Assembly: GCF_001447385.1 (NCBI RefSeq)
Contig: NZ_LLWQ01000193.1
Span: forward strand, 62,001 to 126,000
DNA: 64,000 nucleotides
Reading direction: 5' to 3'
Source: Paracoccus sp. MKU1
GTDB lineage: Bacteria > Pseudomonadota > Alphaproteobacteria > Rhodobacterales > Rhodobacteraceae
Positions 1 to 64,000 of the stretch are shown one piece after another (positions within the stretch are counted from its first letter, which is position 1; every line of letters starts with the position of its first letter). The notes beneath the pieces were generated by a model. The model worked only from the letters and a program-made list of their open reading frames with translations, made no database searches and was not told where the DNA came from. The position numbers and the translations under genes are program-made.

Positions 1-559
1 AGCCGATGTCATGCGCGGCGATGACGGCACGGTCCTTCTTGCCGCCCGAGACGGCGATCTTGAACTTGCGCGGCAGGAACTGGAACTCGGCATGGTCGGT
101 GGACCATTGCCGCAGCAGCTCGGCATAGGGGCGCGGATCGGCGACCTCGTCGGCGGCGGCGCCGGCGAAGGCGTCGGTGGTCACGTTGCGGATCGTGTTG
201 CCCGAGGTCTGGATGGCGTGCAGGCCGACATCGGCCAGGGCGTCCAGCATGTCCGGGATATCGACCAGCTTCGGCCAGTTGTACTGGATGTTCTGCCGCG
301 TGGTCCAATGGCCATAGCCCTTGTCCCATTTCTCGGCCAGAAGCGCCAGGGTGCGCATCTGGTCGGGGCTGATGGTGCCATAGGGAATGGCCACCCGCAG
401 CATATAGGCATGCAATTGCAGGTATACGCCGTTCATCAGCCGCAGCGGCCGGAACTCGTCCTCGGTCAGGCTGCCGTCCAGCCGGCGCTCGACCTGCTGG
501 CGGAACTGCTGGGCGCGGTGGCGGAGATATTCGTTATGCTGGGGACGCGCGTCAAACAT
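1..559 (-). CDS. cysI: sulfite/nitrite reductase hemoprotein, N-terminal part (cut by window edge)
   Basis: This is the first 186 codons of an assimilatory sulfite (nitrite/sulfite) reductase, which reduces sulfite to sulfide with a siroheme-[4Fe-4S] centre. The visible part carries the first ferredoxin-like half domain: the PYGTISPDQMRTLALLAEK stretch, then TTRQNIQ with the arginine expected to face the siroheme/substrate, then TSGNTIRNVTTD. The [4Fe-4S] cysteines lie beyond the window. I chose the ATG at 559 (MFDARPQHNEYLR), which overlaps the end of the upstream DUF2849 gene by 8 nt and so suggests translational coupling. The DUF2849 neighbour is the usual partner in rhodobacterial cys operons, which favours sulfite over nitrite as substrate. 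Confidence 0.88.
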   Translation of the reverse strand, partial: MFDARPQHNEYLRHRAQQFRQQVERRLDGSLTEDEFRPLRLMNGVYLQLHAYMLRVAIPYGTISPDQMRTLALLAEKWDKGYGHWTTRQNIQYNWPKLVDIPDMLDALADVGLHAIQTSGNTIRNVTTDAFAGAAADEVADPRPYAELLRQWSTDHAEFQFLPRKFKIAVSGGKKDRAVIAAHDIG

Positions 560-896
560 TGCTGGCCTCGACTTCGGACTGGGCGAATTCGGCTTGCTTG
601 CCATGGAAGTAGTTGGAGGGGCCGCGGCGGCGGAACGCCTCGCGGAAATGCGTGGGCTCCGGGCGGCCGTCGGGGCCACGGCGGGCCTCGGCCAGATAGG
701 GACCGACGACGACATTGGCCTGGGCGATGGCGTCGAGCAGGGCCAGTTCGGCGATAGCCTCGTCCTCGAACAGCTCGGCCTCTCGCGGGTCGGCCGTCCA
801 GCCGCCGTCGCGCATCCACACGCAATGGCCCATGCGCAGGTCATTCGCGGTGATGACGGCGGGGGTCGCGGGGGATGGGGTGAAGCCTTTGGACAT
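552..896 (-). CDS. DUF2849 domain protein of the sulfite reductase operon
   Basis: A soluble 114-residue protein with no membrane segment or signal peptide. MSKGFTPSPATPAVITANDLR at the start and WTADPREAELFEDEAIA in the middle match the DUF2849 family as I remember it, which sits beside cysI in many Alphaproteobacteria. The biochemical role is unknown to me; from context it is an accessory of siroheme-dependent sulfite reduction. It overlaps the cysI start by 8 nt and is the first gene of the leftward unit, with its start facing the divergent AsnC-type regulator. Confidence 0.8.
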   Translation of the reverse strand: MSKGFTPSPATPAVITANDLRMGHCVWMRDGGWTADPREAELFEDEAIAELALLDAIAQANVVVGPYLAEARRGPDGRPEPTHFREAFRRRGPSNYFHGKQAEFAQSEVEASNV

Positions 897-924
897 GGCC
901 TTGCCTTTCGTTTTCTCTGGCCCC

Positions 925-960
925 TTTATAGAAAAAAATCCCCCATATTGACGAGTGGGG
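925..960. promoter_or_regulatory. divergent promoter region between the cys operon and the AsnC-type regulator
   Basis: This AT-rich island sits between the two divergent starts. On the minus strand TATAAA (925-930) could be a -10 for the DUF2849-cysI unit. On the plus strand TTGACG (948-953) resembles a -35 for the regulator. An imperfect dyad, CCCCAT (941-946) against GTGGGG (955-960), lies between them and is a possible operator. The boxes are by eye only. Confidence 0.3.
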
Positions 961-1018
961 CGGAAAAATAAGAAACATGTCCTGCAAACAGGGTAAGCAA
1001 GCAGGACGAGATTTCAGA

Positions 1019-1501
1019 ATGAGCGACGACCGACAAACACCCATCCGGCTGGACGACACTGACCGCAAAATCCTGTCCCTGCTGCAAGAGGACGCCACCC
1101 TGTCACTGGACGACATCGCGGCCCGAGTCGGCGCCTCCAAGACCCCGGTCTGGAACCGGATTCGCAAGCTGCGCGAGGCGGGAGTGATCCGTGGCCAGGT
1201 GGCCTTGCTGGACCCCGATGCCCTGGGGCTCGACGCCTGCTTCTTCGTGCTGATCCGCACCAGCGAGCACGATCCGGAATGGGCGCGCAAGTTCCTCAAC
1301 GCCGTGCGCGCCCGGCCCGAGGTGATCGAAGCGCACCGGCTGGCCGGCGACATCGACTATATCCTCAAGGTGCGGGTGCGCAACGCGCGGGCCTATGACC
1401 GCTTCTATCAGGCGCTGATCTCGGAGGTGAAGATCCACAACGTCACCGCGCTCCTGTCGATGGAGGAGCTGAAGGCGACCACAGCGCTCCCGCTGGACTG
1501 A
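1019..1501 (+). CDS. Lrp/AsnC family transcriptional regulator
   Basis: A 160-residue regulator. Residues about 8-60 form the winged helix-turn-helix (LDDTDRKILSLLQEDATLS, then the recognition helix around SKTPVWNRIRKL). The rest is the RAM/Lrp ligand-binding domain, with AHRLAGDIDYILKVRV as its effector-fold signature. An earlier ATG at 977 is open, but ATG 1019 gives the standard family N-terminus, so I prefer it. It is divergent from DUF2849-cysI, which makes it the obvious candidate regulator of that sulfur operon; this is inference from position. The gene ends just before a copy of the 3'-end motif and converges with the HisC-like gene. Confidence 0.9.
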   Translation: MSDDRQTPIRLDDTDRKILSLLQEDATLSLDDIAARVGASKTPVWNRIRKLREAGVIRGQVALLDPDALGLDACFFVLIRTSEHDPEWARKFLNAVRARPEVIEAHRLAGDIDYILKVRVRNARAYDRFYQALISEVKIHNVTALLSMEELKATTALPLD

Positions 1502-1525
1502 CCTGCGCCCGCGGCGCTGCCGCAT

Positions 1526-1547
1526 GGGTATTTGGACAACGAAGAAG
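1526..1547 (+). repeat. dispersed 3'-end motif, copy 1
   Basis: GGGTATTTGGACAACGAAG followed by AAG. It lies 24 nt after the stop of the AsnC-type gene, in that gene's sense, and its last base is 3 nt from the stop codon of the convergent aminotransferase gene. Confidence 0.75.
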
Positions 1548-1550
1548 CGG

Positions 1551-2654
1551 TCAGGCCAACGCCTTGAGTGCGCGGGGCAGCGCCTCGGCCAGGACAGCGA
1601 GCTCCGGCTCGGGCGCGCAGGAGACGCGGATGCAGCGATCCAGCGGCGCCACACCGGGCATGCGCACGAAAACGCCCTGCCCGGCCAGCGCCTGCAACAG
1701 GGCATGGGCGAAGGCGCCGTCGCGATGCGTGTCGAGGGCGACGAAATTCGTCGCCGAAGGCAGGGCGGTCAGACCGTTGGAGCGGGCGATGGCACTGATG
1801 CGGTCGCGCGCAGTGGCGACCTCGCTGCGGATATGGGCCAGCCAGTCCGCATCCTCGAGCGCGGCCAGCGCGCCGATCTGCGCCGTGCGGTTCATGCCGA
1901 AATGGTTGCGGATGCGGTCGAAACCGGCGATCAGCTCGGCCGGGCCGATGGCATAGCCGACCCGGGCGCCGGCCATGGCATGGGCCTTGGAGAAGGTGCG
2001 GAAGCGGATCACCCGCATATCCTCGGGATCGATCGCCGGGATCGCCTCGGCGGGGGCGAATTCGGCATAGGCTTCGTCCAGGACCAGCAGGCTGCCCTGC
2101 GGCAGATCCTCGAGCATGGCCTCGATGCGGCGGCCGGGATGCCAGCTGCCCATCGGGTTGTCCGGGTTCGCCAGATAGACCAGCCGCGCGCCATGGCGAT
2201 GCGCGGCTGCGGCCAGCGCCTCCGGATCCTCGGCATCGTCGCGATAGGGCACCTTCACCAGCCGGCCGCCGAAACCCGCGACATGATAGTTGAAGGTCGG
2301 ATAGGCCCCGTCCGAGGTCACCACCACCTCGCCCGGCGCCAGCATCAGCCGCACCAGCAGGCCCAGCAGCCCGTCGATCCCCTCGCCGACAATGACATTC
2401 TCCGGCGCCACCCCATGATGCCCGGCCAGCGCATGGCGCAGGTCGTGGCTGTCCGGATCGCCGTATTTCCAGATCTCGGTCGCCGCCCGCGCCATGGCCT
2501 CGACCGCCCGGGGCGAGGGGCCGAAGCCGTTCTCATTGGCGCCCAGCCGGGCGCGAAACGGCGCGCCGCGCCGCCGCTCCAGCGTCTCGGGGCCGGTAAA
2601 GGGAACCGTCGCTGGCAGCGCGGCAACGATGGGAGCGAAACGAAAGCGAGTCAT
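1551..2654 (-). CDS. HisC-like PLP-dependent aminotransferase
   Basis: A 367-residue class I/II aminotransferase of the histidinol-phosphate aminotransferase group. Recognisable parts are LGANENGFGPSP near residue 40 (the HisC-type LNxNENxxGPSP), LVYLANPDNPMGSWH (PLP-binding NPxNP), LLVLDEAYAEF, and the Schiff-base lysine in FRTFSKAHAMAGARVGY. HisC proper would convert imidazole-acetol phosphate to histidinol phosphate, but paralogues act on aromatic or other amino acids and no his gene is nearby, so the substrate is open. I prefer ATG 2654 (MTRFRFAPIV) to an upstream in-frame ATG at 2690 that adds a basic tail atypical of the family. It is in line with the small Lrp-domain gene upstream. Confidence 0.85.
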   Translation of the reverse strand: MTRFRFAPIVAALPATVPFTGPETLERRRGAPFRARLGANENGFGPSPRAVEAMARAATEIWKYGDPDSHDLRHALAGHHGVAPENVIVGEGIDGLLGLLVRLMLAPGEVVVTSDGAYPTFNYHVAGFGGRLVKVPYRDDAEDPEALAAAAHRHGARLVYLANPDNPMGSWHPGRRIEAMLEDLPQGSLLVLDEAYAEFAPAEAIPAIDPEDMRVIRFRTFSKAHAMAGARVGYAIGPAELIAGFDRIRNHFGMNRTAQIGALAALEDADWLAHIRSEVATARDRISAIARSNGLTALPSATNFVALDTHRDGAFAHALLQALAGQGVFVRMPGVAPLDRCIRVSCAPEPELAVLAEALPRALKALA

Positions 2655-2708
2655 GCCGCCACAGAAACCGCAAAGCCGCTGCGCGCGCAAGGGCGCCCGC
2701 TTCCAGGG

Positions 2709-2730
2709 TTTCTTCCGTGGACAAATATCC
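2709..2730 (-). repeat. dispersed 3'-end motif, copy 2
   Basis: On the minus strand it reads GGATATTTGTCCACGGAAGA then AA. It lies 92 nt downstream of the stop of the stand-alone Lrp-domain gene, in that gene's sense, after three hairpins (2751-2820). It is one of the divergent-sequence copies (TATTTGTCC instead of TATTTGGNN), similar to copy 11 after recA. Confidence 0.65.
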
Positions 2731-2750
2731 TGGGGGGTGAGGAGCGCCCG

Positions 2751-2775
2751 GAAAAAGGTCCGGTGGACCTTTTTC
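2751..2775. terminator. bidirectional intrinsic-terminator-like hairpin
   Basis: GAAAAAGGTCC (2751-2761), loop GGT, GGACCTTTTTC (2765-2775) is a perfect 11-bp stem with an A-run in one arm and a T-run in the other, as in a bidirectional Rho-independent terminator. It sits between the Lrp-domain gene and the HisC-like gene, both read leftward. Confidence 0.5.
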
Positions 2776-2785
2776 AGCGACGAGC

Positions 2786-2820
2786 GGGGCGAAGCCCCAG
2801 GGCGCCGCAGGCGCGGCGCC
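2786..2820 (-). repeat. two GC-rich hairpins just after the Lrp-domain gene
   Basis: GGGGC-gaa-GCCCC (2786-2798) and GGCGCCGC-aggc-GCGGCGCC (2801-2820). The second begins only 2 nt beyond the stop codon of the gene at 2823. Together with the hairpin at 2751 and motif copy 2 they form a composite 3'-end element. Confidence 0.5.
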
Positions 2821-2822
2821 CC

Positions 2823-3059
2823 CTAGAACGCCTTGAAGGTGATCGTCGTCAGCGTCCGCACGATATGCGGGATGTCGAACAGCTTTTCGGAAAGGTAATG
2901 CCCGACATCCTGGTCCTCGGGCACATAGATCTTGGCCAGCAGGTCGTAATCGCCCGAGGTCGAGTAAAGCTCGCTGACGATCTCGCGGTCATAGATGGCG
3001 TCGGCGACCTCGTAGGTCTTGCCGGGCGAGCAACGGAACTGGACGAAAACCGGGCGCAT
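2823..3059 (-). CDS. stand-alone Lrp/AsnC ligand-binding (RAM) domain protein
   Basis: A 78-residue protein made only of the RAM/ACT-like fold of Lrp-type regulators (VFVQFRCSPGKTYEVADAIY, then TSGDYDLLAKIYVPEDQDVG). There is no helix-turn-helix. Such single-domain proteins are usually small-ligand-binding oligomers that may modulate true Lrp regulators. The full length matches the known short family, so this is not a truncated regulator. It is 30 nt from the stop of the MATE gene on the same strand, so it may be co-transcribed with it. Ligand unknown. Confidence 0.85.
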   Translation of the reverse strand: MRPVFVQFRCSPGKTYEVADAIYDREIVSELYSTSGDYDLLAKIYVPEDQDVGHYLSEKLFDIPHIVRTLTTITFKAF

Positions 3060-3089
3060 GACGGGCCTCCTGACTTCTGCGCCGCCAAA

Positions 3090-4466
3090 CTAGACCGCCG
3101 GCGCCTCGCGGGTCCAGTCCCCGCGCGCTAACCCGCGCCAGAAGCGGCGCATCAAGAGCACCGCGGCGCAGGTCAGCCCCGCGACCAGCCCCAGCCACAG
3201 CCCGGCCGGGCCGATCCCGGCCACGAAGGCCAGGCCGTAGGCCACCGGAATGCCGACCAGCCAATAGCTGACCGCCGCGATCACCATCGGCACGCGCGTA
3301 TCCTGCACCCCGCGCAGCAGCCCCAGCCCGATCACCTGCATCGCATCCATGAGCTGGAACAGCCCGGCATAGAACAGCAGCCCCGCCGCGATTCCGATGA
3401 TGGCCGGGGTCTCGGGATGCCCGGCATCCAGGTAGAGCCCGACCAGCTGGCGCGGGAACAGCTCGAAAGCCGCCATGGCCAGCGCCGCGATGACCACCGA
3501 GACCGCCGTCACCGTCGCGCCGGCATCGCGCATCCAGGCGCCGTCGCCCCGGCCCTTGGCCTGGCCGACCCGCACGGTGGCGGCGTTCGACATGCCCAGA
3601 TGCAGCATGAAGGTGATCGAGGCGAGTTGCAGCGCGATGCCATGCGCCGCCAGCTCGCGCGTGCCGATCCAGCCCATCATCACGTTCGAGCCGACGAACA
3701 GCCCGCCCTCGGCCACCATGGTCAGGCCGATGGGCAGGCCCAGCAGGAAGACCGCCCGCATCCCGGGCCAGTCGGGGCGCCAGAAACGCTGGAACAGGTG
3801 ATATTTGCGCGCGGCGGGCAGCCAGGCCGCATAGCCGGCGATCGCCAGCAACTGGCTGAACTGCACCGCGATGGCAGCGATGGCGGCGCCCCGCACCCCC
3901 AGCGCCGGCGCGCCCAGATTGCCGAAGATCAGCATCCAGTTCAGGAAGATCACCAGTGGCAGCCCGGCCAGGGTGATCCACAGCACGACCTGCGGCCGCT
4001 CCATCGCCGCCAGATAGCTGTTGAGCGTCAGCTGGCACAGCATCGCGATCAGGCCGAAGCCGGCAATGCGCAGGTAGTCCTGCGCCAGCCGCGCCACCAC
4101 CGGCTCCTGGCCGATGGCCAGCAGGATCGGCTCGGAATGCCACATGGCCGGGATCACCGCCACGGCGAAGGCCAGCGACAGCCACAGCGCCATCCGGGCC
4201 GAGCGGCGCACCTCGACCTCGTCGCCGCGGGCGATGGCGGTGGCGATCAGCCCCATCACGCCGATGCCGAAGCCCATGCCCAGAAAGAACAGGATGTTGA
4301 AAAAGGACACCGCGATGACCAGCGCCGCCAGTTCCTCGACCCCATACCAGCCGACCATGACGGTATCCGCGACATGGATGGCCATGCGCGCCAGATGGCT
4401 GCCCACGAGCGGCAGTCCGAGCGCGAGCGTCGCGCGCAGATGGGGGGGATAGCGGTTGAACGTCAT
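3090..4466 (-). CDS. MATE family multidrug/cation efflux transporter
   Basis: A 458-residue polytopic membrane protein of the MATE (NorM-like) family, which exports cationic compounds in exchange for Na+ or H+. The opening LGLPLVGSHLARMAIHVADTVMVGWYG matches the family's first helices, and the second half repeats the pattern (LGLPIGLTMVAEGGLFVGSNVMMGWIG), giving the expected pseudo-duplicated 12-helix layout. Length is normal for the family. It starts with ATG after GGCAGGGCC and lies in the leftward unit after the L,D-transpeptidase (67-nt gap). Substrates cannot be inferred. Confidence 0.9.
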   Translation of the reverse strand: MTFNRYPPHLRATLALGLPLVGSHLARMAIHVADTVMVGWYGVEELAALVIAVSFFNILFFLGMGFGIGVMGLIATAIARGDEVEVRRSARMALWLSLAFAVAVIPAMWHSEPILLAIGQEPVVARLAQDYLRIAGFGLIAMLCQLTLNSYLAAMERPQVVLWITLAGLPLVIFLNWMLIFGNLGAPALGVRGAAIAAIAVQFSQLLAIAGYAAWLPAARKYHLFQRFWRPDWPGMRAVFLLGLPIGLTMVAEGGLFVGSNVMMGWIGTRELAAHGIALQLASITFMLHLGMSNAATVRVGQAKGRGDGAWMRDAGATVTAVSVVIAALAMAAFELFPRQLVGLYLDAGHPETPAIIGIAAGLLFYAGLFQLMDAMQVIGLGLLRGVQDTRVPMVIAAVSYWLVGIPVAYGLAFVAGIGPAGLWLGLVAGLTCAAVLLMRRFWRGLARGDWTREAPAV

Positions 4467-4533
4467 GGCCCTGCCTTATCCTTGGGCACAGGCCGCGGCA
4501 AGTGTGGCCGAAAGGCCGCGATAAGGCCGCGAT

Positions 4534-5169
4534 TCAGGGCCGGATCTCGACCTCGGTGCCGATGCGGGCATGGGCGAAGATTTCCTCGATCTCGGCATTG
4601 TCGACGGCGATGCAGCCGGCGGTCCAGTCGCCCTTGACCCGGTAGCCGTCGGGCACCTGGTTCGGCTGGCCGTGGATCATGATGTCGCCGCCGGGGCTGA
4701 GGCCCAGCCGGCGCGCCGCCTCGCGGTGGCGCTGCTGCGGATAGTCGATGCCCAGCGACAGGTGATAGGCGCTCTGCCGGTTCAGCCGGTCGATGCGGAA
4801 GAGGCCCTCGGGGGTGCGGCCGTCGCCCTCGCGGCTCTTGTCGCCCTCGGGCGCGAAACCCAGGGCGATGCGAAAGGTCCGGGGCGGGCCGCTTTCCTGC
4901 CAGACGGTCATGCGGCGGGCGGATTTCTCGACCAGGATGCGCTGGACCGGCGAGGCGATGGGGGCTTGCGGACGCATGGGCGGGCGCTGGAAGATCGGCG
5001 GCAGGGTGATGCGCGGCAGCCGGAATTCGGGCAGGCGCGGCCAGTGCCAGCCCGCCGCCGGCGGCTGCGGCACCGGGACGGGCGCGGGCTGCGGCGCCCA
5101 GAGCAGCCACAGCCCCCAGAGCACCGCCGCAAGGCACAGCACCGAGAAGATCCCGCCCAGCCGCTTCAT
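4534..5169 (-). CDS. L,D-transpeptidase (YkuD) family protein
   Basis: A 211-residue protein with an N-terminal hydrophobic segment (residues about 5-24), a proline-rich linker (about 25-70) and a YkuD catalytic domain. The conserved pair is IMIHGQPN and, 17 residues on, DWTAGCIAVDN, whose cysteine (about residue 187) is the nucleophile in the family. Such enzymes cross-link peptidoglycan by 3-3 bonds or attach lipoproteins in the periplasm. The ATG overlaps the stop of the upstream PatB gene as ATGA, so the two are probably translationally coupled. Confidence 0.87.
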   Translation of the reverse strand: MKRLGGIFSVLCLAAVLWGLWLLWAPQPAPVPVPQPPAAGWHWPRLPEFRLPRITLPPIFQRPPMRPQAPIASPVQRILVEKSARRMTVWQESGPPRTFRIALGFAPEGDKSREGDGRTPEGLFRIDRLNRQSAYHLSLGIDYPQQRHREAARRLGLSPGGDIMIHGQPNQVPDGYRVKGDWTAGCIAVDNAEIEEIFAHARIGTEVEIRP

Positions 5170-6350
5170 TGCAGGTCGCGGAACGCCTCTTGCAGCCGCG
5201 CCACGGCCTCAACCACCCGGGCGCGGGGCGTGGCGATGTTGAAGCGCAGGAAGTCCTCGCCGCCGCTGCCGAAGGTGCCGCCATGGTTGGCGGCGATGCG
5301 GGCGCTGCGCTCGACCCGCGCGGTGAACTCCTGCCGCTCCATCCCGGTACCCGAGAAATCGACCCAGGCCAGGTAGGTCGCCTGCAGGGGCATCGAGCGG
5401 ATCCCGGGAATCGCGTTCACGCCCTCGTCGAACAGCCGCCGGTTGCCGTCCAGATAGGCCACCAGCGCATCGACCCAGGCCGCGCCCTCGGGCGAATAGG
5501 CGGCGGCGACCATGCCCGGCCCGAACAGCCCGGGCGAGATGCCCAGGGCCAGCAGCCGGGTTTGCAGGCGCTTGCGCAACCCGTCGTCGGCCACGATCAG
5601 GTTACCGATATGGGCGCCGGCGATGTTGAAGGTCTTGGTGGCGGCGGTCAGCGTCACCAGCCGCGGCGCGGCCTCGGGCGCCACCGTCGCCAGCACGGAA
5701 TGGCGCGGGCTGCCGGGCATGACCAGGTCGTGGTGGATCTCGTCCGAGACCAGGATCAGGTCATGGGCAGCGCAGAAATCGGCGACCTGCCGCAATTCCT
5801 CGGCGCTCCAGACCCTTCCGCCGGGATTGTGGGGCGAGCACAGGATCAGCATCCGCTCGCGCCCGGTCAGCAGCTTCTGCCAGCCCTCCCAGTCCATGCG
5901 ATACTGCCCGTCCCGGATGGCCAGCGGGAACTCGGCCACCTCGCGGTCTGACGCGCGGATAACGCGGGCGAAGGCGTGATAGACCGGGGTCATGACGATC
6001 ACCCGGTCGCCCGGCCGGGTGAAGGCATCGACGCAGATCGCCGTGCCGTTGACCAGCCCATGCGCCGACAGGATCCAGTCCGGCTCGATCTGCCAGCCGT
6101 GGCGGTTTTCCATCCACCAGCGGATCGAATCGACATAGGCCGGGTTGGCGCCAGGGTAGCCATAGACGCCATGCGCCGCGATCCGCTCGACCGCGCGCTG
6201 CACCGGGGCCGGCGGGCGGAAATCCATGTCCGCGACCCACATCGCGATCCCGTCCTGGGGCGAGACGCCGTAGATCGCCTGCATGTCGTCCCATTTGGAA
6301 CAGGCGGTGCCGGTGCGGTCGATGATCTCGTCGAAGTCGGGCTGGGCCAT
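5166..6350 (-). CDS. patB: MalY/PatB family cystathionine beta-lyase (PLP C-S lyase)
   Basis: A 394-residue fold-type I PLP enzyme. The start MAQPDFDEIIDRTGTACSKWD and WVADMDFRPP are diagnostic of MalY/PatB proteins. ILCSPHNPGGRVW is the NPxG motif and ATKTFNIAGAHIGN holds the PLP lysine. It should cleave cystathionine or cysteine conjugates to pyruvate, ammonia and a thiol in the cytoplasm. Start ATG 6350 follows GAGGGGAAGC, a good ribosome site. It heads the leftward group patB - L,D-transpeptidase - MATE - Lrp domain. Confidence 0.88.
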   Translation of the reverse strand: MAQPDFDEIIDRTGTACSKWDDMQAIYGVSPQDGIAMWVADMDFRPPAPVQRAVERIAAHGVYGYPGANPAYVDSIRWWMENRHGWQIEPDWILSAHGLVNGTAICVDAFTRPGDRVIVMTPVYHAFARVIRASDREVAEFPLAIRDGQYRMDWEGWQKLLTGRERMLILCSPHNPGGRVWSAEELRQVADFCAAHDLILVSDEIHHDLVMPGSPRHSVLATVAPEAAPRLVTLTAATKTFNIAGAHIGNLIVADDGLRKRLQTRLLALGISPGLFGPGMVAAAYSPEGAAWVDALVAYLDGNRRLFDEGVNAIPGIRSMPLQATYLAWVDFSGTGMERQEFTARVERSARIAANHGGTFGSGGEDFLRFNIATPRARVVEAVARLQEAFRDLQ

Positions 6351-6426
6351 GCTTCCCCTCGTTTTCCGTTCGGGCGCAGCATAGCGGCTTGTTGCGCAAG
6401 GCCAAGGCTTGCCCTAGATCACGGGC

Positions 6427-6948
6427 ATGACATTGCGCAGCATCATCCTCCATCCCGATCCGCGGCTGAAGAAGGTTTGCGAGCCCGTGGCCCGCATCAC
6501 CCCCGAGATCGAGACCCTGGCCGCCGACATGCTGGCCACCATGTACGACGCGCCGGGCGTGGGCCTGGCCGCGCCGCAGGTCGGCGTGCTGTCGCGGCTC
6601 TATGTCATGGATTGCGAAAAGGATCCCGAGGCACCGCGCAACCCCGTCGTCATGGTCAATCCCGAGGTGACCTGGACCTCCGAGGCGCTGAACACCTATG
6701 AGGAGGGTTGCCTGTCGATCCCCGACCAATATGCCGACGTGACCCGGCCGGCCCAGGTCAAGGTGCGCTGGCTGGGCCTGGACGGCAAGACGCATGAGCG
6801 CGCGTTCGAGGGGCTCTGGGCCACCTGCGCCCAGCATGAGATCGACCACCTCGACGGCAAGCTGTTCATCGACTATCTCGGCCCGATCAAGCGGCAGATG
6901 ATCACCCGCAAGATGGTCAAGCTGAAGCGCGAGCGCAACCGTGCCTGA
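6427..6948 (+). CDS. def: peptide deformylase
   Basis: A complete 173-residue deformylase that removes the formyl group from the N-terminal methionine of nascent proteins. All three motifs are intact: GVGLAAPQVG (motif 1), EEGCLSIP with the metal-binding cysteine (motif 2), and HEIDHLDG with two metal-binding histidines and the catalytic glutamate (motif 3). It is the only one of three neighbouring paralogues with a fully canonical sequence, so it is the likely essential enzyme. It leads a cluster that ends in fmt, the gene that adds the formyl group. Confidence 0.95.
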   Translation: MTLRSIILHPDPRLKKVCEPVARITPEIETLAADMLATMYDAPGVGLAAPQVGVLSRLYVMDCEKDPEAPRNPVVMVNPEVTWTSEALNTYEEGCLSIPDQYADVTRPAQVKVRWLGLDGKTHERAFEGLWATCAQHEIDHLDGKLFIDYLGPIKRQMITRKMVKLKRERNRA

Positions 6949-7498
6949 GCCGCTGTCCGGCGAGGATGGCGCGCAGGCGCCGCGCGGTCCCGACCCCGCC
7001 GGGCTTGCCGCGCAGGGGCGCATCCGCCCGATCCTGATCCATCCCGACCCGGCACTGCGCCGGGTCTGCGAACCGGTCGGGCGGCTGGGCTGGGACCGGG
7101 TCTCGCAATTGGCCGCCGACCTGCTGGCGACCATGTATCATGCCGGCGGCCGCGGGCTTGCCGCGCCGCAGATCGGCGAAAGCTGGCGCATCTTCGTCAT
7201 GGATCACGGCTGGAAGGACGGCACCCCCCTGCCCCGCGTGGTCATGGACCCCGAGATCGCGCCCTTGGGCGGCGAGGTCGAGACCATGGAGGAAGCCTGC
7301 CTGTCGATCCCCGGCCGGCCGGTTGCGGTGACGCGTCCGGTCACGGTCTCGATGCGCTGCTTCGACATGACGGGGGCGCTGCAACTCCTGACCCTGGCCG
7401 GGATCGAGGCGCGCATCGCCCAGCACGAGGCGGACCATCTCGACGGCCGGCTGATCCTCGATGCGCGGGACGGCGCGGCCGATTCCGGCGCGCGTTAA
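6941..7498 (+). CDS. second peptide deformylase paralogue
   Basis: A 185-residue deformylase-family protein starting with GTG at 6941 and overlapping def by 8 nt. Motif 1 reads GRGLAAPQIG (canonical V replaced by R), motif 2 EACLSIPG (G replaced by A, metal cysteine kept) and motif 3 HEADHLDG (fully kept). Metal ligands and the catalytic glutamate are present, so it may be active, perhaps with altered substrate preference. A 20-residue N-terminal extension rich in G, P and A precedes the fold. I recall second and third paralogues in tandem in other Rhodobacterales. Confidence 0.85.
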   Translation: MPEPLSGEDGAQAPRGPDPAGLAAQGRIRPILIHPDPALRRVCEPVGRLGWDRVSQLAADLLATMYHAGGRGLAAPQIGESWRIFVMDHGWKDGTPLPRVVMDPEIAPLGGEVETMEEACLSIPGRPVAVTRPVTVSMRCFDMTGALQLLTLAGIEARIAQHEADHLDGRLILDARDGAADSGAR

Positions 7499-7557
7499 GC
7501 CAGTCTTAGGGGTTCGGTGCTAGACCGGGGCAGAGATGCTGCCGCCGGAGTCGACGC

Positions 7558-7755
7558 TTGGCCCTGTTGCCTGAAATTCTCTGCTTTCTCGCCGGACTCT
7601 GGTTCGGCCGTCGGCGGGTGCCTGTCCGCGAATGCCGGCGCGAGGGCTTCGGCGACGCCTGGCTGGCCTATGGCCAGGGCACCGGCATCCATATCCGGCG
7701 CGATTCGCGGCGGGCGGACAGCCCGGGCCGGATTTACCTTCATTCGCCGCCATGA
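7558..7755 (+). CDS. small hypothetical protein between deformylase paralogues
   Basis: A 65-codon frame with a TTG start 7 nt after GGAG (7547-7550). The product begins with a hydrophobic stretch (LLPEILCFLAGLWFG) followed by a basic region and ends in YLHSPP. Codon third positions are G/C-rich as in the neighbours, and the reading frame fills most of an otherwise empty 289-nt gap. I do not recognise a family. It could be a small membrane-associated peptide or a chance frame. Confidence 0.4.
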   Translation: MALLPEILCFLAGLWFGRRRVPVRECRREGFGDAWLAYGQGTGIHIRRDSRRADSPGRIYLHSPP

Positions 7756-7787
7756 TAGCCGGCGGGCATTCCTGACAAGGCCGCCCG

Positions 7788-8288
7788 ATGACCGTCCGCC
7801 CCTTCCTGCCCTATGCCGACCGCCGGCTGCATATGCCGGCCGAGCCGGTCCCCGCGATCACCGAGACCGTGCGGATGATCTGGGACGACATGATCGACAC
7901 CATGGAGGCGATGCCGGGCGTCGGCCTGGCCGCGCCGCAGATCGGCATCATGCAGCGGCTGGCGGTGGTGGACGCCTCGGAAAAGCGCGGCCAGGCGGTG
8001 CGCATGGCCAATCCCGAGGTGCTGCATGCCAGCGTGCAACTGCGCGCCCATGAAGAGGCGAGCCCGAACCTGCCCGGCGTCTCGGCCCGGATCGAGCGGC
8101 CGCGCGCCGTCACCGTGCGCTTCCTGAACACCGATGGCGAGATCGAGGAGCGGGATTTCGTCGGGCTCTGGGCGACCTCGGTGCAGCACCAGATCGACCA
8201 TCTGAACGGCCGGCTCTATGTCGATCACCTCTCGCCCCTGCGCCGCAAGATGCTGGTGGCGAAATCGGCCAAGCTGACACGCCGCTGA
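7788..8288 (+). CDS. deformylase-like protein with lost catalytic residues
   Basis: A 166-residue protein of the deformylase fold. Motif 1 is intact (MPGVGLAAPQIG). Motif 2, normally EGCLSIP, reads EASPNLPG, so the metal-binding cysteine is gone. Motif 3, normally HEIDH, reads HQIDHLNG, so the catalytic glutamate is glutamine. Both changes are clear in the nucleotide sequence (8056-8079 and 8185-8214). The frame is otherwise undamaged and full length, so it looks like a maintained pseudoenzyme rather than a decaying gene. It could bind formyl-methionyl peptides without hydrolysing them, or regulate the neighbours; that is speculation. Confidence 0.85.
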   Translation: MTVRPFLPYADRRLHMPAEPVPAITETVRMIWDDMIDTMEAMPGVGLAAPQIGIMQRLAVVDASEKRGQAVRMANPEVLHASVQLRAHEEASPNLPGVSARIERPRAVTVRFLNTDGEIEERDFVGLWATSVQHQIDHLNGRLYVDHLSPLRRKMLVAKSAKLTRR

Positions 8289-8721
8289 CCCGGGATTTCG
8301 GGCGCCCGCCCGCCGGGCGGGTGCGGGCGCCGGCTGGGCCAGGGCGGCACCGCCGCTTCCGCGCGGGCCGCGGCCGGCTCTGCCACAAAGGCATGCGCCC
8401 CCTTTCCAAGCGCCGGGGCGGATGCAAGGCCGCATGAGTATTTGGAAAACGGTGAAGGCGCCTTGCGGGCGGGGGCCGGGTTCGGGCCGCAGATGGCCGG
8501 CGCCGGGCGATATCCGGGGCCAGACGGGGGAGCGACGCAGCGAAGCGCGAAGGGAACCGCTTTTCTTTGCCGCGACACCCCCTTAACCTCGGCCGCGAAC
8601 GGGCGGCAGGGGAACGGGCCTTCCGGCAATCCCCGCCCCTCCGCATTCCGCGGCCGGTGCCCCGTTCCCGCTGAAACCTGTCCGCCTGTCATGCGGGCAT
8701 AGCCCGAACGGTAGGCCAGAG
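8289..8721. other. 433-nt intergenic stretch without a credible gene
   Basis: This is the only gap longer than 300 nt. It holds a strong hairpin 12 nt after the deformylase-like gene: GGCGCCCGC (8301-8309) pairs with GCGGGCGCC (8323-8331), without a T-run. It also holds motif copy 3 at 8436-8457. The remainder is GC-rich sequence in which every open frame has unnatural composition. A promoter for the hydrolase at 8722 should be here, but I cannot place boxes. Confidence 0.5.
8436..8457 (+). repeat. dispersed 3'-end motif, copy 3
   Basis: GAGTATTTGGAAAACGGTG then AAGG, preceded by GCCGCAT as in copies 5, 6 and 9. It lies 147 nt after the stop of the deformylase-like gene, in its sense. Confidence 0.75.
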
Positions 8722-10359
8722 ATGTTTTCCGTGTTCCCCCTTCTTGCCGGCCTGCTGTTCTTCGCGGCCTCGCTCACGCCCTCGCTGATCCCGCGCGACT
8801 GGCTGATGCAGGGGGTGCTGGCCGGGGTCTCGATGGCGGCGGGCTATGTGATGACCCAGTTCCTGCTGGCGCTGTGGCGCGCGCTGGAGCTGCCGGTGAT
8901 GAAGGGCCGGCCCGCGCGCATCGCCCATGCCGTTCTGGCCGTGCCGGTGCTGGTGCTGCTGGGCCGCGGGGTGATCCTGTCGGGCGAGTGGCAGAACAGC
9001 ATCCGCGCCCGCATGGGCATGCCCGACCTGGAGGTCAACAACACCGCCAAGATGCTGGCCCTGGCGCTGGCGGTGTTCCTGGCGCTGTTCGTGATCGGCA
9101 AGGCGATCCAGGCGCTGTTTGACCTGCTGCGGCTGCGGCTGGCGCGCTATATCCCGGTGCGCAGCGCCAATGTGCTGGGCCTGCTGCTGGCGGCGCTGAT
9201 CGTGGTGACGCTGACCCGCGACGGGGTGGTGAACGGGGCGATGCGCATCGCCGACAGCTCCTATGCCGCGGCCCAGCACCTGACCGACCCGAATGTCCCT
9301 CCGCCCGCCGAGCCGTGGCAGGCCGGCTCGGTCGCCTCCGGCATCGACTGGGAGCTGATGGGCAAGCCGGGGCGCGACTTCGTGCTGGGCGGGCCGCGCG
9401 CCCGCGCCATCTCGGGCTTCACCGGCCGGCCGGCCAGGGAGCCGCTGCGCATCTATGTCGGGCTGGCGCAGGACAAGGACCCCGACACCCGCGCCAAGGC
9501 GGCGCTGGACGAGATGCTGCGCGTGGGCGCCTTCGACCGCAAGGTGCTGGTGCTGGCCAGCCCCACGGGCACCGGCTGGATGGACCCGGCCAGCTATGAC
9601 GCGCTGGAATACATGCATGGCGGCGACGTGGCGACGGTGGCGGTGCAATATTCCTATCTGCAAAGCCCGCTGGCCCTGATCTTCGAGACCGAGGCCGGGC
9701 TCGACCAGACCACGGCATTGATGCGCGCGGTCTATGAACATTGGCGCCACCTGCCGGCGGACCGCCGGCCGCGCCTGTATCTGCACGGCATATCGCTGGG
9801 CGCCTGGTCGTCCATGTATGCCTTCAACCCGTTCCAGATGATGAACGAGCCGGTCGCCGGCGCCTTCTGGGTCGGGCCGCCCTTCCCCTCGACGCTGTGG
9901 CGGCAGGCCAACGGCGCGCGCCAGCCCGGCAGCCGCTTCGTCCTGCCCGAACTGGATGAGGGCGAGGTCATCCGCTATGCCAGCCAATACGCGCCGCCCG
10001 ACCGTTCGGGCCGGCCCTGGGGGCGGCTGCGCATCCTGTTCCTGCAATATGCCAGCGATCCGATCGTGTTCTACGATCCGGCCTCGCTGTGGCGGGCACC
10101 GGAATGGATGCGCGAGGCGCCGGCGCCCGATATCTCGCCCCGGCTGCGCTTCACCCCGGTGGTGACGCAGCTGCAGCTGGCGGTGGACATGCTGGTCTCG
10201 ACCTCGGCGCCGCCGGGCTTCGGCCATACCTATCACGCCCGCGACTATATCGACGGCTGGATCGCCGTCACCGCGCCCGAGGGCTGGACGGCAGCCGATA
10301 CCGAAAGGCTCAAGGCGATCTGCGGCCGGGACGGAAGGCTCGGATGCGCAAACGGCTGA
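8722..10359 (+). CDS. membrane-anchored alpha/beta hydrolase (Abhydrolase_9 type)
   Basis: A 545-residue protein. The first 170 residues hold about four hydrophobic segments (e.g. LLAGLLFFAASLTPSLIP and KMLALALAVFLALFVIG), the N-terminal membrane domain of this family. The rest is an alpha/beta hydrolase with the nucleophile elbow HGISLGAWSS (G-I-S-L-G) near residue 355. Substrate is unknown; some members are suspected lipid or ester hydrolases. It overlaps the next hydrolase gene by 16 nt, so the two are probably coupled. Confidence 0.82.
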   Translation: MFSVFPLLAGLLFFAASLTPSLIPRDWLMQGVLAGVSMAAGYVMTQFLLALWRALELPVMKGRPARIAHAVLAVPVLVLLGRGVILSGEWQNSIRARMGMPDLEVNNTAKMLALALAVFLALFVIGKAIQALFDLLRLRLARYIPVRSANVLGLLLAALIVVTLTRDGVVNGAMRIADSSYAAAQHLTDPNVPPPAEPWQAGSVASGIDWELMGKPGRDFVLGGPRARAISGFTGRPAREPLRIYVGLAQDKDPDTRAKAALDEMLRVGAFDRKVLVLASPTGTGWMDPASYDALEYMHGGDVATVAVQYSYLQSPLALIFETEAGLDQTTALMRAVYEHWRHLPADRRPRLYLHGISLGAWSSMYAFNPFQMMNEPVAGAFWVGPPFPSTLWRQANGARQPGSRFVLPELDEGEVIRYASQYAPPDRSGRPWGRLRILFLQYASDPIVFYDPASLWRAPEWMREAPAPDISPRLRFTPVVTQLQLAVDMLVSTSAPPGFGHTYHARDYIDGWIAVTAPEGWTAADTERLKAICGRDGRLGCANG

Positions 10360-11222
10360 TCCTCGCGCTGGCGATGCTGGGGCTGGTGGCGCTGGCGCTG
10401 GGGCTGAACACGGCGCGCAACTATGCCGGCTGGCAGCCCGCGACCGAGACCCCGGCCGAGCGGCTGGCCCGGCTTGAGCCGCATTGGCGCATCCTGCGGC
10501 CCGAGGGTCCCGGCCCGCACCCCGCCGCGGTGCTGCTGTCGGGCTGCGACGGGGTGCATGACAACATGGATTATTGGGCGCGGCAATTCGTGGCGATGGG
10601 CCGGGCGGCGCTGATCCTCGACAGCCATGCGCCGCGGCTGCTGGACAAGGCGCAGGCCTGGCGCGCGCTCTGCGCCGGGCAGGTGCTGCCGGGGGCCGAA
10701 CGCGCCGGAGACTTGGCCGTGGCGCTGGCGGCGCTGCGGCGGATGCCGGACATCGACGCCTCGGACGTGGCGCTGCTCGGCGCCTCGCATGGCGGCTGGA
10801 CGGCGATGGAACTCCTGCGCGCTCTCGGCGAGGACGAGCCGCCGCCCGGCCTGACCGCATGGCCCATCCCGCGCGACAGCCTGGCCGCACAGCTTGGCCC
10901 GGTGGTGCTGCTTTACCCCTATTGCGGCCTCTTGAACGGCGCCGCAAAGGGCCCCTGGCCCGGCCATGTGCGGGGGCTGATGCTGCTGGCCGAGCTGGAT
11001 TCGATCATCGATTCAGCCGATTGCCAGAGGATGGGCGAGGATCTGGTCGCCCAGGGCGCGCATCTGGCCGTCATCACCTATCCCGGCATCAATCACGGCT
11101 TCGACCAGCGCGAACGCTCGTCGCTCTCGCCGCTGGAATTCGACGCGCGGGCGCGGGCGCGCGCCACCCGCGACATCCGCGCCTTCATGCAGGGTTTTGC
11201 CGCGCCCGCGCCCGGGATATGA
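10344..11222 (+). CDS. dienelactone hydrolase-like alpha/beta hydrolase
   Basis: A 292-residue protein with an N-terminal hydrophobic stretch (RLILALAMLGLVALALGL) that could be a signal peptide or anchor. The hydrolase domain shows VLLSGCDGVHDNMDYW, the nucleophile elbow LLGASHGGWTA (G-A-S-H-G) and a late histidine in YPGINHGFD, the layout of the dienelactone hydrolase family. The start is ATG 10344, after GGAAGG and inside the end of the upstream hydrolase gene. Substrate is not predictable. It lies 24 nt before fmt and may be part of the same unit. Confidence 0.8.
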   Translation: MRKRLILALAMLGLVALALGLNTARNYAGWQPATETPAERLARLEPHWRILRPEGPGPHPAAVLLSGCDGVHDNMDYWARQFVAMGRAALILDSHAPRLLDKAQAWRALCAGQVLPGAERAGDLAVALAALRRMPDIDASDVALLGASHGGWTAMELLRALGEDEPPPGLTAWPIPRDSLAAQLGPVVLLYPYCGLLNGAAKGPWPGHVRGLMLLAELDSIIDSADCQRMGEDLVAQGAHLAVITYPGINHGFDQRERSSLSPLEFDARARARATRDIRAFMQGFAAPAPGI

Positions 11223-11246
11223 GGTCCCGACACAAGGAGGGCAGAG

Positions 11247-12140
11247 ATGCGCGTCGTCTTCATGGGCACACCCGATTTCTCGGTCCCGGCGCTGCGGGCC
11301 ATCGCCGCGCGGCATCAGGTCGTCGCGGTCTATTCCCAGCCGCCCCGCGCCGCCGGGCGCGGACAGAAGCCCCGCCCCTCGCCCGTGCATCGCGCCGCCG
11401 AGGAACTGGGCCTGCCGGTCCGCACGCCCGAGCGGCTGAAAGCGCCGCAGGACCAGGCGGATTTCGCCGCGCTTGCCGCCGATGTGGCGGTGGTGGTGGC
11501 CTACGGGCTGATCCTGCCGCCGCCGGTGCTGGAGGCGCCGCGGCTGGGCTGCCTGAACATCCACGCCTCGCTGCTGCCGCGCTGGCGGGGGGCGGCGCCG
11601 ATCCATCGGGCGATCATGGCCGGCGATGCCGAGACCGGCGTCGCCATCATGCAGATGGAGGCGGGGCTGGATACCGGCCCGGTGCTGGCCGAGGCGCGCA
11701 CCCTCATCGGCCCCGAGGACACCACCGCCGACCTGCACGACCGGCTGGCCGAAATGGGCGCGGCGCTGATCGTCGAGACGCTGCACCGCCTGCCCCTGCC
11801 CGCCCGGGCGCAGCCGGCCGAGGGCGTGACCTATGCGCAAAAGATCGACAAGGCCGAGGCGCGGATCGACTGGACCAGGCCGGCGGCGCAGATCGACCGG
11901 CAGATCCGCGGCCTCTCGCCCTTTCCCGGCGCCTGGTGCCTGATCGGGGACGAACGGGTGAAGCTCTTGCGCTCGCGCCTCGCCGCCGGCTCGGGCCAGG
12001 CCGGTCATGTGCTCTCCGGCTTCACCATCGCCTGCGGCGAGGGCGCCATCGAGGTGCTGGAGGCGCAGCGCGAGGGCAAGCGCCCGATGCCCGCGGCCGA
12101 GATCCTGCGCGGCATGACCCTGCCCGGGCGGATCGAGTGA
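11247..12140 (+). CDS. fmt: methionyl-tRNA formyltransferase
   Basis: A 297-residue enzyme that transfers a formyl group from 10-formyl-THF to Met-tRNAfMet for translation initiation. [19 protein letters not shown] is the family start, [19 protein letters not shown] holds the signature SLLPxxRG with catalytic N and H, and [18 protein letters not shown] follows. The C-terminal OB-like tRNA-binding domain is present ([10 protein letters not shown] onward). A strong ribosome site AAGGAGG precedes ATG 11247. It belongs with the deformylase genes upstream, two hydrolases intervening. Confidence 0.96.
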
Positions 12141-12298
12141 TGGCCCGGCTCGATTGACGGCATTGTAGCAAATTCGCCACAACTTTCGGTTGTCGCCGGG
12201 CGCGCAGGCCGTTCCGTTCAACCCCATGTTAATCTTTCCCTGTCAGACCGGATTCGAGGCTTTTCGATCCGGCGATCCTGAAAAGGGAAACGACTATC

Positions 12299-12847
12299 AT
12301 GGAAAACCTGATCCGTGTGATGGCCGATCATTGGTGGGTGCCGCTGCTGCGCGGCATCGCGGCGATCCTGTTCGGCCTGCTGGCGCTGATCTGGCCGGGG
12401 CTGACCGTCTATGCCCTGCTGCTGGTCTTTGGCGCCTATGCGATCTTCGACGGGGCGATGGCGATCGTCACGGCCTTCCGGCGCAAATCCTCGGACGACC
12501 GCTGGTGGGCCTGGGCGCTGGACGGTGCGCTGTCGCTCCTCATCGGCCTGATGGCGCTGTTCTGGCCCGAGGCGACGGCGCTGGCCTTCATCATCTGGAT
12601 GGCCGCCTGGGGCGTGGTCGCCGGCGTCTTCCGCATCATCGCCGCGATCCGGCTGCGGGACGAGATCGAGGGCGAATGGGCGCTGGGGCTCAGCGGGCTT
12701 CTGCTGATGGCCTGGGGCGTGCTGCTGGCGCTGGTGCCGGCGGCGGGTCTGCTCAGCATCGCCTGGCTGATCGGCCTGTTCGCGCTGCTGATCGGCGTGG
12801 TGATGATCGTGCTGGCCCTGCGGCTCAGGGGGCTGAAGTCGACCTAG
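12299..12847 (+). CDS. HdeD-like DUF308 membrane protein
   Basis: A 182-residue protein with about six hydrophobic helices arranged as pairs (e.g. GIAAILFGLLALIWPG and ALSLLIGLMALFWPE, the repeated G-LAL-WP motif typical of HdeD/DUF308). E. coli HdeD is linked to acid resistance; the function here is unknown. The 158-nt upstream gap holds a small hairpin (ACAAC-tttcg-GTTGT around 12179) and probably its own promoter. The gene ends with motif copy 4 and converges on hrpB. Confidence 0.85.
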   Translation: MENLIRVMADHWWVPLLRGIAAILFGLLALIWPGLTVYALLLVFGAYAIFDGAMAIVTAFRRKSSDDRWWAWALDGALSLLIGLMALFWPEATALAFIIWMAAWGVVAGVFRIIAAIRLRDEIEGEWALGLSGLLLMAWGVLLALVPAAGLLSIAWLIGLFALLIGVVMIVLALRLRGLKST

Positions 12848-12862
12848 GTTGCCCGGCCGCAG

Positions 12863-12884
12863 GGGTATTTGGGCAACGAAGAAA
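12863..12884 (+). repeat. dispersed 3'-end motif, copy 4
   Basis: GGGTATTTGGGCAACGAAG then AAA, 15 nt after the stop of the HdeD-like gene in its sense. As at copy 1, the motif ends 3 nt from the stop codon of the convergent gene (hrpB). Confidence 0.75.
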
Positions 12885-12887
12885 TGG

Positions 12888-15296
12888 TCAGGTGCCACGC
12901 GGCTTGGCGCGGGTGGTCGGGTCGGCCTCCAGCGGGTTTTCCGGCCAGGGATGGCGCGGATAGCGGCCGCGCATGTCCTTTCGGACCTCGGCGTAGCCGC
13001 CGGCCCAGAAACCCGGCAGGTCGGTCGTCACCGCGATGGGCTTGCCGCCGGGCGACAGCATGGTGATGCGCAGCGGCCGGTTGCCGGCGACCGGATGCCG
13101 GGCCAGGCCGAACAGCTCTTGCAGCTTCAGCTCGACCGAGGGCGTCTCGTGGTCGTAGTCGATGGGCACCTTGCGGCCGAGCGGCGTGACGAAATGCGCC
13201 GGCGCCGCCTGGTCCAGCCGGTGCTGGCCGTCCCAGCCGATGCGCGCCTTCAGCGCCTCGGTCAGGTCGAGCCCGCGCAGGTCGGAGAGCGTCCGCACCT
13301 TGCCCAGATAAGGCCGCAGCCAGTCGGGATCGGCCAGCAGGCTTTCGTCATCGACCGGGCCGAACTCCGGAATCAGCGCGATCCGCACCCGCAGCCGCGC
13401 GGCGCCGGGCGTCCAGCTCAGCCCGTTGGCCCGCAGCCCCTCGACAGCGGCGCGGGCCAGCGCCTGCGGGTCGGGATCGTCCAGTGCCCGGTCGGCCAGC
13501 ACCAGCGCGCCGAACCGCTCCTGCCGGCGGGCGAGGATGCGGTTGTCGCGGCGGGACCATTCCACCACCTCGACGGTCTCGATGCGGTCGGGGAACAGGG
13601 CGCGGATCTCGTCCTCATCCACCGCCACCGCCATGCGGATGCGGGCCTCTCGCGCATCGCCGTCGAGGTCGGTCGCGACGATCAGGCGCTGCGCGGCCAG
13701 CGCGTCGCCTTCGGGCAGGATTGCGCCCTTGCCGCCCGACAGCACATAGCGCGGCTGGTCCCCCTTGCGGCGCAAGCCGATGCGGTCGGGATAGGCCAGC
13801 GCGGCCATCGCACCGGGCGAGAGGCCGGCGCCCTCGCCCGCCATGCGGCGCAGGCGTTTCGCCTCGTCGCGGATGCGGTGCAGGGTGCCGGGATTGACCG
13901 GCCAAGGGTGCCGGTCCTGATAGGTGCGCAGGTCGCGGATCGCCGCCAGCCGCAAGGTCAGGTCGGCGGGGGCGCCGGTCAGCGGGTCGCGCTCGGCCAT
14001 CAGCGCCGCCAGGTCGGCGGCCTCGCGCCCCGCCCTGACCAGCATATGCGCCAGCCGCGGATGCAGCGGCAGCGGCGCCAGACGCCGGCCATGCGGGGTG
14101 ATGCGGTTGTCCCCGTCCAGCGCGCCGAGGTCGCGAAGCAGCGCCCGCGCCTCGGCCAGCGCCGCCTGTGGCGGCGGGGTGAGGAAGGCGAGGCCGCGCC
14201 CGTCCGAGCCCCAGATCGCCAGTTCCAGCGCCAGCCCGGCCAGGTCGGCCACCGCGATCTCGGGCGGAGCGAAACCGGGCAGCGCGCCTTCTTCGGCCCG
14301 CGCCCACATGCGATAGCAGATGCCCGGCGCGACGCGGCCGGCGCGGCCCCGGCGCTGCTCGGCCTCGGCGCGGCTGACGCGTTCGGTCACCAGCCGCGAC
14401 ATGCCCGAGCCGGGATCGAAGCGCGCCCGCCGCGCCCGGCCGGCATCGACCACCACCCGAACCTCGGGAATGGTCAGCGAGGTTTCCGCGATCGCGGTCG
14501 CCAGCACGATCCGCCGCCGCCCGCACGGGGGTTGCAGGGCGGCGCGCTGCGCCTTGAAGTCCATGGCGCCGTAAAGCGGCAGCACCTCGGCATCGACGTC
14601 CAGCATGGCCTGGACGCGGCGGATCTCGCCCTCGCCGGGCAGGAAGGCCAGGATGGTGCCGCCGGTGTCGCGCGTCGCCGCCTCGGCCTGGGCAATCAGC
14701 CGCGCCGCCTCGGGCACCAGCCGGGTGCCCGCAGGCAAGGGGCGGTCCAGCCAGCGCGTCTCGACCGGAAAGGCCCTGCCTTCCGAGCGGATGACCGGCG
14801 CGCCCTCCATCAGCGCCGCGACAGGCTCGGCATCCAGCGTCGCCGACATCACCAGCAGCGCCAGGTCGGGCCGCAGCGCCTGCCGCGCCTCCCATGTCAG
14901 GGCCAGGCCAAGGTCGGCGTTCAGGCTGCGCTCGTGGAATTCGTCGAAGATCACGCAGCCGACACCCGAAAGCTCGGGGTCGGACTGGATCATCCGGGTC
15001 AGGATGCCCTCGGTCACCACCTCGATGCGGGCGCCCGGCACCGCCTCGCCGCGGATGCGATAGCCGACGGTGCGGCCCAGCGGCTCGCCCAGCGTCTCGG
15101 CCATGCGCTCGGCCGCGGCGCGGGCGGCGAGGCGGCGCGGCTCCAGCATGGTGATGCGGCCGGGGATGGCGGGCAGCAGCGCCAGGGGCACGCGGGTGGT
15201 CTTGCCCGCCCCGGGCGGCGCCATCAGCACGGCGCGGCCATGCGCGGCCAGCGCGGCGGTCAGGTCGGGCAATACGGCGTCGATGGGCAGGTCCAT
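12888..15296 (-). CDS. hrpB: ATP-dependent helicase HrpB
   Basis: An 802-residue DEAH-box helicase. Motif I is MAPPGAGKTTRVPLAL near residue 27, motif II is DEFHERSLNAD (the DExH of the HrpB branch), and motif III is VMSATLD. TAIAETSLTIPEVRVVVDAG and QRRGRAGR are motifs V and VI. The HrpB-type C-terminal domain fills the last 350 residues. Its cellular RNA substrate is not known. Length is normal for HrpB. It is divergent from ycjX across a 97-nt gap. Confidence 0.94.
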   Translation of the reverse strand: MDLPIDAVLPDLTAALAAHGRAVLMAPPGAGKTTRVPLALLPAIPGRITMLEPRRLAARAAAERMAETLGEPLGRTVGYRIRGEAVPGARIEVVTEGILTRMIQSDPELSGVGCVIFDEFHERSLNADLGLALTWEARQALRPDLALLVMSATLDAEPVAALMEGAPVIRSEGRAFPVETRWLDRPLPAGTRLVPEAARLIAQAEAATRDTGGTILAFLPGEGEIRRVQAMLDVDAEVLPLYGAMDFKAQRAALQPPCGRRRIVLATAIAETSLTIPEVRVVVDAGRARRARFDPGSGMSRLVTERVSRAEAEQRRGRAGRVAPGICYRMWARAEEGALPGFAPPEIAVADLAGLALELAIWGSDGRGLAFLTPPPQAALAEARALLRDLGALDGDNRITPHGRRLAPLPLHPRLAHMLVRAGREAADLAALMAERDPLTGAPADLTLRLAAIRDLRTYQDRHPWPVNPGTLHRIRDEAKRLRRMAGEGAGLSPGAMAALAYPDRIGLRRKGDQPRYVLSGGKGAILPEGDALAAQRLIVATDLDGDAREARIRMAVAVDEDEIRALFPDRIETVEVVEWSRRDNRILARRQERFGALVLADRALDDPDPQALARAAVEGLRANGLSWTPGAARLRVRIALIPEFGPVDDESLLADPDWLRPYLGKVRTLSDLRGLDLTEALKARIGWDGQHRLDQAAPAHFVTPLGRKVPIDYDHETPSVELKLQELFGLARHPVAGNRPLRITMLSPGGKPIAVTTDLPGFWAGGYAEVRKDMRGRYPRHPWPENPLEADPTTRAKPRGT

Positions 15297-15393
15297 GCCG
15301 CCTTATGGCAAAGCGCCGTCGGGGCGAAAAGAGGGGCCCCTACACATCCGCCGCCGGCCTGCCTATCTTGACCCGGCCAAAGCGAGGGACGGA

Positions 15394-16761
15394 ATGGGTA
15401 TCGCCGACGATCTGATGCAGGGCCTGGGAATGTCCGACCCGGTGATCCGGCTGGGGGTGACCGGGCTGTCGCGGGCCGGCAAGACCGTGTTCATCACCTC
15501 GCTGGTGGCGAATCTGCTGGACCGCGGCCGCATGGCGGCGCTGCGGGCCGCGGCCGACGGTTCGCTGAAGGCGGCGTGGTTGCAGCCGCAGCCCGACGAC
15601 ACCGTGCCGCGCTTCGACTATGAACGGCATCTGGCCGCGATGACCGGCCCCGACCCGCATTGGCCCGAGGGCACGCGCCATGTCAGCCAGCTGCGCCTGT
15701 CGCTGCGCATCCAGCCGCGCGGGCTGATCGCCGGCTGGCGCGGCCAGCAGGTGCTGCACCTGGACATCGTGGACTATCCGGGCGAGTGGCTTCTGGATTT
15801 GCGGCTGATGGAGAAGGATTTCGACCAATGGTCGCAGGAGGTGCTGGACCGCATGGCCGGCCGCCCGGGGGCCGGGGATTTCCGTGCCGCGCTGGCCGCG
15901 ACCGATCCCGCGCAATTCGACGAAACCGCGGCGCAGGCGCTGGCCGCGGCCTATACCCGGCACCTGCATCTGGCGCGCGAGGCGGGCTGGTCGGACTGCA
16001 CCCCCGGCCGTTTCCTGATGCCGGGCGAACTGGACGGCTCGCCGGCGCTGACCTTCACGCCCCTGCCGCACGAGATGCGGGCGACGCCCTTGGGGCGCGA
16101 ATTCGCGCGCCGCTTCGGGGCCTACAAGGCGCGGGTGGTGAAGCCGTTCTTCCGCGACCATTTCGCCCGCATCGACCGGCAGGTGGTGCTGATGGACGTG
16201 CTGGGCGCCATCCATGCCGGCCCGCCGGCGGTCGAGGACATGCGCCGCGCCATGGCCGACATCCTGACCGCCTTCCGCCCCGGCCGCGCGGGCTGGCTGG
16301 CACAGCTGCTGGGCTCGCGCCGGGTGGGGCGGATCCTGTTCGCCGCGACCAAGGCCGACCACCTGCACCACATCCAGCATCCGCGCCTGACCGCGATCAC
16401 CGCCGGCATGCTGCGCGAGGCCCGCGACCGCGCCGATTTCTCGGGCGCGCGGACCGAGGCCATGTCCATCGCCTCGCTGCGCACCACCACCGAGGAAATG
16501 ATCCGGCAGGACGGCGAGGAACTCCCTGCCGTGCGCGGCACGCTGATGGACGGGCGGCAGGCGGCCTTCTATCCGGGCGAGCTGCCGGCCAATCCGGCCG
16601 AGCTGCTGGTGCCGGCAAGCCAGGGCGCGACGCGCTGGCTGGACGGCGATTATGCGATCATGGATTTCGCCCCCGCCCCCGGCACGCTGCGGCCGGGCGA
16701 CGGGCCGCCGCATATCCGCCTGGACCGCGCGGCCGAGTTCCTGATCGGCGACAGGCTATAG
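15394..16761 (+). CDS. ycjX: YcjX-family P-loop protein
   Basis: A 455-residue YcjX/DUF463 protein with a GTPase-like fold. The P-loop is LGVTGLSRAGKTVFITSLV near residue 25, and HLDIVDYPGEWLLDL is the likely switch region (DxPGE). ATKADHLHH resembles the guanine-specificity NKxD as TKAD. ycjX is linked to the phage-shock/envelope-stress regulon in E. coli; its role is otherwise obscure. I chose ATG 15394 (MGIADDLMQGLGMSDP); the open frame upstream runs antisense to hrpB. It is followed 9 nt later by ycjF, its usual partner. Confidence 0.9.
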   Translation: MGIADDLMQGLGMSDPVIRLGVTGLSRAGKTVFITSLVANLLDRGRMAALRAAADGSLKAAWLQPQPDDTVPRFDYERHLAAMTGPDPHWPEGTRHVSQLRLSLRIQPRGLIAGWRGQQVLHLDIVDYPGEWLLDLRLMEKDFDQWSQEVLDRMAGRPGAGDFRAALAATDPAQFDETAAQALAAAYTRHLHLAREAGWSDCTPGRFLMPGELDGSPALTFTPLPHEMRATPLGREFARRFGAYKARVVKPFFRDHFARIDRQVVLMDVLGAIHAGPPAVEDMRRAMADILTAFRPGRAGWLAQLLGSRRVGRILFAATKADHLHHIQHPRLTAITAGMLREARDRADFSGARTEAMSIASLRTTTEEMIRQDGEELPAVRGTLMDGRQAAFYPGELPANPAELLVPASQGATRWLDGDYAIMDFAPAPGTLRPGDGPPHIRLDRAAEFLIGDRL

Positions 16762-16770
16762 GAGAGCGCC

Positions 16771-17877
16771 ATGGCTGAACCTCCGAAACGGCGCGGGCCG
16801 GTGCTGATGGAGATGGGCGCGGAGCCGGATGCGCCGCGCGCCGAGCCCATGGCGGAGCCGCGCCCCGACCAGCGCGACCGCAAGGCGCCGCGGGCCGAGT
16901 GGCGCGAGGGCGAGGTGGCGCCCTCGCCCGCCGATGCGCCGATGATCGACGACGGGCTGACGCCCCTGCCGCAGCCGCGCACCATGCAGCTGGTGGCGCG
17001 GCTGGTCGGGCGCGGACCGTCGCGGCTGACGCGGTTCTTCATCAATACCGGCGTGGCGCTGTTCACCTTCCTTTTGTCGGTGGCGGCGCTGCGCTATCTG
17101 ACCGATCTGCTGAACAGCTATCCGCTGCTCGGCTGGATCGGCATCGCGTTGATGGCGCTGTTCTGCATCGCGGCACTGGGCATGGCCTGGCGCGAATACC
17201 GCGCCTGGTCACGCTTTGCCGCCATCGACGGCATCAACCGCGAGGCCGGGGCGGCGCTGGCCTCGGGCGATCTGAAGGCGGCGCAGCATGTGGTCGGGCG
17301 GCTGGAGGGCCTGTATCGCGCCCGGCCGGAGCTGGAATGGGGGCTGACCCGGCTGCGCGAGCGCAAGGGCGACGCCTATGATGCCGGAACGCTGATCGCG
17401 CTGGCCGAGACCGAATTGCTGGCGGCCCTGGACCAGCAGGCCCGGCGCGAGATCGAGGCCGCCGCCCGCACCGTCGCCGCCGCCACCGCGCTGATCCCGC
17501 TGGCGCTGGCCGATGTGATCGCGGCGCTGGCCGCGAATCTGCGCATGATCCGCCGCATGGCCGAGATCTATGGCGGCCGCGCCGGCGCCGTCGGCGGCTG
17601 GCGGCTGGCGCGCACGGTGATGACGCATCTGATCGCCACCGGCGCCGTCGCGGCCGGCGACGACCTGATCCATACCGTCGCCGGCGGGGGCTTGCTTGCC
17701 AAGGTCTCGAAACGCTTCGGCGAGGGGGTGGTGAACGGCGCGCTGACCGCCCGGGTCGGCATCGCGGCGATGGAGGTCTGCCGGCCGCTGCCCTTCATCC
17801 ACCAGCCCCGGCCCCGGGTCGGCAACCTGATCGCGCGGGGGCTGAAGGGGCTCTTCGGCGAGGATGAGGCGAAGTAG
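16771..17877 (+). CDS. ycjF: YcjF/TIGR01620 (DUF697) membrane protein
   Basis: A 368-residue protein with a charged, proline-rich cytoplasmic N-terminus (residues about 1-75), two membrane helices (INTGVALFTFLLSVAALRY and GWIGIALMALFCIAALGMAW) and a C-terminal DUF697 region rich in A and L. GAGGAGAGCGCCATG gives a fair ribosome site. It is the standard partner of ycjX. The role is unknown, probably envelope-associated. Two tandem copies of the 3'-end motif follow it. Confidence 0.88.
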   Translation: MAEPPKRRGPVLMEMGAEPDAPRAEPMAEPRPDQRDRKAPRAEWREGEVAPSPADAPMIDDGLTPLPQPRTMQLVARLVGRGPSRLTRFFINTGVALFTFLLSVAALRYLTDLLNSYPLLGWIGIALMALFCIAALGMAWREYRAWSRFAAIDGINREAGAALASGDLKAAQHVVGRLEGLYRARPELEWGLTRLRERKGDAYDAGTLIALAETELLAALDQQARREIEAAARTVAAATALIPLALADVIAALAANLRMIRRMAEIYGGRAGAVGGWRLARTVMTHLIATGAVAAGDDLIHTVAGGGLLAKVSKRFGEGVVNGALTARVGIAAMEVCRPLPFIHQPRPRVGNLIARGLKGLFGEDEAK

Positions 17878-17898
17878 GCGCGGATTGCGCTGCCGCAT

Positions 17899-17920
17899 GA
17901 GTATTTGGGAAACGGTGAAA
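17899..17920 (+). repeat. dispersed 3'-end motif, copy 5
   Basis: GAGTATTTGGGAAACGGTG then AAA, 21 nt after the ycjF stop and in its sense. It is the first of two tandem copies spaced 52 nt start to start. Confidence 0.75.
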
Positions 17921-17950
17921 GGCGGCGTCCGGGTGGCGGCGCGGTCGCAT

Positions 17951-17972
17951 GAGTATTTGGGGAACAAAGAAG
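17951..17972 (+). repeat. dispersed 3'-end motif, copy 6
   Basis: GAGTATTTGGGGAACAAAG then AAG. It is the second tandem copy, 41 nt before the pbpC start. Both copies are preceded by CGCAT. Confidence 0.72.
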
Positions 17973-18013
17973 GTGAGGTTCTTTCCCGGCCGCGTCTGGC
18001 GTATTGATGGCGC

Positions 18014-20065
18014 ATGAGATCGCGCCGCTTCGCCCTGTCGCTGATGGCTGCCGTTCTGGTCCTGGGCATCGGGGCCGGGGCGCGGGATCGCCTTGACGCT
18101 TGGGTCGATGCGACGGTGCTGCCGCGGCTGGAGGTGCCGGTGGGTGTCGAGGTCGTCGCGCGGGACGGCTCGCTTCTGCGGGCGTTCCAGGTCGCGGACG
18201 GGCGCTGGCGGCTGGATGCGGGGCCGGTCGATCCGCTGTTTCTCGACATGCTCATGCTGTGGGAGGACCGGCGGTTTCCGCGCCATGCCGGCATCGATCC
18301 GAGGGCGCTGCTGCGCGCGGGCTGGCAGGCGCTGCGGCATGGCCGCGTCGTTTCGGGCGGCTCGACCCTGACCATGCAGGTCGCCCGGCTGATCGAGGAC
18401 GGGCCGACCGGGCAATGGGCCGGCAAGGCGCGGCAGATGCGGCTGGCCCTGGCCCTGGAACGGCGGTTGGGCAAGCGCGAGATCCTGGAGCTTTACCTGC
18501 GCCTCGCCCCCTATGGCGCCAATGTCGAGGGCATCCGCGCCGCCAGCCTGCAATGGTTCGGCAAGGAGCCGCGGCGGCTGACGCCGGCGCAGGCGGCGCT
18601 GCTGGTCGCGCTGCCGCAATCGCCCGAGACCCGGCGGCCGGACCGTTTCCCCGAGAGGGCCCGGGCCGCGCGCGACCGGGTGCTGGACCGGGCAGCGCGG
18701 GCCGGGCTGATTTCCGGCGCCGATGCGCGGGCGGCGATGGCCGAGCCGGTGCCGCGGGTCCGGCGGGCCTTTCCGGCGCTGGCGCCGCTGCTGGCCGCGC
18801 GGCTGGTGCGCGAGCATCCGGGGGCCCTGCGGATCGAGACCACCATCGACCGGCGCCTGCAACGCCGGGCCGAGGAACTGGCCTCGCGCGCCGTGCGCGG
18901 CGCCGGGCGGCGGCTGTCGGCGGCGGTGGTGCTGGCCGATCACCGGACGGGCGAGATTCTGGCCGAGGTCGGCGCCGCGGACTGGACGGATGGCGCATCG
19001 AGCGGCTTCGTCGATATGGCGCGTGCCTGGCGCAGCCCCGGATCAACGCTGAAGCCCTTTGTCTATGGCCTCGCCTTCGACGACGGGCTGGCGCATCCCG
19101 AGACGCTGATCGAGGACCGGCCCACCGCCTTCGGCCGCTGGCAGCCGCAGAATTTCGACCATCATTTCCGCGGCACCGTCAGCCTGCGAAACGCGCTGAT
19201 CTGGTCGCTGAACATCCCCGTGGTGAAGCTGGCCGAGGCGGTGGGGCCGAACCGCGTCGCCCAGGCGCTGCGCCGGGGCGGAATCGAGCTGCGCCTGCCC
19301 GGCGAGGCGCCGGGGCTGGCGATCGTGTTGGGCGGTGCGGGCGTGACGCTGGAGGGGCTGGCCGAGGGTTATGCGGCGCTGGCGCGGGGCGGGCGGTCGA
19401 TCACGCTCTCGCCGTTGCCGGGCGGCGGCGGGGAACGGGCGGCGGCGATGTTCGGCCCGGTCGCGGCCTGGCAGGTCGGCCATATCCTGAGCCAGAACCC
19501 CGCGCCGCATGGCGCGCGGCAGCGGCCGATGGCCTACAAGACCGGCACCTCCTATGGGCATCGCGACGCGCTGGCGGTGGGGTTCGACGGCGCGCGGGTC
19601 GGCGCGGTCTGGCTGGGCCGGCCGGACGGGACGCCGGTGCCCGGCGCCTTTGGCGGCGAGCTGGCGGCGCCGGTGCTGTTCGACCTGTTTGACGCGCTCC
19701 CGCCCGTCGCGCTGCCGCCGCCTCCGCCGCAGACGCTGACGCTGCCGAACAGCGCCCTGCCCCTGCCCCTGCGCCGCTTTGTCCCGGCGGGCGCGGCCAG
19801 CGCCATCGCGGCCCGCCCCGCCAGCCCCGATGCGCTGCGCCTGACCTATCCGCCGGACGGGGCCGAGATCGACGCGCAGGGCCCGCTGACCGCCAAGGCG
19901 CGCGGCGGGCGCGGGCCCTGGACCTTTCTTCTGAACGGCGCGCCCGCCGCCATCGCCCAGCCGCAACCCATGGCCAGCCTGCCCAATCCCGGCCCGGGCT
20001 TTGCCGAGTTGACGGTGGTGGATGCGGATGGCGCCTCGGCGACTGCGGCAATACGGTTGCACTGA
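18014..20065 (+). CDS. pbpC: penicillin-binding protein 1C
   Basis: A 683-residue bifunctional peptidoglycan synthase with an N-terminal hydrophobic anchor. The glycosyltransferase domain shows LWEDRRFPRHAGID (catalytic E), SGGSTLTMQVAR and LYLRLAPYGANVEGI. The transpeptidase domain shows SPGSTLKPF (catalytic S of SxxK), SLN in IWSLNIPVVKL and KTGTS. A C-terminal BiPBP-type domain (LTYPPDGAEIDAQGPL onward) confirms class 1C. Often pbpC follows an alpha-2-macroglobulin gene; here ycjF precedes it instead. It acts at the periplasmic face of the inner membrane. Confidence 0.94.
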   Translation: MRSRRFALSLMAAVLVLGIGAGARDRLDAWVDATVLPRLEVPVGVEVVARDGSLLRAFQVADGRWRLDAGPVDPLFLDMLMLWEDRRFPRHAGIDPRALLRAGWQALRHGRVVSGGSTLTMQVARLIEDGPTGQWAGKARQMRLALALERRLGKREILELYLRLAPYGANVEGIRAASLQWFGKEPRRLTPAQAALLVALPQSPETRRPDRFPERARAARDRVLDRAARAGLISGADARAAMAEPVPRVRRAFPALAPLLAARLVREHPGALRIETTIDRRLQRRAEELASRAVRGAGRRLSAAVVLADHRTGEILAEVGAADWTDGASSGFVDMARAWRSPGSTLKPFVYGLAFDDGLAHPETLIEDRPTAFGRWQPQNFDHHFRGTVSLRNALIWSLNIPVVKLAEAVGPNRVAQALRRGGIELRLPGEAPGLAIVLGGAGVTLEGLAEGYAALARGGRSITLSPLPGGGGERAAAMFGPVAAWQVGHILSQNPAPHGARQRPMAYKTGTSYGHRDALAVGFDGARVGAVWLGRPDGTPVPGAFGGELAAPVLFDLFDALPPVALPPPPPQTLTLPNSALPLPLRRFVPAGAASAIAARPASPDALRLTYPPDGAEIDAQGPLTAKARGGRGPWTFLLNGAPAAIAQPQPMASLPNPGPGFAELTVVDADGASATAAIRLH

Positions 20066-20131
20066 CGCAATTTGCGCGTTTCGTGATTCGCCTGACCTTT
20101 TCTTAACCGGGATTTGCGACATATTCGCTCC

Positions 20132-20563
20132 ATGCTGCGCATCAACGACCAGATCACCATCCAGGAATGGGAGCTGTCCGAACAGTTCACCCGGTCCCAG
20201 GGACCGGGCGGGCAGAACGTGAACAAGGTCGAGACCGCCGTGGAGCTGCGCTTCGAGGCCGAGCGGTCGCCGCATCTGGCCCCGCCGGTCAAGGCACGGC
20301 TGAAGCGGCTGGCCGGGCGGCGCTGGACCCAGGACGGCGCCGTACTGATCCGGGCCGAGGAAACCCGCAGCCAGGCCCGCAACCGCGAGCTGGCGCGCGA
20401 GCGGCTGGCCGAGCTGATCCGCCAGGCGCTGGTCGCGCCGCGCAAGCGCATCCCGACCCGTCCGACGCTGGGCAGCCAGCGCCGCCGGCTGGCCGCCAAG
20501 ACCCAGCGCGGCGAGGTCAAGGCGGCGCGGGGCCGCATCCGCGACGCGGAGGATCCGGCATGA
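20132..20563 (+). CDS. arfB: alternative ribosome-rescue factor ArfB
   Basis: A 143-residue peptidyl-tRNA hydrolase of the ArfB/YaeJ type. The RF1-like domain carries GPGGQNVNKVETAVEL, with the catalytic GGQ, and the basic C-terminal tail (RKRIPTRPTLGSQRRRLAAK, ending KAARGRIRD) is the part that enters the empty mRNA channel of stalled ribosomes. I chose ATG 20132 (MLRINDQITI), the family's usual start. The stop overlaps the NUDIX start as ATGA. smpB lies 4.3 kb downstream, so trans-translation and ArfB both exist here. Confidence 0.93.
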   Translation: MLRINDQITIQEWELSEQFTRSQGPGGQNVNKVETAVELRFEAERSPHLAPPVKARLKRLAGRRWTQDGAVLIRAEETRSQARNRELARERLAELIRQALVAPRKRIPTRPTLGSQRRRLAAKTQRGEVKAARGRIRDAEDPA

Positions 20564-21030
20564 TCGTCGAGTTCCGCGAAAGGCTGGCGCGGCTGATCGG
20601 CCGGCGACCGCCCGACATGCAGGTCGCGGCGCTGTGCCTGAACGAGGCGACCGGCGACGTGCTGCTCGTCACCAGCCGCGGCACCGGGCGCTGGATCGTG
20701 CCCAAGGGCTGGCCCATGCCCGGCCGCAGCTTGGCCGATGCCGCCCGGCAGGAGGCCTGGGAGGAGGCCGGCGTCAGGGGCCGGGTCGGGCAGGCCGAGA
20801 TCGGCCGCTATCACTATGACAAGGACCAGGACCGCGGCTTCGCCATCCCGGTCGAGGTGCGGGTCTTTCCGCTTTACGTCGATGCGCTGGAAGGCGACTT
20901 CCCCGAGGCGCATGAGCGCAAGCGCCGCTGGTTCACGCCCGAGGATGCCGCCCGCATGGTGGCCGAGACCGGGTTGAAGCAGCTGCTGCGCGGCCTGCCC
21001 GCGGCCAAGCGCCGGTCCCCCCCGGAATGA
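20560..21030 (+). CDS. NUDIX hydrolase with variant NUDIX box
   Basis: A 156-residue NUDIX-fold protein. The box begins at KGWPMPGRSLADAARQEA and continues WEEAGV. Against GX5EX7REUXEEXGU, the first E is R and the R before the first metal-binding E is Q. The three core glutamates (E of QE, and EE) are kept, so Mg-dependent pyrophosphate hydrolysis is plausible. The IVPKGWP pattern resembles diphosphoinositol or diadenosine polyphosphate hydrolases; substrate not assigned. It is coupled by 4-nt overlaps to arfB upstream and to the phosphate transporter downstream. Confidence 0.85.
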   Translation: MIVEFRERLARLIGRRPPDMQVAALCLNEATGDVLLVTSRGTGRWIVPKGWPMPGRSLADAARQEAWEEAGVRGRVGQAEIGRYHYDKDQDRGFAIPVEVRVFPLYVDALEGDFPEAHERKRRWFTPEDAARMVAETGLKQLLRGLPAAKRRSPPE

Positions 21031-22451
21031 GGCGCGAACCCCGCGAATACCGCACGCTCGACAAGGATCTGCGCCGCGTCACCAATACCGAGCGCGCGGT
21101 GCTGCATTCGGGACGCTCGCTGTTGCGGCTGGGGCTGGCGCTGATCTTCATCGCCGCCGCCAGCTATGTCGGCACCGGCTTTCTGGCCGATCAGCCGGCG
21201 ATCGGCATCCTGGCGGCCAGCCTGGCGGTCGCGGCCTATCTGGCGTTGTCGATCGGCGGCAACGACGTGGCGAACGCGCTGGGGCCGGCAGTGGGGGCCG
21301 GCGCCATCGGCATGACCACCGGCCTCGTGCTGGTCGCGGTGATGGAGGTCATGGGCGCGGTCATCGCCGGCAGCGCCGTCACCGCCACGCTGACCGAAGG
21401 GCTGATCGGCAGCACCCTGGGCGAGGGCGAGGCGACGGCGCGGATGATGCTGGCGGCGCTGCTGGCGGCGGGCAGCTGGATCAGCCTTGCCACCTGGCTC
21501 GACGCGCCGGTCAGCACCACGCATTCCGTGGTCGGCGCCATCGCCGGGGCCGGGCTGGCGAGCTACGGCCTCGGGGCGGTGAACTGGCCGGCCCTGGCGA
21601 TGATCGCCTTCGGCTGGATCGTCTCGCCGCTGGTCTCGGGCCTGATCGCGGCGGGGCTGATGGCGCTGCTGCGCGGCCTGGTCCTGAACCGCGAGGACCG
21701 CATCGCCGCCGCCCGCACCTGGATGCCGGTGGTGGTCGGGCTGGCCTCGGCCATGCTGGCGGGGGTGGCGGAACTGGCCTGGCACGGCTCGAGACCGGCG
21801 GTGAACGCGGCTCTGGCGCTGGTTTGCGGCGCGCTCGGCTGGGTCTATACCCGGCGGCGCATCGACCGCCAGTCGCGGGGCGAAGCCGGCGGGCGGCTGG
21901 CGATGAAGCAGCTTCTGGCGGTGCCGCTGATCGCCGCGGCGCTGGTCATGGGCTTTGCCCATGGCGCCAACGACACCTCGAACGTGGCGGCGCCGCTGAC
22001 CATCATCCTCGACAGCCTGTCGGCGGGGGGCGACGATGACCTGCGCGCCCGGCTGGTGCTGCTGCTGGGGGGCCTGGGCATCGCGCTGGGGATCCTGCTG
22101 TTCGGTCGGCGGCTGGTGCATATGGTCGGCAGCCGCATCACCCGGCTGAACTCGTCGCGCGCGCTTTGCGTCTCGCTGGCGACGGCGACGACGGTGCTGG
22201 GGGCCTCGCTGATGGGCCTGCCGGTCTCGACCACCCATGTCGCGGTGGGCGGCGTGTTCGGGATCGGCTTCTATCGCGAATGGCGCGACCGCCGGCTGGC
22301 CTCCGGGCACGACCCCCTGCCCGCCGAGGAGCGCCGGCGGCGGCATCTGGTGCGCCGCTCCTACATGCGGATGATCCTGGGCGCCTGGCTGGTGACGGTG
22401 CCCGCCGCCGCCGGTCTGGCCGCCGCGCTGGTCTGGATCGGCGGGTTCTAG
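21027..22451 (+). CDS. PiT family inorganic phosphate transporter
   Basis: A 474-residue membrane protein of the PHO4/PiT family, which moves metal-phosphate with H+ or Na+. The two family signatures are present in the two halves: SIGGNDVANALGPAVGAG near residue 75 and FAHGANDTSNVAAPL near residue 310. About ten to twelve hydrophobic segments surround them, with a hydrophilic N-terminus of about 30 residues. It overlaps the NUDIX stop by 4 nt. A phosphate-releasing NUDIX enzyme next to a phosphate permease is suggestive, but no Pho box is visible. Confidence 0.9.
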   Translation: MRREPREYRTLDKDLRRVTNTERAVLHSGRSLLRLGLALIFIAAASYVGTGFLADQPAIGILAASLAVAAYLALSIGGNDVANALGPAVGAGAIGMTTGLVLVAVMEVMGAVIAGSAVTATLTEGLIGSTLGEGEATARMMLAALLAAGSWISLATWLDAPVSTTHSVVGAIAGAGLASYGLGAVNWPALAMIAFGWIVSPLVSGLIAAGLMALLRGLVLNREDRIAAARTWMPVVVGLASAMLAGVAELAWHGSRPAVNAALALVCGALGWVYTRRRIDRQSRGEAGGRLAMKQLLAVPLIAAALVMGFAHGANDTSNVAAPLTIILDSLSAGGDDDLRARLVLLLGGLGIALGILLFGRRLVHMVGSRITRLNSSRALCVSLATATTVLGASLMGLPVSTTHVAVGGVFGIGFYREWRDRRLASGHDPLPAEERRRRHLVRRSYMRMILGAWLVTVPAAAGLAAALVWIGGF

Positions 22452-22617
22452 CAGCACCCGGACGCCTGCCCGCCCGTTCCGGCGCCGGGAACCGGCAAGG
22501 CCGCCGCGACCGAGATCAGGACCGGGATGCCGATCCCCGGGCGCCATGCGAAACGGGCCGACGCGACCCACCACATTCCTTGGACCCTTGGCCCTGTGGC
22601 AGCCGGACCGGCCGCCG

Positions 22618-24279
22618 TCAGGCCCGGCGCAGCCCCGCCTCGCCCGCCGCGCGGGTTTCGGCAAGGGTCGCGCCGGTGCTCAGCGCCTCGGGATCCAGCA
22701 CCAGCTCCAGCACCGCCAGCCTGCCCGCTTCCTGCGCGCGGGCGAAGGCATCGGCGAAGTCCTCCTGCCGCGTCACCGTCTCGCCATGGCCGCCATAGGC
22801 GCGGGCCAGCGCCGCGAAATCGGGATTGGCCAGCGCCGTGCCCGAGACGCGGCCGGGATAGCTGCGCTCCTGATGCATGCGGATGGTGCCGTAATGGCCG
22901 TTATTGGCGACGATGACGATGACCGAGGCGCCATGCTGGGCGGCGGTGGAAAGCTCGTTCAGCGTCATCTGCAAGCAGCCGTCGCCGGCCATGCAGACCA
23001 CGGTGCGGCCAGGATGCTCCAGCTTGGCGGCGATGGCGGCGGGCAGGCCGTAGCCCATCGAGCCCGAGGTCGGCGCCAGCTGCGTGCCGAAGCGGCGGAA
23101 ACGGTAATAGCGATGGATGAAGGCCGCATAGTTCCCCGCGCCATTGGCGATGATCGCATCCGGCGGCAGGTGGTCGGACAGCCAGCGCACCACCGCCTCC
23201 ATCCGCACCGCGCCGGGGGTGGGCCGGGGCTGCTGCCAGGCCTCGTATGCCGCGCGCAGCCCGGCGGTCCAGCCGTCCCAGCGCCTCGGTGCGGGCAGCG
23301 CCGCCAGCGCCGCCACCACCGCGCGCGGGTCCGCCACCAGTCCCGGATCGGGCCGCCAGAGATGCCCCAGCTCGTCGGGCGAGGGGTGGACATGGATCAC
23401 CCGCGCATGCGGGCGCACCGGGTCCATCAACTCATAGCCGCGCGTCAGCGTGTCGCCCAGCCGCGAACCGAGTGACAGCAGGCAATCCGCCTGCGACAGC
23501 GCCTGCCCCAGCGCCGGGTTCATGCTGACGCTCAGATCGCCGACATAGTTCGGATGCGCGTTGTCCATATGGCCCTGGCGGCGGAAGGGCACCGCGACCG
23601 GCAGGCCCCAGCCTTCGGCGAAGCGCGCCAGATCCTCGGCGGCGGCCTGCGACCACAGCGTGCCGCCCGGCACGACCAGCGGCCGCTCGGCCCCGGCCAG
23701 CGCCTGCGCGATGGCGGCGACGGATTGCTCGGCGACGGCGGAAAGCGGCGGCACGGCAGGGGCCGGGTCCGGCACCTCGGCCCGGGCGGAAAGCATGTCC
23801 TCGGGCAGCGCCAGCACCACGGGACCGGGCCGGCCCGACATGGCAAGATGGAAGGCGCGGGAGACATATTCCGGGATGCGCTCGGTCTGGTCGATCTCGG
23901 CCACCCATTTCGCCAAGGGGCCGAACATGGCGCGGTAATCGACCTCCTGAAACGCCTCGCGGTCGCGGTCGGCGCGGGCGATCTGGCCGACGAACAGGAT
24001 CATCGGCGTGCAATCCTGCCGAGCCACATGCACCCCGGCGCTGGCATTGGTGGCGCCGGGGCCGCGGGTGACGAAGCCCACGCCCGGCCGCCCGGTCAGC
24101 TTGCCATGCGCCTCGGCCATCATCGCCGCGCCGCCCTCGTGCCGGCAGACGACGTTCTGGATGCCCGAGGCGTAAAGCCCGTCCAGCACCGCCAGAAAGC
24201 TTTCGCCGGGAACCGAGAACACCCGCCCGACCCCGTTCGCCTTCAACGCATCGACCAGAATTTGCCCACCGTGCCGCAT
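22618..24279 (-). CDS. acetolactate synthase-like thiamine diphosphate enzyme
   Basis: A 553-residue ThDP-dependent enzyme. The catalytic glutamate is in [31 protein letters not shown] follows, and the C-terminal cofactor motif is [11 protein letters not shown] leading to VANN. That is the acetolactate synthase/benzoylformate decarboxylase layout. There is no regulatory subunit gene nearby, so biosynthetic IlvB is unlikely; a decarboxylase or catabolic ALS-like role is more probable. ATG 24279 ([16 protein letters not shown]) is the family start. It is divergent from the LMW phosphatase across 87 nt. Confidence 0.87.
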
Positions 24280-24366
24280 CGCCGCCGCCTCCCTGCTTTT
24301 CTTTCCGGGCAGTCTGGGCCAGCTTGCGCGGAACTGGCAAGATGTGCCGGTCAATCGAGGTCGATC

Positions 24367-24837
24367 ATGCCGCTGCCATCGGTCCTTTTCGTCTGCCTGG
24401 GCAATATCTGCCGTTCGCCGCTGGCCGAGGCCGCCCTGCGCGCCGCCGCCGAGCGCGCCGGCGCGCGGCTGCTGATCGACTCGGCCGGGACCGGCGACTG
24501 GCATCTGGGCCATGCCCCCGATCACCGGGCACAGGCGGTGGCGGCATTGGCCGGCATCGACATATCGAACCTGCGCGCCCGGCAGGTCGCGGCCGAGGAT
24601 TTCCGCCGCTTCGATCATATCGTCGCCATGGACCGGCAGAACCTCGCCAATCTGCGCCGCATCGCGCCGCCGGACGGGCGGGCACGGCTGTCGCTGCTGC
24701 TGGACCACGTGCCGGGACGCGCGGGGCAATCGGTCGCCGATCCCTATTTCGGCGAGGCCGCGGGTTTCGACGCCACCTGGCGCGACGTGACCGCCGGGGC
24801 ACAGGCGCTGCTGCGGCTGATCGTCCGGCAGGATTGA
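24367..24837 (+). CDS. low molecular weight protein-tyrosine phosphatase
   Basis: A 156-residue LMW-PTP. The P-loop [12 protein letters not shown] (C-x5-R) is at residues about 10-16 and the general acid is in VADPYFG near the C-terminus (the DPY motif). Length is standard. Bacterial members act on phosphotyrosine in envelope polysaccharide control or on arsenate; no wzc-like kinase gene or arsenic gene is near. It lies 47 nt upstream of smpB and may share its transcript. Confidence 0.92.
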
Positions 24838-24884
24838 GGCCCGGCCTTTACAGGCGCGGCGCCCCGCCCTATCTCTGCCCGATC

Positions 24885-25355
24885 ATGGCCACGAAATCCG
24901 ACCCGAACTACAAGATCATCGCCGAGAACCGCCGGGCGCGCTTCGACTATTTCATCGAAAGCGATCTCGAGGTCGGCATCGTGCTGACCGGCTCCGAGGT
25001 GAAAAGCCTGCGCACCGGCCAGTCCAACATCGCCGAAAGCTATGCCTCGGTCGAGGATGGCGAGCTGTGGCTGATCAACTCTTACATCGCCGCCTACAAG
25101 CAGGCCGGCGTCTTCGGGCACGAGGAACGGCGGCGCCGCAAGCTGCTGGTCTCGCGCAAGGAACTGTCCCGGCTCTGGCAGGCGGTCGGGCGCGAGGGCA
25201 TGACGCTGGTGCCACTGGTGATGTATTTCAACGACCGCGGCATGGTGAAGCTGAAGATCGGCGTCGCCAAGGGCAAGAAGGTCGCCGACAAGCGCGAAAC
25301 CGCCGCCAAGCGCGACTGGAACCGGCAGAAACAGCGTTTGCTGAAGCAGGGTTAA
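24885..25355 (+). CDS. smpB: SsrA-binding protein SmpB
   Basis: A 156-residue partner of tmRNA for rescue of stalled ribosomes. It shows [15 protein letters not shown] at the start, [19 protein letters not shown] (the OB-fold signature), and the basic tail [21 protein letters not shown] that mimics an anticodon stem. Length is typical. I found no tmRNA gene in the window. The tail may be read through into the same transcript as the downstream sulfurtransferase (65-nt gap). Confidence 0.95.
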
Positions 25356-25420
25356 GCCTTGCCGCCCCGCGCGGCTGCGGTTACATCGGTGTCGTTTCTG
25401 CGCGCGCGGGGGGAAGGCCG

Positions 25421-26281
25421 ATGTCCACCGATTCCGACGATCCGAAAGTGCTGGTCTCGACCGGCTGGCTCGCGGCCCATCTGAACGATCCCGACCTGCG
25501 CATCATCGACGCCAGCTGGTTCCTGGAACCCGGCCGCGACGCACGGGCCGAATACATGGCCGCGCATATCCCCGGCGCCCGCTTCTTCGACATCGACGAG
25601 ATCGCGGACAAGCGCAGCGAGCTGCCGCACATGGCACCGCAGCCCGAGATGTTCATCAGCCGCATGCGCGCCATGGGCATCGGCGACGGCCACCAGGTCG
25701 TGGTCTACGACAACTCGCCGGTGCGTTCGGCGGCGCGGGTCTGGTGGACCTTCCGGCTGATGGGCAAGCAGGACGTGGCGGTGCTGGACGGCGGTTTCGG
25801 CAAATGGCTGGCCGAGGGTCGCGAGACCGAGGACATGCCGCCGATGCTGCGCGACCGCCACATCACCGTGCAGCGCCAGGCGGCGCTGGTGCGCGACGTG
25901 ACCCAGGTCGCGGCGGCCAGCAAGCTCGCCGATCACGAGATCGTCGATGCGCGCTCGGCCGAACGCTTCCGCGGCGAGGCGGCCGAGCCGCGCCCCGGCC
26001 TGCGCTCGGGCCATATCCCCGGCTCGAAGAACCTGCCCTTCGGCAAGCTCTACCACCCGGACGGCACGCTGAAGGCCCCCGACGCGCTGCGCGCCGAGTT
26101 CGAAGCGGCGGGGGTAAACCTGTCGAAGCCCGTCATCACCACCTGCGGCTCGGGGGTGACGGCGGCCTCGCTGTTCCTGGCGCTCGAACGGATCGGGCAC
26201 CGGGACCATTCGCTTTATGACGGAAGCTGGGCCGAATGGGGCAGCTTCCCCGACCTTAAAATCGCAACCGGAGACGCGTGA
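25421..26281 (+). CDS. sseA: 3-mercaptopyruvate sulfurtransferase
   Basis: A 286-residue tandem-rhodanese protein. The first, inactive rhodanese domain spans residues about 10-130 (HIPGARFFDIDEIADKRSELPHM), and the second about 160-280 with the catalytic loop CGSGVTAAS. The CGSGVT loop identifies mercaptopyruvate rather than thiosulfate as sulfur donor. GSKNLPFGKLYHPDG is typical of SseA. Start ATG 25421 follows GGGGGAAGGCCG. Its stop overlaps the aminotransferase start by one base (TGATG), so the two are coupled; an aminotransferase could supply mercaptopyruvate from cysteine. Confidence 0.92.
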   Translation: MSTDSDDPKVLVSTGWLAAHLNDPDLRIIDASWFLEPGRDARAEYMAAHIPGARFFDIDEIADKRSELPHMAPQPEMFISRMRAMGIGDGHQVVVYDNSPVRSAARVWWTFRLMGKQDVAVLDGGFGKWLAEGRETEDMPPMLRDRHITVQRQAALVRDVTQVAAASKLADHEIVDARSAERFRGEAAEPRPGLRSGHIPGSKNLPFGKLYHPDGTLKAPDALRAEFEAAGVNLSKPVITTCGSGVTAASLFLALERIGHRDHSLYDGSWAEWGSFPDLKIATGDA

Positions 26282-27465
26282 TGCTGGGCAATCTGAAACC
26301 GCAGGCCCCTGACAAGATCCTGGCCCTGATGGGCGAATTCAAGGCCGATCCCCGCCAGGGCAAGATCGACCTGGGCGTCGGGGTCTACAAGGATGCCACC
26401 GGCCACACCCCGATCATGCGCGCCGTCCACGCCGCCGAACAGCGGATGCTCGAGACCGAGACCACCAAGACCTATGCCGGCCTCTCCGGCGAGCCCGAGT
26501 TCCACAAGGCCATGGCCGGGCTGATCCTGGGCGACGCCCACAAGCCCGAGACCACGGCGGCGCTGGCCACGGTCGGCGGCACCGGCGCCATCCGCCAGGC
26601 GCTGGAACTGGCGCGCATGGCGAACCCGGAGCTGCGGGTCTTCGTCTCCGACCCGACCTGGCCGAACCATGTTTCGATCATGAATTTCATGGGCCTGCCG
26701 GTGCAGACCTACCGCTATTTCGACGCCGAGACCCGCGGCGTCGATTTCGAAGGCATGAAGGCCGACATCGCCACGGCGCAAAAAGGCGACGTGGTGCTGC
26801 TGCATGGCTGCTGCCACAACCCGACCGGCGCCAACCTGACGCTGGAGCAATGGGCCGAGGTCGCCGCGATCCTGGAAAAGACCGGCGCGCTGCCGCTGAT
26901 CGACCTGGCCTATCAGGGCTTCGGCGACGGGCTGGAGGAGGATGCGGCCGGCACCCGGCTGATCGCCGCGCGCATCCCCGAGGTGCTGATCGCCGCCTCG
27001 TGCAGCAAGAATTTCGGCATCTACCGCGAGCGCACCGGCATCCTGCTGGCGCTCTGCCCCGATGCCGCGACCAGGGAACTGGCACAGGGCGCCATGGCCT
27101 TCCTGAACCGCCAGACCTATTCCTTCCCGCCCTTCCACGGCGCCAGGATCGTCTCGACCGTGCTGACCACGCCGGACCTCCGCGCCGACTGGATGGCCGA
27201 GCTGGAGGCGGTGCGCGGCGGCATGCTCAAACTGCGCGAGCAACTGGCGGCAGAACTCCGCGACCTCAGCGGCTCGGACCGCTTCGGCTTCGTGGCCCAG
27301 CATCGCGGCATGTTCTCGCGCCTCGGCGCCACGCCCGAGCAGGTCAAGCGCATCAAGGACGAGTTCGGCATCTACATGGTCGGCGATTCGCGCATCAACA
27401 TCGCCGGGCTGAACCAGGACACCATCCCGATCCTGGCCCGCGCCATCATCGAGGCGGGGGTCTGA
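26281..27465 (+). CDS. aromatic/aspartate aminotransferase (TyrB/AspC type)
   Basis: A 394-residue class I aminotransferase of the Ig (TyrB/AspC) subgroup. KIDLGVGVYKDATGHTPI is the N-terminal signature, HGCCHNPTGANL the NPTG motif, IDLAYQGFGDGLEEDA the aspartate that holds the PLP pyridine nitrogen, and SCSKNFGIYRERTG the PLP lysine. Substrates should be aspartate or aromatic amino acids with 2-oxoglutarate. A GTG one codon upstream is also possible; I prefer ATG 26281. It ends a phosphatase-smpB-sseA-aminotransferase run. Confidence 0.9.
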   Translation: MLGNLKPQAPDKILALMGEFKADPRQGKIDLGVGVYKDATGHTPIMRAVHAAEQRMLETETTKTYAGLSGEPEFHKAMAGLILGDAHKPETTAALATVGGTGAIRQALELARMANPELRVFVSDPTWPNHVSIMNFMGLPVQTYRYFDAETRGVDFEGMKADIATAQKGDVVLLHGCCHNPTGANLTLEQWAEVAAILEKTGALPLIDLAYQGFGDGLEEDAAGTRLIAARIPEVLIAASCSKNFGIYRERTGILLALCPDAATRELAQGAMAFLNRQTYSFPPFHGARIVSTVLTTPDLRADWMAELEAVRGGMLKLREQLAAELRDLSGSDRFGFVAQHRGMFSRLGATPEQVKRIKDEFGIYMVGDSRINIAGLNQDTIPILARAIIEAGV

Positions 27466-27542
27466 CCCCACCGCCCGGAACCCGGAACCGCCGCCCCGCC
27501 GCGGCGGTTCCGCATTTCCGGTCCCTCGCCGAACGCCCCGTC

Positions 27543-27564
27543 CTTCTCCGTTTTCCAAATACTC
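27543..27564 (-). repeat. dispersed 3'-end motif, copy 7
   Basis: On the minus strand it reads GAGTATTTGGAAAACGGAG then AAG. It is 48 nt downstream of the stop of the coiled-coil gene at 27613, in that gene's sense, with the hairpin at 27571-27587 between. Confidence 0.75.
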
Positions 27565-27570
27565 CGGGGT

Positions 27571-27587
27571 CCGGGGCAGAGCCCCGG
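27571..27587. terminator. GC hairpin before motif copy 7
   Basis: CCGGGGC-aga-GCCCCGG, a perfect 7-bp stem with a 3-nt loop, in the convergent gap between the aminotransferase and coiled-coil genes. It has no T-run, so terminator function is inferred from position. Confidence 0.45.
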
Positions 27588-27612
27588 TCCGGCAGCGCCG
27601 CCAGGCGCCCGC

Positions 27613-27945
27613 TCAGCCCTTCCGGCCCAGCTTGCGGTCGATATAGTCCCGCAATTCCTCGATCTCGGTCAGGCTTTCGCGCAGCTGACCCTCTGCGGCG
27701 CGCAGCTCGGCCTCGGTGGTCGAGAGCCGGGCGACCAGATCGGCCTCGCGCGTCTCCAGCTCGTCCACCGCACGGTCGCGGGCTTCCTCGGCCTCGTGCA
27801 ACTGCTGGGCCATGCTTTCCAGCTCGCCCATCTCGGCGCGGGTGACGCGCGACAGGCGGTGGATCAGCCAGCTTGCGAACCAGCCCAGCATGAAGGCGGC
27901 GAACAGGATGATCGCGGTGGCGATGATGAATTCGGTGCGGTTCAT
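27613..27945 (-). CDS. small membrane-anchored coiled-coil protein
   Basis: A 110-residue protein with one N-terminal membrane helix (TEFIIATAIILFAAFMLGWFASWLI is the hydrophobic run, residues about 4-28) and a highly charged heptad-like region from residue 38 to 105 (ESMAQQLHEAEEARDRAVDE and following). I do not recognise a named family. It starts 30 nt after the OmpA-family gene on the same strand, so the two are probably co-transcribed; a structural or scaffolding role at the inner membrane is an inference. Confidence 0.72.
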   Translation of the reverse strand: MNRTEFIIATAIILFAAFMLGWFASWLIHRLSRVTRAEMGELESMAQQLHEAEEARDRAVDELETREADLVARLSTTEAELRAAEGQLRESLTEIEELRDYIDRKLGRKG

Positions 27946-27975
27946 GCGAAGGGCTTCAGGGCAAGGGGTTGCGGA

Positions 27976-30246
27976 TCACGGCGCCGAGGCCGGCTCGGGA
28001 CGCGGCAGCGGGCGGTTCACATGCAACGCGTCGCGGGCGGGGATGGTCGCCGCCTCGATGGCGGCACCGACCAGCGCCTCCTGGACCGGGCGGGTGGCGG
28101 CCTCGGCGGGCTCGACCACTTCCGCGGCCTCCGGCAGCAGGCTCGCGGCCGGCAAGGTCGCGGCCCACAGCGCCGGCAGTTCCGGCAACGCCGCCTCTTG
28201 CGCCGGCCGGCTGGCCATGCGCGAGGGATCGACCCCGGACAGCAGCAGCCGGACGGGCTCGGTCGCGGCGGACAGCGCCGCCTCTGGGTCGGTGGGCACG
28301 CCGAGCGCCGGGCCAATGGCGGCGGTCGCGGCATGCAGCGCCGCCGCGGCAACCCGTGCCGCCACCGCTTCGGGGCTATCGGTGACGCCCTTGACCAGTT
28401 CGGCGGGGGCCGGCACCTCGGTCACGACCGGATCGTCGGCCAGCAACAGGAACTCGATGCGGCGGTTGGCCTCGCGCCCGGCATCGGTATCGTTCTCGGC
28501 GATGGGCCGGCTTTCGCCATAGCCCTTGGCGGTCATATTGGCGGTGTCGATGCCGGCCGCCGTCATCACCGCCAGCACCGCCTGCGCCCGGGCGCGCGAA
28601 AGTTCGGCGTTGAATCCTTCCGAGCCCTGCGAATCGGTATGGCCGCCGATCTCGATGCGGAAATCCGCGCACAGCTTCATCGTCTCGGCCAGCCGGGCCA
28701 GCGTCGGGCCCGGATCGCCGGCGATGACGGATTTGTTCGGCTCGAAGCCGATCTCGGATTCCTGCATCGCCGCGTTCAGCCGGTCCACGCATTCGATGCC
28801 CGAGGGCAGGCCCAGAAGCGGGTCCATGCGCCGGTCGTAGCGGATCGCCAGCTCATAGCGCGCCCCGGCGCCCAGCCGCTGCGCCAGCCGCGCCGCCGCC
28901 ACGTCCGAGGCGGTCTGGCTGCCCGAAACGCCGCTGATCCGCACCAGATCCCGCGTCACCCGGGCCTCGCCCCGCGCCAGCCCGTCCAGCGCCTCCAGCG
29001 CGGCGATGGCGCGCAATGTCCAGCCCTCGGGAACCGAGGCATCGCTGCGCAGCGCGCTGTCCACCTGGCCGAACCGCGCCCGCGCCAGGCTTTCCACCGC
29101 GTCGCGCATGCGCTCGTCGGTGATGCGGCCGCGCAGGCTGACGCCGCCCGGATCGACCAGGGCCGAGAACTCGGCCGGTCCCGCCTCGGCCTCGCCGGGC
29201 TTTTCATGCCGGGCGGCCAGCGTGAAGGCCGGGGGCAGTGCCGCTTCCAACCGGCCCGCCGCCTCGTCGAATCTCGCCGCCTCGACATCGGCGGGCGCGA
29301 ACAGCGCCACATCGGTATCCGAGATCGTCACCGACCCCGCCCCCAGCGCCTCGACGGCGCGGATGGCCGGAACGGCAGCATCGGCCCAGCGGGGCGAGGG
29401 CGCGCCGAGGCCCAGCGTGCATTGCGGCTCGCCCGGCACGCCGGCCGCGCGCCCGGCCTCCAGGATGCGGTCGCGCGCGCTCTCGGTATCGGCGGCGCAG
29501 GCATCGAAACGGGTGCCGGTCGCATCCTTGACGAAGCGCAGGGTAAAGGGCGCGATCACCGGCCGCGGCGCGGTGATATCGGCCGTCAGCGTGACCCCCG
29601 CCGGTTTGGCGCGCTCCAGCGCGGTTTCCAGATCGCGTTTCTCGCGCGGGCTTCCGGCGATGGCGCGGACCGAGACCTCGCCCGCGGCGATCGAGACCTT
29701 GGCCTGCCTGGCCAGTTGCGCGGCCTTCAGGCCGAAGGCAAAGGCGTCCTCCCAGCCTTCGGGAACCGGGTAATCGGCGCCCTCCATCAGGTCCGAGACC
29801 CGGGCGGCGCCGGTCTGGCGCTTCAGCCGCTCGACCAGCGCCGCGCGGTCCAGGCCGGCGGGCACCAGGCCGATGATCGAAATGCCCTGGTCGTTGCGCA
29901 AAAGCTCGACCTCGAAGGCCGGGGTGACCAGTTCGGCGCTGGCGGCGACCTGCATCTTGTCGATCACCCGGCCCGAATCGACCACGGTTTCGGCCCGGAC
30001 ACGGGCGCGGAAACGCTGCACCTCGTCGGGGGCGATGCCCTCCAGCTGGACCTGCAAGCCGTCAGTCCGGACCTGCACCCAATCGTAATCGGCCAGCGCC
30101 GCGCGCAGATCCTGGGCCGAGCGGGTCTCGATGAAATCCGCGGCCGCGCGCGCGCCCAGAAAGGACAGGCCGGCCGCCGCCGCAAGGGCAATCAGGCTGG
30201 CGGCAAAGGCGGGACCACGGCGTGCGGATCGCTGGGGATTGGCCAT
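27976..30246 (-). CDS. large OmpA-family (OmpA C-terminal domain) envelope protein
   Basis: A 756-residue protein. Residues about 10-35 form a hydrophobic signal/anchor (FAASLIALAAAAGLSFLGA). Residues 40-470 contain repeated BON-like units (e.g. DYDWVQVRTDGLQVQLEGIAP). The peptidoglycan-binding OmpA domain follows, with IEIGGHTDSQGS, LSRARAQAVLAVM, AKGYGESRPIAEND and AGREANRRIEF. The last 150 residues are low-complexity A/P/E. There is no beta-barrel, so it probably spans the periplasm. I chose ATG 30246 (MANPQRSARRG); ATG 30282 is an alternative. It is 62 nt downstream of ubiA. Confidence 0.85.
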   Translation of the reverse strand: MANPQRSARRGPAFAASLIALAAAAGLSFLGARAAADFIETRSAQDLRAALADYDWVQVRTDGLQVQLEGIAPDEVQRFRARVRAETVVDSGRVIDKMQVAASAELVTPAFEVELLRNDQGISIIGLVPAGLDRAALVERLKRQTGAARVSDLMEGADYPVPEGWEDAFAFGLKAAQLARQAKVSIAAGEVSVRAIAGSPREKRDLETALERAKPAGVTLTADITAPRPVIAPFTLRFVKDATGTRFDACAADTESARDRILEAGRAAGVPGEPQCTLGLGAPSPRWADAAVPAIRAVEALGAGSVTISDTDVALFAPADVEAARFDEAAGRLEAALPPAFTLAARHEKPGEAEAGPAEFSALVDPGGVSLRGRITDERMRDAVESLARARFGQVDSALRSDASVPEGWTLRAIAALEALDGLARGEARVTRDLVRISGVSGSQTASDVAAARLAQRLGAGARYELAIRYDRRMDPLLGLPSGIECVDRLNAAMQESEIGFEPNKSVIAGDPGPTLARLAETMKLCADFRIEIGGHTDSQGSEGFNAELSRARAQAVLAVMTAAGIDTANMTAKGYGESRPIAENDTDAGREANRRIEFLLLADDPVVTEVPAPAELVKGVTDSPEAVAARVAAAALHAATAAIGPALGVPTDPEAALSAATEPVRLLLSGVDPSRMASRPAQEAALPELPALWAATLPAASLLPEAAEVVEPAEAATRPVQEALVGAAIEAATIPARDALHVNRPLPRPEPASAP

Positions 30247-30308
30247 CAGGGGGACCTTAGGGCTGTTTCCGACCCGCCGCATGTAATGCCTGCGCCGGAT
30301 TTTCGCAA

Positions 30309-31280
30309 TCAGACCAGCCCGGCCAAGGCAAGAAACAGCGCAACCACCAGCCCGGCATCGCGGTTGCTGCGAAACAGCCGCAGGCAGCCGGCGCTGTCCG
30401 TCATGTCGAATTGCCGCAATTGCCAGGCCAGGTGCGCGGCGAAACCCACCACGCCCAGCAGGCCCAGCGTCAGGCCCAGCCCCTGCGGCGCCGCCGCCAT
30501 CACCGCCAGCCCCAGAAGCAGCACCGAGGTGGTGCCGAAGCCCGCCAGCCAGCGCGGCGTGTCGCGGCCGAACAGCCGGGCGGTGGACTTGACGCCGATC
30601 AGCGCGTCGTCCTCGGCATCCTGGTGGGCATAGATGGTGTCGTAGAAGATCGTCCAGGCGATGCCCGAGAGATAGGCCAGCACCGGCGCCGGGGCCAGGT
30701 TGCCGGTATGCGCGGCCCAGGCCAGCAGCACGCCCCAGTTGAAGGCAAGGCCCAGGAAGACCTGCGGCCACCAGGTGAAGCGCTTGGCAAAGGGATAGAT
30801 CGCCACCAGCGCCAGCGAGGCCACGCCCAGCCCGATGGCCGCGCCGCCCAGCGTCAGCAGGATGGCGAAACCGGCCAGCGCCTGCGCCGCCAGCCAGACC
30901 AGCGCCCCCCGGACCGTCACCTGCCCCGAGGGGATGGGGCGCGAGCGGGTGCGCGCCACCTTGTCGTCGATGTCGCGGTCGGTGATGTCGTTCCAGGTGC
31001 AGCCGGCGCCGCGCATCAGCACCGCACCCACGCCGCAGGCCACCGCGATCCACAGGTCCCGCCATTCCGGCCGGTCGGCGATCATCGCCAGCCCGATGCC
31101 CCACCAGCAGGGCAGCAGCAGAAGCCAGGTGCCGATCGGCCGGTCGGCGCGGGACAGGCGCAGCCACGGCCTCCAGTCGGATGGCGCGTAGCGGTCCACC
31201 CAATTGTCGGGCGGCGCATCGGCGACGGTGCTGTGGCCCTCTGGCGTCGGCCCCTCTGGCGTCGGACGGTCGGTCTGCAT
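30309..31280 (-). CDS. ubiA: 4-hydroxybenzoate polyprenyltransferase
   Basis: A 323-residue membrane prenyltransferase that attaches the polyprenyl tail to 4-hydroxybenzoate in ubiquinone synthesis. Two Asp-rich motifs are clear: AGCTWNDITDRDIDDKVART (Mg-diphosphate site) and YDTIYAHQDAEDD. RSRPIPSG follows the first. About eight hydrophobic segments are visible. A short repeat TPEGPTPEG sits in the N-terminus. I chose ATG 31280 (MQTDRP); earlier in-frame ATGs would overlap the divergent rsmE start. The two starts are only 16 nt apart. Confidence 0.94.
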   Translation of the reverse strand: MQTDRPTPEGPTPEGHSTVADAPPDNWVDRYAPSDWRPWLRLSRADRPIGTWLLLLPCWWGIGLAMIADRPEWRDLWIAVACGVGAVLMRGAGCTWNDITDRDIDDKVARTRSRPIPSGQVTVRGALVWLAAQALAGFAILLTLGGAAIGLGVASLALVAIYPFAKRFTWWPQVFLGLAFNWGVLLAWAAHTGNLAPAPVLAYLSGIAWTIFYDTIYAHQDAEDDALIGVKSTARLFGRDTPRWLAGFGTTSVLLLGLAVMAAAPQGLGLTLGLLGVVGFAAHLAWQLRQFDMTDSAGCLRLFRSNRDAGLVVALFLALAGLV

Positions 31281-31296
31281 TAGGCTGCGCCCCATC

Positions 31297-32016
31297 ATGG
31301 CGAAAATCAGACTGTTCATAGATCACCCGCTGGCCGAGGGACAAGGCATCGAGCTGAATCCCGACCAGGCGCATTACCTTTCCTCGGTCATGCGGCAGGG
31401 TGCCGGGGACGAGATCCTGGTCTTCAACGGCCGCGACGGCGAGTGGCTGGCGCGGATCGAGCGCATCGCCAAGCGGGGCGGCGCGCTGGCGGCGCTGCGC
31501 CAGACCGCACCGCAACTCAACCCGCCCGACCTGTGGCTGGTCTTTGCCCCGATCAAGAAGGCGCGCACCGATTTCATCGTGGAAAAGGCGGCCGAAATGG
31601 GCGCCGCCCGCATCCTGCCGGTGCAGACCGACCACACCAATTCCGAGCGCATCCGCCAGGACCGCTTGCAGGCCCATGCCGTCGAAGCGGCCGAGCAATG
31701 CGGCGGCACCTTCGTCCCCGAGGTCGGCGCGCTGGTGCCGCTGCCGCGGCTGCTGGACGGCTGGGATGCCGGCCGGCGCATCCTCTGGGCGGACGAGGCG
31801 CTGGCCGGGCCGGCGCAGGTGCTTTCCGGCCTGCCGCGCGGCCCCTGGGCGATTCTGATCGGCCCCGAGGGCGGCTGGTCCGAATCGGAGCGCAAGCGGC
31901 TTTCGGCCATGGATTGCGTCACGCGCATCGCGCTCGGGCCGCGAATCCTGCGCGCCGACACGGCTGCCGTGGCGTCACTGGCGCTGTGGCAGGCCAGCCT
32001 GGGCGACTGGCGCTGA
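31297..32016 (+). CDS. rsmE: 16S rRNA m3U1498 methyltransferase
   Basis: A 239-residue SPOUT-fold enzyme that methylates N3 of U1498 in 16S rRNA using SAM. The N-terminal PUA-like part includes ELNPDQAHYLSSVMRQGAGD. The knot region has ILIGPEGGWSESE and IALGPRILRADTAAVASL, both signatures of RsmE. KKARTDFIVEKAAEMGA is also typical. ATG 31297 gives the standard MAKIRLFI start. It is divergent from ubiA with almost no space between the starts. Confidence 0.94.
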   Translation: MAKIRLFIDHPLAEGQGIELNPDQAHYLSSVMRQGAGDEILVFNGRDGEWLARIERIAKRGGALAALRQTAPQLNPPDLWLVFAPIKKARTDFIVEKAAEMGAARILPVQTDHTNSERIRQDRLQAHAVEAAEQCGGTFVPEVGALVPLPRLLDGWDAGRRILWADEALAGPAQVLSGLPRGPWAILIGPEGGWSESERKRLSAMDCVTRIALGPRILRADTAAVASLALWQASLGDWR

Positions 32017-32075
32017 ACGGTTCGGTCTGGATCGCGCAATCTTCCCGCAGAAAACCGGTCCTTGGCGAGAGAATT

Positions 32076-32154
32076 TTGCGATGCAGCATCATTTCCGGCC
32101 GCATTCCGCAAAAAGTTAGGAATTCTGGCGCCTTATGCACGCGCTGCATGGCAG
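32076..32154 (+). promoter_or_regulatory. two PhaR-type palindromes upstream of the DUF1127 gene
   Basis: A perfect CTGC-ATG-GCAG lies at 32144-32154 and a near-match TTGC-GAT-GCAG at 32076-32086. The form CTGC-N3-GCAG is the site I recall for PhaR, the polyhydroxybutyrate-sensing repressor of Paracoccus. The first site also sits inside a wider dyad TTTTGCG (32074-32080) with CGCAAAA. A few such 8-base matches are expected by chance in 64 kb, so this is a candidate only. Confidence 0.35.
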
Positions 32155-32254
32155 AGATGCCGGTTTGTCCGTGGTTTTCGTGAATTGCCCGGCCTATATG
32201 CTGATGCATCAACGAAGCGCCCGATAAGCGGGCAATGATCTCAAGGTGAAAACT

Positions 32255-32449
32255 ATGTCGGCGATTGACACGAACCGCATCCATAGCGGGGCGGGCTCTC
32301 TCGGTATTGGCTCGAAAATCTGGGCGGCCCTGTCCGCTTGGAACGATGCGCGCGTGACGAAGAACGCGCTGAGCCGTCTTTCGGATCGCGAGCTGGACGA
32401 TATCGGTCTGTGCCGCGGCGATATCGAACGGATTGCGCGCGCCCGCTAA
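32255..32449 (+). CDS. DUF1127 small protein
   Basis: A 64-residue protein. The C-terminal half, ALSRLSDRELDDIGLCRGDI then ERIARAR, is the DUF1127 (YjiS-like) motif. Family members of this size in Rhodobacter (CcaF1) bind RNA and affect sRNA maturation and RNA turnover, so an RNA-regulatory role is plausible here. I prefer ATG 32255 because AAGGTG at 32243-32248 is a ribosome site 6 nt upstream; a GTG at 32246 lies inside that site. A free-standing gene with its own 238-nt upstream region and an intrinsic terminator downstream. Confidence 0.85.
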   Translation: MSAIDTNRIHSGAGSLGIGSKIWAALSAWNDARVTKNALSRLSDRELDDIGLCRGDIERIARAR

Positions 32450-32527
32450 GCAGCGGTTGAAGACGCGAAAACGGCTGCGCAGGGAAACCGCGACAGACCT
32501 TTTCCGGCCCGGATGGGCAAGACGAAC

Positions 32528-32557
32528 AGGCGGCCTCGCAAGGCCGCCTTTAGTATT
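32528..32557 (+). terminator. intrinsic terminator after the DUF1127 gene
   Basis: AGGCGGCCT (32528-32536), loop CGCA, AGGCCGCCT (32541-32549) is a perfect 9-bp stem followed by TTAGTATTTT on the plus strand. It serves the DUF1127 gene, and its stem also lies between the convergent DUF1127 and prmA genes. Confidence 0.85.
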
Positions 32558-32565
32558 TTCGGCGA

Positions 32566-33435
32566 TCAGCCGCGCCTGACGACCAGGGTGGACCATTCGC
32601 CCAGATCGTCGCGCCGCTCCAGCGCCAGCCCGCCCGCCGCATAGGCCGCGATCACCTCCTCGGCCTGGGTGACGAGGATGCCCGACAGGATCGCCCTGCC
32701 GCCCGGCGCAAGCTGGCGCGCCATGTCCGGCACCAGGTCGATCAGCGGCTGCTTCAGGATATTGGCGAAAACCAGGTCGAAGGGCGCCGCGCTCTCGATC
32801 AGCGGATGGTCGAAGCCCACCGCCTCGACGCATTCGACGCGCCCGTCCAGCCCGTTGGCGATGACATTGGCGCGGGCCACGTCCACCGCCTGCGGGTCGA
32901 TATCGCCGGCCAGCACGATCACCGGGAAGGACCGCGCCGCCGCCATGGCCAGAACCGCCGTGCCGCAGCCGATATCGACGATGCGCTGCGGCTCGGCACC
33001 CTCGGCGATCATGCGGTCCAGCGCCAGCAGGCAGCCCTTGGTCGTGGCGTGATGGCCGGTGCCGAAGGCCATGGCCGCCTCGATCAGCAGCGCCTCGGCC
33101 CCCTCGGGCACCTTGTCGGCGTCATGGCCGCCATGGACGAAAAAGCGCCCGGCCTCGACCGGCGAAAGCTCGCGCCGGACATGGGCGACCCAGTCCACCT
33201 CGGGCAGTTCGGAGACCGCGAAGGGCGGTGCGTCCCAGGCCGCGGCCAGCAGCGCCAGCCCCACATCGTCGGGGGCCTCGGTGAAGTAAAGCCCCACCTC
33301 CCAGCGGTCCGAGCCGTCCTCGATCTCGAAAACGCCGCTGCCGACGGGCTCGGGGGTCAGATCCTCGCCCGCCTCGGCAAGCGCCTCGGCCGCCTCGCGG
33401 CCTTTGGCATGGGTCAGTGCGGTCCAGGTCGGCAT
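32566..33435 (-). CDS. prmA: ribosomal protein L11 methyltransferase
   Basis: A 289-residue SAM-dependent methyltransferase that trimethylates L11. The catalytic half shows AMAFGTGHHATTKGCLLALD, the SAM-binding DIGCGTAVLAMAAA and FDLVFANILKQPLIDL (post-motif with the NxL signature of PrmA). The N-terminal domain is the L11-recognition part. It starts immediately at the stop of msrA (no spacer), so the two are one transcription unit. Confidence 0.93.
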   Translation of the reverse strand: MPTWTALTHAKGREAAEALAEAGEDLTPEPVGSGVFEIEDGSDRWEVGLYFTEAPDDVGLALLAAAWDAPPFAVSELPEVDWVAHVRRELSPVEAGRFFVHGGHDADKVPEGAEALLIEAAMAFGTGHHATTKGCLLALDRMIAEGAEPQRIVDIGCGTAVLAMAAARSFPVIVLAGDIDPQAVDVARANVIANGLDGRVECVEAVGFDHPLIESAAPFDLVFANILKQPLIDLVPDMARQLAPGGRAILSGILVTQAEEVIAAYAAGGLALERRDDLGEWSTLVVRRG

Positions 33436-34020
33436 TCAATATCCCTCGGCTATATCGGTCAGGGGGGCTTTGACACCCGTGCCGCGCAAGCCGCAATAGC
33501 CATCGGGATAACGGTCGAGATATTGCTGGTGGTCGTCCTCGGCCCGCCAGAACGGCCCGGCGGGAATGATCTGCGTGGTGATGTCGGGATAGCCCTGCAC
33601 CGCCAGCCGGTTGCCGTAGTCGGCCTTGCTGAGTTCCGCCGCCGCCTTCTGGCTGTCGTTGAACACCATGATGAGCGAGCGGTATTGCGAGCCCACATCA
33701 TTGCCCTGCCGGTTGCCCTGGGTCGGGTCGTGGTTTTCCCAGAAGATCTGCAACAGCCGCTCATAGCTGACGCGCGAACTGTCATAGACCACGCGCACCA
33801 CCTCGGCATGGCCGGTGCCGCCGGCGCAGACCTGCTTGTAGCTGGGATTCTCGACCGTACCGCCGGCAAAGCCGACCTCGGTCAGCCAGACGCCCTCCTG
33901 CTGCCAGAACAGCCGCTCGACGCCCCAGTAACAGCCCATGCCGAAGATCGCCTGATCGTAGCCTTTCGGCATCTCGGCATCCAGCGGCCGGCCGAAAATC
34001 CTGTGAATGGGGGCACTCAT
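33436..34020 (-). CDS. msrA: peptide methionine sulfoxide reductase A
   Basis: A 194-residue MsrA, which reduces methionine-S-sulfoxide in proteins. The catalytic motif is IFGMGCYWGVERLFW (GCFW variant GCYW), followed by VGFAGGTVENPSYKQVCAGGTGHAEVV and YRSLIMVF. A C-terminal cysteine in PDGYCGLRGTG may be the resolving residue. ATG 34020 (MSAPIHRIFG) is used; the frame stays open upstream but loses family similarity. It is upstream of prmA and divergent from the P1 peptidase. Confidence 0.93.
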   Translation of the reverse strand: MSAPIHRIFGRPLDAEMPKGYDQAIFGMGCYWGVERLFWQQEGVWLTEVGFAGGTVENPSYKQVCAGGTGHAEVVRVVYDSSRVSYERLLQIFWENHDPTQGNRQGNDVGSQYRSLIMVFNDSQKAAAELSKADYGNRLAVQGYPDITTQIIPAGPFWRAEDDHQQYLDRYPDGYCGLRGTGVKAPLTDIAEGY

Positions 34021-34159
34021 GGTCGCGTCCTTTCGCATGTCCTGCCGCATTAGGTAGGCGCGGCGGCCCGACCGTGCAACGCCGGAATGCGGGCGCGGGT
34101 TGCAGCCGGCGGGGCGCGTCGTGCAGATTGCGGGCCGATCCCCCTTGCAGGAGGCCGCG

Positions 34160-35143
34160 ATGCGTCCCGGACCGCGAAACCTGATTACCGATGTCGCCGG
34201 CCTGCGGGTCGGCAATGCCCGCGACGACGCGCTGCGCTCGGGCAGCACGGTGCTGCTGGGCGAGGCGCCCTTCGCCTGCGGCGTCAACGTCATGGGCGGC
34301 GCGCCCGGCACGCGCGAGACCGAGCTGCTGGCCCCCGACAAGCTGGTCGGCGGAGTCGATGCGCTGGTGCTGTCGGGCGGCTCGGCCTTCGGGCTTGCCG
34401 CCTGCGACGGCGTGTCCGACGGGCTGCGCGCCATGGGCCGGGGCTTCCAGATCGGCCCGGTGCGCGTGCCCATCGTGCCCGGCGCCATCGTCTTCGACCT
34501 GCTGAACGGCGGTGACAAGGATTGGGACGCCAACCCCTATCCCGCGCTCGGCCGGGCGGCGCTGGCGGCGGCCGGCGCCGATTTCGCACTTGGCAGCGAA
34601 GGGGCGGGCACCGGCGCGATGACGCATCGCTGGAAGGGCGGACTCGGCTCGGCCTCGGCGGTGCTGGAGGGCGGCATCACCGTCGGCGCGCTGGTGGTGG
34701 TGAATGCGCTGGGATCGGTGACGGCGGGCGAGACCCGGCAGTTCTGGGCCGCGCCGTGGGAGCTTGGGGGCGAGTTCGGCGGGCTGGGCCTCTCCGGTCC
34801 CTACCCCGCCGCGCATGAGCCGAGTCCCATGAAGCGGCTGGGCGAAGCGACGACCATCGCCATCGTCGCCACCGACGCGGCGCTGGACAAGGCCGGGCTG
34901 ACCCGGCTGGCCACGGCGGCGCAGGACGGCATGGCCCGCGCCATCGTGCCTAGCCACACGCCTTTCGACGGCGACCTGGTCTTTGCCGTCTCGACCGGCG
35001 CGAAGCCCCTGCCCGATCCGGCGCTGACACCGTTCCAACTGGGCCATGCCGCGGCCTGCACGCTGGCCCGCGCCATTGCGCGCGGCGTCCATGCGGCAAG
35101 CCCGCGGCCGGGCGACCTGCAACCCTGCTGGCGCGAGGGCTAG
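34160..35143 (+). CDS. P1 (S58, DmpA-like) family peptidase
   Basis: A 327-residue member of the P1/DmpA family (Ntn-hydrolase-like), whose members are aminopeptidases or amidases that self-cleave. RNLITDVAGLRVGNARD is the family start, GGVDALVLSGGSAFGLAACDGV is the most conserved stretch, and VVVNALGSVTAGE lies near the expected cleavage/nucleophile region. ATG 34160 follows GCAGGAGG. The specific substrate is unknown. Its stop is 3 nt from that of the convergent glmS, with no terminator between. Confidence 0.85.
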   Translation: MRPGPRNLITDVAGLRVGNARDDALRSGSTVLLGEAPFACGVNVMGGAPGTRETELLAPDKLVGGVDALVLSGGSAFGLAACDGVSDGLRAMGRGFQIGPVRVPIVPGAIVFDLLNGGDKDWDANPYPALGRAALAAAGADFALGSEGAGTGAMTHRWKGGLGSASAVLEGGITVGALVVVNALGSVTAGETRQFWAAPWELGGEFGGLGLSGPYPAAHEPSPMKRLGEATTIAIVATDAALDKAGLTRLATAAQDGMARAIVPSHTPFDGDLVFAVSTGAKPLPDPALTPFQLGHAAACTLARAIARGVHAASPRPGDLQPCWREG

Positions 35144-35146
35144 GCC

Positions 35147-36964
35147 CTATTCCACCGTCACCGATTTCGCCAGGTTGCGCGGCTGGTCCACATCCGTGCC
35201 CTTGGCGACCGCCGTGTGATAGGCCAGATACTGCATCGGCACGGCGTAAAGGATCGGCTGGAACAGCCCGCCGCCCGAGGGCATGGCCAGCCCGGCGCGC
35301 ATGCCGTGGCCGCCGGCCTCCAGCCCCTCGGCATCCGAGATCAGCAGCACCTGCCCATGCCGCGCCATGACCTCCTGCATGTTCGAGACGGTCTTTTCGA
35401 ACAGCGCGTCGCGCGGCGCCAGCACCACCACCGGCACGTTGCGGTCGATTAGCGCGATGGGCCCGTGCTTCAACTCGCCCGAGGCATAGCCCTCGGCATG
35501 GATATAGCTGAGTTCCTTGAGCTTCAGCGCGCCTTCCAGCGCCACCGGATAAAGCGGACCCCGGCCCAGATACAGCACGTCCTGCGCCTCGGAAAGCCAG
35601 CCGGCCAGGCGGCGGCATTCGTCGCTGACCGCGAGCGCCTGGTTCAGCAGCCCCGGCAGCGCGCGCAGATCGGCCAGATGCGCCGCCAGTTCGGCATCCG
35701 TCAGCCGGCCGCGATCCCGCGCCGCCTTCAGCGCCAGCACCGCCAGCACCGCAAGCTGGCAGGTAAAGGCCTTGGACGAGGCCACGCCCACCTCGATCCC
35801 GGCCAGCGTCGGCAGGGCGATGTCGGCGTCGCGCGCGATGGCCGAGGTGCCGACGTTCACCACCCCCACCGTGCGCGCCACCTTGCTGCGGGCATAGTGC
35901 AGCGCCGCCAGCGTATCCGCCGTCTCGCCCGACTGGCTCACGAAGAGCGCCCAGCTTTGCGGCGAGAGCGGCGGCTCGCGATAGCGGAACTCGGACGCCA
36001 CATCCAGGTCGCAAGGCAGCCCCGCCAGCGATTCGAACCAATAGCGCGCGACATGCGCGGCATAAAAGGCGGTGCCGCAGCCGACCAGCGTCAGCCGGTC
36101 CACCTCGCGGAAGTCCAGCGCCTCGGGCAGCACGATCCGGTCGCCCTTGATGTAATGGTTCAGCGCATCGCCCAGCACCACCGGCTGCTCGGCGATTTCC
36201 TTGGCCATGAAATGCCGGTAGCCGCCCTTGTCGATCTGGGTCGCGCCGACGTCGATTTGCTGGATCTCGCGATTGGCGGGGCGGCCCTCGGCGTCGAAGA
36301 TCTCGGCGCCCGCGCGGCGGAGGATGGCGTGGTCGCCATCCTCCAGATAGGTGATCCGGTCGGTAAAGGGCGCCAGCGCGATGGCGTCCGAACCCAGGAA
36401 CATCTCGCCCTCGCCATGGCCCACGGCCAGCGGGCTGCCCTTGCGGGCGGCGATCATCAGGTCGGGCTCGCCCTCGAACAGGAAGGCCAGCGCAAAGGCG
36501 CCGTCCAGCCGCGCCAGCACCGCCCGCGCCGCCGTCACCGGATCCATGCCCTGCCCCATGTGCCAGGCGGCCAGCAGCGCCACGGTCTCGGTATCGGTCT
36601 GCGATTCCGGCTGCAAGCCCAGCGCCACCACCTCGTCGCGCAATTCGCGAAAATTCTCGATGATGCCGTTATGAACGACGGCAACCGGCCCGCGGCGATG
36701 CGGATGCGCGTTGGCCTCGGTCGCCGCGCCGTGGGTGGCCCAGCGGGTATGGCCGATGCCGGCATGGCCGGTCAGCGGATCATGCACCAGCCGGTCGGAC
36801 AGGTTCACCAGCTTGCCCACCGCGCGGCGGCGGTCCAGACGCCCCGAGGCATCCACCGTCGCCACCCCGGCGCTGTCATAGCCGCGATATTCCAGCCGCT
36901 TCAGCGCCTCGACCAGCTGGGGCGAGACCTCGTGATTGCCGAGGATTCCGATGATGCCGCACAT
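35147..36964 (-). CDS. glmS: glutamine-fructose-6-phosphate aminotransferase
   Basis: A 605-residue enzyme making glucosamine-6-phosphate, the first step to UDP-GlcNAc. The N-terminal glutaminase domain begins MCGIIGILGNHEVSP with the catalytic Cys2 and has EYRGYDSAGVAT and HTRWATHGAATEANAHPH. Two SIS isomerase domains follow (VSQSGETADTLAAL, ASSKAFTCQLAVL). It ends LAKSVTVE, as in other GlmS proteins. It follows glmU with a 3-nt gap, and its ribosome site AAGGGGAA lies inside the end of glmU. Confidence 0.96.
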   Translation of the reverse strand: MCGIIGILGNHEVSPQLVEALKRLEYRGYDSAGVATVDASGRLDRRRAVGKLVNLSDRLVHDPLTGHAGIGHTRWATHGAATEANAHPHRRGPVAVVHNGIIENFRELRDEVVALGLQPESQTDTETVALLAAWHMGQGMDPVTAARAVLARLDGAFALAFLFEGEPDLMIAARKGSPLAVGHGEGEMFLGSDAIALAPFTDRITYLEDGDHAILRRAGAEIFDAEGRPANREIQQIDVGATQIDKGGYRHFMAKEIAEQPVVLGDALNHYIKGDRIVLPEALDFREVDRLTLVGCGTAFYAAHVARYWFESLAGLPCDLDVASEFRYREPPLSPQSWALFVSQSGETADTLAALHYARSKVARTVGVVNVGTSAIARDADIALPTLAGIEVGVASSKAFTCQLAVLAVLALKAARDRGRLTDAELAAHLADLRALPGLLNQALAVSDECRRLAGWLSEAQDVLYLGRGPLYPVALEGALKLKELSYIHAEGYASGELKHGPIALIDRNVPVVVLAPRDALFEKTVSNMQEVMARHGQVLLISDAEGLEAGGHGMRAGLAMPSGGGLFQPILYAVPMQYLAYHTAVAKGTDVDQPRNLAKSVTVE

Positions 36965-36967
36965 GGG

Positions 36968-38308
36968 TCAGTTCCCCTTCTTCTGGCGCAGGGCCTGCAT
37001 CAGCCGCGTGGCAAGCCCGGGCTTGGTGACCTGGCGCGCGCGTCCCAGCGCCAGCGCATCGTCCGGCACGTCCTCGGTGATGACCGAGCCCGAGCCGGTC
37101 ATCGCCCGCGCCCCCACCCGCACCGGCGCGACCAGCATGGTGTCCGAGCCGATGAAGGCATGGGCGCCGATCTCGGTCCGGTGCTTGCCGACGCCGTCGT
37201 AATTGCAGGTGATGGTGCCGGCGCCGATATTCGTGGCCTCGCCGATATGGGCGTCGCCCAGATAGGTCAGGTGGCCGACCTTGACGCCCTCGTCCAGCAC
37301 GGCGTTCTTGATCTCGACGAAATTGCCGACATGCACGTCGCCGCCCAGCTCAGCGCCGGGACGCAGCCGGGCGAAAGGGCCAACCGTGGCGCCGGCGCTG
37401 ACATGGCAACCTTCCAGATGGCAGAAGGGCAGGATCTCGGCGCCGCTTTCGACGGTCACGCCGGGGCCGAAGACCACGTTCTGCCCGATCACCGCGTCGC
37501 GGCCGATGCAGGTGTCGAGCGCGAACCAGACCGTCGCCGGATCGCTCAGCGTCACGCCGTCCTCCAGCGCCCGGGCGCGGGCGCGGGCCTGGAAAGCGGC
37601 CTCGGCCTGCGCCAGTTCGGCGCGGGTGTTGATGCCCAGCGTCTCGGATTCGTCGCAGGTCACCACCTCGACCCGGTGGCCGGCGGCGCGGGCCAGTTCG
37701 GGAATGTCGGTCAGGTAGTATTCGCCCGCCGCGTTGCGGTTGCCGATCCGGGGCAGAAATTCGCGCAACAGCGCCGCATCCGCCGCCAGCACGCCGGAAT
37801 TGACCAGGCGGATGGCGCGCGTCGCCTCGTCGGCGTCCTTGTATTCGACGATGCGCTCCAGCCCCTCGGGGCCGGTGACCAGCCGGCCGTAGCGGCCGGG
37901 ATCGGCGGCCTCGAAGCCCAGCACCACCACGTCGGCGGCATGGCTGGCAAGATTGGCCAGCGTCTCCTCGCCGATGAAGGGGGTGTCGCCGTAAAGCACG
38001 ATCACCCGACCCTCGAACCCTTTCAGCAGCGGCATGGCCTGGCGCACGGCATGGGCGGTGCCGAGCTGCTCTTCCTGCAGGGCGAGGCGCGCCTCGGGGT
38101 CCAGCTTCGCCACCGCCTTGGCTACCGCCTCGGCGCCATGGCCGGCGACCACGATCACCTCTTCGGGTTCCAGCAGGCGGCCGGTGGCCAGCGCGTGCCC
38201 GACCAGCGGCACGCCGCCCAGCCGGTGCAGCACCTTGGGCAGGTCCGACTGCATGCGGCTGCCCTGTCCGGCGGCCAGCACGATCAGCGCGACGGGTTTC
38301 TCGGTCAT
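36968..38308 (-). CDS. glmU: bifunctional GlmU (GlcNAc-1-P uridyltransferase / GlcN-1-P acetyltransferase)
   Basis: A 446-residue bifunctional enzyme. The N-terminal uridyltransferase has VLAAGQGSRMQSDLPKVLH and later YGDTPFIGEETL. From residue about 240 the left-handed beta-helix of hexapeptide repeats runs to FIGSDTMLVAPVRVG, with NFVEIKNAVLDEG and YLGDAHIGEATNIGAGT forming the acetyltransferase site. It leads the glmU-glmS unit and supplies UDP-GlcNAc for peptidoglycan and lipid A. AGAGGGCAGAG precedes ATG 38308. Confidence 0.96.
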   Translation of the reverse strand: MTEKPVALIVLAAGQGSRMQSDLPKVLHRLGGVPLVGHALATGRLLEPEEVIVVAGHGAEAVAKAVAKLDPEARLALQEEQLGTAHAVRQAMPLLKGFEGRVIVLYGDTPFIGEETLANLASHAADVVVLGFEAADPGRYGRLVTGPEGLERIVEYKDADEATRAIRLVNSGVLAADAALLREFLPRIGNRNAAGEYYLTDIPELARAAGHRVEVVTCDESETLGINTRAELAQAEAAFQARARARALEDGVTLSDPATVWFALDTCIGRDAVIGQNVVFGPGVTVESGAEILPFCHLEGCHVSAGATVGPFARLRPGAELGGDVHVGNFVEIKNAVLDEGVKVGHLTYLGDAHIGEATNIGAGTITCNYDGVGKHRTEIGAHAFIGSDTMLVAPVRVGARAMTGSGSVITEDVPDDALALGRARQVTKPGLATRLMQALRQKKGN

Positions 38309-38412
38309 CTCTGCCCTCTTGCCTGTTCCTTATCCTTGCCGGGCGTTCTACCTAGAGGGCGGCGGTCGGGAAAGGCCCCGGCGGATCAAACATCTTGACG
38401 GAAGGTTACAGC

Positions 38413-39087
38413 ATGGCGGGAACGGTGGTCTTCGATCTGGACGGCACGCTGGCCGATACATCCGGCGACCTGATCGCGGCGGCCAATGCCTGCTTCCATG
38501 CCCGCGGCCTGGGCGCATTGCTGGACCCCATCGAGGACGCGCTGATCGCCTTTCACGGCGGCCGCGCCATGCTGCGCGCGGGCTATGCGCGGCTGCCCGG
38601 CGACAGGCTGCTGCCGCCCGGCGCCGAGGACGAGGATTATCCGCGCCTGCTGGGTCATTACGGCGAGGCGATCGCCATCCACACCCGGCTCTATCCCGGG
38701 GCCCAGGCGGCGCTGGACCGGCTGGCCGAGGCCGGCCACCGGCTGGCGGTCTGCACCAACAAGCCCGCCGCGCTGGCCGAGACGCTGCTGCGCGAACTGG
38801 GCATCCGCGACCGGTTCGCGGCCATGATCGGCGCCGACACGCTGCCGGTGCGCAAGCCCGATCCCCGCCCCTATCAGGCCGCGGTCGAAACGGCGGGCGG
38901 CAAGGTGGCGCAATCCTTCCTGGTCGGCGATACCGAGACCGACCGCAGGACCGCCGCCGCGGCCGGTGTCAAGGTCGCGCTGGTAGCCTTCGGCCCCGAG
39001 GGCGAGGCGCTGCGCCGCCTTGCGCCCGAGGCGATGCTGGCGCATTTCGACGACCTGCCGGAACTGGCCGCCGACTGGCTGGCCTGA
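38413..39087 (+). CDS. gph: HAD phosphatase, phosphoglycolate phosphatase-like
   Basis: A 224-residue HAD-superfamily hydrolase. Motif I is VVFDLDGTLADTSGDL with the nucleophile Asp, motif II AVCTNKPAALAE, motif III RKPDPRPY and motif IV FLVGDTETDRRTA. Length and cap type fit Gph, which detoxifies 2-phosphoglycolate, but other sugar phosphates are possible. ATG 38413 is preferred over a TTG at 38395 because GGAAGG lies 8 nt before it. It is divergent from glmU and convergent with bfr. Confidence 0.82.
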   Translation: MAGTVVFDLDGTLADTSGDLIAAANACFHARGLGALLDPIEDALIAFHGGRAMLRAGYARLPGDRLLPPGAEDEDYPRLLGHYGEAIAIHTRLYPGAQAALDRLAEAGHRLAVCTNKPAALAETLLRELGIRDRFAAMIGADTLPVRKPDPRPYQAAVETAGGKVAQSFLVGDTETDRRTAAAAGVKVALVAFGPEGEALRRLAPEAMLAHFDDLPELAADWLA

Positions 39088-39098
39088 ACGGCTGGGCC

Positions 39099-39127
39099 AA
39101 AATTAAAGGGGGCCGCCAAGGGCCCCC
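39099..39127 (-). terminator. intrinsic terminator of the bfd-bfr unit
   Basis: GGGGGCC (39108-39114) pairs with GGCCCCC (39121-39127) across a 6-nt loop. On the minus strand the stem is followed by TTTAATTTT (39099-39107), so it terminates bfr transcription. It also lies downstream of gph and may block its transcripts. Confidence 0.8.
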
Positions 39128-39160
39128 TGATGCGTGCGTTTGCCACAGGCTTGTCCGGCC

Positions 39161-39646
39161 CTATTCGGCCTCGTCGGCGGATTTGGCGTTGAGCTGGCCG
39201 TAATTCTGCGCCCCGATCTCTTCGTAAAGGCCCAGCTGGGTTTCGAGGAAGTCGATATGCCCCTCCTCGTCGGTCAGCAGCGAATCGAACAGGTTCTTGC
39301 TGACGTAATCGCCGACCTTGTCGCAATATTCCCGCGCCTCGATGTAAAGGGTGCGGGCGTCGTATTCGGCCGCCAGGTCGGATTCCAGCGTTTCCTTGAG
39401 GTTCTGGCCGATCCGCAGCGGATCCAGCTTTTGCAGGTTCGGATGCCCCTCCAGGAAGATGATTCGCTGGATCAGCCGATCCGCGTGATGCATTTCCTCA
39501 ATGGATTCGCCGCGGGATTTGTCGGCGATCTTGCCGTAGCCCCAATCCTCTTGCAGGCGATAATGCAACCAATACTGGCTGACCGCGGTGAGTTCAGACC
39601 GTAGCGCTGCGTTGAGATACTCGATGACCTTTGCGTCGCCCTTCAT
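39161..39646 (-). CDS. bfr: bacterioferritin
   Basis: A 161-residue 24-mer iron-storage protein. The start [19 protein letters not shown] and [13 protein letters not shown] match the family. Ferroxidase ligands are visible: E18 in RSELT, E51 and H54 in IEEMHHADR with Met52 as the haem ligand, E94 in AAEYDAR, and E127 and H130 in [10 protein letters not shown]. The ribosome site AGGGG precedes ATG 39646, which lies inside bfd (53-nt overlap in another frame). Bfd-Bfr pairs load and release iron. Confidence 0.96.
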
Positions 39647-39884
39647 GGCTTACCCCTGTGCGGTTGGCTTTCAGCCCCCGCAGGATGGGGGGCACAGCCA
39701 GATTATCGCATCCGCGCATGGTGTCCAGAAACAAAGGCATACAGCCCCCGCAGTCGGCGCGTTTGCCGAGTGCGTGATAGATCTTGCCGGGGGTGATGAT
39801 CGTCTCGGGGTCCGCAGCACGCATCCAGTCAATGGCGGCCTTGATGTCGTAGTCCGAGATCTGGGTGCAGTGGCAGACGATCAT
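39594..39884 (-). CDS. bfd: bacterioferritin-associated [2Fe-2S] ferredoxin
   Basis: A 96-residue [2Fe-2S] protein that reduces the bacterioferritin core to release iron. The cluster cysteines are C4 and C6 (MIVCHCTQ) and C45 and C48 (ADCGGCMP), the CxC...CxxC pattern of Bfd. The C-terminal tail after ILRGLKANR is basic and encoded in the part that overlaps bfr by 53 nt. AAGGTGAG precedes the ATG. A dyad at 39909-39930 upstream is a candidate iron-responsive operator. Confidence 0.9.
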
Positions 39885-39908
39885 TTACTCACCTTCGGTT
39901 GGCCAAAA

Positions 39909-39930
39909 CTTACCCATTTCCTCGGATAAG
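39909..39930 (-). promoter_or_regulatory. inverted repeat upstream of bfd, candidate iron-regulator operator
   Basis: CTTACCC-attttcctc-type dyad: CTTACCC (39909-39915), 8-nt spacer, GGATAAG (39924-39930), with 6 of 7 positions symmetric. It sits 25-46 nt upstream of the bfd start, where a repressor or activator would act. Irr, RirA or another iron regulator is possible; the sequence alone does not say which. Confidence 0.4.
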
Positions 39931-40005
39931 TAAAGCCTGAGTTTTTCACTTTGTGATGACCGCCCGCCTTGACGCCCCCCGGCAGCCCGGACACAACCTA
40001 AGCCC

Positions 40006-41061
40006 ATGAAGCTGGACGATTTCGACTTTCACCTGCCCGAGACGCTGATCGCGACCCGCCCGGCACGGCCGCGCTCCTCGGCGCGGCTGCTGCTGGCCCA
40101 GGGCGATTCGATTCGCGACCTGCATGTGCGCGACCTGACCGATCTGCTGGGGTCGGGCGATCTGCTGGTGCTGAACGACACCAAGGTCATCCCGGCGCGG
40201 CTGAACGGCACGCGCGCGCGCCAGACCCCGCAGGGCGAGGCGGTGGCGAAGGTCGAGGTTACGCTGCTGGAGCCCGTGGCCGATGGCTGGAAGGCGCTGG
40301 CCAAGCCGCTGCGCAAGCTGAAGCCGGGCGAGGTGATCCGCTTCGGCACGGCGCTGTCCGCCGAGGTGGCCGAGATCGCCGGGGGCGAGCTGACCCTGCG
40401 CTTCGACGCCACGGGCGAGGCGTTCGACGCCGCGCTGGCGCAGGTCGGCGCCATGCCGCTGCCGCCCTATATCGCCGCGCTGCGCGCCCCGGACGAGGCC
40501 GACCGCCAGGACTACCAGACCGTCTGGGCGCGGCGCTCGGGCGCCGTCGCCGCCCCGACCGCCAGCCTGCATTTCGACGACGCCCTGCTGGAGCGGCTGG
40601 CGGCCAGGGGCGTGCGCTTCGCCCATGTCACCCTGCATGTCGGCGCCGGCACCTTCCTGCCGGTCAAGGTTCAGGACGTGACCACTCACAAGATGCACGG
40701 CGAATGGGGCGAGGTCACGCCCGAGGCCGCCGCAGCGATCAACGCCACCCGCGCCGCCGGCGGACGGGTGATCCCGGTCGGCACCACGGCGCTGCGGCTG
40801 ATCGAATCGGCGGCGGCCGAGGACGGCACCGTGCATCCCTTCCAGGGCGTTACCGAGATCTTCATCTATCCGAGCTATCGCTTTCGCGTGACGGATGCCC
40901 TGATGACCAATTTCCACCTGCCGAAATCGACTCTGCTGATGCTGGTCAGCGCCCTGATGGGCCAGGACCGCATCCGCAGCATCTATCGCCATGCGGTGGA
41001 ATCGGGCTATCGCTTCTTCAGCTATGGCGATGCCTCCCTGCTGATACCGAAGGATCCGTGA
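40006..41061 (+). CDS. queA: S-adenosylmethionine:tRNA ribosyltransferase-isomerase
   Basis: A 351-residue enzyme of queuosine synthesis that makes epoxyqueuosine on tRNA. The start [58 protein letters not shown] and [18 protein letters not shown] are all QueA signatures. Length is normal. The stop overlaps the MFS transporter start by one base. No other que gene is visible nearby. Confidence 0.95.
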
Positions 41062-42305
41062 TGCTGACCGTGCTGCGCACCACCTGGCCGTTGCTTCTGG
41101 GCATTCTGCTCTTGATGGTCGGGAACGGCATGCAGGGCACGCTTCTGGGCATCCGCGGCAAGATCGAGGATATTTCGACCGGCCAGATGTCGGTGGTGAT
41201 GGCGGCCTATTTCGGCGGCTTCCTGCTGGGCTCGCGCGTGGTGCCGGAACTGATCCGCAAGGTCGGCCATGTCCGGGTCTTTGCCGCGTTGGGATCGCTG
41301 ATCTCCTCGGTGCTGATCCTCTATGCGGCGGCGCCGCATTGGATCTCCTGGTCACTGATGCGGCTGCTGATCGGCTTCTGCTTCTCGGGCGTCTACATCA
41401 CCGCGGAAAGCTGGCTGAACGCCGGCACCACCAACGAGACCCGCGGCCAGGCCATGTCGGCCTATATGATCATGCAGATGCTGGGCATCATCTCGGCGCA
41501 GCTGCTGATCAACACGGCGGACCCGGCCGGCTACCTGCTGTTCGTGATTCCCTCGGTCCTGGTCAGCCTGTCCTTCCTGCCGATCCTGCTCTCGACCCAG
41601 CCCGCGCCGCAATTCTCCACCCTGAAGCGCATGAGCTTCGGCAGCCTGTTCCGCGTCTCGCCGCTGGGCTGCATCGGCATCTTCCTGATGGGCGGGGTAT
41701 TCTCGGCGCTGTTCGGTATGGCCTCGGTCTGGGGCTCGACCAAGGGGCTCTCGGTGCGCGAGATCTCGGCCTTCGTCGCTGCGATCTATGCCGGCGGGCT
41801 GCTCCTGCAATATCCGATCGGCTGGCTTTCCGACCATGGCGACCGGCGCGTCATCGTGCTAGGGTTGTCGGTGCTGGGCGCGGTGGTCAGCCTGGCCACG
41901 GTAACGCTGCAACCCGGCATCTGGGGCCTGATCCTGGCGGCGGCGCTGATCGGCGGCGTGGCCAATCCGGTCTATTCGCTGCTCTTGGCCTATACCAACG
42001 ACTTTCTGGACAGCAGCGACATGGCCGCCGCCTCGGCCGGGCTCTTGTTCATCAACGGCGTCGGCGCCATGGCCGGGCCGCTCATCACCGGCTGGTTGAT
42101 GTCGCTGCTGGGTCCGGACGGGTTCTGGGTCTATATCGGCCTGCTGCTGGCGGTGCTGGCCTTCTATGCCGGCTGGCGCCGCACCCGCCGCCCGACCCCG
42201 GTTCTGGACCAGAGCTTCGCCATCATCGCCCCCTCGGCCACGCCGGTCGCGGTCGAGGCAGCGCTGGAGACCGCCAGCTCCGACGACGAGGACAAGCCCG
42301 CCTGA
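41061..42305 (+). CDS. MFS transporter (YcaD-like)
   Basis: A 414-residue major facilitator with about 12 hydrophobic helices and a hydrophilic C-terminal tail of about 35 residues (ending SSDDEDKPA). Helix 1 is LLLGILLLMVGNGMQGTLLG, and SRVVPELIRKVGHVRVF and GWLSDHGDRRVIVLG resemble the MFS loop motif A after helices 2 and 8. YcaD-type transporters have no agreed substrate. The start ATG 41061 overlaps the queA stop by one base (TGATG), so they are coupled. Confidence 0.87.
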   Translation: MLTVLRTTWPLLLGILLLMVGNGMQGTLLGIRGKIEDISTGQMSVVMAAYFGGFLLGSRVVPELIRKVGHVRVFAALGSLISSVLILYAAAPHWISWSLMRLLIGFCFSGVYITAESWLNAGTTNETRGQAMSAYMIMQMLGIISAQLLINTADPAGYLLFVIPSVLVSLSFLPILLSTQPAPQFSTLKRMSFGSLFRVSPLGCIGIFLMGGVFSALFGMASVWGSTKGLSVREISAFVAAIYAGGLLLQYPIGWLSDHGDRRVIVLGLSVLGAVVSLATVTLQPGIWGLILAAALIGGVANPVYSLLLAYTNDFLDSSDMAAASAGLLFINGVGAMAGPLITGWLMSLLGPDGFWVYIGLLLAVLAFYAGWRRTRRPTPVLDQSFAIIAPSATPVAVEAALETASSDDEDKPA

Positions 42306-42361
42306 CGGCTTGCGGCTGGCGGCCGGCTCTGCAACCATCCGGGAAAACGGAGGACAAAGCC

Positions 42362-42943
42362 ATGACCGACGCCGCGACACCCGAGGAGATCAACCGCTTC
42401 TGGCTCGACGAGATCGGCGAGAAGGGCTGGTATATCCGCTCGGATGCGGTGGACGAAACCATCCGCCGGCGCTTCCAGCCCAGTTGGGAGCGCGCCGCCG
42501 ATCTGGTGCCCGGCTGGGCCACCACGCCCGAGGGGATGCTGGCCGGGCTGATCCTCACCGACCAGTTCCCCCGCAACATGTTCCGCGAGGATGCCCGTGC
42601 CTTCGCCACCGACCCCCTGGCGCGCAGCCTCGCCCGCGAGGCCGTCGAGAGCGGCCTTCACCTGCGCATCGAACCGCCCGCCCGGCAATTCGTCTATCTG
42701 CCCTTCGAGCATTCCGAGGACCTGGCCGACCAGGAGCGCGCGGTCAGCCTGTTCGCCGAATTCATGCCCGGCGAGAACCTGCGCCATGCCGAATTGCACC
42801 GCGACGCCATCGCCAAATTCGGCCGCTTCCCCTGGCGCAATGCGGCGCTGAACCGCGTGCCCACGCCGGCGGAAATCCGCGTCATGGAGGCCGGCGGCTA
42901 TGGTGCGCTGGTCTCGGGCAAGCTGTCGCTTGCTGACGTCTGA
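42362..42943 (+). CDS. DUF924 family protein
   Basis: A 193-residue soluble all-helical protein. The DUF924 signature parts are EEINRFWLDEIGEKGWY at the start, GMLAGLILTDQFPRNMFR, VYLPFEHSEDLADQ and FPWRNAALNR near the end. The family has a TPR-like fold and no known activity. Start ATG 42362 follows GGAGGACAAAGCC. It probably shares a transcript with the MFS gene (56-nt gap). Confidence 0.86.
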   Translation: MTDAATPEEINRFWLDEIGEKGWYIRSDAVDETIRRRFQPSWERAADLVPGWATTPEGMLAGLILTDQFPRNMFREDARAFATDPLARSLAREAVESGLHLRIEPPARQFVYLPFEHSEDLADQERAVSLFAEFMPGENLRHAELHRDAIAKFGRFPWRNAALNRVPTPAEIRVMEAGGYGALVSGKLSLADV

Positions 42944-42988
42944 AAATTGGTTTAACGCTGAACTATCTTTTCTGATAGGGGGACATCC

Positions 42989-44380
42989 ATGGCGCAGAGC
43001 TTTGACATGGTGGTGATCGGTTCCGGCCCTGGCGGCTATGTCTGCGCCATCCGCGGCGCGCAGCTGGGGCTGAAGGTGGCCTGCATCGAGCGCGAGCATC
43101 TGGGCGGCATCTGCCTGAACTGGGGCTGCATCCCGACCAAGGCGCTGCTGCGCTCGGCCGAGGTCTTCCATCTCATGCACCGCGCCAAGGAATTCGGCCT
43201 CTCGGCCGACAAGATCGGCTACGACCTCGGCGCCGTGGTGCAACGCTCGCGCGGCGTGGCCAAGCAGCTCGCCGGCGGCGTCGGCCACCTGCTGAAAAAG
43301 AACAAGGTCACCGTCATCATGGGCGAGGCCAGCCTGACCGCCCCCGGCAAGATCAGCGTCAAGACCGACAAGGGCAGCGAGGAGGTCACGGGCAAGGCCA
43401 TCGTGCTCGCCACCGGCGCCCGCGCCCGCGAACTGCTGGGACTGGAACCGGACGGCGATCTGGTCTGGAACTACAAGCACGCCCTGCAACCGCCGCGCAT
43501 GCCGAAAAAGCTGCTGGTCATCGGCTCGGGCGCCATCGGCATCGAATTCGCCAGCTTCTTCAACACGCTGGGCGCCGACACCACGGTGGTCGAGGTCATG
43601 GACCGCGTCCTGCCGGTCGAGGATGCCGAGATCTCGGCCCTGGCCAAGAAGCAATTCGTCAAGCAAGGCATGAAGATCCTCGAAAAGGCGGCGGTCAAGA
43701 AACTCGACCGCGCCAAAGGCAAGGTCACCGCCCATATCGAGACCGGCGGCAAGACCGAAACGCATGAGTTCGACACGGTGATCTCGGCCGTCGGCATCGT
43801 CGGCAACGTGGAAAACCTCGGCCTGGAAAAGCTGGGCGCCAAGATCGACCGCACCCATGTCGTCACCGACGAATATTGCCGCACCGGCGTCGAGGGGCTC
43901 TATGCCATCGGCGACGTGGCCGGCGCCCCCTGGCTGGCGCACAAGGCCAGCCACGAAGGCGTCATGGTCGCGGAACTGATCGCCGGCCAGCACCCGCATC
44001 CGATCAAGCCGAACTCGATCCCCGGCTGCACCTATTGCAATCCGCAGGTCGCCTCGGTCGGCCTGACCGAGGAAAAGGCCAAGGCCGCCGGCTACGAGGT
44101 CAAGGTCGGCCGCTTCCCCTTCATCGGCAACGGCAAGGCCATCGCGCTCGGCGAGCCCGAGGGGCTGATCAAGACCGTCTTCGACGCCAAGACCGGCGAG
44201 CTCCTGGGCGCCCACATGGTCGGCGCGGAAGTCACCGAACTGATCCAGGGCTATGTCGTCGGCCGCACACTGGAGACCACCGAGGCCGAGCTGATGGAGA
44301 CGGTGTTCCCGCACCCGACGCTGTCGGAAATGCTGCACGAGGCCACGCTCTCGGCCTATGGCCGCGCCATCCACTTCTGA
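42989..44380 (+). CDS. lpd: dihydrolipoyl dehydrogenase
   Basis: A 463-residue flavoprotein, the E3 subunit that reoxidises lipoyl groups of 2-oxoacid dehydrogenases with NAD. FAD motif GSGPGGYVCAIRGAQLG at residues about 10-26, redox disulfide GGICLNWGCIPTKALL, NAD motif VIGSGAIGIEFASFF, and the C-terminal catalytic HPTLSEMLHEA (His-Glu pair). AGGGGGACATCC precedes the ATG. No E1 or E2 gene is adjacent, so it could serve any of the complexes. It has its own upstream gap and intrinsic terminator. Confidence 0.94.
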   Translation: MAQSFDMVVIGSGPGGYVCAIRGAQLGLKVACIEREHLGGICLNWGCIPTKALLRSAEVFHLMHRAKEFGLSADKIGYDLGAVVQRSRGVAKQLAGGVGHLLKKNKVTVIMGEASLTAPGKISVKTDKGSEEVTGKAIVLATGARARELLGLEPDGDLVWNYKHALQPPRMPKKLLVIGSGAIGIEFASFFNTLGADTTVVEVMDRVLPVEDAEISALAKKQFVKQGMKILEKAAVKKLDRAKGKVTAHIETGGKTETHEFDTVISAVGIVGNVENLGLEKLGAKIDRTHVVTDEYCRTGVEGLYAIGDVAGAPWLAHKASHEGVMVAELIAGQHPHPIKPNSIPGCTYCNPQVASVGLTEEKAKAAGYEVKVGRFPFIGNGKAIALGEPEGLIKTVFDAKTGELLGAHMVGAEVTELIQGYVVGRTLETTEAELMETVFPHPTLSEMLHEATLSAYGRAIHF

Positions 44381-44388
44381 ACGACGAA

Positions 44389-44416
44389 AGGGGCCTCGCG
44401 GCCCCTCTTCTTTGTT
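44389..44416 (+). terminator. intrinsic terminator of lpd
   Basis: AGGGGCC (44389-44395), loop TCGC, GGCCCCT (44400-44406) is a perfect 7-bp stem followed by the T-rich CTTCTTTGTT. The T-rich tail is the complement of motif copy 8, so the two elements share bases. Confidence 0.75.
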
Positions 44417-44429
44417 GCGCAAATACCCC
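44407..44429 (-). repeat. dispersed 3'-end motif, copy 8
   Basis: On the minus strand it reads GGGGTATTTGCGCAACAAAG then AAG. It is 37 nt downstream of the M20 hydrolase stop, in that gene's sense, after the hairpin at 44438-44458. Confidence 0.7.
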
Positions 44430-44437
44430 ACGGGGGT

Positions 44438-44458
44438 CCGGGGGTGTGAAACCCCCGG
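44438..44458. terminator. GC hairpin after the M20 hydrolase gene
   Basis: CCGGGGGT-gtgaa-ACCCCCGG, a perfect 8-bp stem between the M20 hydrolase stop and motif copy 8, arranged as in the elements at 27.5, 2.7 and 63.8 kb. It has no T-run. Confidence 0.45.
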
Positions 44459-44466
44459 CCCGGCCG

Positions 44467-45636
44467 TCACGCCGGCAGCGGCATCCGCGCCTCGACCATG
44501 CCGGCATACCAGCTCGCGCCGGCCGGGATGGCATTGTCGTCGAAGTCATAGGCCGGATGATGCACCATGGCGGTATCGCCATTGCCGACGAAGATATAGG
44601 CGCCGGGACGTTCGTTCAGCATATAACTGAAATCCTCGCCCGCCATCAGCGGCTCCATCTCCATGTCCACATCGCCCGCCACCTGCCGCGCGACCTCCGC
44701 CGCGAAGCCCGTAGCCTCGGAATGGTTCATCGTCACCGGATAGCCGCGGTCATAGGTGACCTCGGCCACGGCGCCGAAGGCGGCGGCGGTGTGGGTGGCG
44801 ACGCGCCTGATGCCCTCCTCCAGCTGGTCGCGCACCTCGGGGGCAAGGCTGCGGGCCGTCCCCTTCAGCTTCACCACCTGCGGGATGACGTTATGCGCGG
44901 TGGAATCGGTCTGCACCACGCAGACCGAGACGACGCCGCTTTTCAGCGGATCGACATTGCGCGCGACGATGGATTGCAGCGCCACGATGATCTGCGCCGC
45001 GACCAGCGTGGTGTCGATCGCCTCATGCGGCTTGGCGGCATGGCCGCCCTTGCCGGTCACCACGATGTCGAACTGGTCGGCGGCGGCCATCATCGCGCCC
45101 TCGCGGATGGCGAAGCTGCCCACCGGATAGCCGGGCATGTTATGCATGCCATAGAATTCCTGGATGCCCCAGCGCTCGACCAGCCCGTCGCGGACCATGG
45201 CGAGACCGCCCGCGCCGCCCTCCTCGGCGGGCTGGAAGATCACCACGGCGGTGCCGTCGAAATTGCGCGTCTCGGCCAGGTATTTCGCCGCGCCCAGCAG
45301 CATGGCGGTATGGCCGTCATGGCCGCAGGCATGCATGACCCCCGGCGTCTTCGAGGCATATTCCGCCCCGGTCCGCTCGTGGATCGGCAGCGCGTCCATG
45401 TCGGCGCGCAGCCCGATCACCCGGCCGCTGCTGTTGCTGCGGCCCCTGATGACGCCCACCACGCCGGTGCGGCCGACACCCTCGGTCACCTCGTCCACGC
45501 CGAAGCCGCGCAGCAGTTCGGCCACCCGGCCGGCGGTGCGGTGGACCTGATAGTCAAGCTCGGGATTTTCGTGGAAGTCGCGGCGCCAGGCGGTGATCTC
45601 GGGCAGCAATTCGGCAAAGCGGTTCTTGACGGGCAT
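44467..45636 (-). CDS. M20 family amidohydrolase (hippurate/N-acyl-amino-acid hydrolase)
   Basis: A 389-residue metallohydrolase. RRDFHENPELDYQVHRTA is the opening, LRADMDALPI and MHACGHDGHTAMLLGAA give the first metal ligands, FQPAEEGGAGG the catalytic glutamate pair, and GGHAAKPHEAID the dimerisation domain. A histidine in VHHPAYDF near the C-terminus completes the site. It should cleave N-acyl amino acids or hippurate-like amides in the cytoplasm. ATG 45636 follows AAGGAGA. It is 98 nt downstream of the ABC ATPase on the same strand, so imported peptides or acyl-amino acids are likely substrates. Confidence 0.88.
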   Translation of the reverse strand: MPVKNRFAELLPEITAWRRDFHENPELDYQVHRTAGRVAELLRGFGVDEVTEGVGRTGVVGVIRGRSNSSGRVIGLRADMDALPIHERTGAEYASKTPGVMHACGHDGHTAMLLGAAKYLAETRNFDGTAVVIFQPAEEGGAGGLAMVRDGLVERWGIQEFYGMHNMPGYPVGSFAIREGAMMAAADQFDIVVTGKGGHAAKPHEAIDTTLVAAQIIVALQSIVARNVDPLKSGVVSVCVVQTDSTAHNVIPQVVKLKGTARSLAPEVRDQLEEGIRRVATHTAAAFGAVAEVTYDRGYPVTMNHSEATGFAAEVARQVAGDVDMEMEPLMAGEDFSYMLNERPGAYIFVGNGDTAMVHHPAYDFDDNAIPAGASWYAGMVEARMPLPA

Positions 45637-45734
45637 GTGACGATCTCCTTCGCCCGGCAGGTTACGCCTTTCGCACCGCACCGCAAGGCCGCGCAGCCGG
45701 GCGCAGGGCATTGCGTGGCGCAGGGGCCCGCGCT

Positions 45735-47564
<1,830 letters not shown>

Positions 47565-47783
47565 CCGTGCCCCCTGACCATCGCTTCGGCAATCAGGCTA
47601 ATACGGCAAGGCCACATTGCAACCGCAAACCCGGATCGGAACTTGATTCTTGCTTTTTATCCGGGACCTGTCCGAAACTCGCCGCATCCGAGGGACAGCA
47701 AGGCCGGGGACAAGGCAGAGACAAAACACCACCCGAACCGGCAGCCCGGCAGTCCCGCGCAGATCCACCAACAGGAGAGAGCG
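47565..47783. other. divergent intergenic region of the ABC importer
   Basis: A 219-nt region between the leftward ATPase and rightward binding-protein genes must hold both promoters. It has an AT-rich patch around 47643-47664 (CTTGATTCTTGCTTTTTAT) that could hold promoter boxes, but I cannot assign -35 and -10 with confidence. No clear operator was seen. Confidence 0.3.
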
Positions 47784-49496
47784 ATGAAACTGAAATCCCT
47801 GATGCTGGGCGCGGCGGCCGCGACCGCCCTTGCCGCCGCCATGGCCCCGGCCGCATTCGCCGAGCGGGGCAGCGACGGGCAGGTCAATGTCATCATGTGG
47901 CAGGCGCCCTCGACGATGAACCCCTATCTGTCGGCCGGCACCAAGGACATCATCGCCAGCAGCGTCACGCTGGAGCCGCTGGCCAGCTTCACCCCCGAGG
48001 GCGAGGTGGTGCCGCGCCTGGCCGCCGAGATCCCCTCGGTCGAAAACGGCGGCATCTCCGAGGATCTGAGGACGGTCACCTGGAAATTGCAGCCGGGCAT
48101 CAAATGGTCGGACGGCACGCCCTTCACCGCCGGGGACGTGGCCTTTACCGCGGAATATTGCATGAGCCCGCAAGGCGGCTGCGCCCAGCTTGCCAAGTTC
48201 GAGGGCGTCGAAAAGGTCGAGGCGGTCGATGAGCTGACCGTGCGGGTCACCTTCGTCTCGCCCCGGCCCGATCCCTTCTCGGCCTTCGTGGGCGCGCAAT
48301 CGCCGATCCTGCAAAAGGCGCAGTTCCAGAACTGCCTGGGCGAGGCGGCGCCGACCTGCACCGAGCAGAACTTCAACCCCGTCGGCACCGGCCCCTTCGT
48401 GGTCAAGGAGTTCCGCACCAACGACGTGATCTCCTTCGCCGCCAATCCCGAATATCGCGACCCCGCCAAGCCCGCCTTCGCCACGCTGCTGATGAAGGGC
48501 GGCGGCGATGCGGCAGCGGCGGCGCGCGCGGTGCTGGAGACGGGCGAGTTCGACTATGCCTGGAACACCCAGCTCTCGCCGGACGTGATCGCCGGCATGG
48601 AGGCGGCGGGCAAGGGCAAGAACGTCGCCGCCTTCGGCAGTCTGGTCGAGCGCATCCATGTCAACCTGACCGACCCCTCGTCCAGCCTGCCCGAGGGCGA
48701 GCGCTCGACGGTCAAGCATCCGCATCCGATCCTGACCGACCCGGCGGTGCGCAAGGCGCTGTCCATGGCCATCGACCGGCAATTGCTGACCGAGATCGGC
48801 TATGGCCCGGCCGGGCAGCCGACCTGCAACCTGGTGCCGGCGCCCGCCGCCTGGGCGTCCGAGAACACCGAATGCCTGACCCAGGACATCGAGGCGGCCA
48901 AGGCGCTGCTGGACGAGGCGGGCTGGACCGTCGGCGCGGGCGGCGTGCGCGAAAAGGACGGCAAGCGGCTCACGCTGCTGTTCCAGACCTCGGTCAACGC
49001 GGTGCGGCAGGACTTCCAGGCGCTGATCAAGCAATGGTGGTCCGAGATCGGCGTCGAGACCGAGTTGAAGGTGGTGGACCCCTCGGTTTTCTTCGGCGGC
49101 GATGCCGGCTCGCCCGACACGTTCCAGAAGCTCTATGCCGATGTCGAGATGTACGCCAACAACTTCGAGGGTTCCAACCCCGAGCCCTATCTGGCGCGTC
49201 AGACCTGCGACAAGGCGCCGGGGCCCGAGAACCAGTGGCAGGGCGAGAATACCAGCCGCTATTGCGACCCGGAATACGACCGGCTGATCGCCGAGATGAC
49301 GCAGATCGTCGATCCGGCCGAGCGCGGCGCCATGGGCCGGCGGCTGAACGAGATGCTGACCAAGGACAGCAACGCCATCATCCCGCTGGTCTATCGCGGC
49401 ACCACCTCGGCCGTGTCGAACACGCTGGGCGGCGTGGCGCTGAACGCCTGGGACAGCGAATTGTGGAACGTCGCGGATTGGCATCGCGCGAAGTGA
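47784..49496 (+). CDS. extracellular solute-binding protein (family 5) of the ABC importer
   Basis: A 570-residue periplasmic binding protein. Residues 1-27 form a signal peptide (KSLMLGAAAATALAAAMAPAAFA, cut after AFA). The family 5 features follow: LEPLASFTPEGEVVPRLAAE, TWKLQPGIKWSDGTPFTAGDV and later VRKALSMAIDRQ. Length is typical of peptide, opine or dipeptide binders. Start ATG 47784 has AGGAGA 7 nt before. It leads the rightward unit with the two permeases 7 nt downstream. Ligand not assignable; the M20 hydrolase suggests acylated amino acids or peptides. Confidence 0.92.
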   Translation: MKLKSLMLGAAAATALAAAMAPAAFAERGSDGQVNVIMWQAPSTMNPYLSAGTKDIIASSVTLEPLASFTPEGEVVPRLAAEIPSVENGGISEDLRTVTWKLQPGIKWSDGTPFTAGDVAFTAEYCMSPQGGCAQLAKFEGVEKVEAVDELTVRVTFVSPRPDPFSAFVGAQSPILQKAQFQNCLGEAAPTCTEQNFNPVGTGPFVVKEFRTNDVISFAANPEYRDPAKPAFATLLMKGGGDAAAAARAVLETGEFDYAWNTQLSPDVIAGMEAAGKGKNVAAFGSLVERIHVNLTDPSSSLPEGERSTVKHPHPILTDPAVRKALSMAIDRQLLTEIGYGPAGQPTCNLVPAPAAWASENTECLTQDIEAAKALLDEAGWTVGAGGVREKDGKRLTLLFQTSVNAVRQDFQALIKQWWSEIGVETELKVVDPSVFFGGDAGSPDTFQKLYADVEMYANNFEGSNPEPYLARQTCDKAPGPENQWQGENTSRYCDPEYDRLIAEMTQIVDPAERGAMGRRLNEMLTKDSNAIIPLVYRGTTSAVSNTLGGVALNAWDSELWNVADWHRAK

Positions 49497-49503
49497 CGCG
49501 GCG

Positions 49504-50511
49504 ATGCTGAGCTTTGCCCTGCGCCGGCTGCTGCTGGCGGTGCCGACGCTGCTGTTCATCTCGCTGGTGATCTTTCTGCTGCTCGAGGCTTCGCCCGGCG
49601 ATCCGCTGGGCGACGTGCCGCTGACCGTGCCGCCCGAGGTCAAGGAGCGGATGCGCGAGGCGCTCGGCCTCGGGCAGGCTTGGTATATCCGCTACGTGCT
49701 GTGGCTGAAGCAGTTCTTCTGGGTCGAGCCGCTCTATTGGTTCGACCGCGCCTTCGGCACCGGCTTCAGCCAGGGCATGCAGCGCATCATCAGCTTCCAG
49801 AGCCGCAGCCCGGTCTTCGACGTGATCGCCGAGCGGCTGCCGCAGACGCTGACCGTCGTCGGCATGTCCTATCTGGTCGGCGTGATGATCGCGCTGCCGA
49901 TCGGCATCATCTCGGCCTATCGGCAATATTCCTGGTTCGACCAGATCGGCACCTTCATCTCGATGGTCGGCTTCTCGCTGCCGACCTTCTTTACCGGGGT
50001 GGTGCTGATCATCGTCTTCGGCATCAAGCTGCAATGGTTCCCGTCGATCTACGACACCACGCATCGGGTGACGGATTGGGACAGTTTCCTGGTGCAGCTG
50101 CGGCAGATGGCGATGCCGGTCGCGGTGCTGGCGCTGTATAACGCGGCGCAGATCAGCCGCTTCATGCGTGCCTCCATGCTGGACAACCTGCGGCAGGATT
50201 ACGTGCGCACCGCGCGGGCCAAGGGCCTGTCCGAGCGCGTCGTGGTGCTGAAGCACGTGCTGCGCAATTCGCTGATCCCGGTGGTCACGGTGATCGCGCT
50301 GGGTCTGCCGGCGGTCTTCGGCGGCGCCATCATCACCGAGCAGGTGTTCAAGGTGAACGGGCTGGGACAGCTGCTGATCCTGGCCATCCATGCCAACGAC
50401 ATGCCGATGGTGATGACACTGACCTTCATCTTCGCGGTGCTGATCGTCGGCTTCACCCTGATCGCCGACCTGCTCTATGGCGTGCTGGACCCGAGGATCC
50501 GCTATGACTGA
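49504..50511 (+). CDS. ABC transporter permease (DppB type)
   Basis: A 335-residue inner-membrane permease with about six helices. LRRLLLAVPTLLFISLVIFLLLE is the N-terminal helix typical of DppB-like subunits, followed by the periplasmic SPGDPLG. The EAA loop reads MLDNLRQDYVRTARAKGLSE, the site that docks on the ATPase. It ends with LLYGVLDPRIRYD, the family tail. It overlaps the next permease gene by 8 nt. Confidence 0.93.
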   Translation: MLSFALRRLLLAVPTLLFISLVIFLLLEASPGDPLGDVPLTVPPEVKERMREALGLGQAWYIRYVLWLKQFFWVEPLYWFDRAFGTGFSQGMQRIISFQSRSPVFDVIAERLPQTLTVVGMSYLVGVMIALPIGIISAYRQYSWFDQIGTFISMVGFSLPTFFTGVVLIIVFGIKLQWFPSIYDTTHRVTDWDSFLVQLRQMAMPVAVLALYNAAQISRFMRASMLDNLRQDYVRTARAKGLSERVVVLKHVLRNSLIPVVTVIALGLPAVFGGAIITEQVFKVNGLGQLLILAIHANDMPMVMTLTFIFAVLIVGFTLIADLLYGVLDPRIRYD

Positions 50512-51475
50512 CCGGCTGCTGATCGAGGAGAGCGCGGTGAACGCCGCCGCACCGGGGGCCGAGGCGCTGCCGCCCGCCGATCCGCCGCCCGAGACGCACG
50601 CCCGCAGCCAATCGCGCGACATCTGGCGGCAGTTCCGCAACCATCGCGGCGCCATGCTGGCGCTGGTGCTGTTCGTGGCGATCCTGCTGTTCGTCGGCAT
50701 CGGGCCGCTGGTCTGGACCATCGATCCCGGCTTCGTCGATATCCGCGCCCGCAACCAAGGCTTCAGCGCGGCACATCCCCTGGGCACCGACCAGTTGGGC
50801 CGCGACATGCTGGCGCGCCTGATGGCGGGGGGTCAGGTTTCGCTGGCGGTCGGGCTAACCGCCATGGCCGTGGCGCTGACGCTGGGCAGCCTGATCGGCA
50901 TCGGCTCGGGCTATTTCCGCCGGCTCGACGCGCCGCTGATGCGGCTGACCGAACTGTTCCTGGCCCTGCCGCTGCTGCCCCTGCTGCTGCTGATGGTGAC
51001 GCTGTTCCGCGAACCCCTGGGCCGCGCCATGGGACCGGCGGGCGGCACCTTCCTGCTGATCGTCAGCGCCATCGGCATCACCTCCTGGATGCAGACGGCG
51101 CGCATCCTGCGCGGCGAGGTGCTGGGGCTCAAGGAGCGCGAGTTCATCCTGGCGGCGCAATCCATCGGCACGCCGGCGCCGCGCATGATCCTGCGCCATG
51201 TGCTGCCCAACGTGATCTCACCCATCGTGGTGGCGGCGACGCTGGGCATCGCCACGGCGATCATCACCGAAAGCGCGCTGTCCTTTCTGGGACTGGGCTT
51301 TCCGCCGGATTTCCCGACCTGGGGGCGGCTGCTCTATGACGCGGTGGACCAGATGCAGATGTATCCCTGGCGGGTGGTGTTGCCGGGGCTGCTGATCTCG
51401 CTGACGGTGCTGTCGGTGAACTATATCGGCGACGGGTTGCGCGATGCCATGGACCCGCGGATCCGGGGACGCTGA
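50504..51475 (+). CDS. ABC transporter permease (DppC type)
   Basis: A 323-residue permease. A hydrophilic N-terminus of about 50 residues precedes the first helix (AMLALVLFVAILLFVGIGPLV). HPLGTDQLGRDMLARLMAGG is the DppC signature, and LGLKEREFILAAQSIGTPAP is the EAA-like ATPase contact. It ends GDGLRDAMDPRIRGR. ATG 50504 lies inside the end of the DppB-type gene. It is the last gene of the importer's rightward unit, followed by motif copy 9. Confidence 0.93.
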   Translation: MTDRLLIEESAVNAAAPGAEALPPADPPPETHARSQSRDIWRQFRNHRGAMLALVLFVAILLFVGIGPLVWTIDPGFVDIRARNQGFSAAHPLGTDQLGRDMLARLMAGGQVSLAVGLTAMAVALTLGSLIGIGSGYFRRLDAPLMRLTELFLALPLLPLLLLMVTLFREPLGRAMGPAGGTFLLIVSAIGITSWMQTARILRGEVLGLKEREFILAAQSIGTPAPRMILRHVLPNVISPIVVAATLGIATAIITESALSFLGLGFPPDFPTWGRLLYDAVDQMQMYPWRVVLPGLLISLTVLSVNYIGDGLRDAMDPRIRGR

Positions 51476-51490
51476 GCGGCGCGGTCGCAT

Positions 51491-51512
51491 GAGTATTTGG
51501 GAAACGGTGAAA
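51491..51512 (+). repeat. dispersed 3'-end motif, copy 9
   Basis: GAGTATTTGGGAAACGGTG then AAA, 15 nt after the DppC-type stop in its sense and 4 nt from the stop of the convergent thiamine pyrophosphokinase gene. It is preceded by GGTCGCAT, as at copy 6. Confidence 0.75.
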
Positions 51513-51516
51513 GCGG

Positions 51517-52158
51517 TCAGAGCGCGCGGGCCAGCGTCGGGAGTTCCGAGCGCGGCAGGATCAGCAGCATCGGGCCGTCGCATTCCAGCGTGACCGGGCC
51601 GGTCGCCTCGTTCGAGGTGCCGCTGCGGCCGTCCGGCGCGAAGGCCAGGCCGTCGAGGGGCCATTTCAGGCCCGTCGAGCGGCCGGTGGCCGGGCCCATC
51701 GGGAAAAGCGAGACCCGCGTGCCGGGCACGAGGTCCAGCAAGAGGCGGGGTGGGGCGAGCGTGATCACGTCCTCGCCGGCGATCAGCAGGCAGGGCGGGC
51801 CGATGCGGCGGGCGATCACGCCGAGCACCGAGAGGAAATGGTCATGCCGCGCGCCGGAGAAACCCAGCGCAACGACGAAGGGCGCGTCGAGATTGGACAG
51901 GCATTTCTCGAAATCGGTGCTGTCCTGTTCGGCGATGGGGTGCTGGTTTTCGACCGGGATCTCGGCCCGGGCGCGGGCAGAGATGCTGTCGAAATCGCCC
52001 CAGACCGCCGCCGGCATCAGCCCGTGGCTCAGCGCGGTATCGGCGCCGCTGTCGGCGGCGGCCACCACCGGCGCGAGCCGCAGCGCCTGCTCCAGATCGG
52101 CGCGGCCGACCGGCGCACCGCCGATCAGCGTGACCGGGCGGGCGCTTGTCAGCCTCAT
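51517..52158 (-). CDS. thiamine pyrophosphokinase
   Basis: A 213-residue thiamine diphosphokinase that makes the ThDP cofactor. VTLIGGAPVGRADLEQAL opens the protein, then VVAAADSGADTAL, AAVWGDFDSISA (the GDFDS motif) and EQDSTDFEKCL (the DxTDxEK motif), all catalytic-domain signatures. LEATGPVTLE-like C-terminal beta structure binds thiamine (SNEATGPVTLECDGPML). Start overlaps the DUF2842 stop as ATGA. It ends the purA-DUF2842-thiN unit. Confidence 0.9.
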   Translation of the reverse strand: MRLTSARPVTLIGGAPVGRADLEQALRLAPVVAAADSGADTALSHGLMPAAVWGDFDSISARARAEIPVENQHPIAEQDSTDFEKCLSNLDAPFVVALGFSGARHDHFLSVLGVIARRIGPPCLLIAGEDVITLAPPRLLLDLVPGTRVSLFPMGPATGRSTGLKWPLDGLAFAPDGRSGTSNEATGPVTLECDGPMLLILPRSELPTLARAL

Positions 52159-52367
52159 TCGCCCTTGCCGATGCCGGTGAAGACCTTGCGGAAGGGCAGC
52201 GCCCAGAGGATGCCCAAGGCGGCATAGACCGCCAACTCGATCAGGATCGGCTGGCGGCCCCAGGTCCGGTCCATCCAGTTCACCAGGCTCACCGCCACCA
52301 CGATATAGAGCGGCAGCCCGATCAGCAGGATCACCAGCGACCAGCGTTTGCGCGTCTTGAGGTCCAT
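52155..52367 (-). CDS. DUF2842 small membrane protein
   Basis: A 70-residue protein with two hydrophobic helices (WSLVILLIGLPLYIVVAVSLV and LIELAVYAALGILWALPF) separated by a short charged loop, the DUF2842 layout. The C-terminus KVFTGIGKGE is hydrophilic. The function is unknown. It lies 11 nt after purA and overlaps the thiamine pyrophosphokinase start by 4 nt, so it is in the same transcript. Confidence 0.8.
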   Translation of the reverse strand: MDLKTRKRWSLVILLIGLPLYIVVAVSLVNWMDRTWGRQPILIELAVYAALGILWALPFRKVFTGIGKGE

Positions 52368-52378
52368 GTCAGCCCGTA

Positions 52379-53671
52379 TCAGTCCGCGAAGGGATCGGTC
52401 ACGAGGATGGTATCGTCACGCTCGGGCGAGGTCGAGAGCAGCGCCACCGGGCATTGGATCAATTCCTCGATGCGGCGGACGTATTTGATCGCATTGGCCG
52501 GCAGGTCGGCCCAGGACCGCGCGCCTTGCGTCGATTCCTGCCAGCCTTCCATTTCCTCGTAGATCGGCTTTGCCTTGGCCTGAAGCGCGGCGGCGGTGGG
52601 CAGATGGTCGTAATGCTGGCCGTCCACCTCGTAGCCGGTGCAGATCTTGAGCGTCTGGAAGCCGTCCAGCACGTCGAGCTTGGTCAGCGCGATGCCGTCC
52701 ACGCCCGAGATGGCGCAGGTCTGGCGCACCAGCACCGCATCGAACCAGCCGCAGCGGCGCTTGCGGCCGGTGACGGTGCCGAATTCATGGCCGCGCTCGC
52801 CCAGGCGCTGGCCGTCGGCATCGTCGAGCTCGGTCGGGAACGGGCCTTCGCCGACGCGGGTGGTATAGGCCTTGACGATGCCCAGCACGAAGCCGATGGC
52901 CGAGGGGCCGAGCCCGGTGCCGCTGGCCGCCATGCCCGACATGGTGGTCGATGAGGTCACATAGGGATAGGTGCCGAAATCGATGTCGAGCAGGCTGCCC
53001 TGCGCGCCCTCGAACAGGATGCGCTTGCCGGATTTGCGGGCATCGTTCATCACCTTCCAGACCGGCTGGGCGTATTGCAGCAGTTTCGGCGCGATCTCCA
53101 GCAGCCTGGCGCGCAGCTCCGCCCGGTCGATGGGCGCGGCGCCCAGACCCTGGCGCAGCGCGTCGTGATGGGCGAGCAGGCGGTCCAGGCGGGAATCCAG
53201 CGTCTCCTCGTCGCCCAGGTCGGCGACGCGGATGCTGCGGCGGCCGACCTTGTCCTCATAGGCCGGGCCGATGCCGCGGCCGGTAGTGCCGATCTTGCTG
53301 GCGCCGGCGGCTTCCTCGCGCAGCTTGTCGAGGTCCTGGTGCAGCGGCAGGATCAGCGGCGTGTTCTCTGCGATCATCAGGTTTTCCGGGCTGATCTCGA
53401 CGCCCTGCGCGCTCAGCTTGTCGATTTCGGCGAACAGCGACCAGGGGTCCAGCACCACGCCATTGCCGATGACCGCCATCTTGCCCTTGCGCACGATGCC
53501 CGAGGGCAGGAGCGACAGCTTGAAGACTTGATTGCCGATGACCAACGTGTGGCCGGCGTTGTGGCCGCCCTGGAAGCGCGCGATCACATCGGCGCGTTCC
53601 GACAGCCAGTCGACGATCTTGCCCTTGCCCTCGTCGCCCCATTGCGCGCCGACGACCACCACATTGGCCAT
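52379..53671 (-). CDS. purA: adenylosuccinate synthetase
   Basis: A 430-residue enzyme that converts IMP and aspartate to adenylosuccinate with GTP, the first step to [24 protein letters not shown] is the P-loop start, [10 protein letters not shown] and [13 protein letters not shown] follow, and [23 protein letters not shown] is a diagnostic block. I chose ATG 53671; an open frame extends to 53740 without family similarity. It leads the purA-DUF2842-thiN unit and is divergent from the urease operon. Confidence 0.96.
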
Positions 53672-53682
53672 TGTGCTTCCCC

Positions 53683-53713
53683 TTGCGGTCATGAATGCCG
53701 CGAACCGTATAAT
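53683..53713 (+). promoter_or_regulatory. candidate promoter for the urease operon
   Basis: A perfect TATAAT (53708-53713) on the plus strand with TTGCGG (53683-53688) upstream, spaced 19 nt, which is 2 nt longer than ideal. It would give a leader of about 150 nt before ureD. It is weak support in GC-rich DNA, but the TATAAT stands out. Confidence 0.35.
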
Positions 53714-53868
53714 GGCCGAAGCCCTTGGGGGGAAGCGCATTCCGCCCTGCCTGCGAAATGTCCAGCCTGCCCCGATTTCGCGCAGATCGGGGATCGGGCC
53801 GGCGGATCTGGTGCCTTGCCTTGCAGTCGCGGCGCGGCTCTGCCGATGCTTCGGGCAAAGAGGTCCCG

Positions 53869-54675
53869 ATGCTGCACCAGACGATCCCCTGCCAGCTTCC
53901 CCGCGCCCAAGGGCGTGTCCGCGCCGGATTCGCGCTGCGCGGCGGCACGACCCGGCTGGCGCGGCTGCACCAGTCCGGCAGCGGCAAGGCCATGCTGCCG
54001 CCCGCAGAGGGCTGCGAAATGGTGCTGCTGAACACCGCGGGCGGGCTGACCGGCGGCGACAGGATGGAGATCGCGGTCGGGCAGGCGGCCGGCACGCGGC
54101 TGGTGGTGACCACGCAGACGGCCGAGCGCGCCTATCGCTCGGTGACCGGGCGGGCGCGGGTCTGGGCGCGTTACGACGTGGCGGACGGCGCGCATCTGGA
54201 CCTGCTGCCGCAGGAAACGATCCTGTTCGACCGCGCCGCGCTCGCGCGCGAGCAGGAGGTGGCGCTGGCGGGTTCCGCCAGCTGTCTCTGGGCCGAGGTG
54301 CTGGTGCTGGGCCGCGCCGCCATGAGCGAGGTGGTGACCCGTCTGGACCTGAGCGACCGCCGCCGCATCAGCCGCGACGGCCGGCCGGTCTTTGTCGAGA
54401 ACCTGCGCCTGACCGACGCGGCGCTGGTCGGAGGCGGACCGGCGATGCTGGCCGGATGCCGCGCCTTTGCGACGCTGGTGCTGGTGGCCCCCGACGCCGC
54501 CGACCGGCTGGGGCGGGCGCGGGATGCGCTTGGCGCGGACGGCGCCGCCAGCGCCTTCGACGGCAAGCTGGTGGCACGGCTGATGGCGGCCGACGGCTGG
54601 GACCTGCGGCAGGCGCTGATGCGGCTGATCCGGGCGATCCGGCCCGGCCCCCTGCCCCGCGTCTGGCAAATCTGA
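53869..54675 (+). CDS. ureD: urease accessory protein UreD
   Basis: A 268-residue urease maturation scaffold that binds apo-urease with UreF and UreG. Family marks are [15 protein letters not shown] and AERAYRS near residue 80-95, then [14 protein letters not shown] and the C-terminal [20 protein letters not shown] 53869 ([11 protein letters not shown]) is used; the longer open frame upstream has no similarity. AGAGG precedes it. It is the first gene of the operon, 12 nt from ureA. Confidence 0.93.
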
Positions 54676-54687
54676 AGGAAGCCCAAG

Positions 54688-54990
54688 ATGAACCTGAGCC
54701 CCCGCGAAAAGGAAAAGCTGCTCGTCTCGGTCGCCGCCATGGTGGCGCGCGCCCGGCTGGCCCGCGGCGTCAGGCTGAACCACCCCGAGGCCATCGCGCT
54801 GATCTCGGACTTCGTGGTCGAGGGCGCGCGCGACGGCCGCACGGTCGCCGATCTGATGGAGGCCGGCGCCCATGTCATCACCCGCGAGCAATGCATGGAG
54901 GGCATCCCCGAGATGATCCACTCCGTGCAGGTCGAGGCCACCTTTCCGGACGGCACCAAGCTGGTCACCGTCCACGACCCCATCCGCTGA
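54688..54990 (+). CDS. ureA: urease gamma subunit
   Basis: A 100-residue urease gamma subunit. [20 protein letters not shown] opens it, [24 protein letters not shown] and [27 protein letters not shown] are the conserved blocks. It trims the (alpha beta gamma)3 enzyme. AAGGAAG precedes the ATG. Length is exactly typical. Confidence 0.97.
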
Positions 54991-54999
54991 GAGGCTGCC

Positions 55000-55548
55000 A
55001 TGAAACCTATCCTTCCCCTGCTGCTGATGCCCACGGCGGCCTTTGCCCATCCCGGCCATCCCGGCCATGCCGCGCCCTTCGCCGAGGGCTGGATGCATCC
55101 GCTGGGCGGCATGGACCATGTGCTGGCGATGGTCGCGGTGGGGCTATGGGCCGCGACGGCGCCGGACCGGCGCGGCCTCTGGGCGCTGCCGCTATGCTTT
55201 GTCGCCGCCATGCTGGCCGGCGGCGCTCTGGGGGCGGCGGGCCTGCCCCTGCCGGCGGTCGAGCCGATGATCCTGGCCTCTTCCGTCATCCTCGGCCTTG
55301 CCGTGGCGCTGGCGCTGCGGCCCTCGCTGGGCTTTGCCTTGCCGGTGGTGGCGGTCTTCGGCCTGATGCACGGCCATGCGCATGGCGCTGAGGGACCGGC
55401 CTCGGGCCTTGCCGCCTATGCGGCGGGCTTCGTGCTGGCGACCGCGGCGCTGCATCTGGCCGGGATCGGGCTGGGCCGGCTGGGTGCCGGCCGCCTGCTG
55501 GGCGCGGCGACGGCGGCGGCGGGCGTCGCGCTGGCGGTGCTGCCGTGA
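55000..55548 (+). CDS. ureJ: HupE/UreJ membrane protein (probable nickel entry)
   Basis: A 182-residue membrane protein. A signal-like start ([15 protein letters not shown]) is followed by the metal-binding [24 protein letters not shown], with histidines typical of HupE/UreJ. About six hydrophobic helices follow, and [12 protein letters not shown] lies in the middle. The family is thought to carry nickel, needed for urease. It sits between the ureA and ureB genes, and its stop overlaps the ureB start by 4 nt. Confidence 0.9.
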
Positions 55549-55853
55549 TCCCCGGCGAGCTCTTTCCGGCCGAGGGCGAGATCACCCTGAACGCCGGGCG
55601 CGAGGCGGTCACGCTGATGGTCGCCAATACCGGCGACCGGCCGGTGCAGGTCGGCAGCCATTACCATTTCGCCGAAACCAATCCGGGGCTCGACTTCGAC
55701 CGGGCGCGCGCGCGTGGCATGCGGCTGGACATCGCCGCCGGCACCGCCGTCCGCTTCGAGCCGGGCCAGCGGCGCGAGGTGCGGCTGATCCCGCTTGCCG
55801 GCCGGCGCGCGGTATACGGCTTCAACGGCACGGTCATGGGCCCGCTGGATTGA
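55545..55853 (+). CDS. ureB: urease beta subunit
   Basis: A 102-residue beta subunit. [21 protein letters not shown] opens it and [24 protein letters not shown] and [12 protein letters not shown] are the conserved parts. The start is GTG at 55545, overlapping the ureJ stop (GTGA). It is a normal-length beta subunit that packs with ureA and ureC. Confidence 0.96.
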
Positions 55854-55863
55854 GGAGACGATC

Positions 55864-57564
<1,701 letters not shown>

Positions 57565-57582
57565 AAGCCGCTTACGCCGCCG

Positions 57583-57600
57583 CTGCAATGCAGCATTGCA
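57583..57600 (+). promoter_or_regulatory. perfect palindrome upstream of the DUF1127-like gene
   Basis: TGCAATGC-A-GCATTGCA (57584-57600) is a perfect 17-nt inverted repeat. Its left part, with the preceding C, contains CTGC-AAT-GCAG (57583-57593), the CTGC-N3-GCAG form linked to PhaR in Paracoccus. It lies in the 121-nt gap between ureC and the DUF1127-like gene, 86 nt before the latter's start. It could be an internal operator of the urease operon. Confidence 0.4.
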
Positions 57601-57685
57601 AAAGAAGCCATGGTGATGATCGCGAAACAGACCTACATTCGACGCCAGGGGAGGAAACCATTCGCCAAGACCGAAAGGGTTTCCC

Positions 57686-57907
57686 ATGGCTACCATCGCA
57701 ACCAACCGCTTCTCGCCCCGCCTGCCGGCGCTGTTCGACACTTTCCTCAAGTGGCTCTCGCGCGGGACCGAGGCCTATATCGAGAAGCATTCGCGCCGCG
57801 CCGAGATCGAGGCGCTGGAGGCGAAATCCGACGCCGAACTGGCCCGCATGGGCATCACCCGCGACCGGATCGTGCATTACGTCTTCAGCGACCGTTTCTA
57901 CATCTGA
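57686..57907 (+). CDS. DUF1127-like small protein inside the urease operon
   Basis: A 73-residue protein. The middle and end, AEIEALEAKSDAELARMGI then TRDRIVHYVFSDRFYI, resemble DUF1127/YjiS-type proteins (compare the LSDRELDDIGLCRGDI motif of the paralogue at 32255). It has no membrane segment. GAAAGGG lies 7 nt before the ATG. It is not a urease protein; its place between ureC and ureE is unusual. A separate promoter is possible, given the palindrome at 57584. An RNA-binding role is inferred from the family only. Confidence 0.75.
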   Translation: MATIATNRFSPRLPALFDTFLKWLSRGTEAYIEKHSRRAEIEALEAKSDAELARMGITRDRIVHYVFSDRFYI

Positions 57908-57926
57908 TCCGCAAGGGGGCGCGGCA

Positions 57927-58391
57927 ATGAGCGCGCCCCTGCAATTGCGGGCCGCCGCTGTGCTTCGCGCCGCCGCGGCCGATGACGCGGCCGACGACAC
58001 GGTGGTCCTCGACTACGAGGGCCGCTTTCTGCGCCGCAAGCGCCTGACCTCGCGCGGCGGGCTGTCCTTTCTGGTCGACCTGCCCGAGACGGTCAGCCTG
58101 GACCCCGGCGACGCGCTGCGGCTCGAGGACGGGCGGCTGGTCGGCATCGCCGCCGCGCTGGAGCCCTGCCTGCGCATCGAGGGGCCATTGCCGCGCCTCG
58201 CCTGGCATATCGGCAACCGCCACACTCCCTGCCAGATCGAGCCCGACCACCTGCTGATCCGCGCCGATCATGTGCTGGAAGCCATGCTGCGCGGCCTGGG
58301 CGCCCGCGTCACCCCGACCATGGCGCCCTTTGCCCCCGAGGGTGGCGCCTATGGCCATGGCCGCACCATGGGCCATGACCATGCGCATTAG
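57927..58391 (+). CDS. ureE: urease accessory protein UreE (nickel chaperone)
   Basis: A 154-residue nickel-delivery protein. VLDYEGRFLRRKRLTSRGGLSFLVDLPE is the N-terminal peptide-binding domain, AWHIGNRHTPCQIEPDHLLI holds the conserved HxxNRH region, and the tail YGHGRTMGHDHAH is the histidine-rich nickel site. ATG 57927 follows AAGGGGG. It ends 3 nt before ureF. Confidence 0.93.
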   Translation: MSAPLQLRAAAVLRAAAADDAADDTVVLDYEGRFLRRKRLTSRGGLSFLVDLPETVSLDPGDALRLEDGRLVGIAAALEPCLRIEGPLPRLAWHIGNRHTPCQIEPDHLLIRADHVLEAMLRGLGARVTPTMAPFAPEGGAYGHGRTMGHDHAH

Positions 58392-58394
58392 CCG

Positions 58395-59027
58395 ATGTCC
58401 GCGCTGGACCGCCTGTCGCTGATCCAATGGCTGTCGCCGGCCTTTCCGACCGGCGGTTTTGCCTATTCGCATGGGCTGGAACAGGCCATGGCGGATGGCG
58501 CGCGGGACGCCGATGCGGTCTCGGCCTGGGTCGCGGATGTGCTGCGCCATGGCGGCGGCTGGGTCGATGCGGTGCTGCTGTCCCTGGTGCTGCGCGGCGA
58601 GGATGCCGGGGAGATCGCGGATCTTGCCCGCGCCCTGGCCGGCTCGGCCGAGCGGCTGGCCGAGACCATGGATCAGGGCCGCGCCTTTGCCGCGACTGTC
58701 TCGGCGCTGTCGGATGTGGCGCAACCGGCGCGGCCCCTGCCCGTCGCCTTGGGCGAGGCCGCGCGCCGCCTCGCCCTGCCGCCCGAAGAGGTGGTCGCGC
58801 ATTACCTGCACGCCTTCGCCGCGAACCTGATCTCGGCCGCGACGCGCTTCCTGCCGCTGGGCCAGGCCGAGGCGCAGGCGGCGCTGGCCCGGCTGCATCC
58901 GCTGATCGCCGCGCTTGCGGCCGAGGCCGCGACGGCCGGGCACGACCGGCTGGAAAGCTGCTGCTTCGGCGCCGATCTGGCGGCGATGCGGCATGAAACC
59001 CTGGAGGTAAGGATCTTCCGCACATGA
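58395..59027 (+). CDS. ureF: urease accessory protein UreF
   Basis: A 210-residue helical GTPase-modulating accessory factor. [25 protein letters not shown] is the family start, followed by typical helices. [19 protein letters not shown] lies near the end. It works with UreD and UreG in nickel loading. Start ATG 58395; the stop overlaps the ureG start by 4 nt. Confidence 0.94.
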
Positions 59028-59647
59028 TGAACGGACCTCTTCGCGTCGGCATCGGCGGCCCCGTCGGCGCCGGCAAGACCACCCTGACCGAGCAACTGGC
59101 CCGGGCGCTGGCGCCGCACCTGTCGATGGCGGTCATCACCAACGACATCTATACCCGCGAGGATGCCGAGGCGCTGATGCGCGCCCAGGTGCTGCCGGCC
59201 GAGCGCATCCGCGGCGTCGAGACCGGCGGCTGCCCGCATACCGCCATCCGCGAGGATGCCAGCATCAACCTGGCCGCCGTGGCCGATCTGCGCGCCGCCT
59301 TTCCTGATCTTAAGCTGATCCTGATCGAATCGGGCGGCGACAACCTGGCCGCGACCTTCTCGCCCGAGCTGGCCGATCTGACGATCTATGTCATCGACAC
59401 CGCCGCCGGGCAGGACATTCCGCGGAAACGTGGGCCGGGGCTGGCGCGCTCCGACCTGCTGGTGGTGAACAAGACCGATCTCGCCCCGCATGTCGGTGTC
59501 GATCTGGCGCTGCTGGAAAGTGACGCGCGGACGGCGCGGGGCGCGCGGCCCTTTGTCATGGCCGAGCTGCGGCATGGCCGGGGCATCGACGAGATCATAG
59601 GCTTCCTGATGCGCGACGGCGGGCTTGCGCTTGCCGATTCGATCTGA
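59024..59647 (+). CDS. ureG: urease accessory protein UreG (GTPase)
   Basis: A 207-residue GTPase that drives nickel insertion. P-loop [17 protein letters not shown] at residues about 7-23, the Ni-binding CPH in [32 protein letters not shown], and the guanine motif [12 protein letters not shown] (NKTD). It is the last gene of the operon and is followed by motif copy 10. Confidence 0.96.
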
Positions 59648-59681
59648 CCGGACCGGCGCCGGGCCGATGGCAGCGTCTTTT

Positions 59682-59703
59682 GGGTATTTGGGCAACGGAG
59701 AAG
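59682..59703 (+). repeat. dispersed 3'-end motif, copy 10
   Basis: GGGTATTTGGGCAACGGAG then AAG, 34 nt after the ureG stop and in its sense, at the end of the urease operon. A coding-like stretch on the opposite strand follows. Confidence 0.75.
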
Positions 59704-59873
59704 GCGCAGGCGTGGCGAAATCGCCACCGACGCGCAGGTTGCGCGGCCAGTTGCCGAGCATCCGGGCGACGGTGAGACCGGCGGAGCGATCGACTTTCGA
59801 CAGCCGTGCGCTCAGCGACTGCCAGCTTTGGCGAAAAGGGGCCAGTGGGCGGCCCTGCCAGACCTGCGGGCGG
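59704..59873 (-). pseudogene. possible remnant of a coding sequence (unrecognised)
   Basis: The 170-nt stretch between motif copy 10 and the amidotransferase stop has a minus-strand frame with natural amino acid composition and G/C third positions (VWQGRPLAPFRQSW, then SAGLTVARMLGNWPRNLRVG). It has no start of its own and runs on through the motif and antisense to ureG without a stop, so it is not an intact gene. It could be the decayed 3' end of a lost gene, or chance in GC-rich DNA. I recognise no family. Confidence 0.22.
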
Positions 59874-60668
59874 TCAGGCGACGGCGCGCAGCGGCGCAGG
59901 ACGGAAGGGCGTGATCGTCACCTCAGCGCCGTCGAAGATGCAGAAGCTTTGCGCCGGCACCTCCAGCCAGCCGGTTTCGTCGCTCTCCAGCGGTTCCGAG
60001 ACCACGGCGCGGCCGCCCCGGGTGTCGGACCAGCGGTGGAACAGGGTCGGCGCATGCTCGTCGCTGGCATAGCGCAGGGCGTAGAGCCTTCGGCCGTCCG
60101 AGAAGGCGGCCGTCAGCCGCACATGCGGCGCCGCGCCCTTTTGCCGGGCCAGCGCCTCGAATTGCGCGGTGGCGCGAGCCATGGCGCCGGCGGGGTCGCC
60201 TTCCAGCCCCTCGCCCAGGGCCATCAGGAACAGCGCCTCGCTGTCGGTGGCGCCCTTGCGATGGGCATAAAGCTCGTCGGGAATCAGCACCTCGGCATGG
60301 CGGCGATAGCTGTCATAGCCGCCGAACTGGCCGTTATGCATGAAGCTCCAGCGGCCGACGACGAAGGGATGGCAATTGTTGCGGCTGGTCGCGGTGCCGG
60401 TCGAGGCCCGCACATGCGCCAGGAACAGATGCGACTTGACCGTGGCGGTCAGGCTGCGCAGGTTGCTGTCCGACCAAGCCGGCATGATGTCGCGGTAGAG
60501 GCCGGGCTCCTCGCGCTCGCCATACCAGGCGATGCCGAACCCATCGGCATTGACCGGGGTATGACAGCGCGTCGCCCCGTGGCTTTGCCGGACCAGCGAA
60601 TGGCCGGGCCGGCAGATGACATCCTCAAGATAGATCGGACTGCCGACATAGGCTGCCCAGCGGCACAT
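59874..60668 (-). CDS. class II glutamine amidotransferase
   Basis: A 264-residue Ntn-type glutaminase domain protein. The catalytic Cys2 is in MCRWAAYVGSPIYLED, and NADGFGIAWYGE, HVRASTGTATSRNNCHPF and WSFMHNGQFGGY are the conserved GATase_4 blocks (as in YafJ/EgtC). The acceptor reaction is unknown. CAGGGA precedes the ATG. It is downstream of the DUF1330/alaS group on the same strand, 68 nt from DUF1330. Confidence 0.87.
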   Translation of the reverse strand: MCRWAAYVGSPIYLEDVICRPGHSLVRQSHGATRCHTPVNADGFGIAWYGEREEPGLYRDIMPAWSDSNLRSLTATVKSHLFLAHVRASTGTATSRNNCHPFVVGRWSFMHNGQFGGYDSYRRHAEVLIPDELYAHRKGATDSEALFLMALGEGLEGDPAGAMARATAQFEALARQKGAAPHVRLTAAFSDGRRLYALRYASDEHAPTLFHRWSDTRGGRAVVSEPLESDETGWLEVPAQSFCIFDGAEVTITPFRPAPLRAVA

Positions 60669-60736
60669 TATCCCTGCCCCTTTCCGCGCTTTTTCCTAGG
60701 GCTAGCACGAAAAGCCTGACGAATCACCAAAAAGTC

Positions 60737-61023
60737 TTAGGCCGGGTTCTCTTCAACGATCACAAGGTCGCGTTCTGCCGCATTCCGGGCATGGTCCAGC
60801 GCCGCCTGATACTCGGCCGAGCGATAGCAGGCCACCGCATCCTCGACGCTGGGGAAGCGCGCCACGACATTGCGGGCGCGCTCCTTGCCCTCGAGTTGCA
60901 CATAGCGCGAACCGCGGGCCAGGAAGGTGCCGCCATGCGCGGCGATCGCCGGCCCTGCCAGCCGGGCATATTCGCCATAGGCCTCGGGGTCGGTCACGGT
61001 CACATGGGCGATCCACAAAGCGG

Positions 61024-61027
<4 letters not shown>
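60737..61027 (-). CDS. DUF1330 family protein
   Basis: A 96-residue protein with a ferredoxin-like alpha/beta fold. [22 protein letters not shown] and [17 protein letters not shown], then [21 protein letters not shown], are the DUF1330 signature blocks. No activity is known. The ATG overlaps the alaS stop by 4 nt, so it is translationally coupled to alaS. Confidence 0.9.
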
Positions 61028-63681
<2,654 letters not shown>

Positions 63682-63792
63682 ATCGGGCCTTCATCGCAAA
63701 GCGGTTTTCCCGGCCAGAACCGGTTTGCCGCCCGGTCTAGCCCCAGCCATGGCGGCTGTCCAGCAATCCCGCATGGCCTGACGCTGTGGCGG

Positions 63793-63815
63793 CTTCTTCC
63801 GTGTGCAAATATCCC
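63793..63815 (-). repeat. dispersed 3'-end motif, copy 11
   Basis: On the minus strand it reads GGGATATTTGCACACGGAAG then AAG. It is about 120 nt downstream of the recA stop, in recA sense, after the two hairpins at 63823-63874. It closely resembles copy 2. Confidence 0.68.
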
Positions 63816-63822
63816 GGGGGAG

Positions 63823-63874
63823 CGCCTCCTGCGCCCCGTCGAGGGGCGCAGGAGGCGGGGGGGCAGAGCCCCCC
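63823..63874 (-). repeat. two strong GC hairpins downstream of recA
   Basis: CGCCTCCTGCGCCCC (63823-63837), loop GTCGA, and its exact complement (63843-63857) form a perfect 15-bp stem. Next to it GGGGGGC-aga-GCCCCCC (63858-63874) is a perfect 7-bp stem. Both lie between recA and motif copy 11, as in the composite elements elsewhere. Confidence 0.6.
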
Positions 63875-63886
63875 GAACACAGGAAA

Positions 63887-63907
63887 TGTGCGGGTTCACT
63901 CCGCACA
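63887..63907 (-). terminator. hairpin, possible recA terminator
   Basis: TGTGCGG (63887-63893), 7-nt loop, CCGCACA (63901-63907): a perfect 7-bp stem 27 nt after the recA stop, followed on the minus strand by TTTCC. It is a modest terminator candidate. Confidence 0.45.
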
Positions 63908-63933
63908 CCCTTTCGAACCGTCCCGATCCGGGA

Positions 63934-64000
63934 TTAATCCTCGGCCATCACCTCGTCGCCCTCATCCGAGACGCCGAAATCCAAGCCGTGGCTGGCACGG
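63934..64000 (-). CDS. recA: RecA, C-terminal end (cut by window edge)
   Basis: Only the last 22 codons are visible, ending RASHGLDFGVSDEGDEVMAE then D and a TAA stop. The stretch RASHGLDF followed by an acidic tail is what I recall of rhodobacterial RecA, and recA directly upstream of alaS is a common alphaproteobacterial order. No catalytic part is in the window, so the identification rests on the tail and gene order. Confidence 0.7.
   Translation of the reverse strand, partial: RASHGLDFGVSDEGDEVMAED

Follow-up and report, generated by a model that had tools for sequence, protein, structure and literature searches.

A small DUF1127 gene of Paracoccus sp. MKU1 probably lies behind a two-operator promoter at about 32070-32206 of the 64,000-nucleotide stretch analysed here (the window), with a LysR-type activator acting at 32136-32160 and PhaR at 32071-32091. 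What the sequences show is the sites themselves, conserved between species, and a gene for each regulator; binding, activation by the LysR protein and any effect of PhaR are our interpretation. A sequence-only reading had reported a perfect CTGC-N3-GCAG site of the PhaR type (CTGCATGGCAG, 32144-32154) and a one-mismatch site (TTGCGATGCAG, 32076-32086) 68 nt apart before a small DUF1127 gene, and a second perfect site (CTGCAATGCAG, 57583-57593) before a DUF1127-like gene. We recovered all three at these positions, with the same spacing and with a gene downstream in each case: the first, opening with ATG at 32255, is a clear PF06568 member, and the second site precedes the gene at 57686-57907. 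The features discussed are as follows.

32071..32091, + strand: putative distal PhaR-type box (first in the window and third in 464 kb by the PhaR matrix, score 18.2; contains 32076-32086)
32136..32160, + strand: putative LysR-type (LsrB/VtlR-like) operator, TGC-N7-GCAT-N2-C-N-G-N3-TGC (invariant columns, matrix 30.6; contains 32144-32154)
32194..32199, + strand: predicted -10 hexamer CTATAT (position -61, aligned between species)
32219..32233, + strand: short conserved hairpin GCCCG/CGGGC in the predicted 5' leader (5 predicted pairs, 20 rows)
32255..32449, + strand: DUF1127 gene, 64 aa (PF06568 58.7 bits, cut-off 23.3)
57578..57598, + strand: putative PhaR-type box 5' of the second gene (PhaR matrix 8.6, rank 4; contains 57583-57593)
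57686..57907, + strand: second gene, 73 aa, DUF1127-like but divergent, 3' of ureC (profile-profile match; PF06568 matches of homologues)

Upstream regions were compared across 81 loci, namely the window and the best 80 of 258 DUF1127 relatives, drawn from Paracoccus and other Rhodobacterales, and relatedness among the species inflates the conservation counts across them. Among those best 80, and over 60 of its 64 residues, the protein encoded at 32255 is closest among named species to that of P. binzhouensis (98%), followed by P. denitrificans (94%) and P. versutus (93%). We take its gene to stand between an rsmE-like gene before it and a prmA-like gene after it on the other strand; both neighbours served as synteny marks in the comparison. 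The MKU1 genome holds four PF06568 matches, and the protein from 57686 is not one of them.

By count the motif is not enriched in the window, which has 2 perfect CTGC-N3-GCAG sites where shuffles average 3.68 (at least 2 in 86 of 100 shuffles) and 77 one-mismatch sites where they have 81. The genome-wide count that the sequence-only reading proposed as a check gave 202 sites in 5.39 Mb, or about 2.4 per 64 kb, and the bare count is uninformative. A backward-genome control (76 versus 202) was dropped as evidence of enrichment because it differs in composition. On the sequences compared, the signal beyond chance is the conservation between species of the sites, or of elements that overlap them.

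The conserved element around 32144

A 22-row alignment of DUF1127 upstream regions contains an invariant TGC-N7-GCAT-N2-C-N-G-N3-TG, with a nearly invariant final C, about 110 bp 5' of the start codon. It also contains a hexamer resembling CTATAT and, within the leader, GCC..GGC. The core of the invariant element, GCAT-N2-C-N-G-N3-T, occurs at -100 to -120 in 55 of the 81 loci (window and best 80 of 258), that is, in 22/22 derivation rows and 33/59 held-out rows (chance expectation for the latter 0.005 per row), and in all 14 held-out rows with an adjoining rsmE. A matrix made from the 55 core loci finds a related box in the other 26, at -102 to -149 and with scores from -3.9 up to 28.2. Among 80 background windows none exceeds -0.4, a level that one locus (L040) does not pass. 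A matrix that leaves out the window and three near relatives gives 30.6 at position 32146 and no more than 14.1 anywhere else on either strand of 464 kb of MKU1 sequence.

At the best matrix site of each locus the dyad TGC-N7-GCA is present in 79/81, a count that is not independent since the matrix that picks the sites rewards this dyad, and it is followed by (A/T)TGC in 63/81. The full CTGC-N3-GCAG is found at only 9 of the same 81 sites (window and best 80 of 258) and its left half CTGC at 35; therefore, the conserved element around 32144 is not the PhaR palindrome. Purine occupies the third spacer base in 78 of the 81 proximal boxes, a position at which the PhaR boxes of phaP promoters carry a pyrimidine, and the ATG spacer of 32144 itself departs from the RNY spacer of PhaR operators. 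By a PhaR matrix the region ranks 12th in the window (position 32145, score 3.6). With a different dyad conserved, comparative evidence makes 32144, first read as the perfect PhaR site, more probably a VtlR/LsrB-type LysR operator. The dyad has the T-N11-A form of LysR operators, and its centre falls about 64 bp ahead of the point near 32206 where transcription is predicted to start. The two types of box share TGC/GCA half-sites, and the proximal region itself exceeds 8 by the PhaR matrix in 7 of the 81 loci (window and best 80 of 258), the window not among them; the two motifs are therefore alike and not cleanly separable everywhere, and in some species PhaR might touch the proximal box too.

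Published VtlR targets give a standard for this element. The Brucella VtlR motif is CAATGCAGCCATGCA (PMC12595884), with the reverse complement TGCATGGCTGCATTG, and GCAT-N3-TG-N3-T is the reported consensus for Brucella and Agrobacterium (PMC7486931); before abcR1 this box lies at -61 to -49, upstream of CTTGAC-N17-CTATAT (PMC8844928). Read by majority, the Paracoccus block is TGCATRGCNGCNTTGC, which fits the consensus at every fixed base but the T of TG, left free here. The window box carries six of the seven fixed bases, short of the full consensus, which occurs exactly within -125 to -85 at 12/81 loci (window and best 80 of 258). Its GCAT stands 48 bp before CTATAT and at -60 from the predicted start, which is the spacing of about 60 bp expected of such a box. 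Genome-wide, the LysR pattern is found at four places including the window (backward control 0); the other three were not called as targets, as no -10 at the right distance was seen in their flanks. The combined pattern GCAT..CTAT occurs at 22 places (backward control 2), four of which end in CTATAT, and two of these four are DUF1127 promoters, in the window and at the paralogue on C180.

The leader hairpin at 32219-32233 lies just before the ribosome-binding site and is kept in most of 20 aligned species; two of its five pairs have changes on both sides, with a covariation term of only -0.04.

A candidate for the LysR protein is encoded at C220:72252-73169. It is the best MKU1 match to a LysR protein encoded beside trxB (48%, the next MKU1 LysR reaching 31%), and its first 60 residues are identical at 51 positions to those of another trxB-adjacent LysR from an alphaproteobacterium. 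The trxB-adjacent set comprised 14 of 30 fetched alphaproteobacterial loci by one filter and 17 by a looser one. A match of the C220 type is present in 79 of 80 family genomes; by manual count, 74 of them have one that is nearly full-length and at least 57% identical. Published work describes a well-conserved vtlR-trxB adjacency within the class; no LysR gene was seen near MKU1 trxB, one side of which is occupied by an Lrp-like gene. The C220 gene (L156) lies instead near a gene resembling glutamate racemase. In a LysR tree that had no outgroup and included one MKU1 LysR, the C220 protein forms a long branch, which says little about membership. We use only the label LsrB-like, because of the missing trxB adjacency, the long branch in a tree without an outgroup, a comparison confined to trxB-adjacent proteins and a section heading that calls LsrB 'a LTTR unique to Rhizobiales' (PMC11975290).

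PhaR-type boxes at the DUF1127 genes

MKU1 has a phaR gene, adjoining a phasin gene and a long open reading frame in the place of phaC. The palindrome CTGC-N3-GCAG (CTGCNNNGCAG) was determined for R. sphaeroides PhaR, and P. denitrificans PhaR is reported to repress phasin expression and to bind PHB in vitro (PMC12542648). Phasin matches are present in 57 of 61 Paracoccus genomes, and 30 of these loci were taken for phaP promoters. Two boxes of the form ATGC-TGC-RNY-GCA-GCAT, 26-30 bp apart, were found in all 30. The symmetrised PhaR matrix was derived from 61 sites in these promoters, including one weak third site. In the window it ranks 32077 first (18.2) and 57584 fourth (8.6, tied with 17164), with 32145 at the twelfth place already given. 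Across 464 kb of MKU1 sequence, 14 sites score at least 8.6 and three, including 32077, at least 18.2. A first null made from 3067 windows, mostly coding, was superseded by dinucleotide shuffles.

The matrix also marks strong PhaR-type boxes elsewhere: a pair 21 bp apart on C64 (L254:11505 and 11526), between xylulokinase-like and AraC-type regulator-like genes, and a box scoring 19.1 on C220 (L245:18128), just before an ammonium transporter-like gene (genes named by eye).

The distal box has the core TGC-GAT-GCA, of the TGC-RNY-GCA form seen in phaP boxes; it begins TTGC instead of CTGC, so the outer C of the full CTGC-N3-GCAG is missing, and it stands single where phaP promoters have two. 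PhaR scores above 8 occur within -266 to -110 in 21 of the 81 DUF1127 regions (window and best 80 of 258), against a shuffle mean of 0.42, a maximum of 2 in 100 rounds and 2 in the backward control, and scores above 15 in 13 of the same 81 against a shuffle mean of 0.08 and 0 in the backward control; the other 60 have no distal box above 8. By genus, as given in record titles, boxes above 8 are found in 16/37 Paracoccus regions (shuffle mean 0.26) and 5/44 others (0.27). Their positions vary (-153, -155, -196, -200, -201, -244, -250 and -260), a spread that one inherited position does not explain, despite inflation of the counts by kinship.

At the second gene, the site core is CTGC-AAT-GCAGCATT, which conforms to TGC-RNY-GCA. 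The protein from 57686 itself has no PF06568 match. A profile of its family does match that of the DUF1127 family (probability 93.9, E 1.5e-7), and PF06568 is matched by 3 of 14 homologues (best E 4.2e-6), so calling the gene DUF1127-like was fair. Homologues occur in 28 of 61 Paracoccus genomes, and at 15 of the 28 a PhaR box above 8 stands 77-105 bp upstream of the extrapolated start; shuffles average 0.16 such loci, and the backward control has none. The gene ureC is beside nine of the 28, all nine of which have the box, and six further boxed loci (L215, L218, L231, L232, L235 and L236) have no ureC within their short flanks. The LysR-box score upstream of the 57686 gene is low (4.0).

Two further features of this part of the window were seen. 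The leader at 57645-57685 (GGGGAGGAAACC...GGGTTTCC) is strikingly alike between homologues and could form a stem. An Rfam scan gave 5_ureB_sRNA (56017-56304, - strand, 112 bits) as its sole match, antisense inside ureC, which may reflect conserved urease coding sequence alone.

The paralogue on C180 has all seven bases of GCAT-N3-TG-N3-T at -108 and CTATAT at -59. At this gene a PhaR score of 15.8 at -121 abuts the LysR core, and at C193:161558 a PhaR score of 11.0 at -118 overlaps a LysR-like box at -117, an ambiguous case; the LysR scores of the two (15.4 and 12.5) are no more than close to 14.1, the highest background score. The marginal PF06568 match on C196 has neither a PhaR nor a LysR box upstream (-12.2 and -12.7).

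Two-operator model and competing readings

In the two-operator model, the LsrB/VtlR-like protein from C220 would bind the proximal box. From there, about 64 bp ahead of the predicted start, it would activate a sigma70-type promoter whose -10 is good and whose -35 is poor. PhaR would bind the distal box and leave the DNA when PHB granules form, so that DUF1127 output would follow both the LysR signal and the carbon-storage state; the second gene (57686) has a PhaR box and no good LysR box. Repression would be the default guess from the known action of PhaR on phaP. At about 125 bp before the predicted transcript start, the distal box is a poor fit to plain blocking of the promoter; PhaR might act there by looping, by interfering with the LysR protein or by activating.

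Our main competitor holds that only the LysR operator functions, the distal box being idle or belonging to another TGC-binding regulator. The 60 of 81 loci (window and best 80 of 258) that lack a distal box, the single box far from the predicted start and the half-sites common to both motifs speak for it, but 21 boxed regions where shuffles average 0.42, together with boxes in 15 of 28 members of the 57686 family, where the LysR score is low, make it unlikely. We consider it less likely still that PhaR binds at both 32076 and 32144, with the block conserved as a variant of its operator. Although 32144 matches the R. sphaeroides motif perfectly and the proximal region passes 8 by the PhaR matrix at seven loci, the palindrome (9/81) and the third-spacer purine (78/81) speak against this, as do the score of 3.6 at rank 12 and the conserved TGC-N7-GCA. 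It is highly improbable that chance in a genome rich in GC accounts for all three sites: simple-pattern counts at or below chance and 202 sites genome-wide would agree with it, but conservation lies far above the shuffles, and the matrix rank of 32146 is unique in 464 kb.

We return to the two-operator model. The PhaR link to DUF1127 genes suggested by the sequence-only reading is supported by the sequence comparisons, with a LysR input added: it stands on the first-ranked site at 32076 and the boxes in 21/81 and 15/28 regions, and so mainly on sites other than 32144. Conservation upstream of orthologous DUF1127 genes, which that reading had made its test, was found for PhaR boxes at part of the loci in both families, and at few loci (9/81) for the 32144 palindrome.

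Implications and relation to known systems

More tentatively, and with slightly less than even confidence, small DUF1127 proteins of Rhodobacterales may be a node that reads PHB storage (via PhaR) and an LsrB-like LysR signal. On this reading, the control that these proteins exert would be reset by stored carbon, and the abutting boxes at C180 would suggest direct competition between PhaR and the activator. DUF1127 proteins have reported links with RNA binding (CcaF1) and with the kinase PhoR. A PhaR input, if true, would connect the PHB store with these small proteins. As the circuit from VtlR/LsrB to DUF1127 genes has been described in Rhizobiales, a related operator in Rhodobacterales would make it older and alphaproteobacterial. 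For binding or reporter work, 32071-32091, 32136-32160 and 57578-57598 are the exact candidate sites. We found no report of a PhaR/DUF1127/LysR arrangement in the literature searched, which lies mostly outside subscription journals, and one paper that names both PhaR and DUF1127 draws no link between them in its accessible parts.

The closest parallel is the VtlR/LsrB system. Brucella VtlR activates three DUF1127 genes and AbcR2 (PMC12595884), and Agrobacterium atu1667, an orthologue of two Brucella VtlR targets, is likewise VtlR-activated (PMC7486931). The MKU1 promoter resembles the systems of Brucella, Agrobacterium and Sinorhizobium in its DUF1127 target class, its type of box and the position of that box about 60 bp upstream, before CTATAT, and MKU1 has a LysR protein with a closely similar DNA-binding domain. 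It differs in the order (Rhodobacterales), the longer dyad TGC-N7-GCAT, a regulator gene away from trxB and the extra PhaR-type box.

Compared with phaP operators of PhaR, 32071-32091 shares the TGC-RNY-GCA core and a GCAT arm, and 57578-57598 shares GCTGC..GCAGCATT; the differences are the single box and a target that is a small DUF1127-type protein rather than a phasin. PhaR (AniA) of S. meliloti is reported to have a wider regulon that includes repression of the sRNA MmgR (PMC12542648), a precedent for PhaR acting on a post-transcriptional regulator, although the main text of the S. meliloti PhaR (AniA) paper, unlike the case here, does not contain the word DUF1127. CcaF1 of Rhodobacter sphaeroides, a small RNA-binding protein, is likewise a small DUF1127-associated protein in Rhodobacterales, a likeness that does not imply orthology with the protein from 32255.
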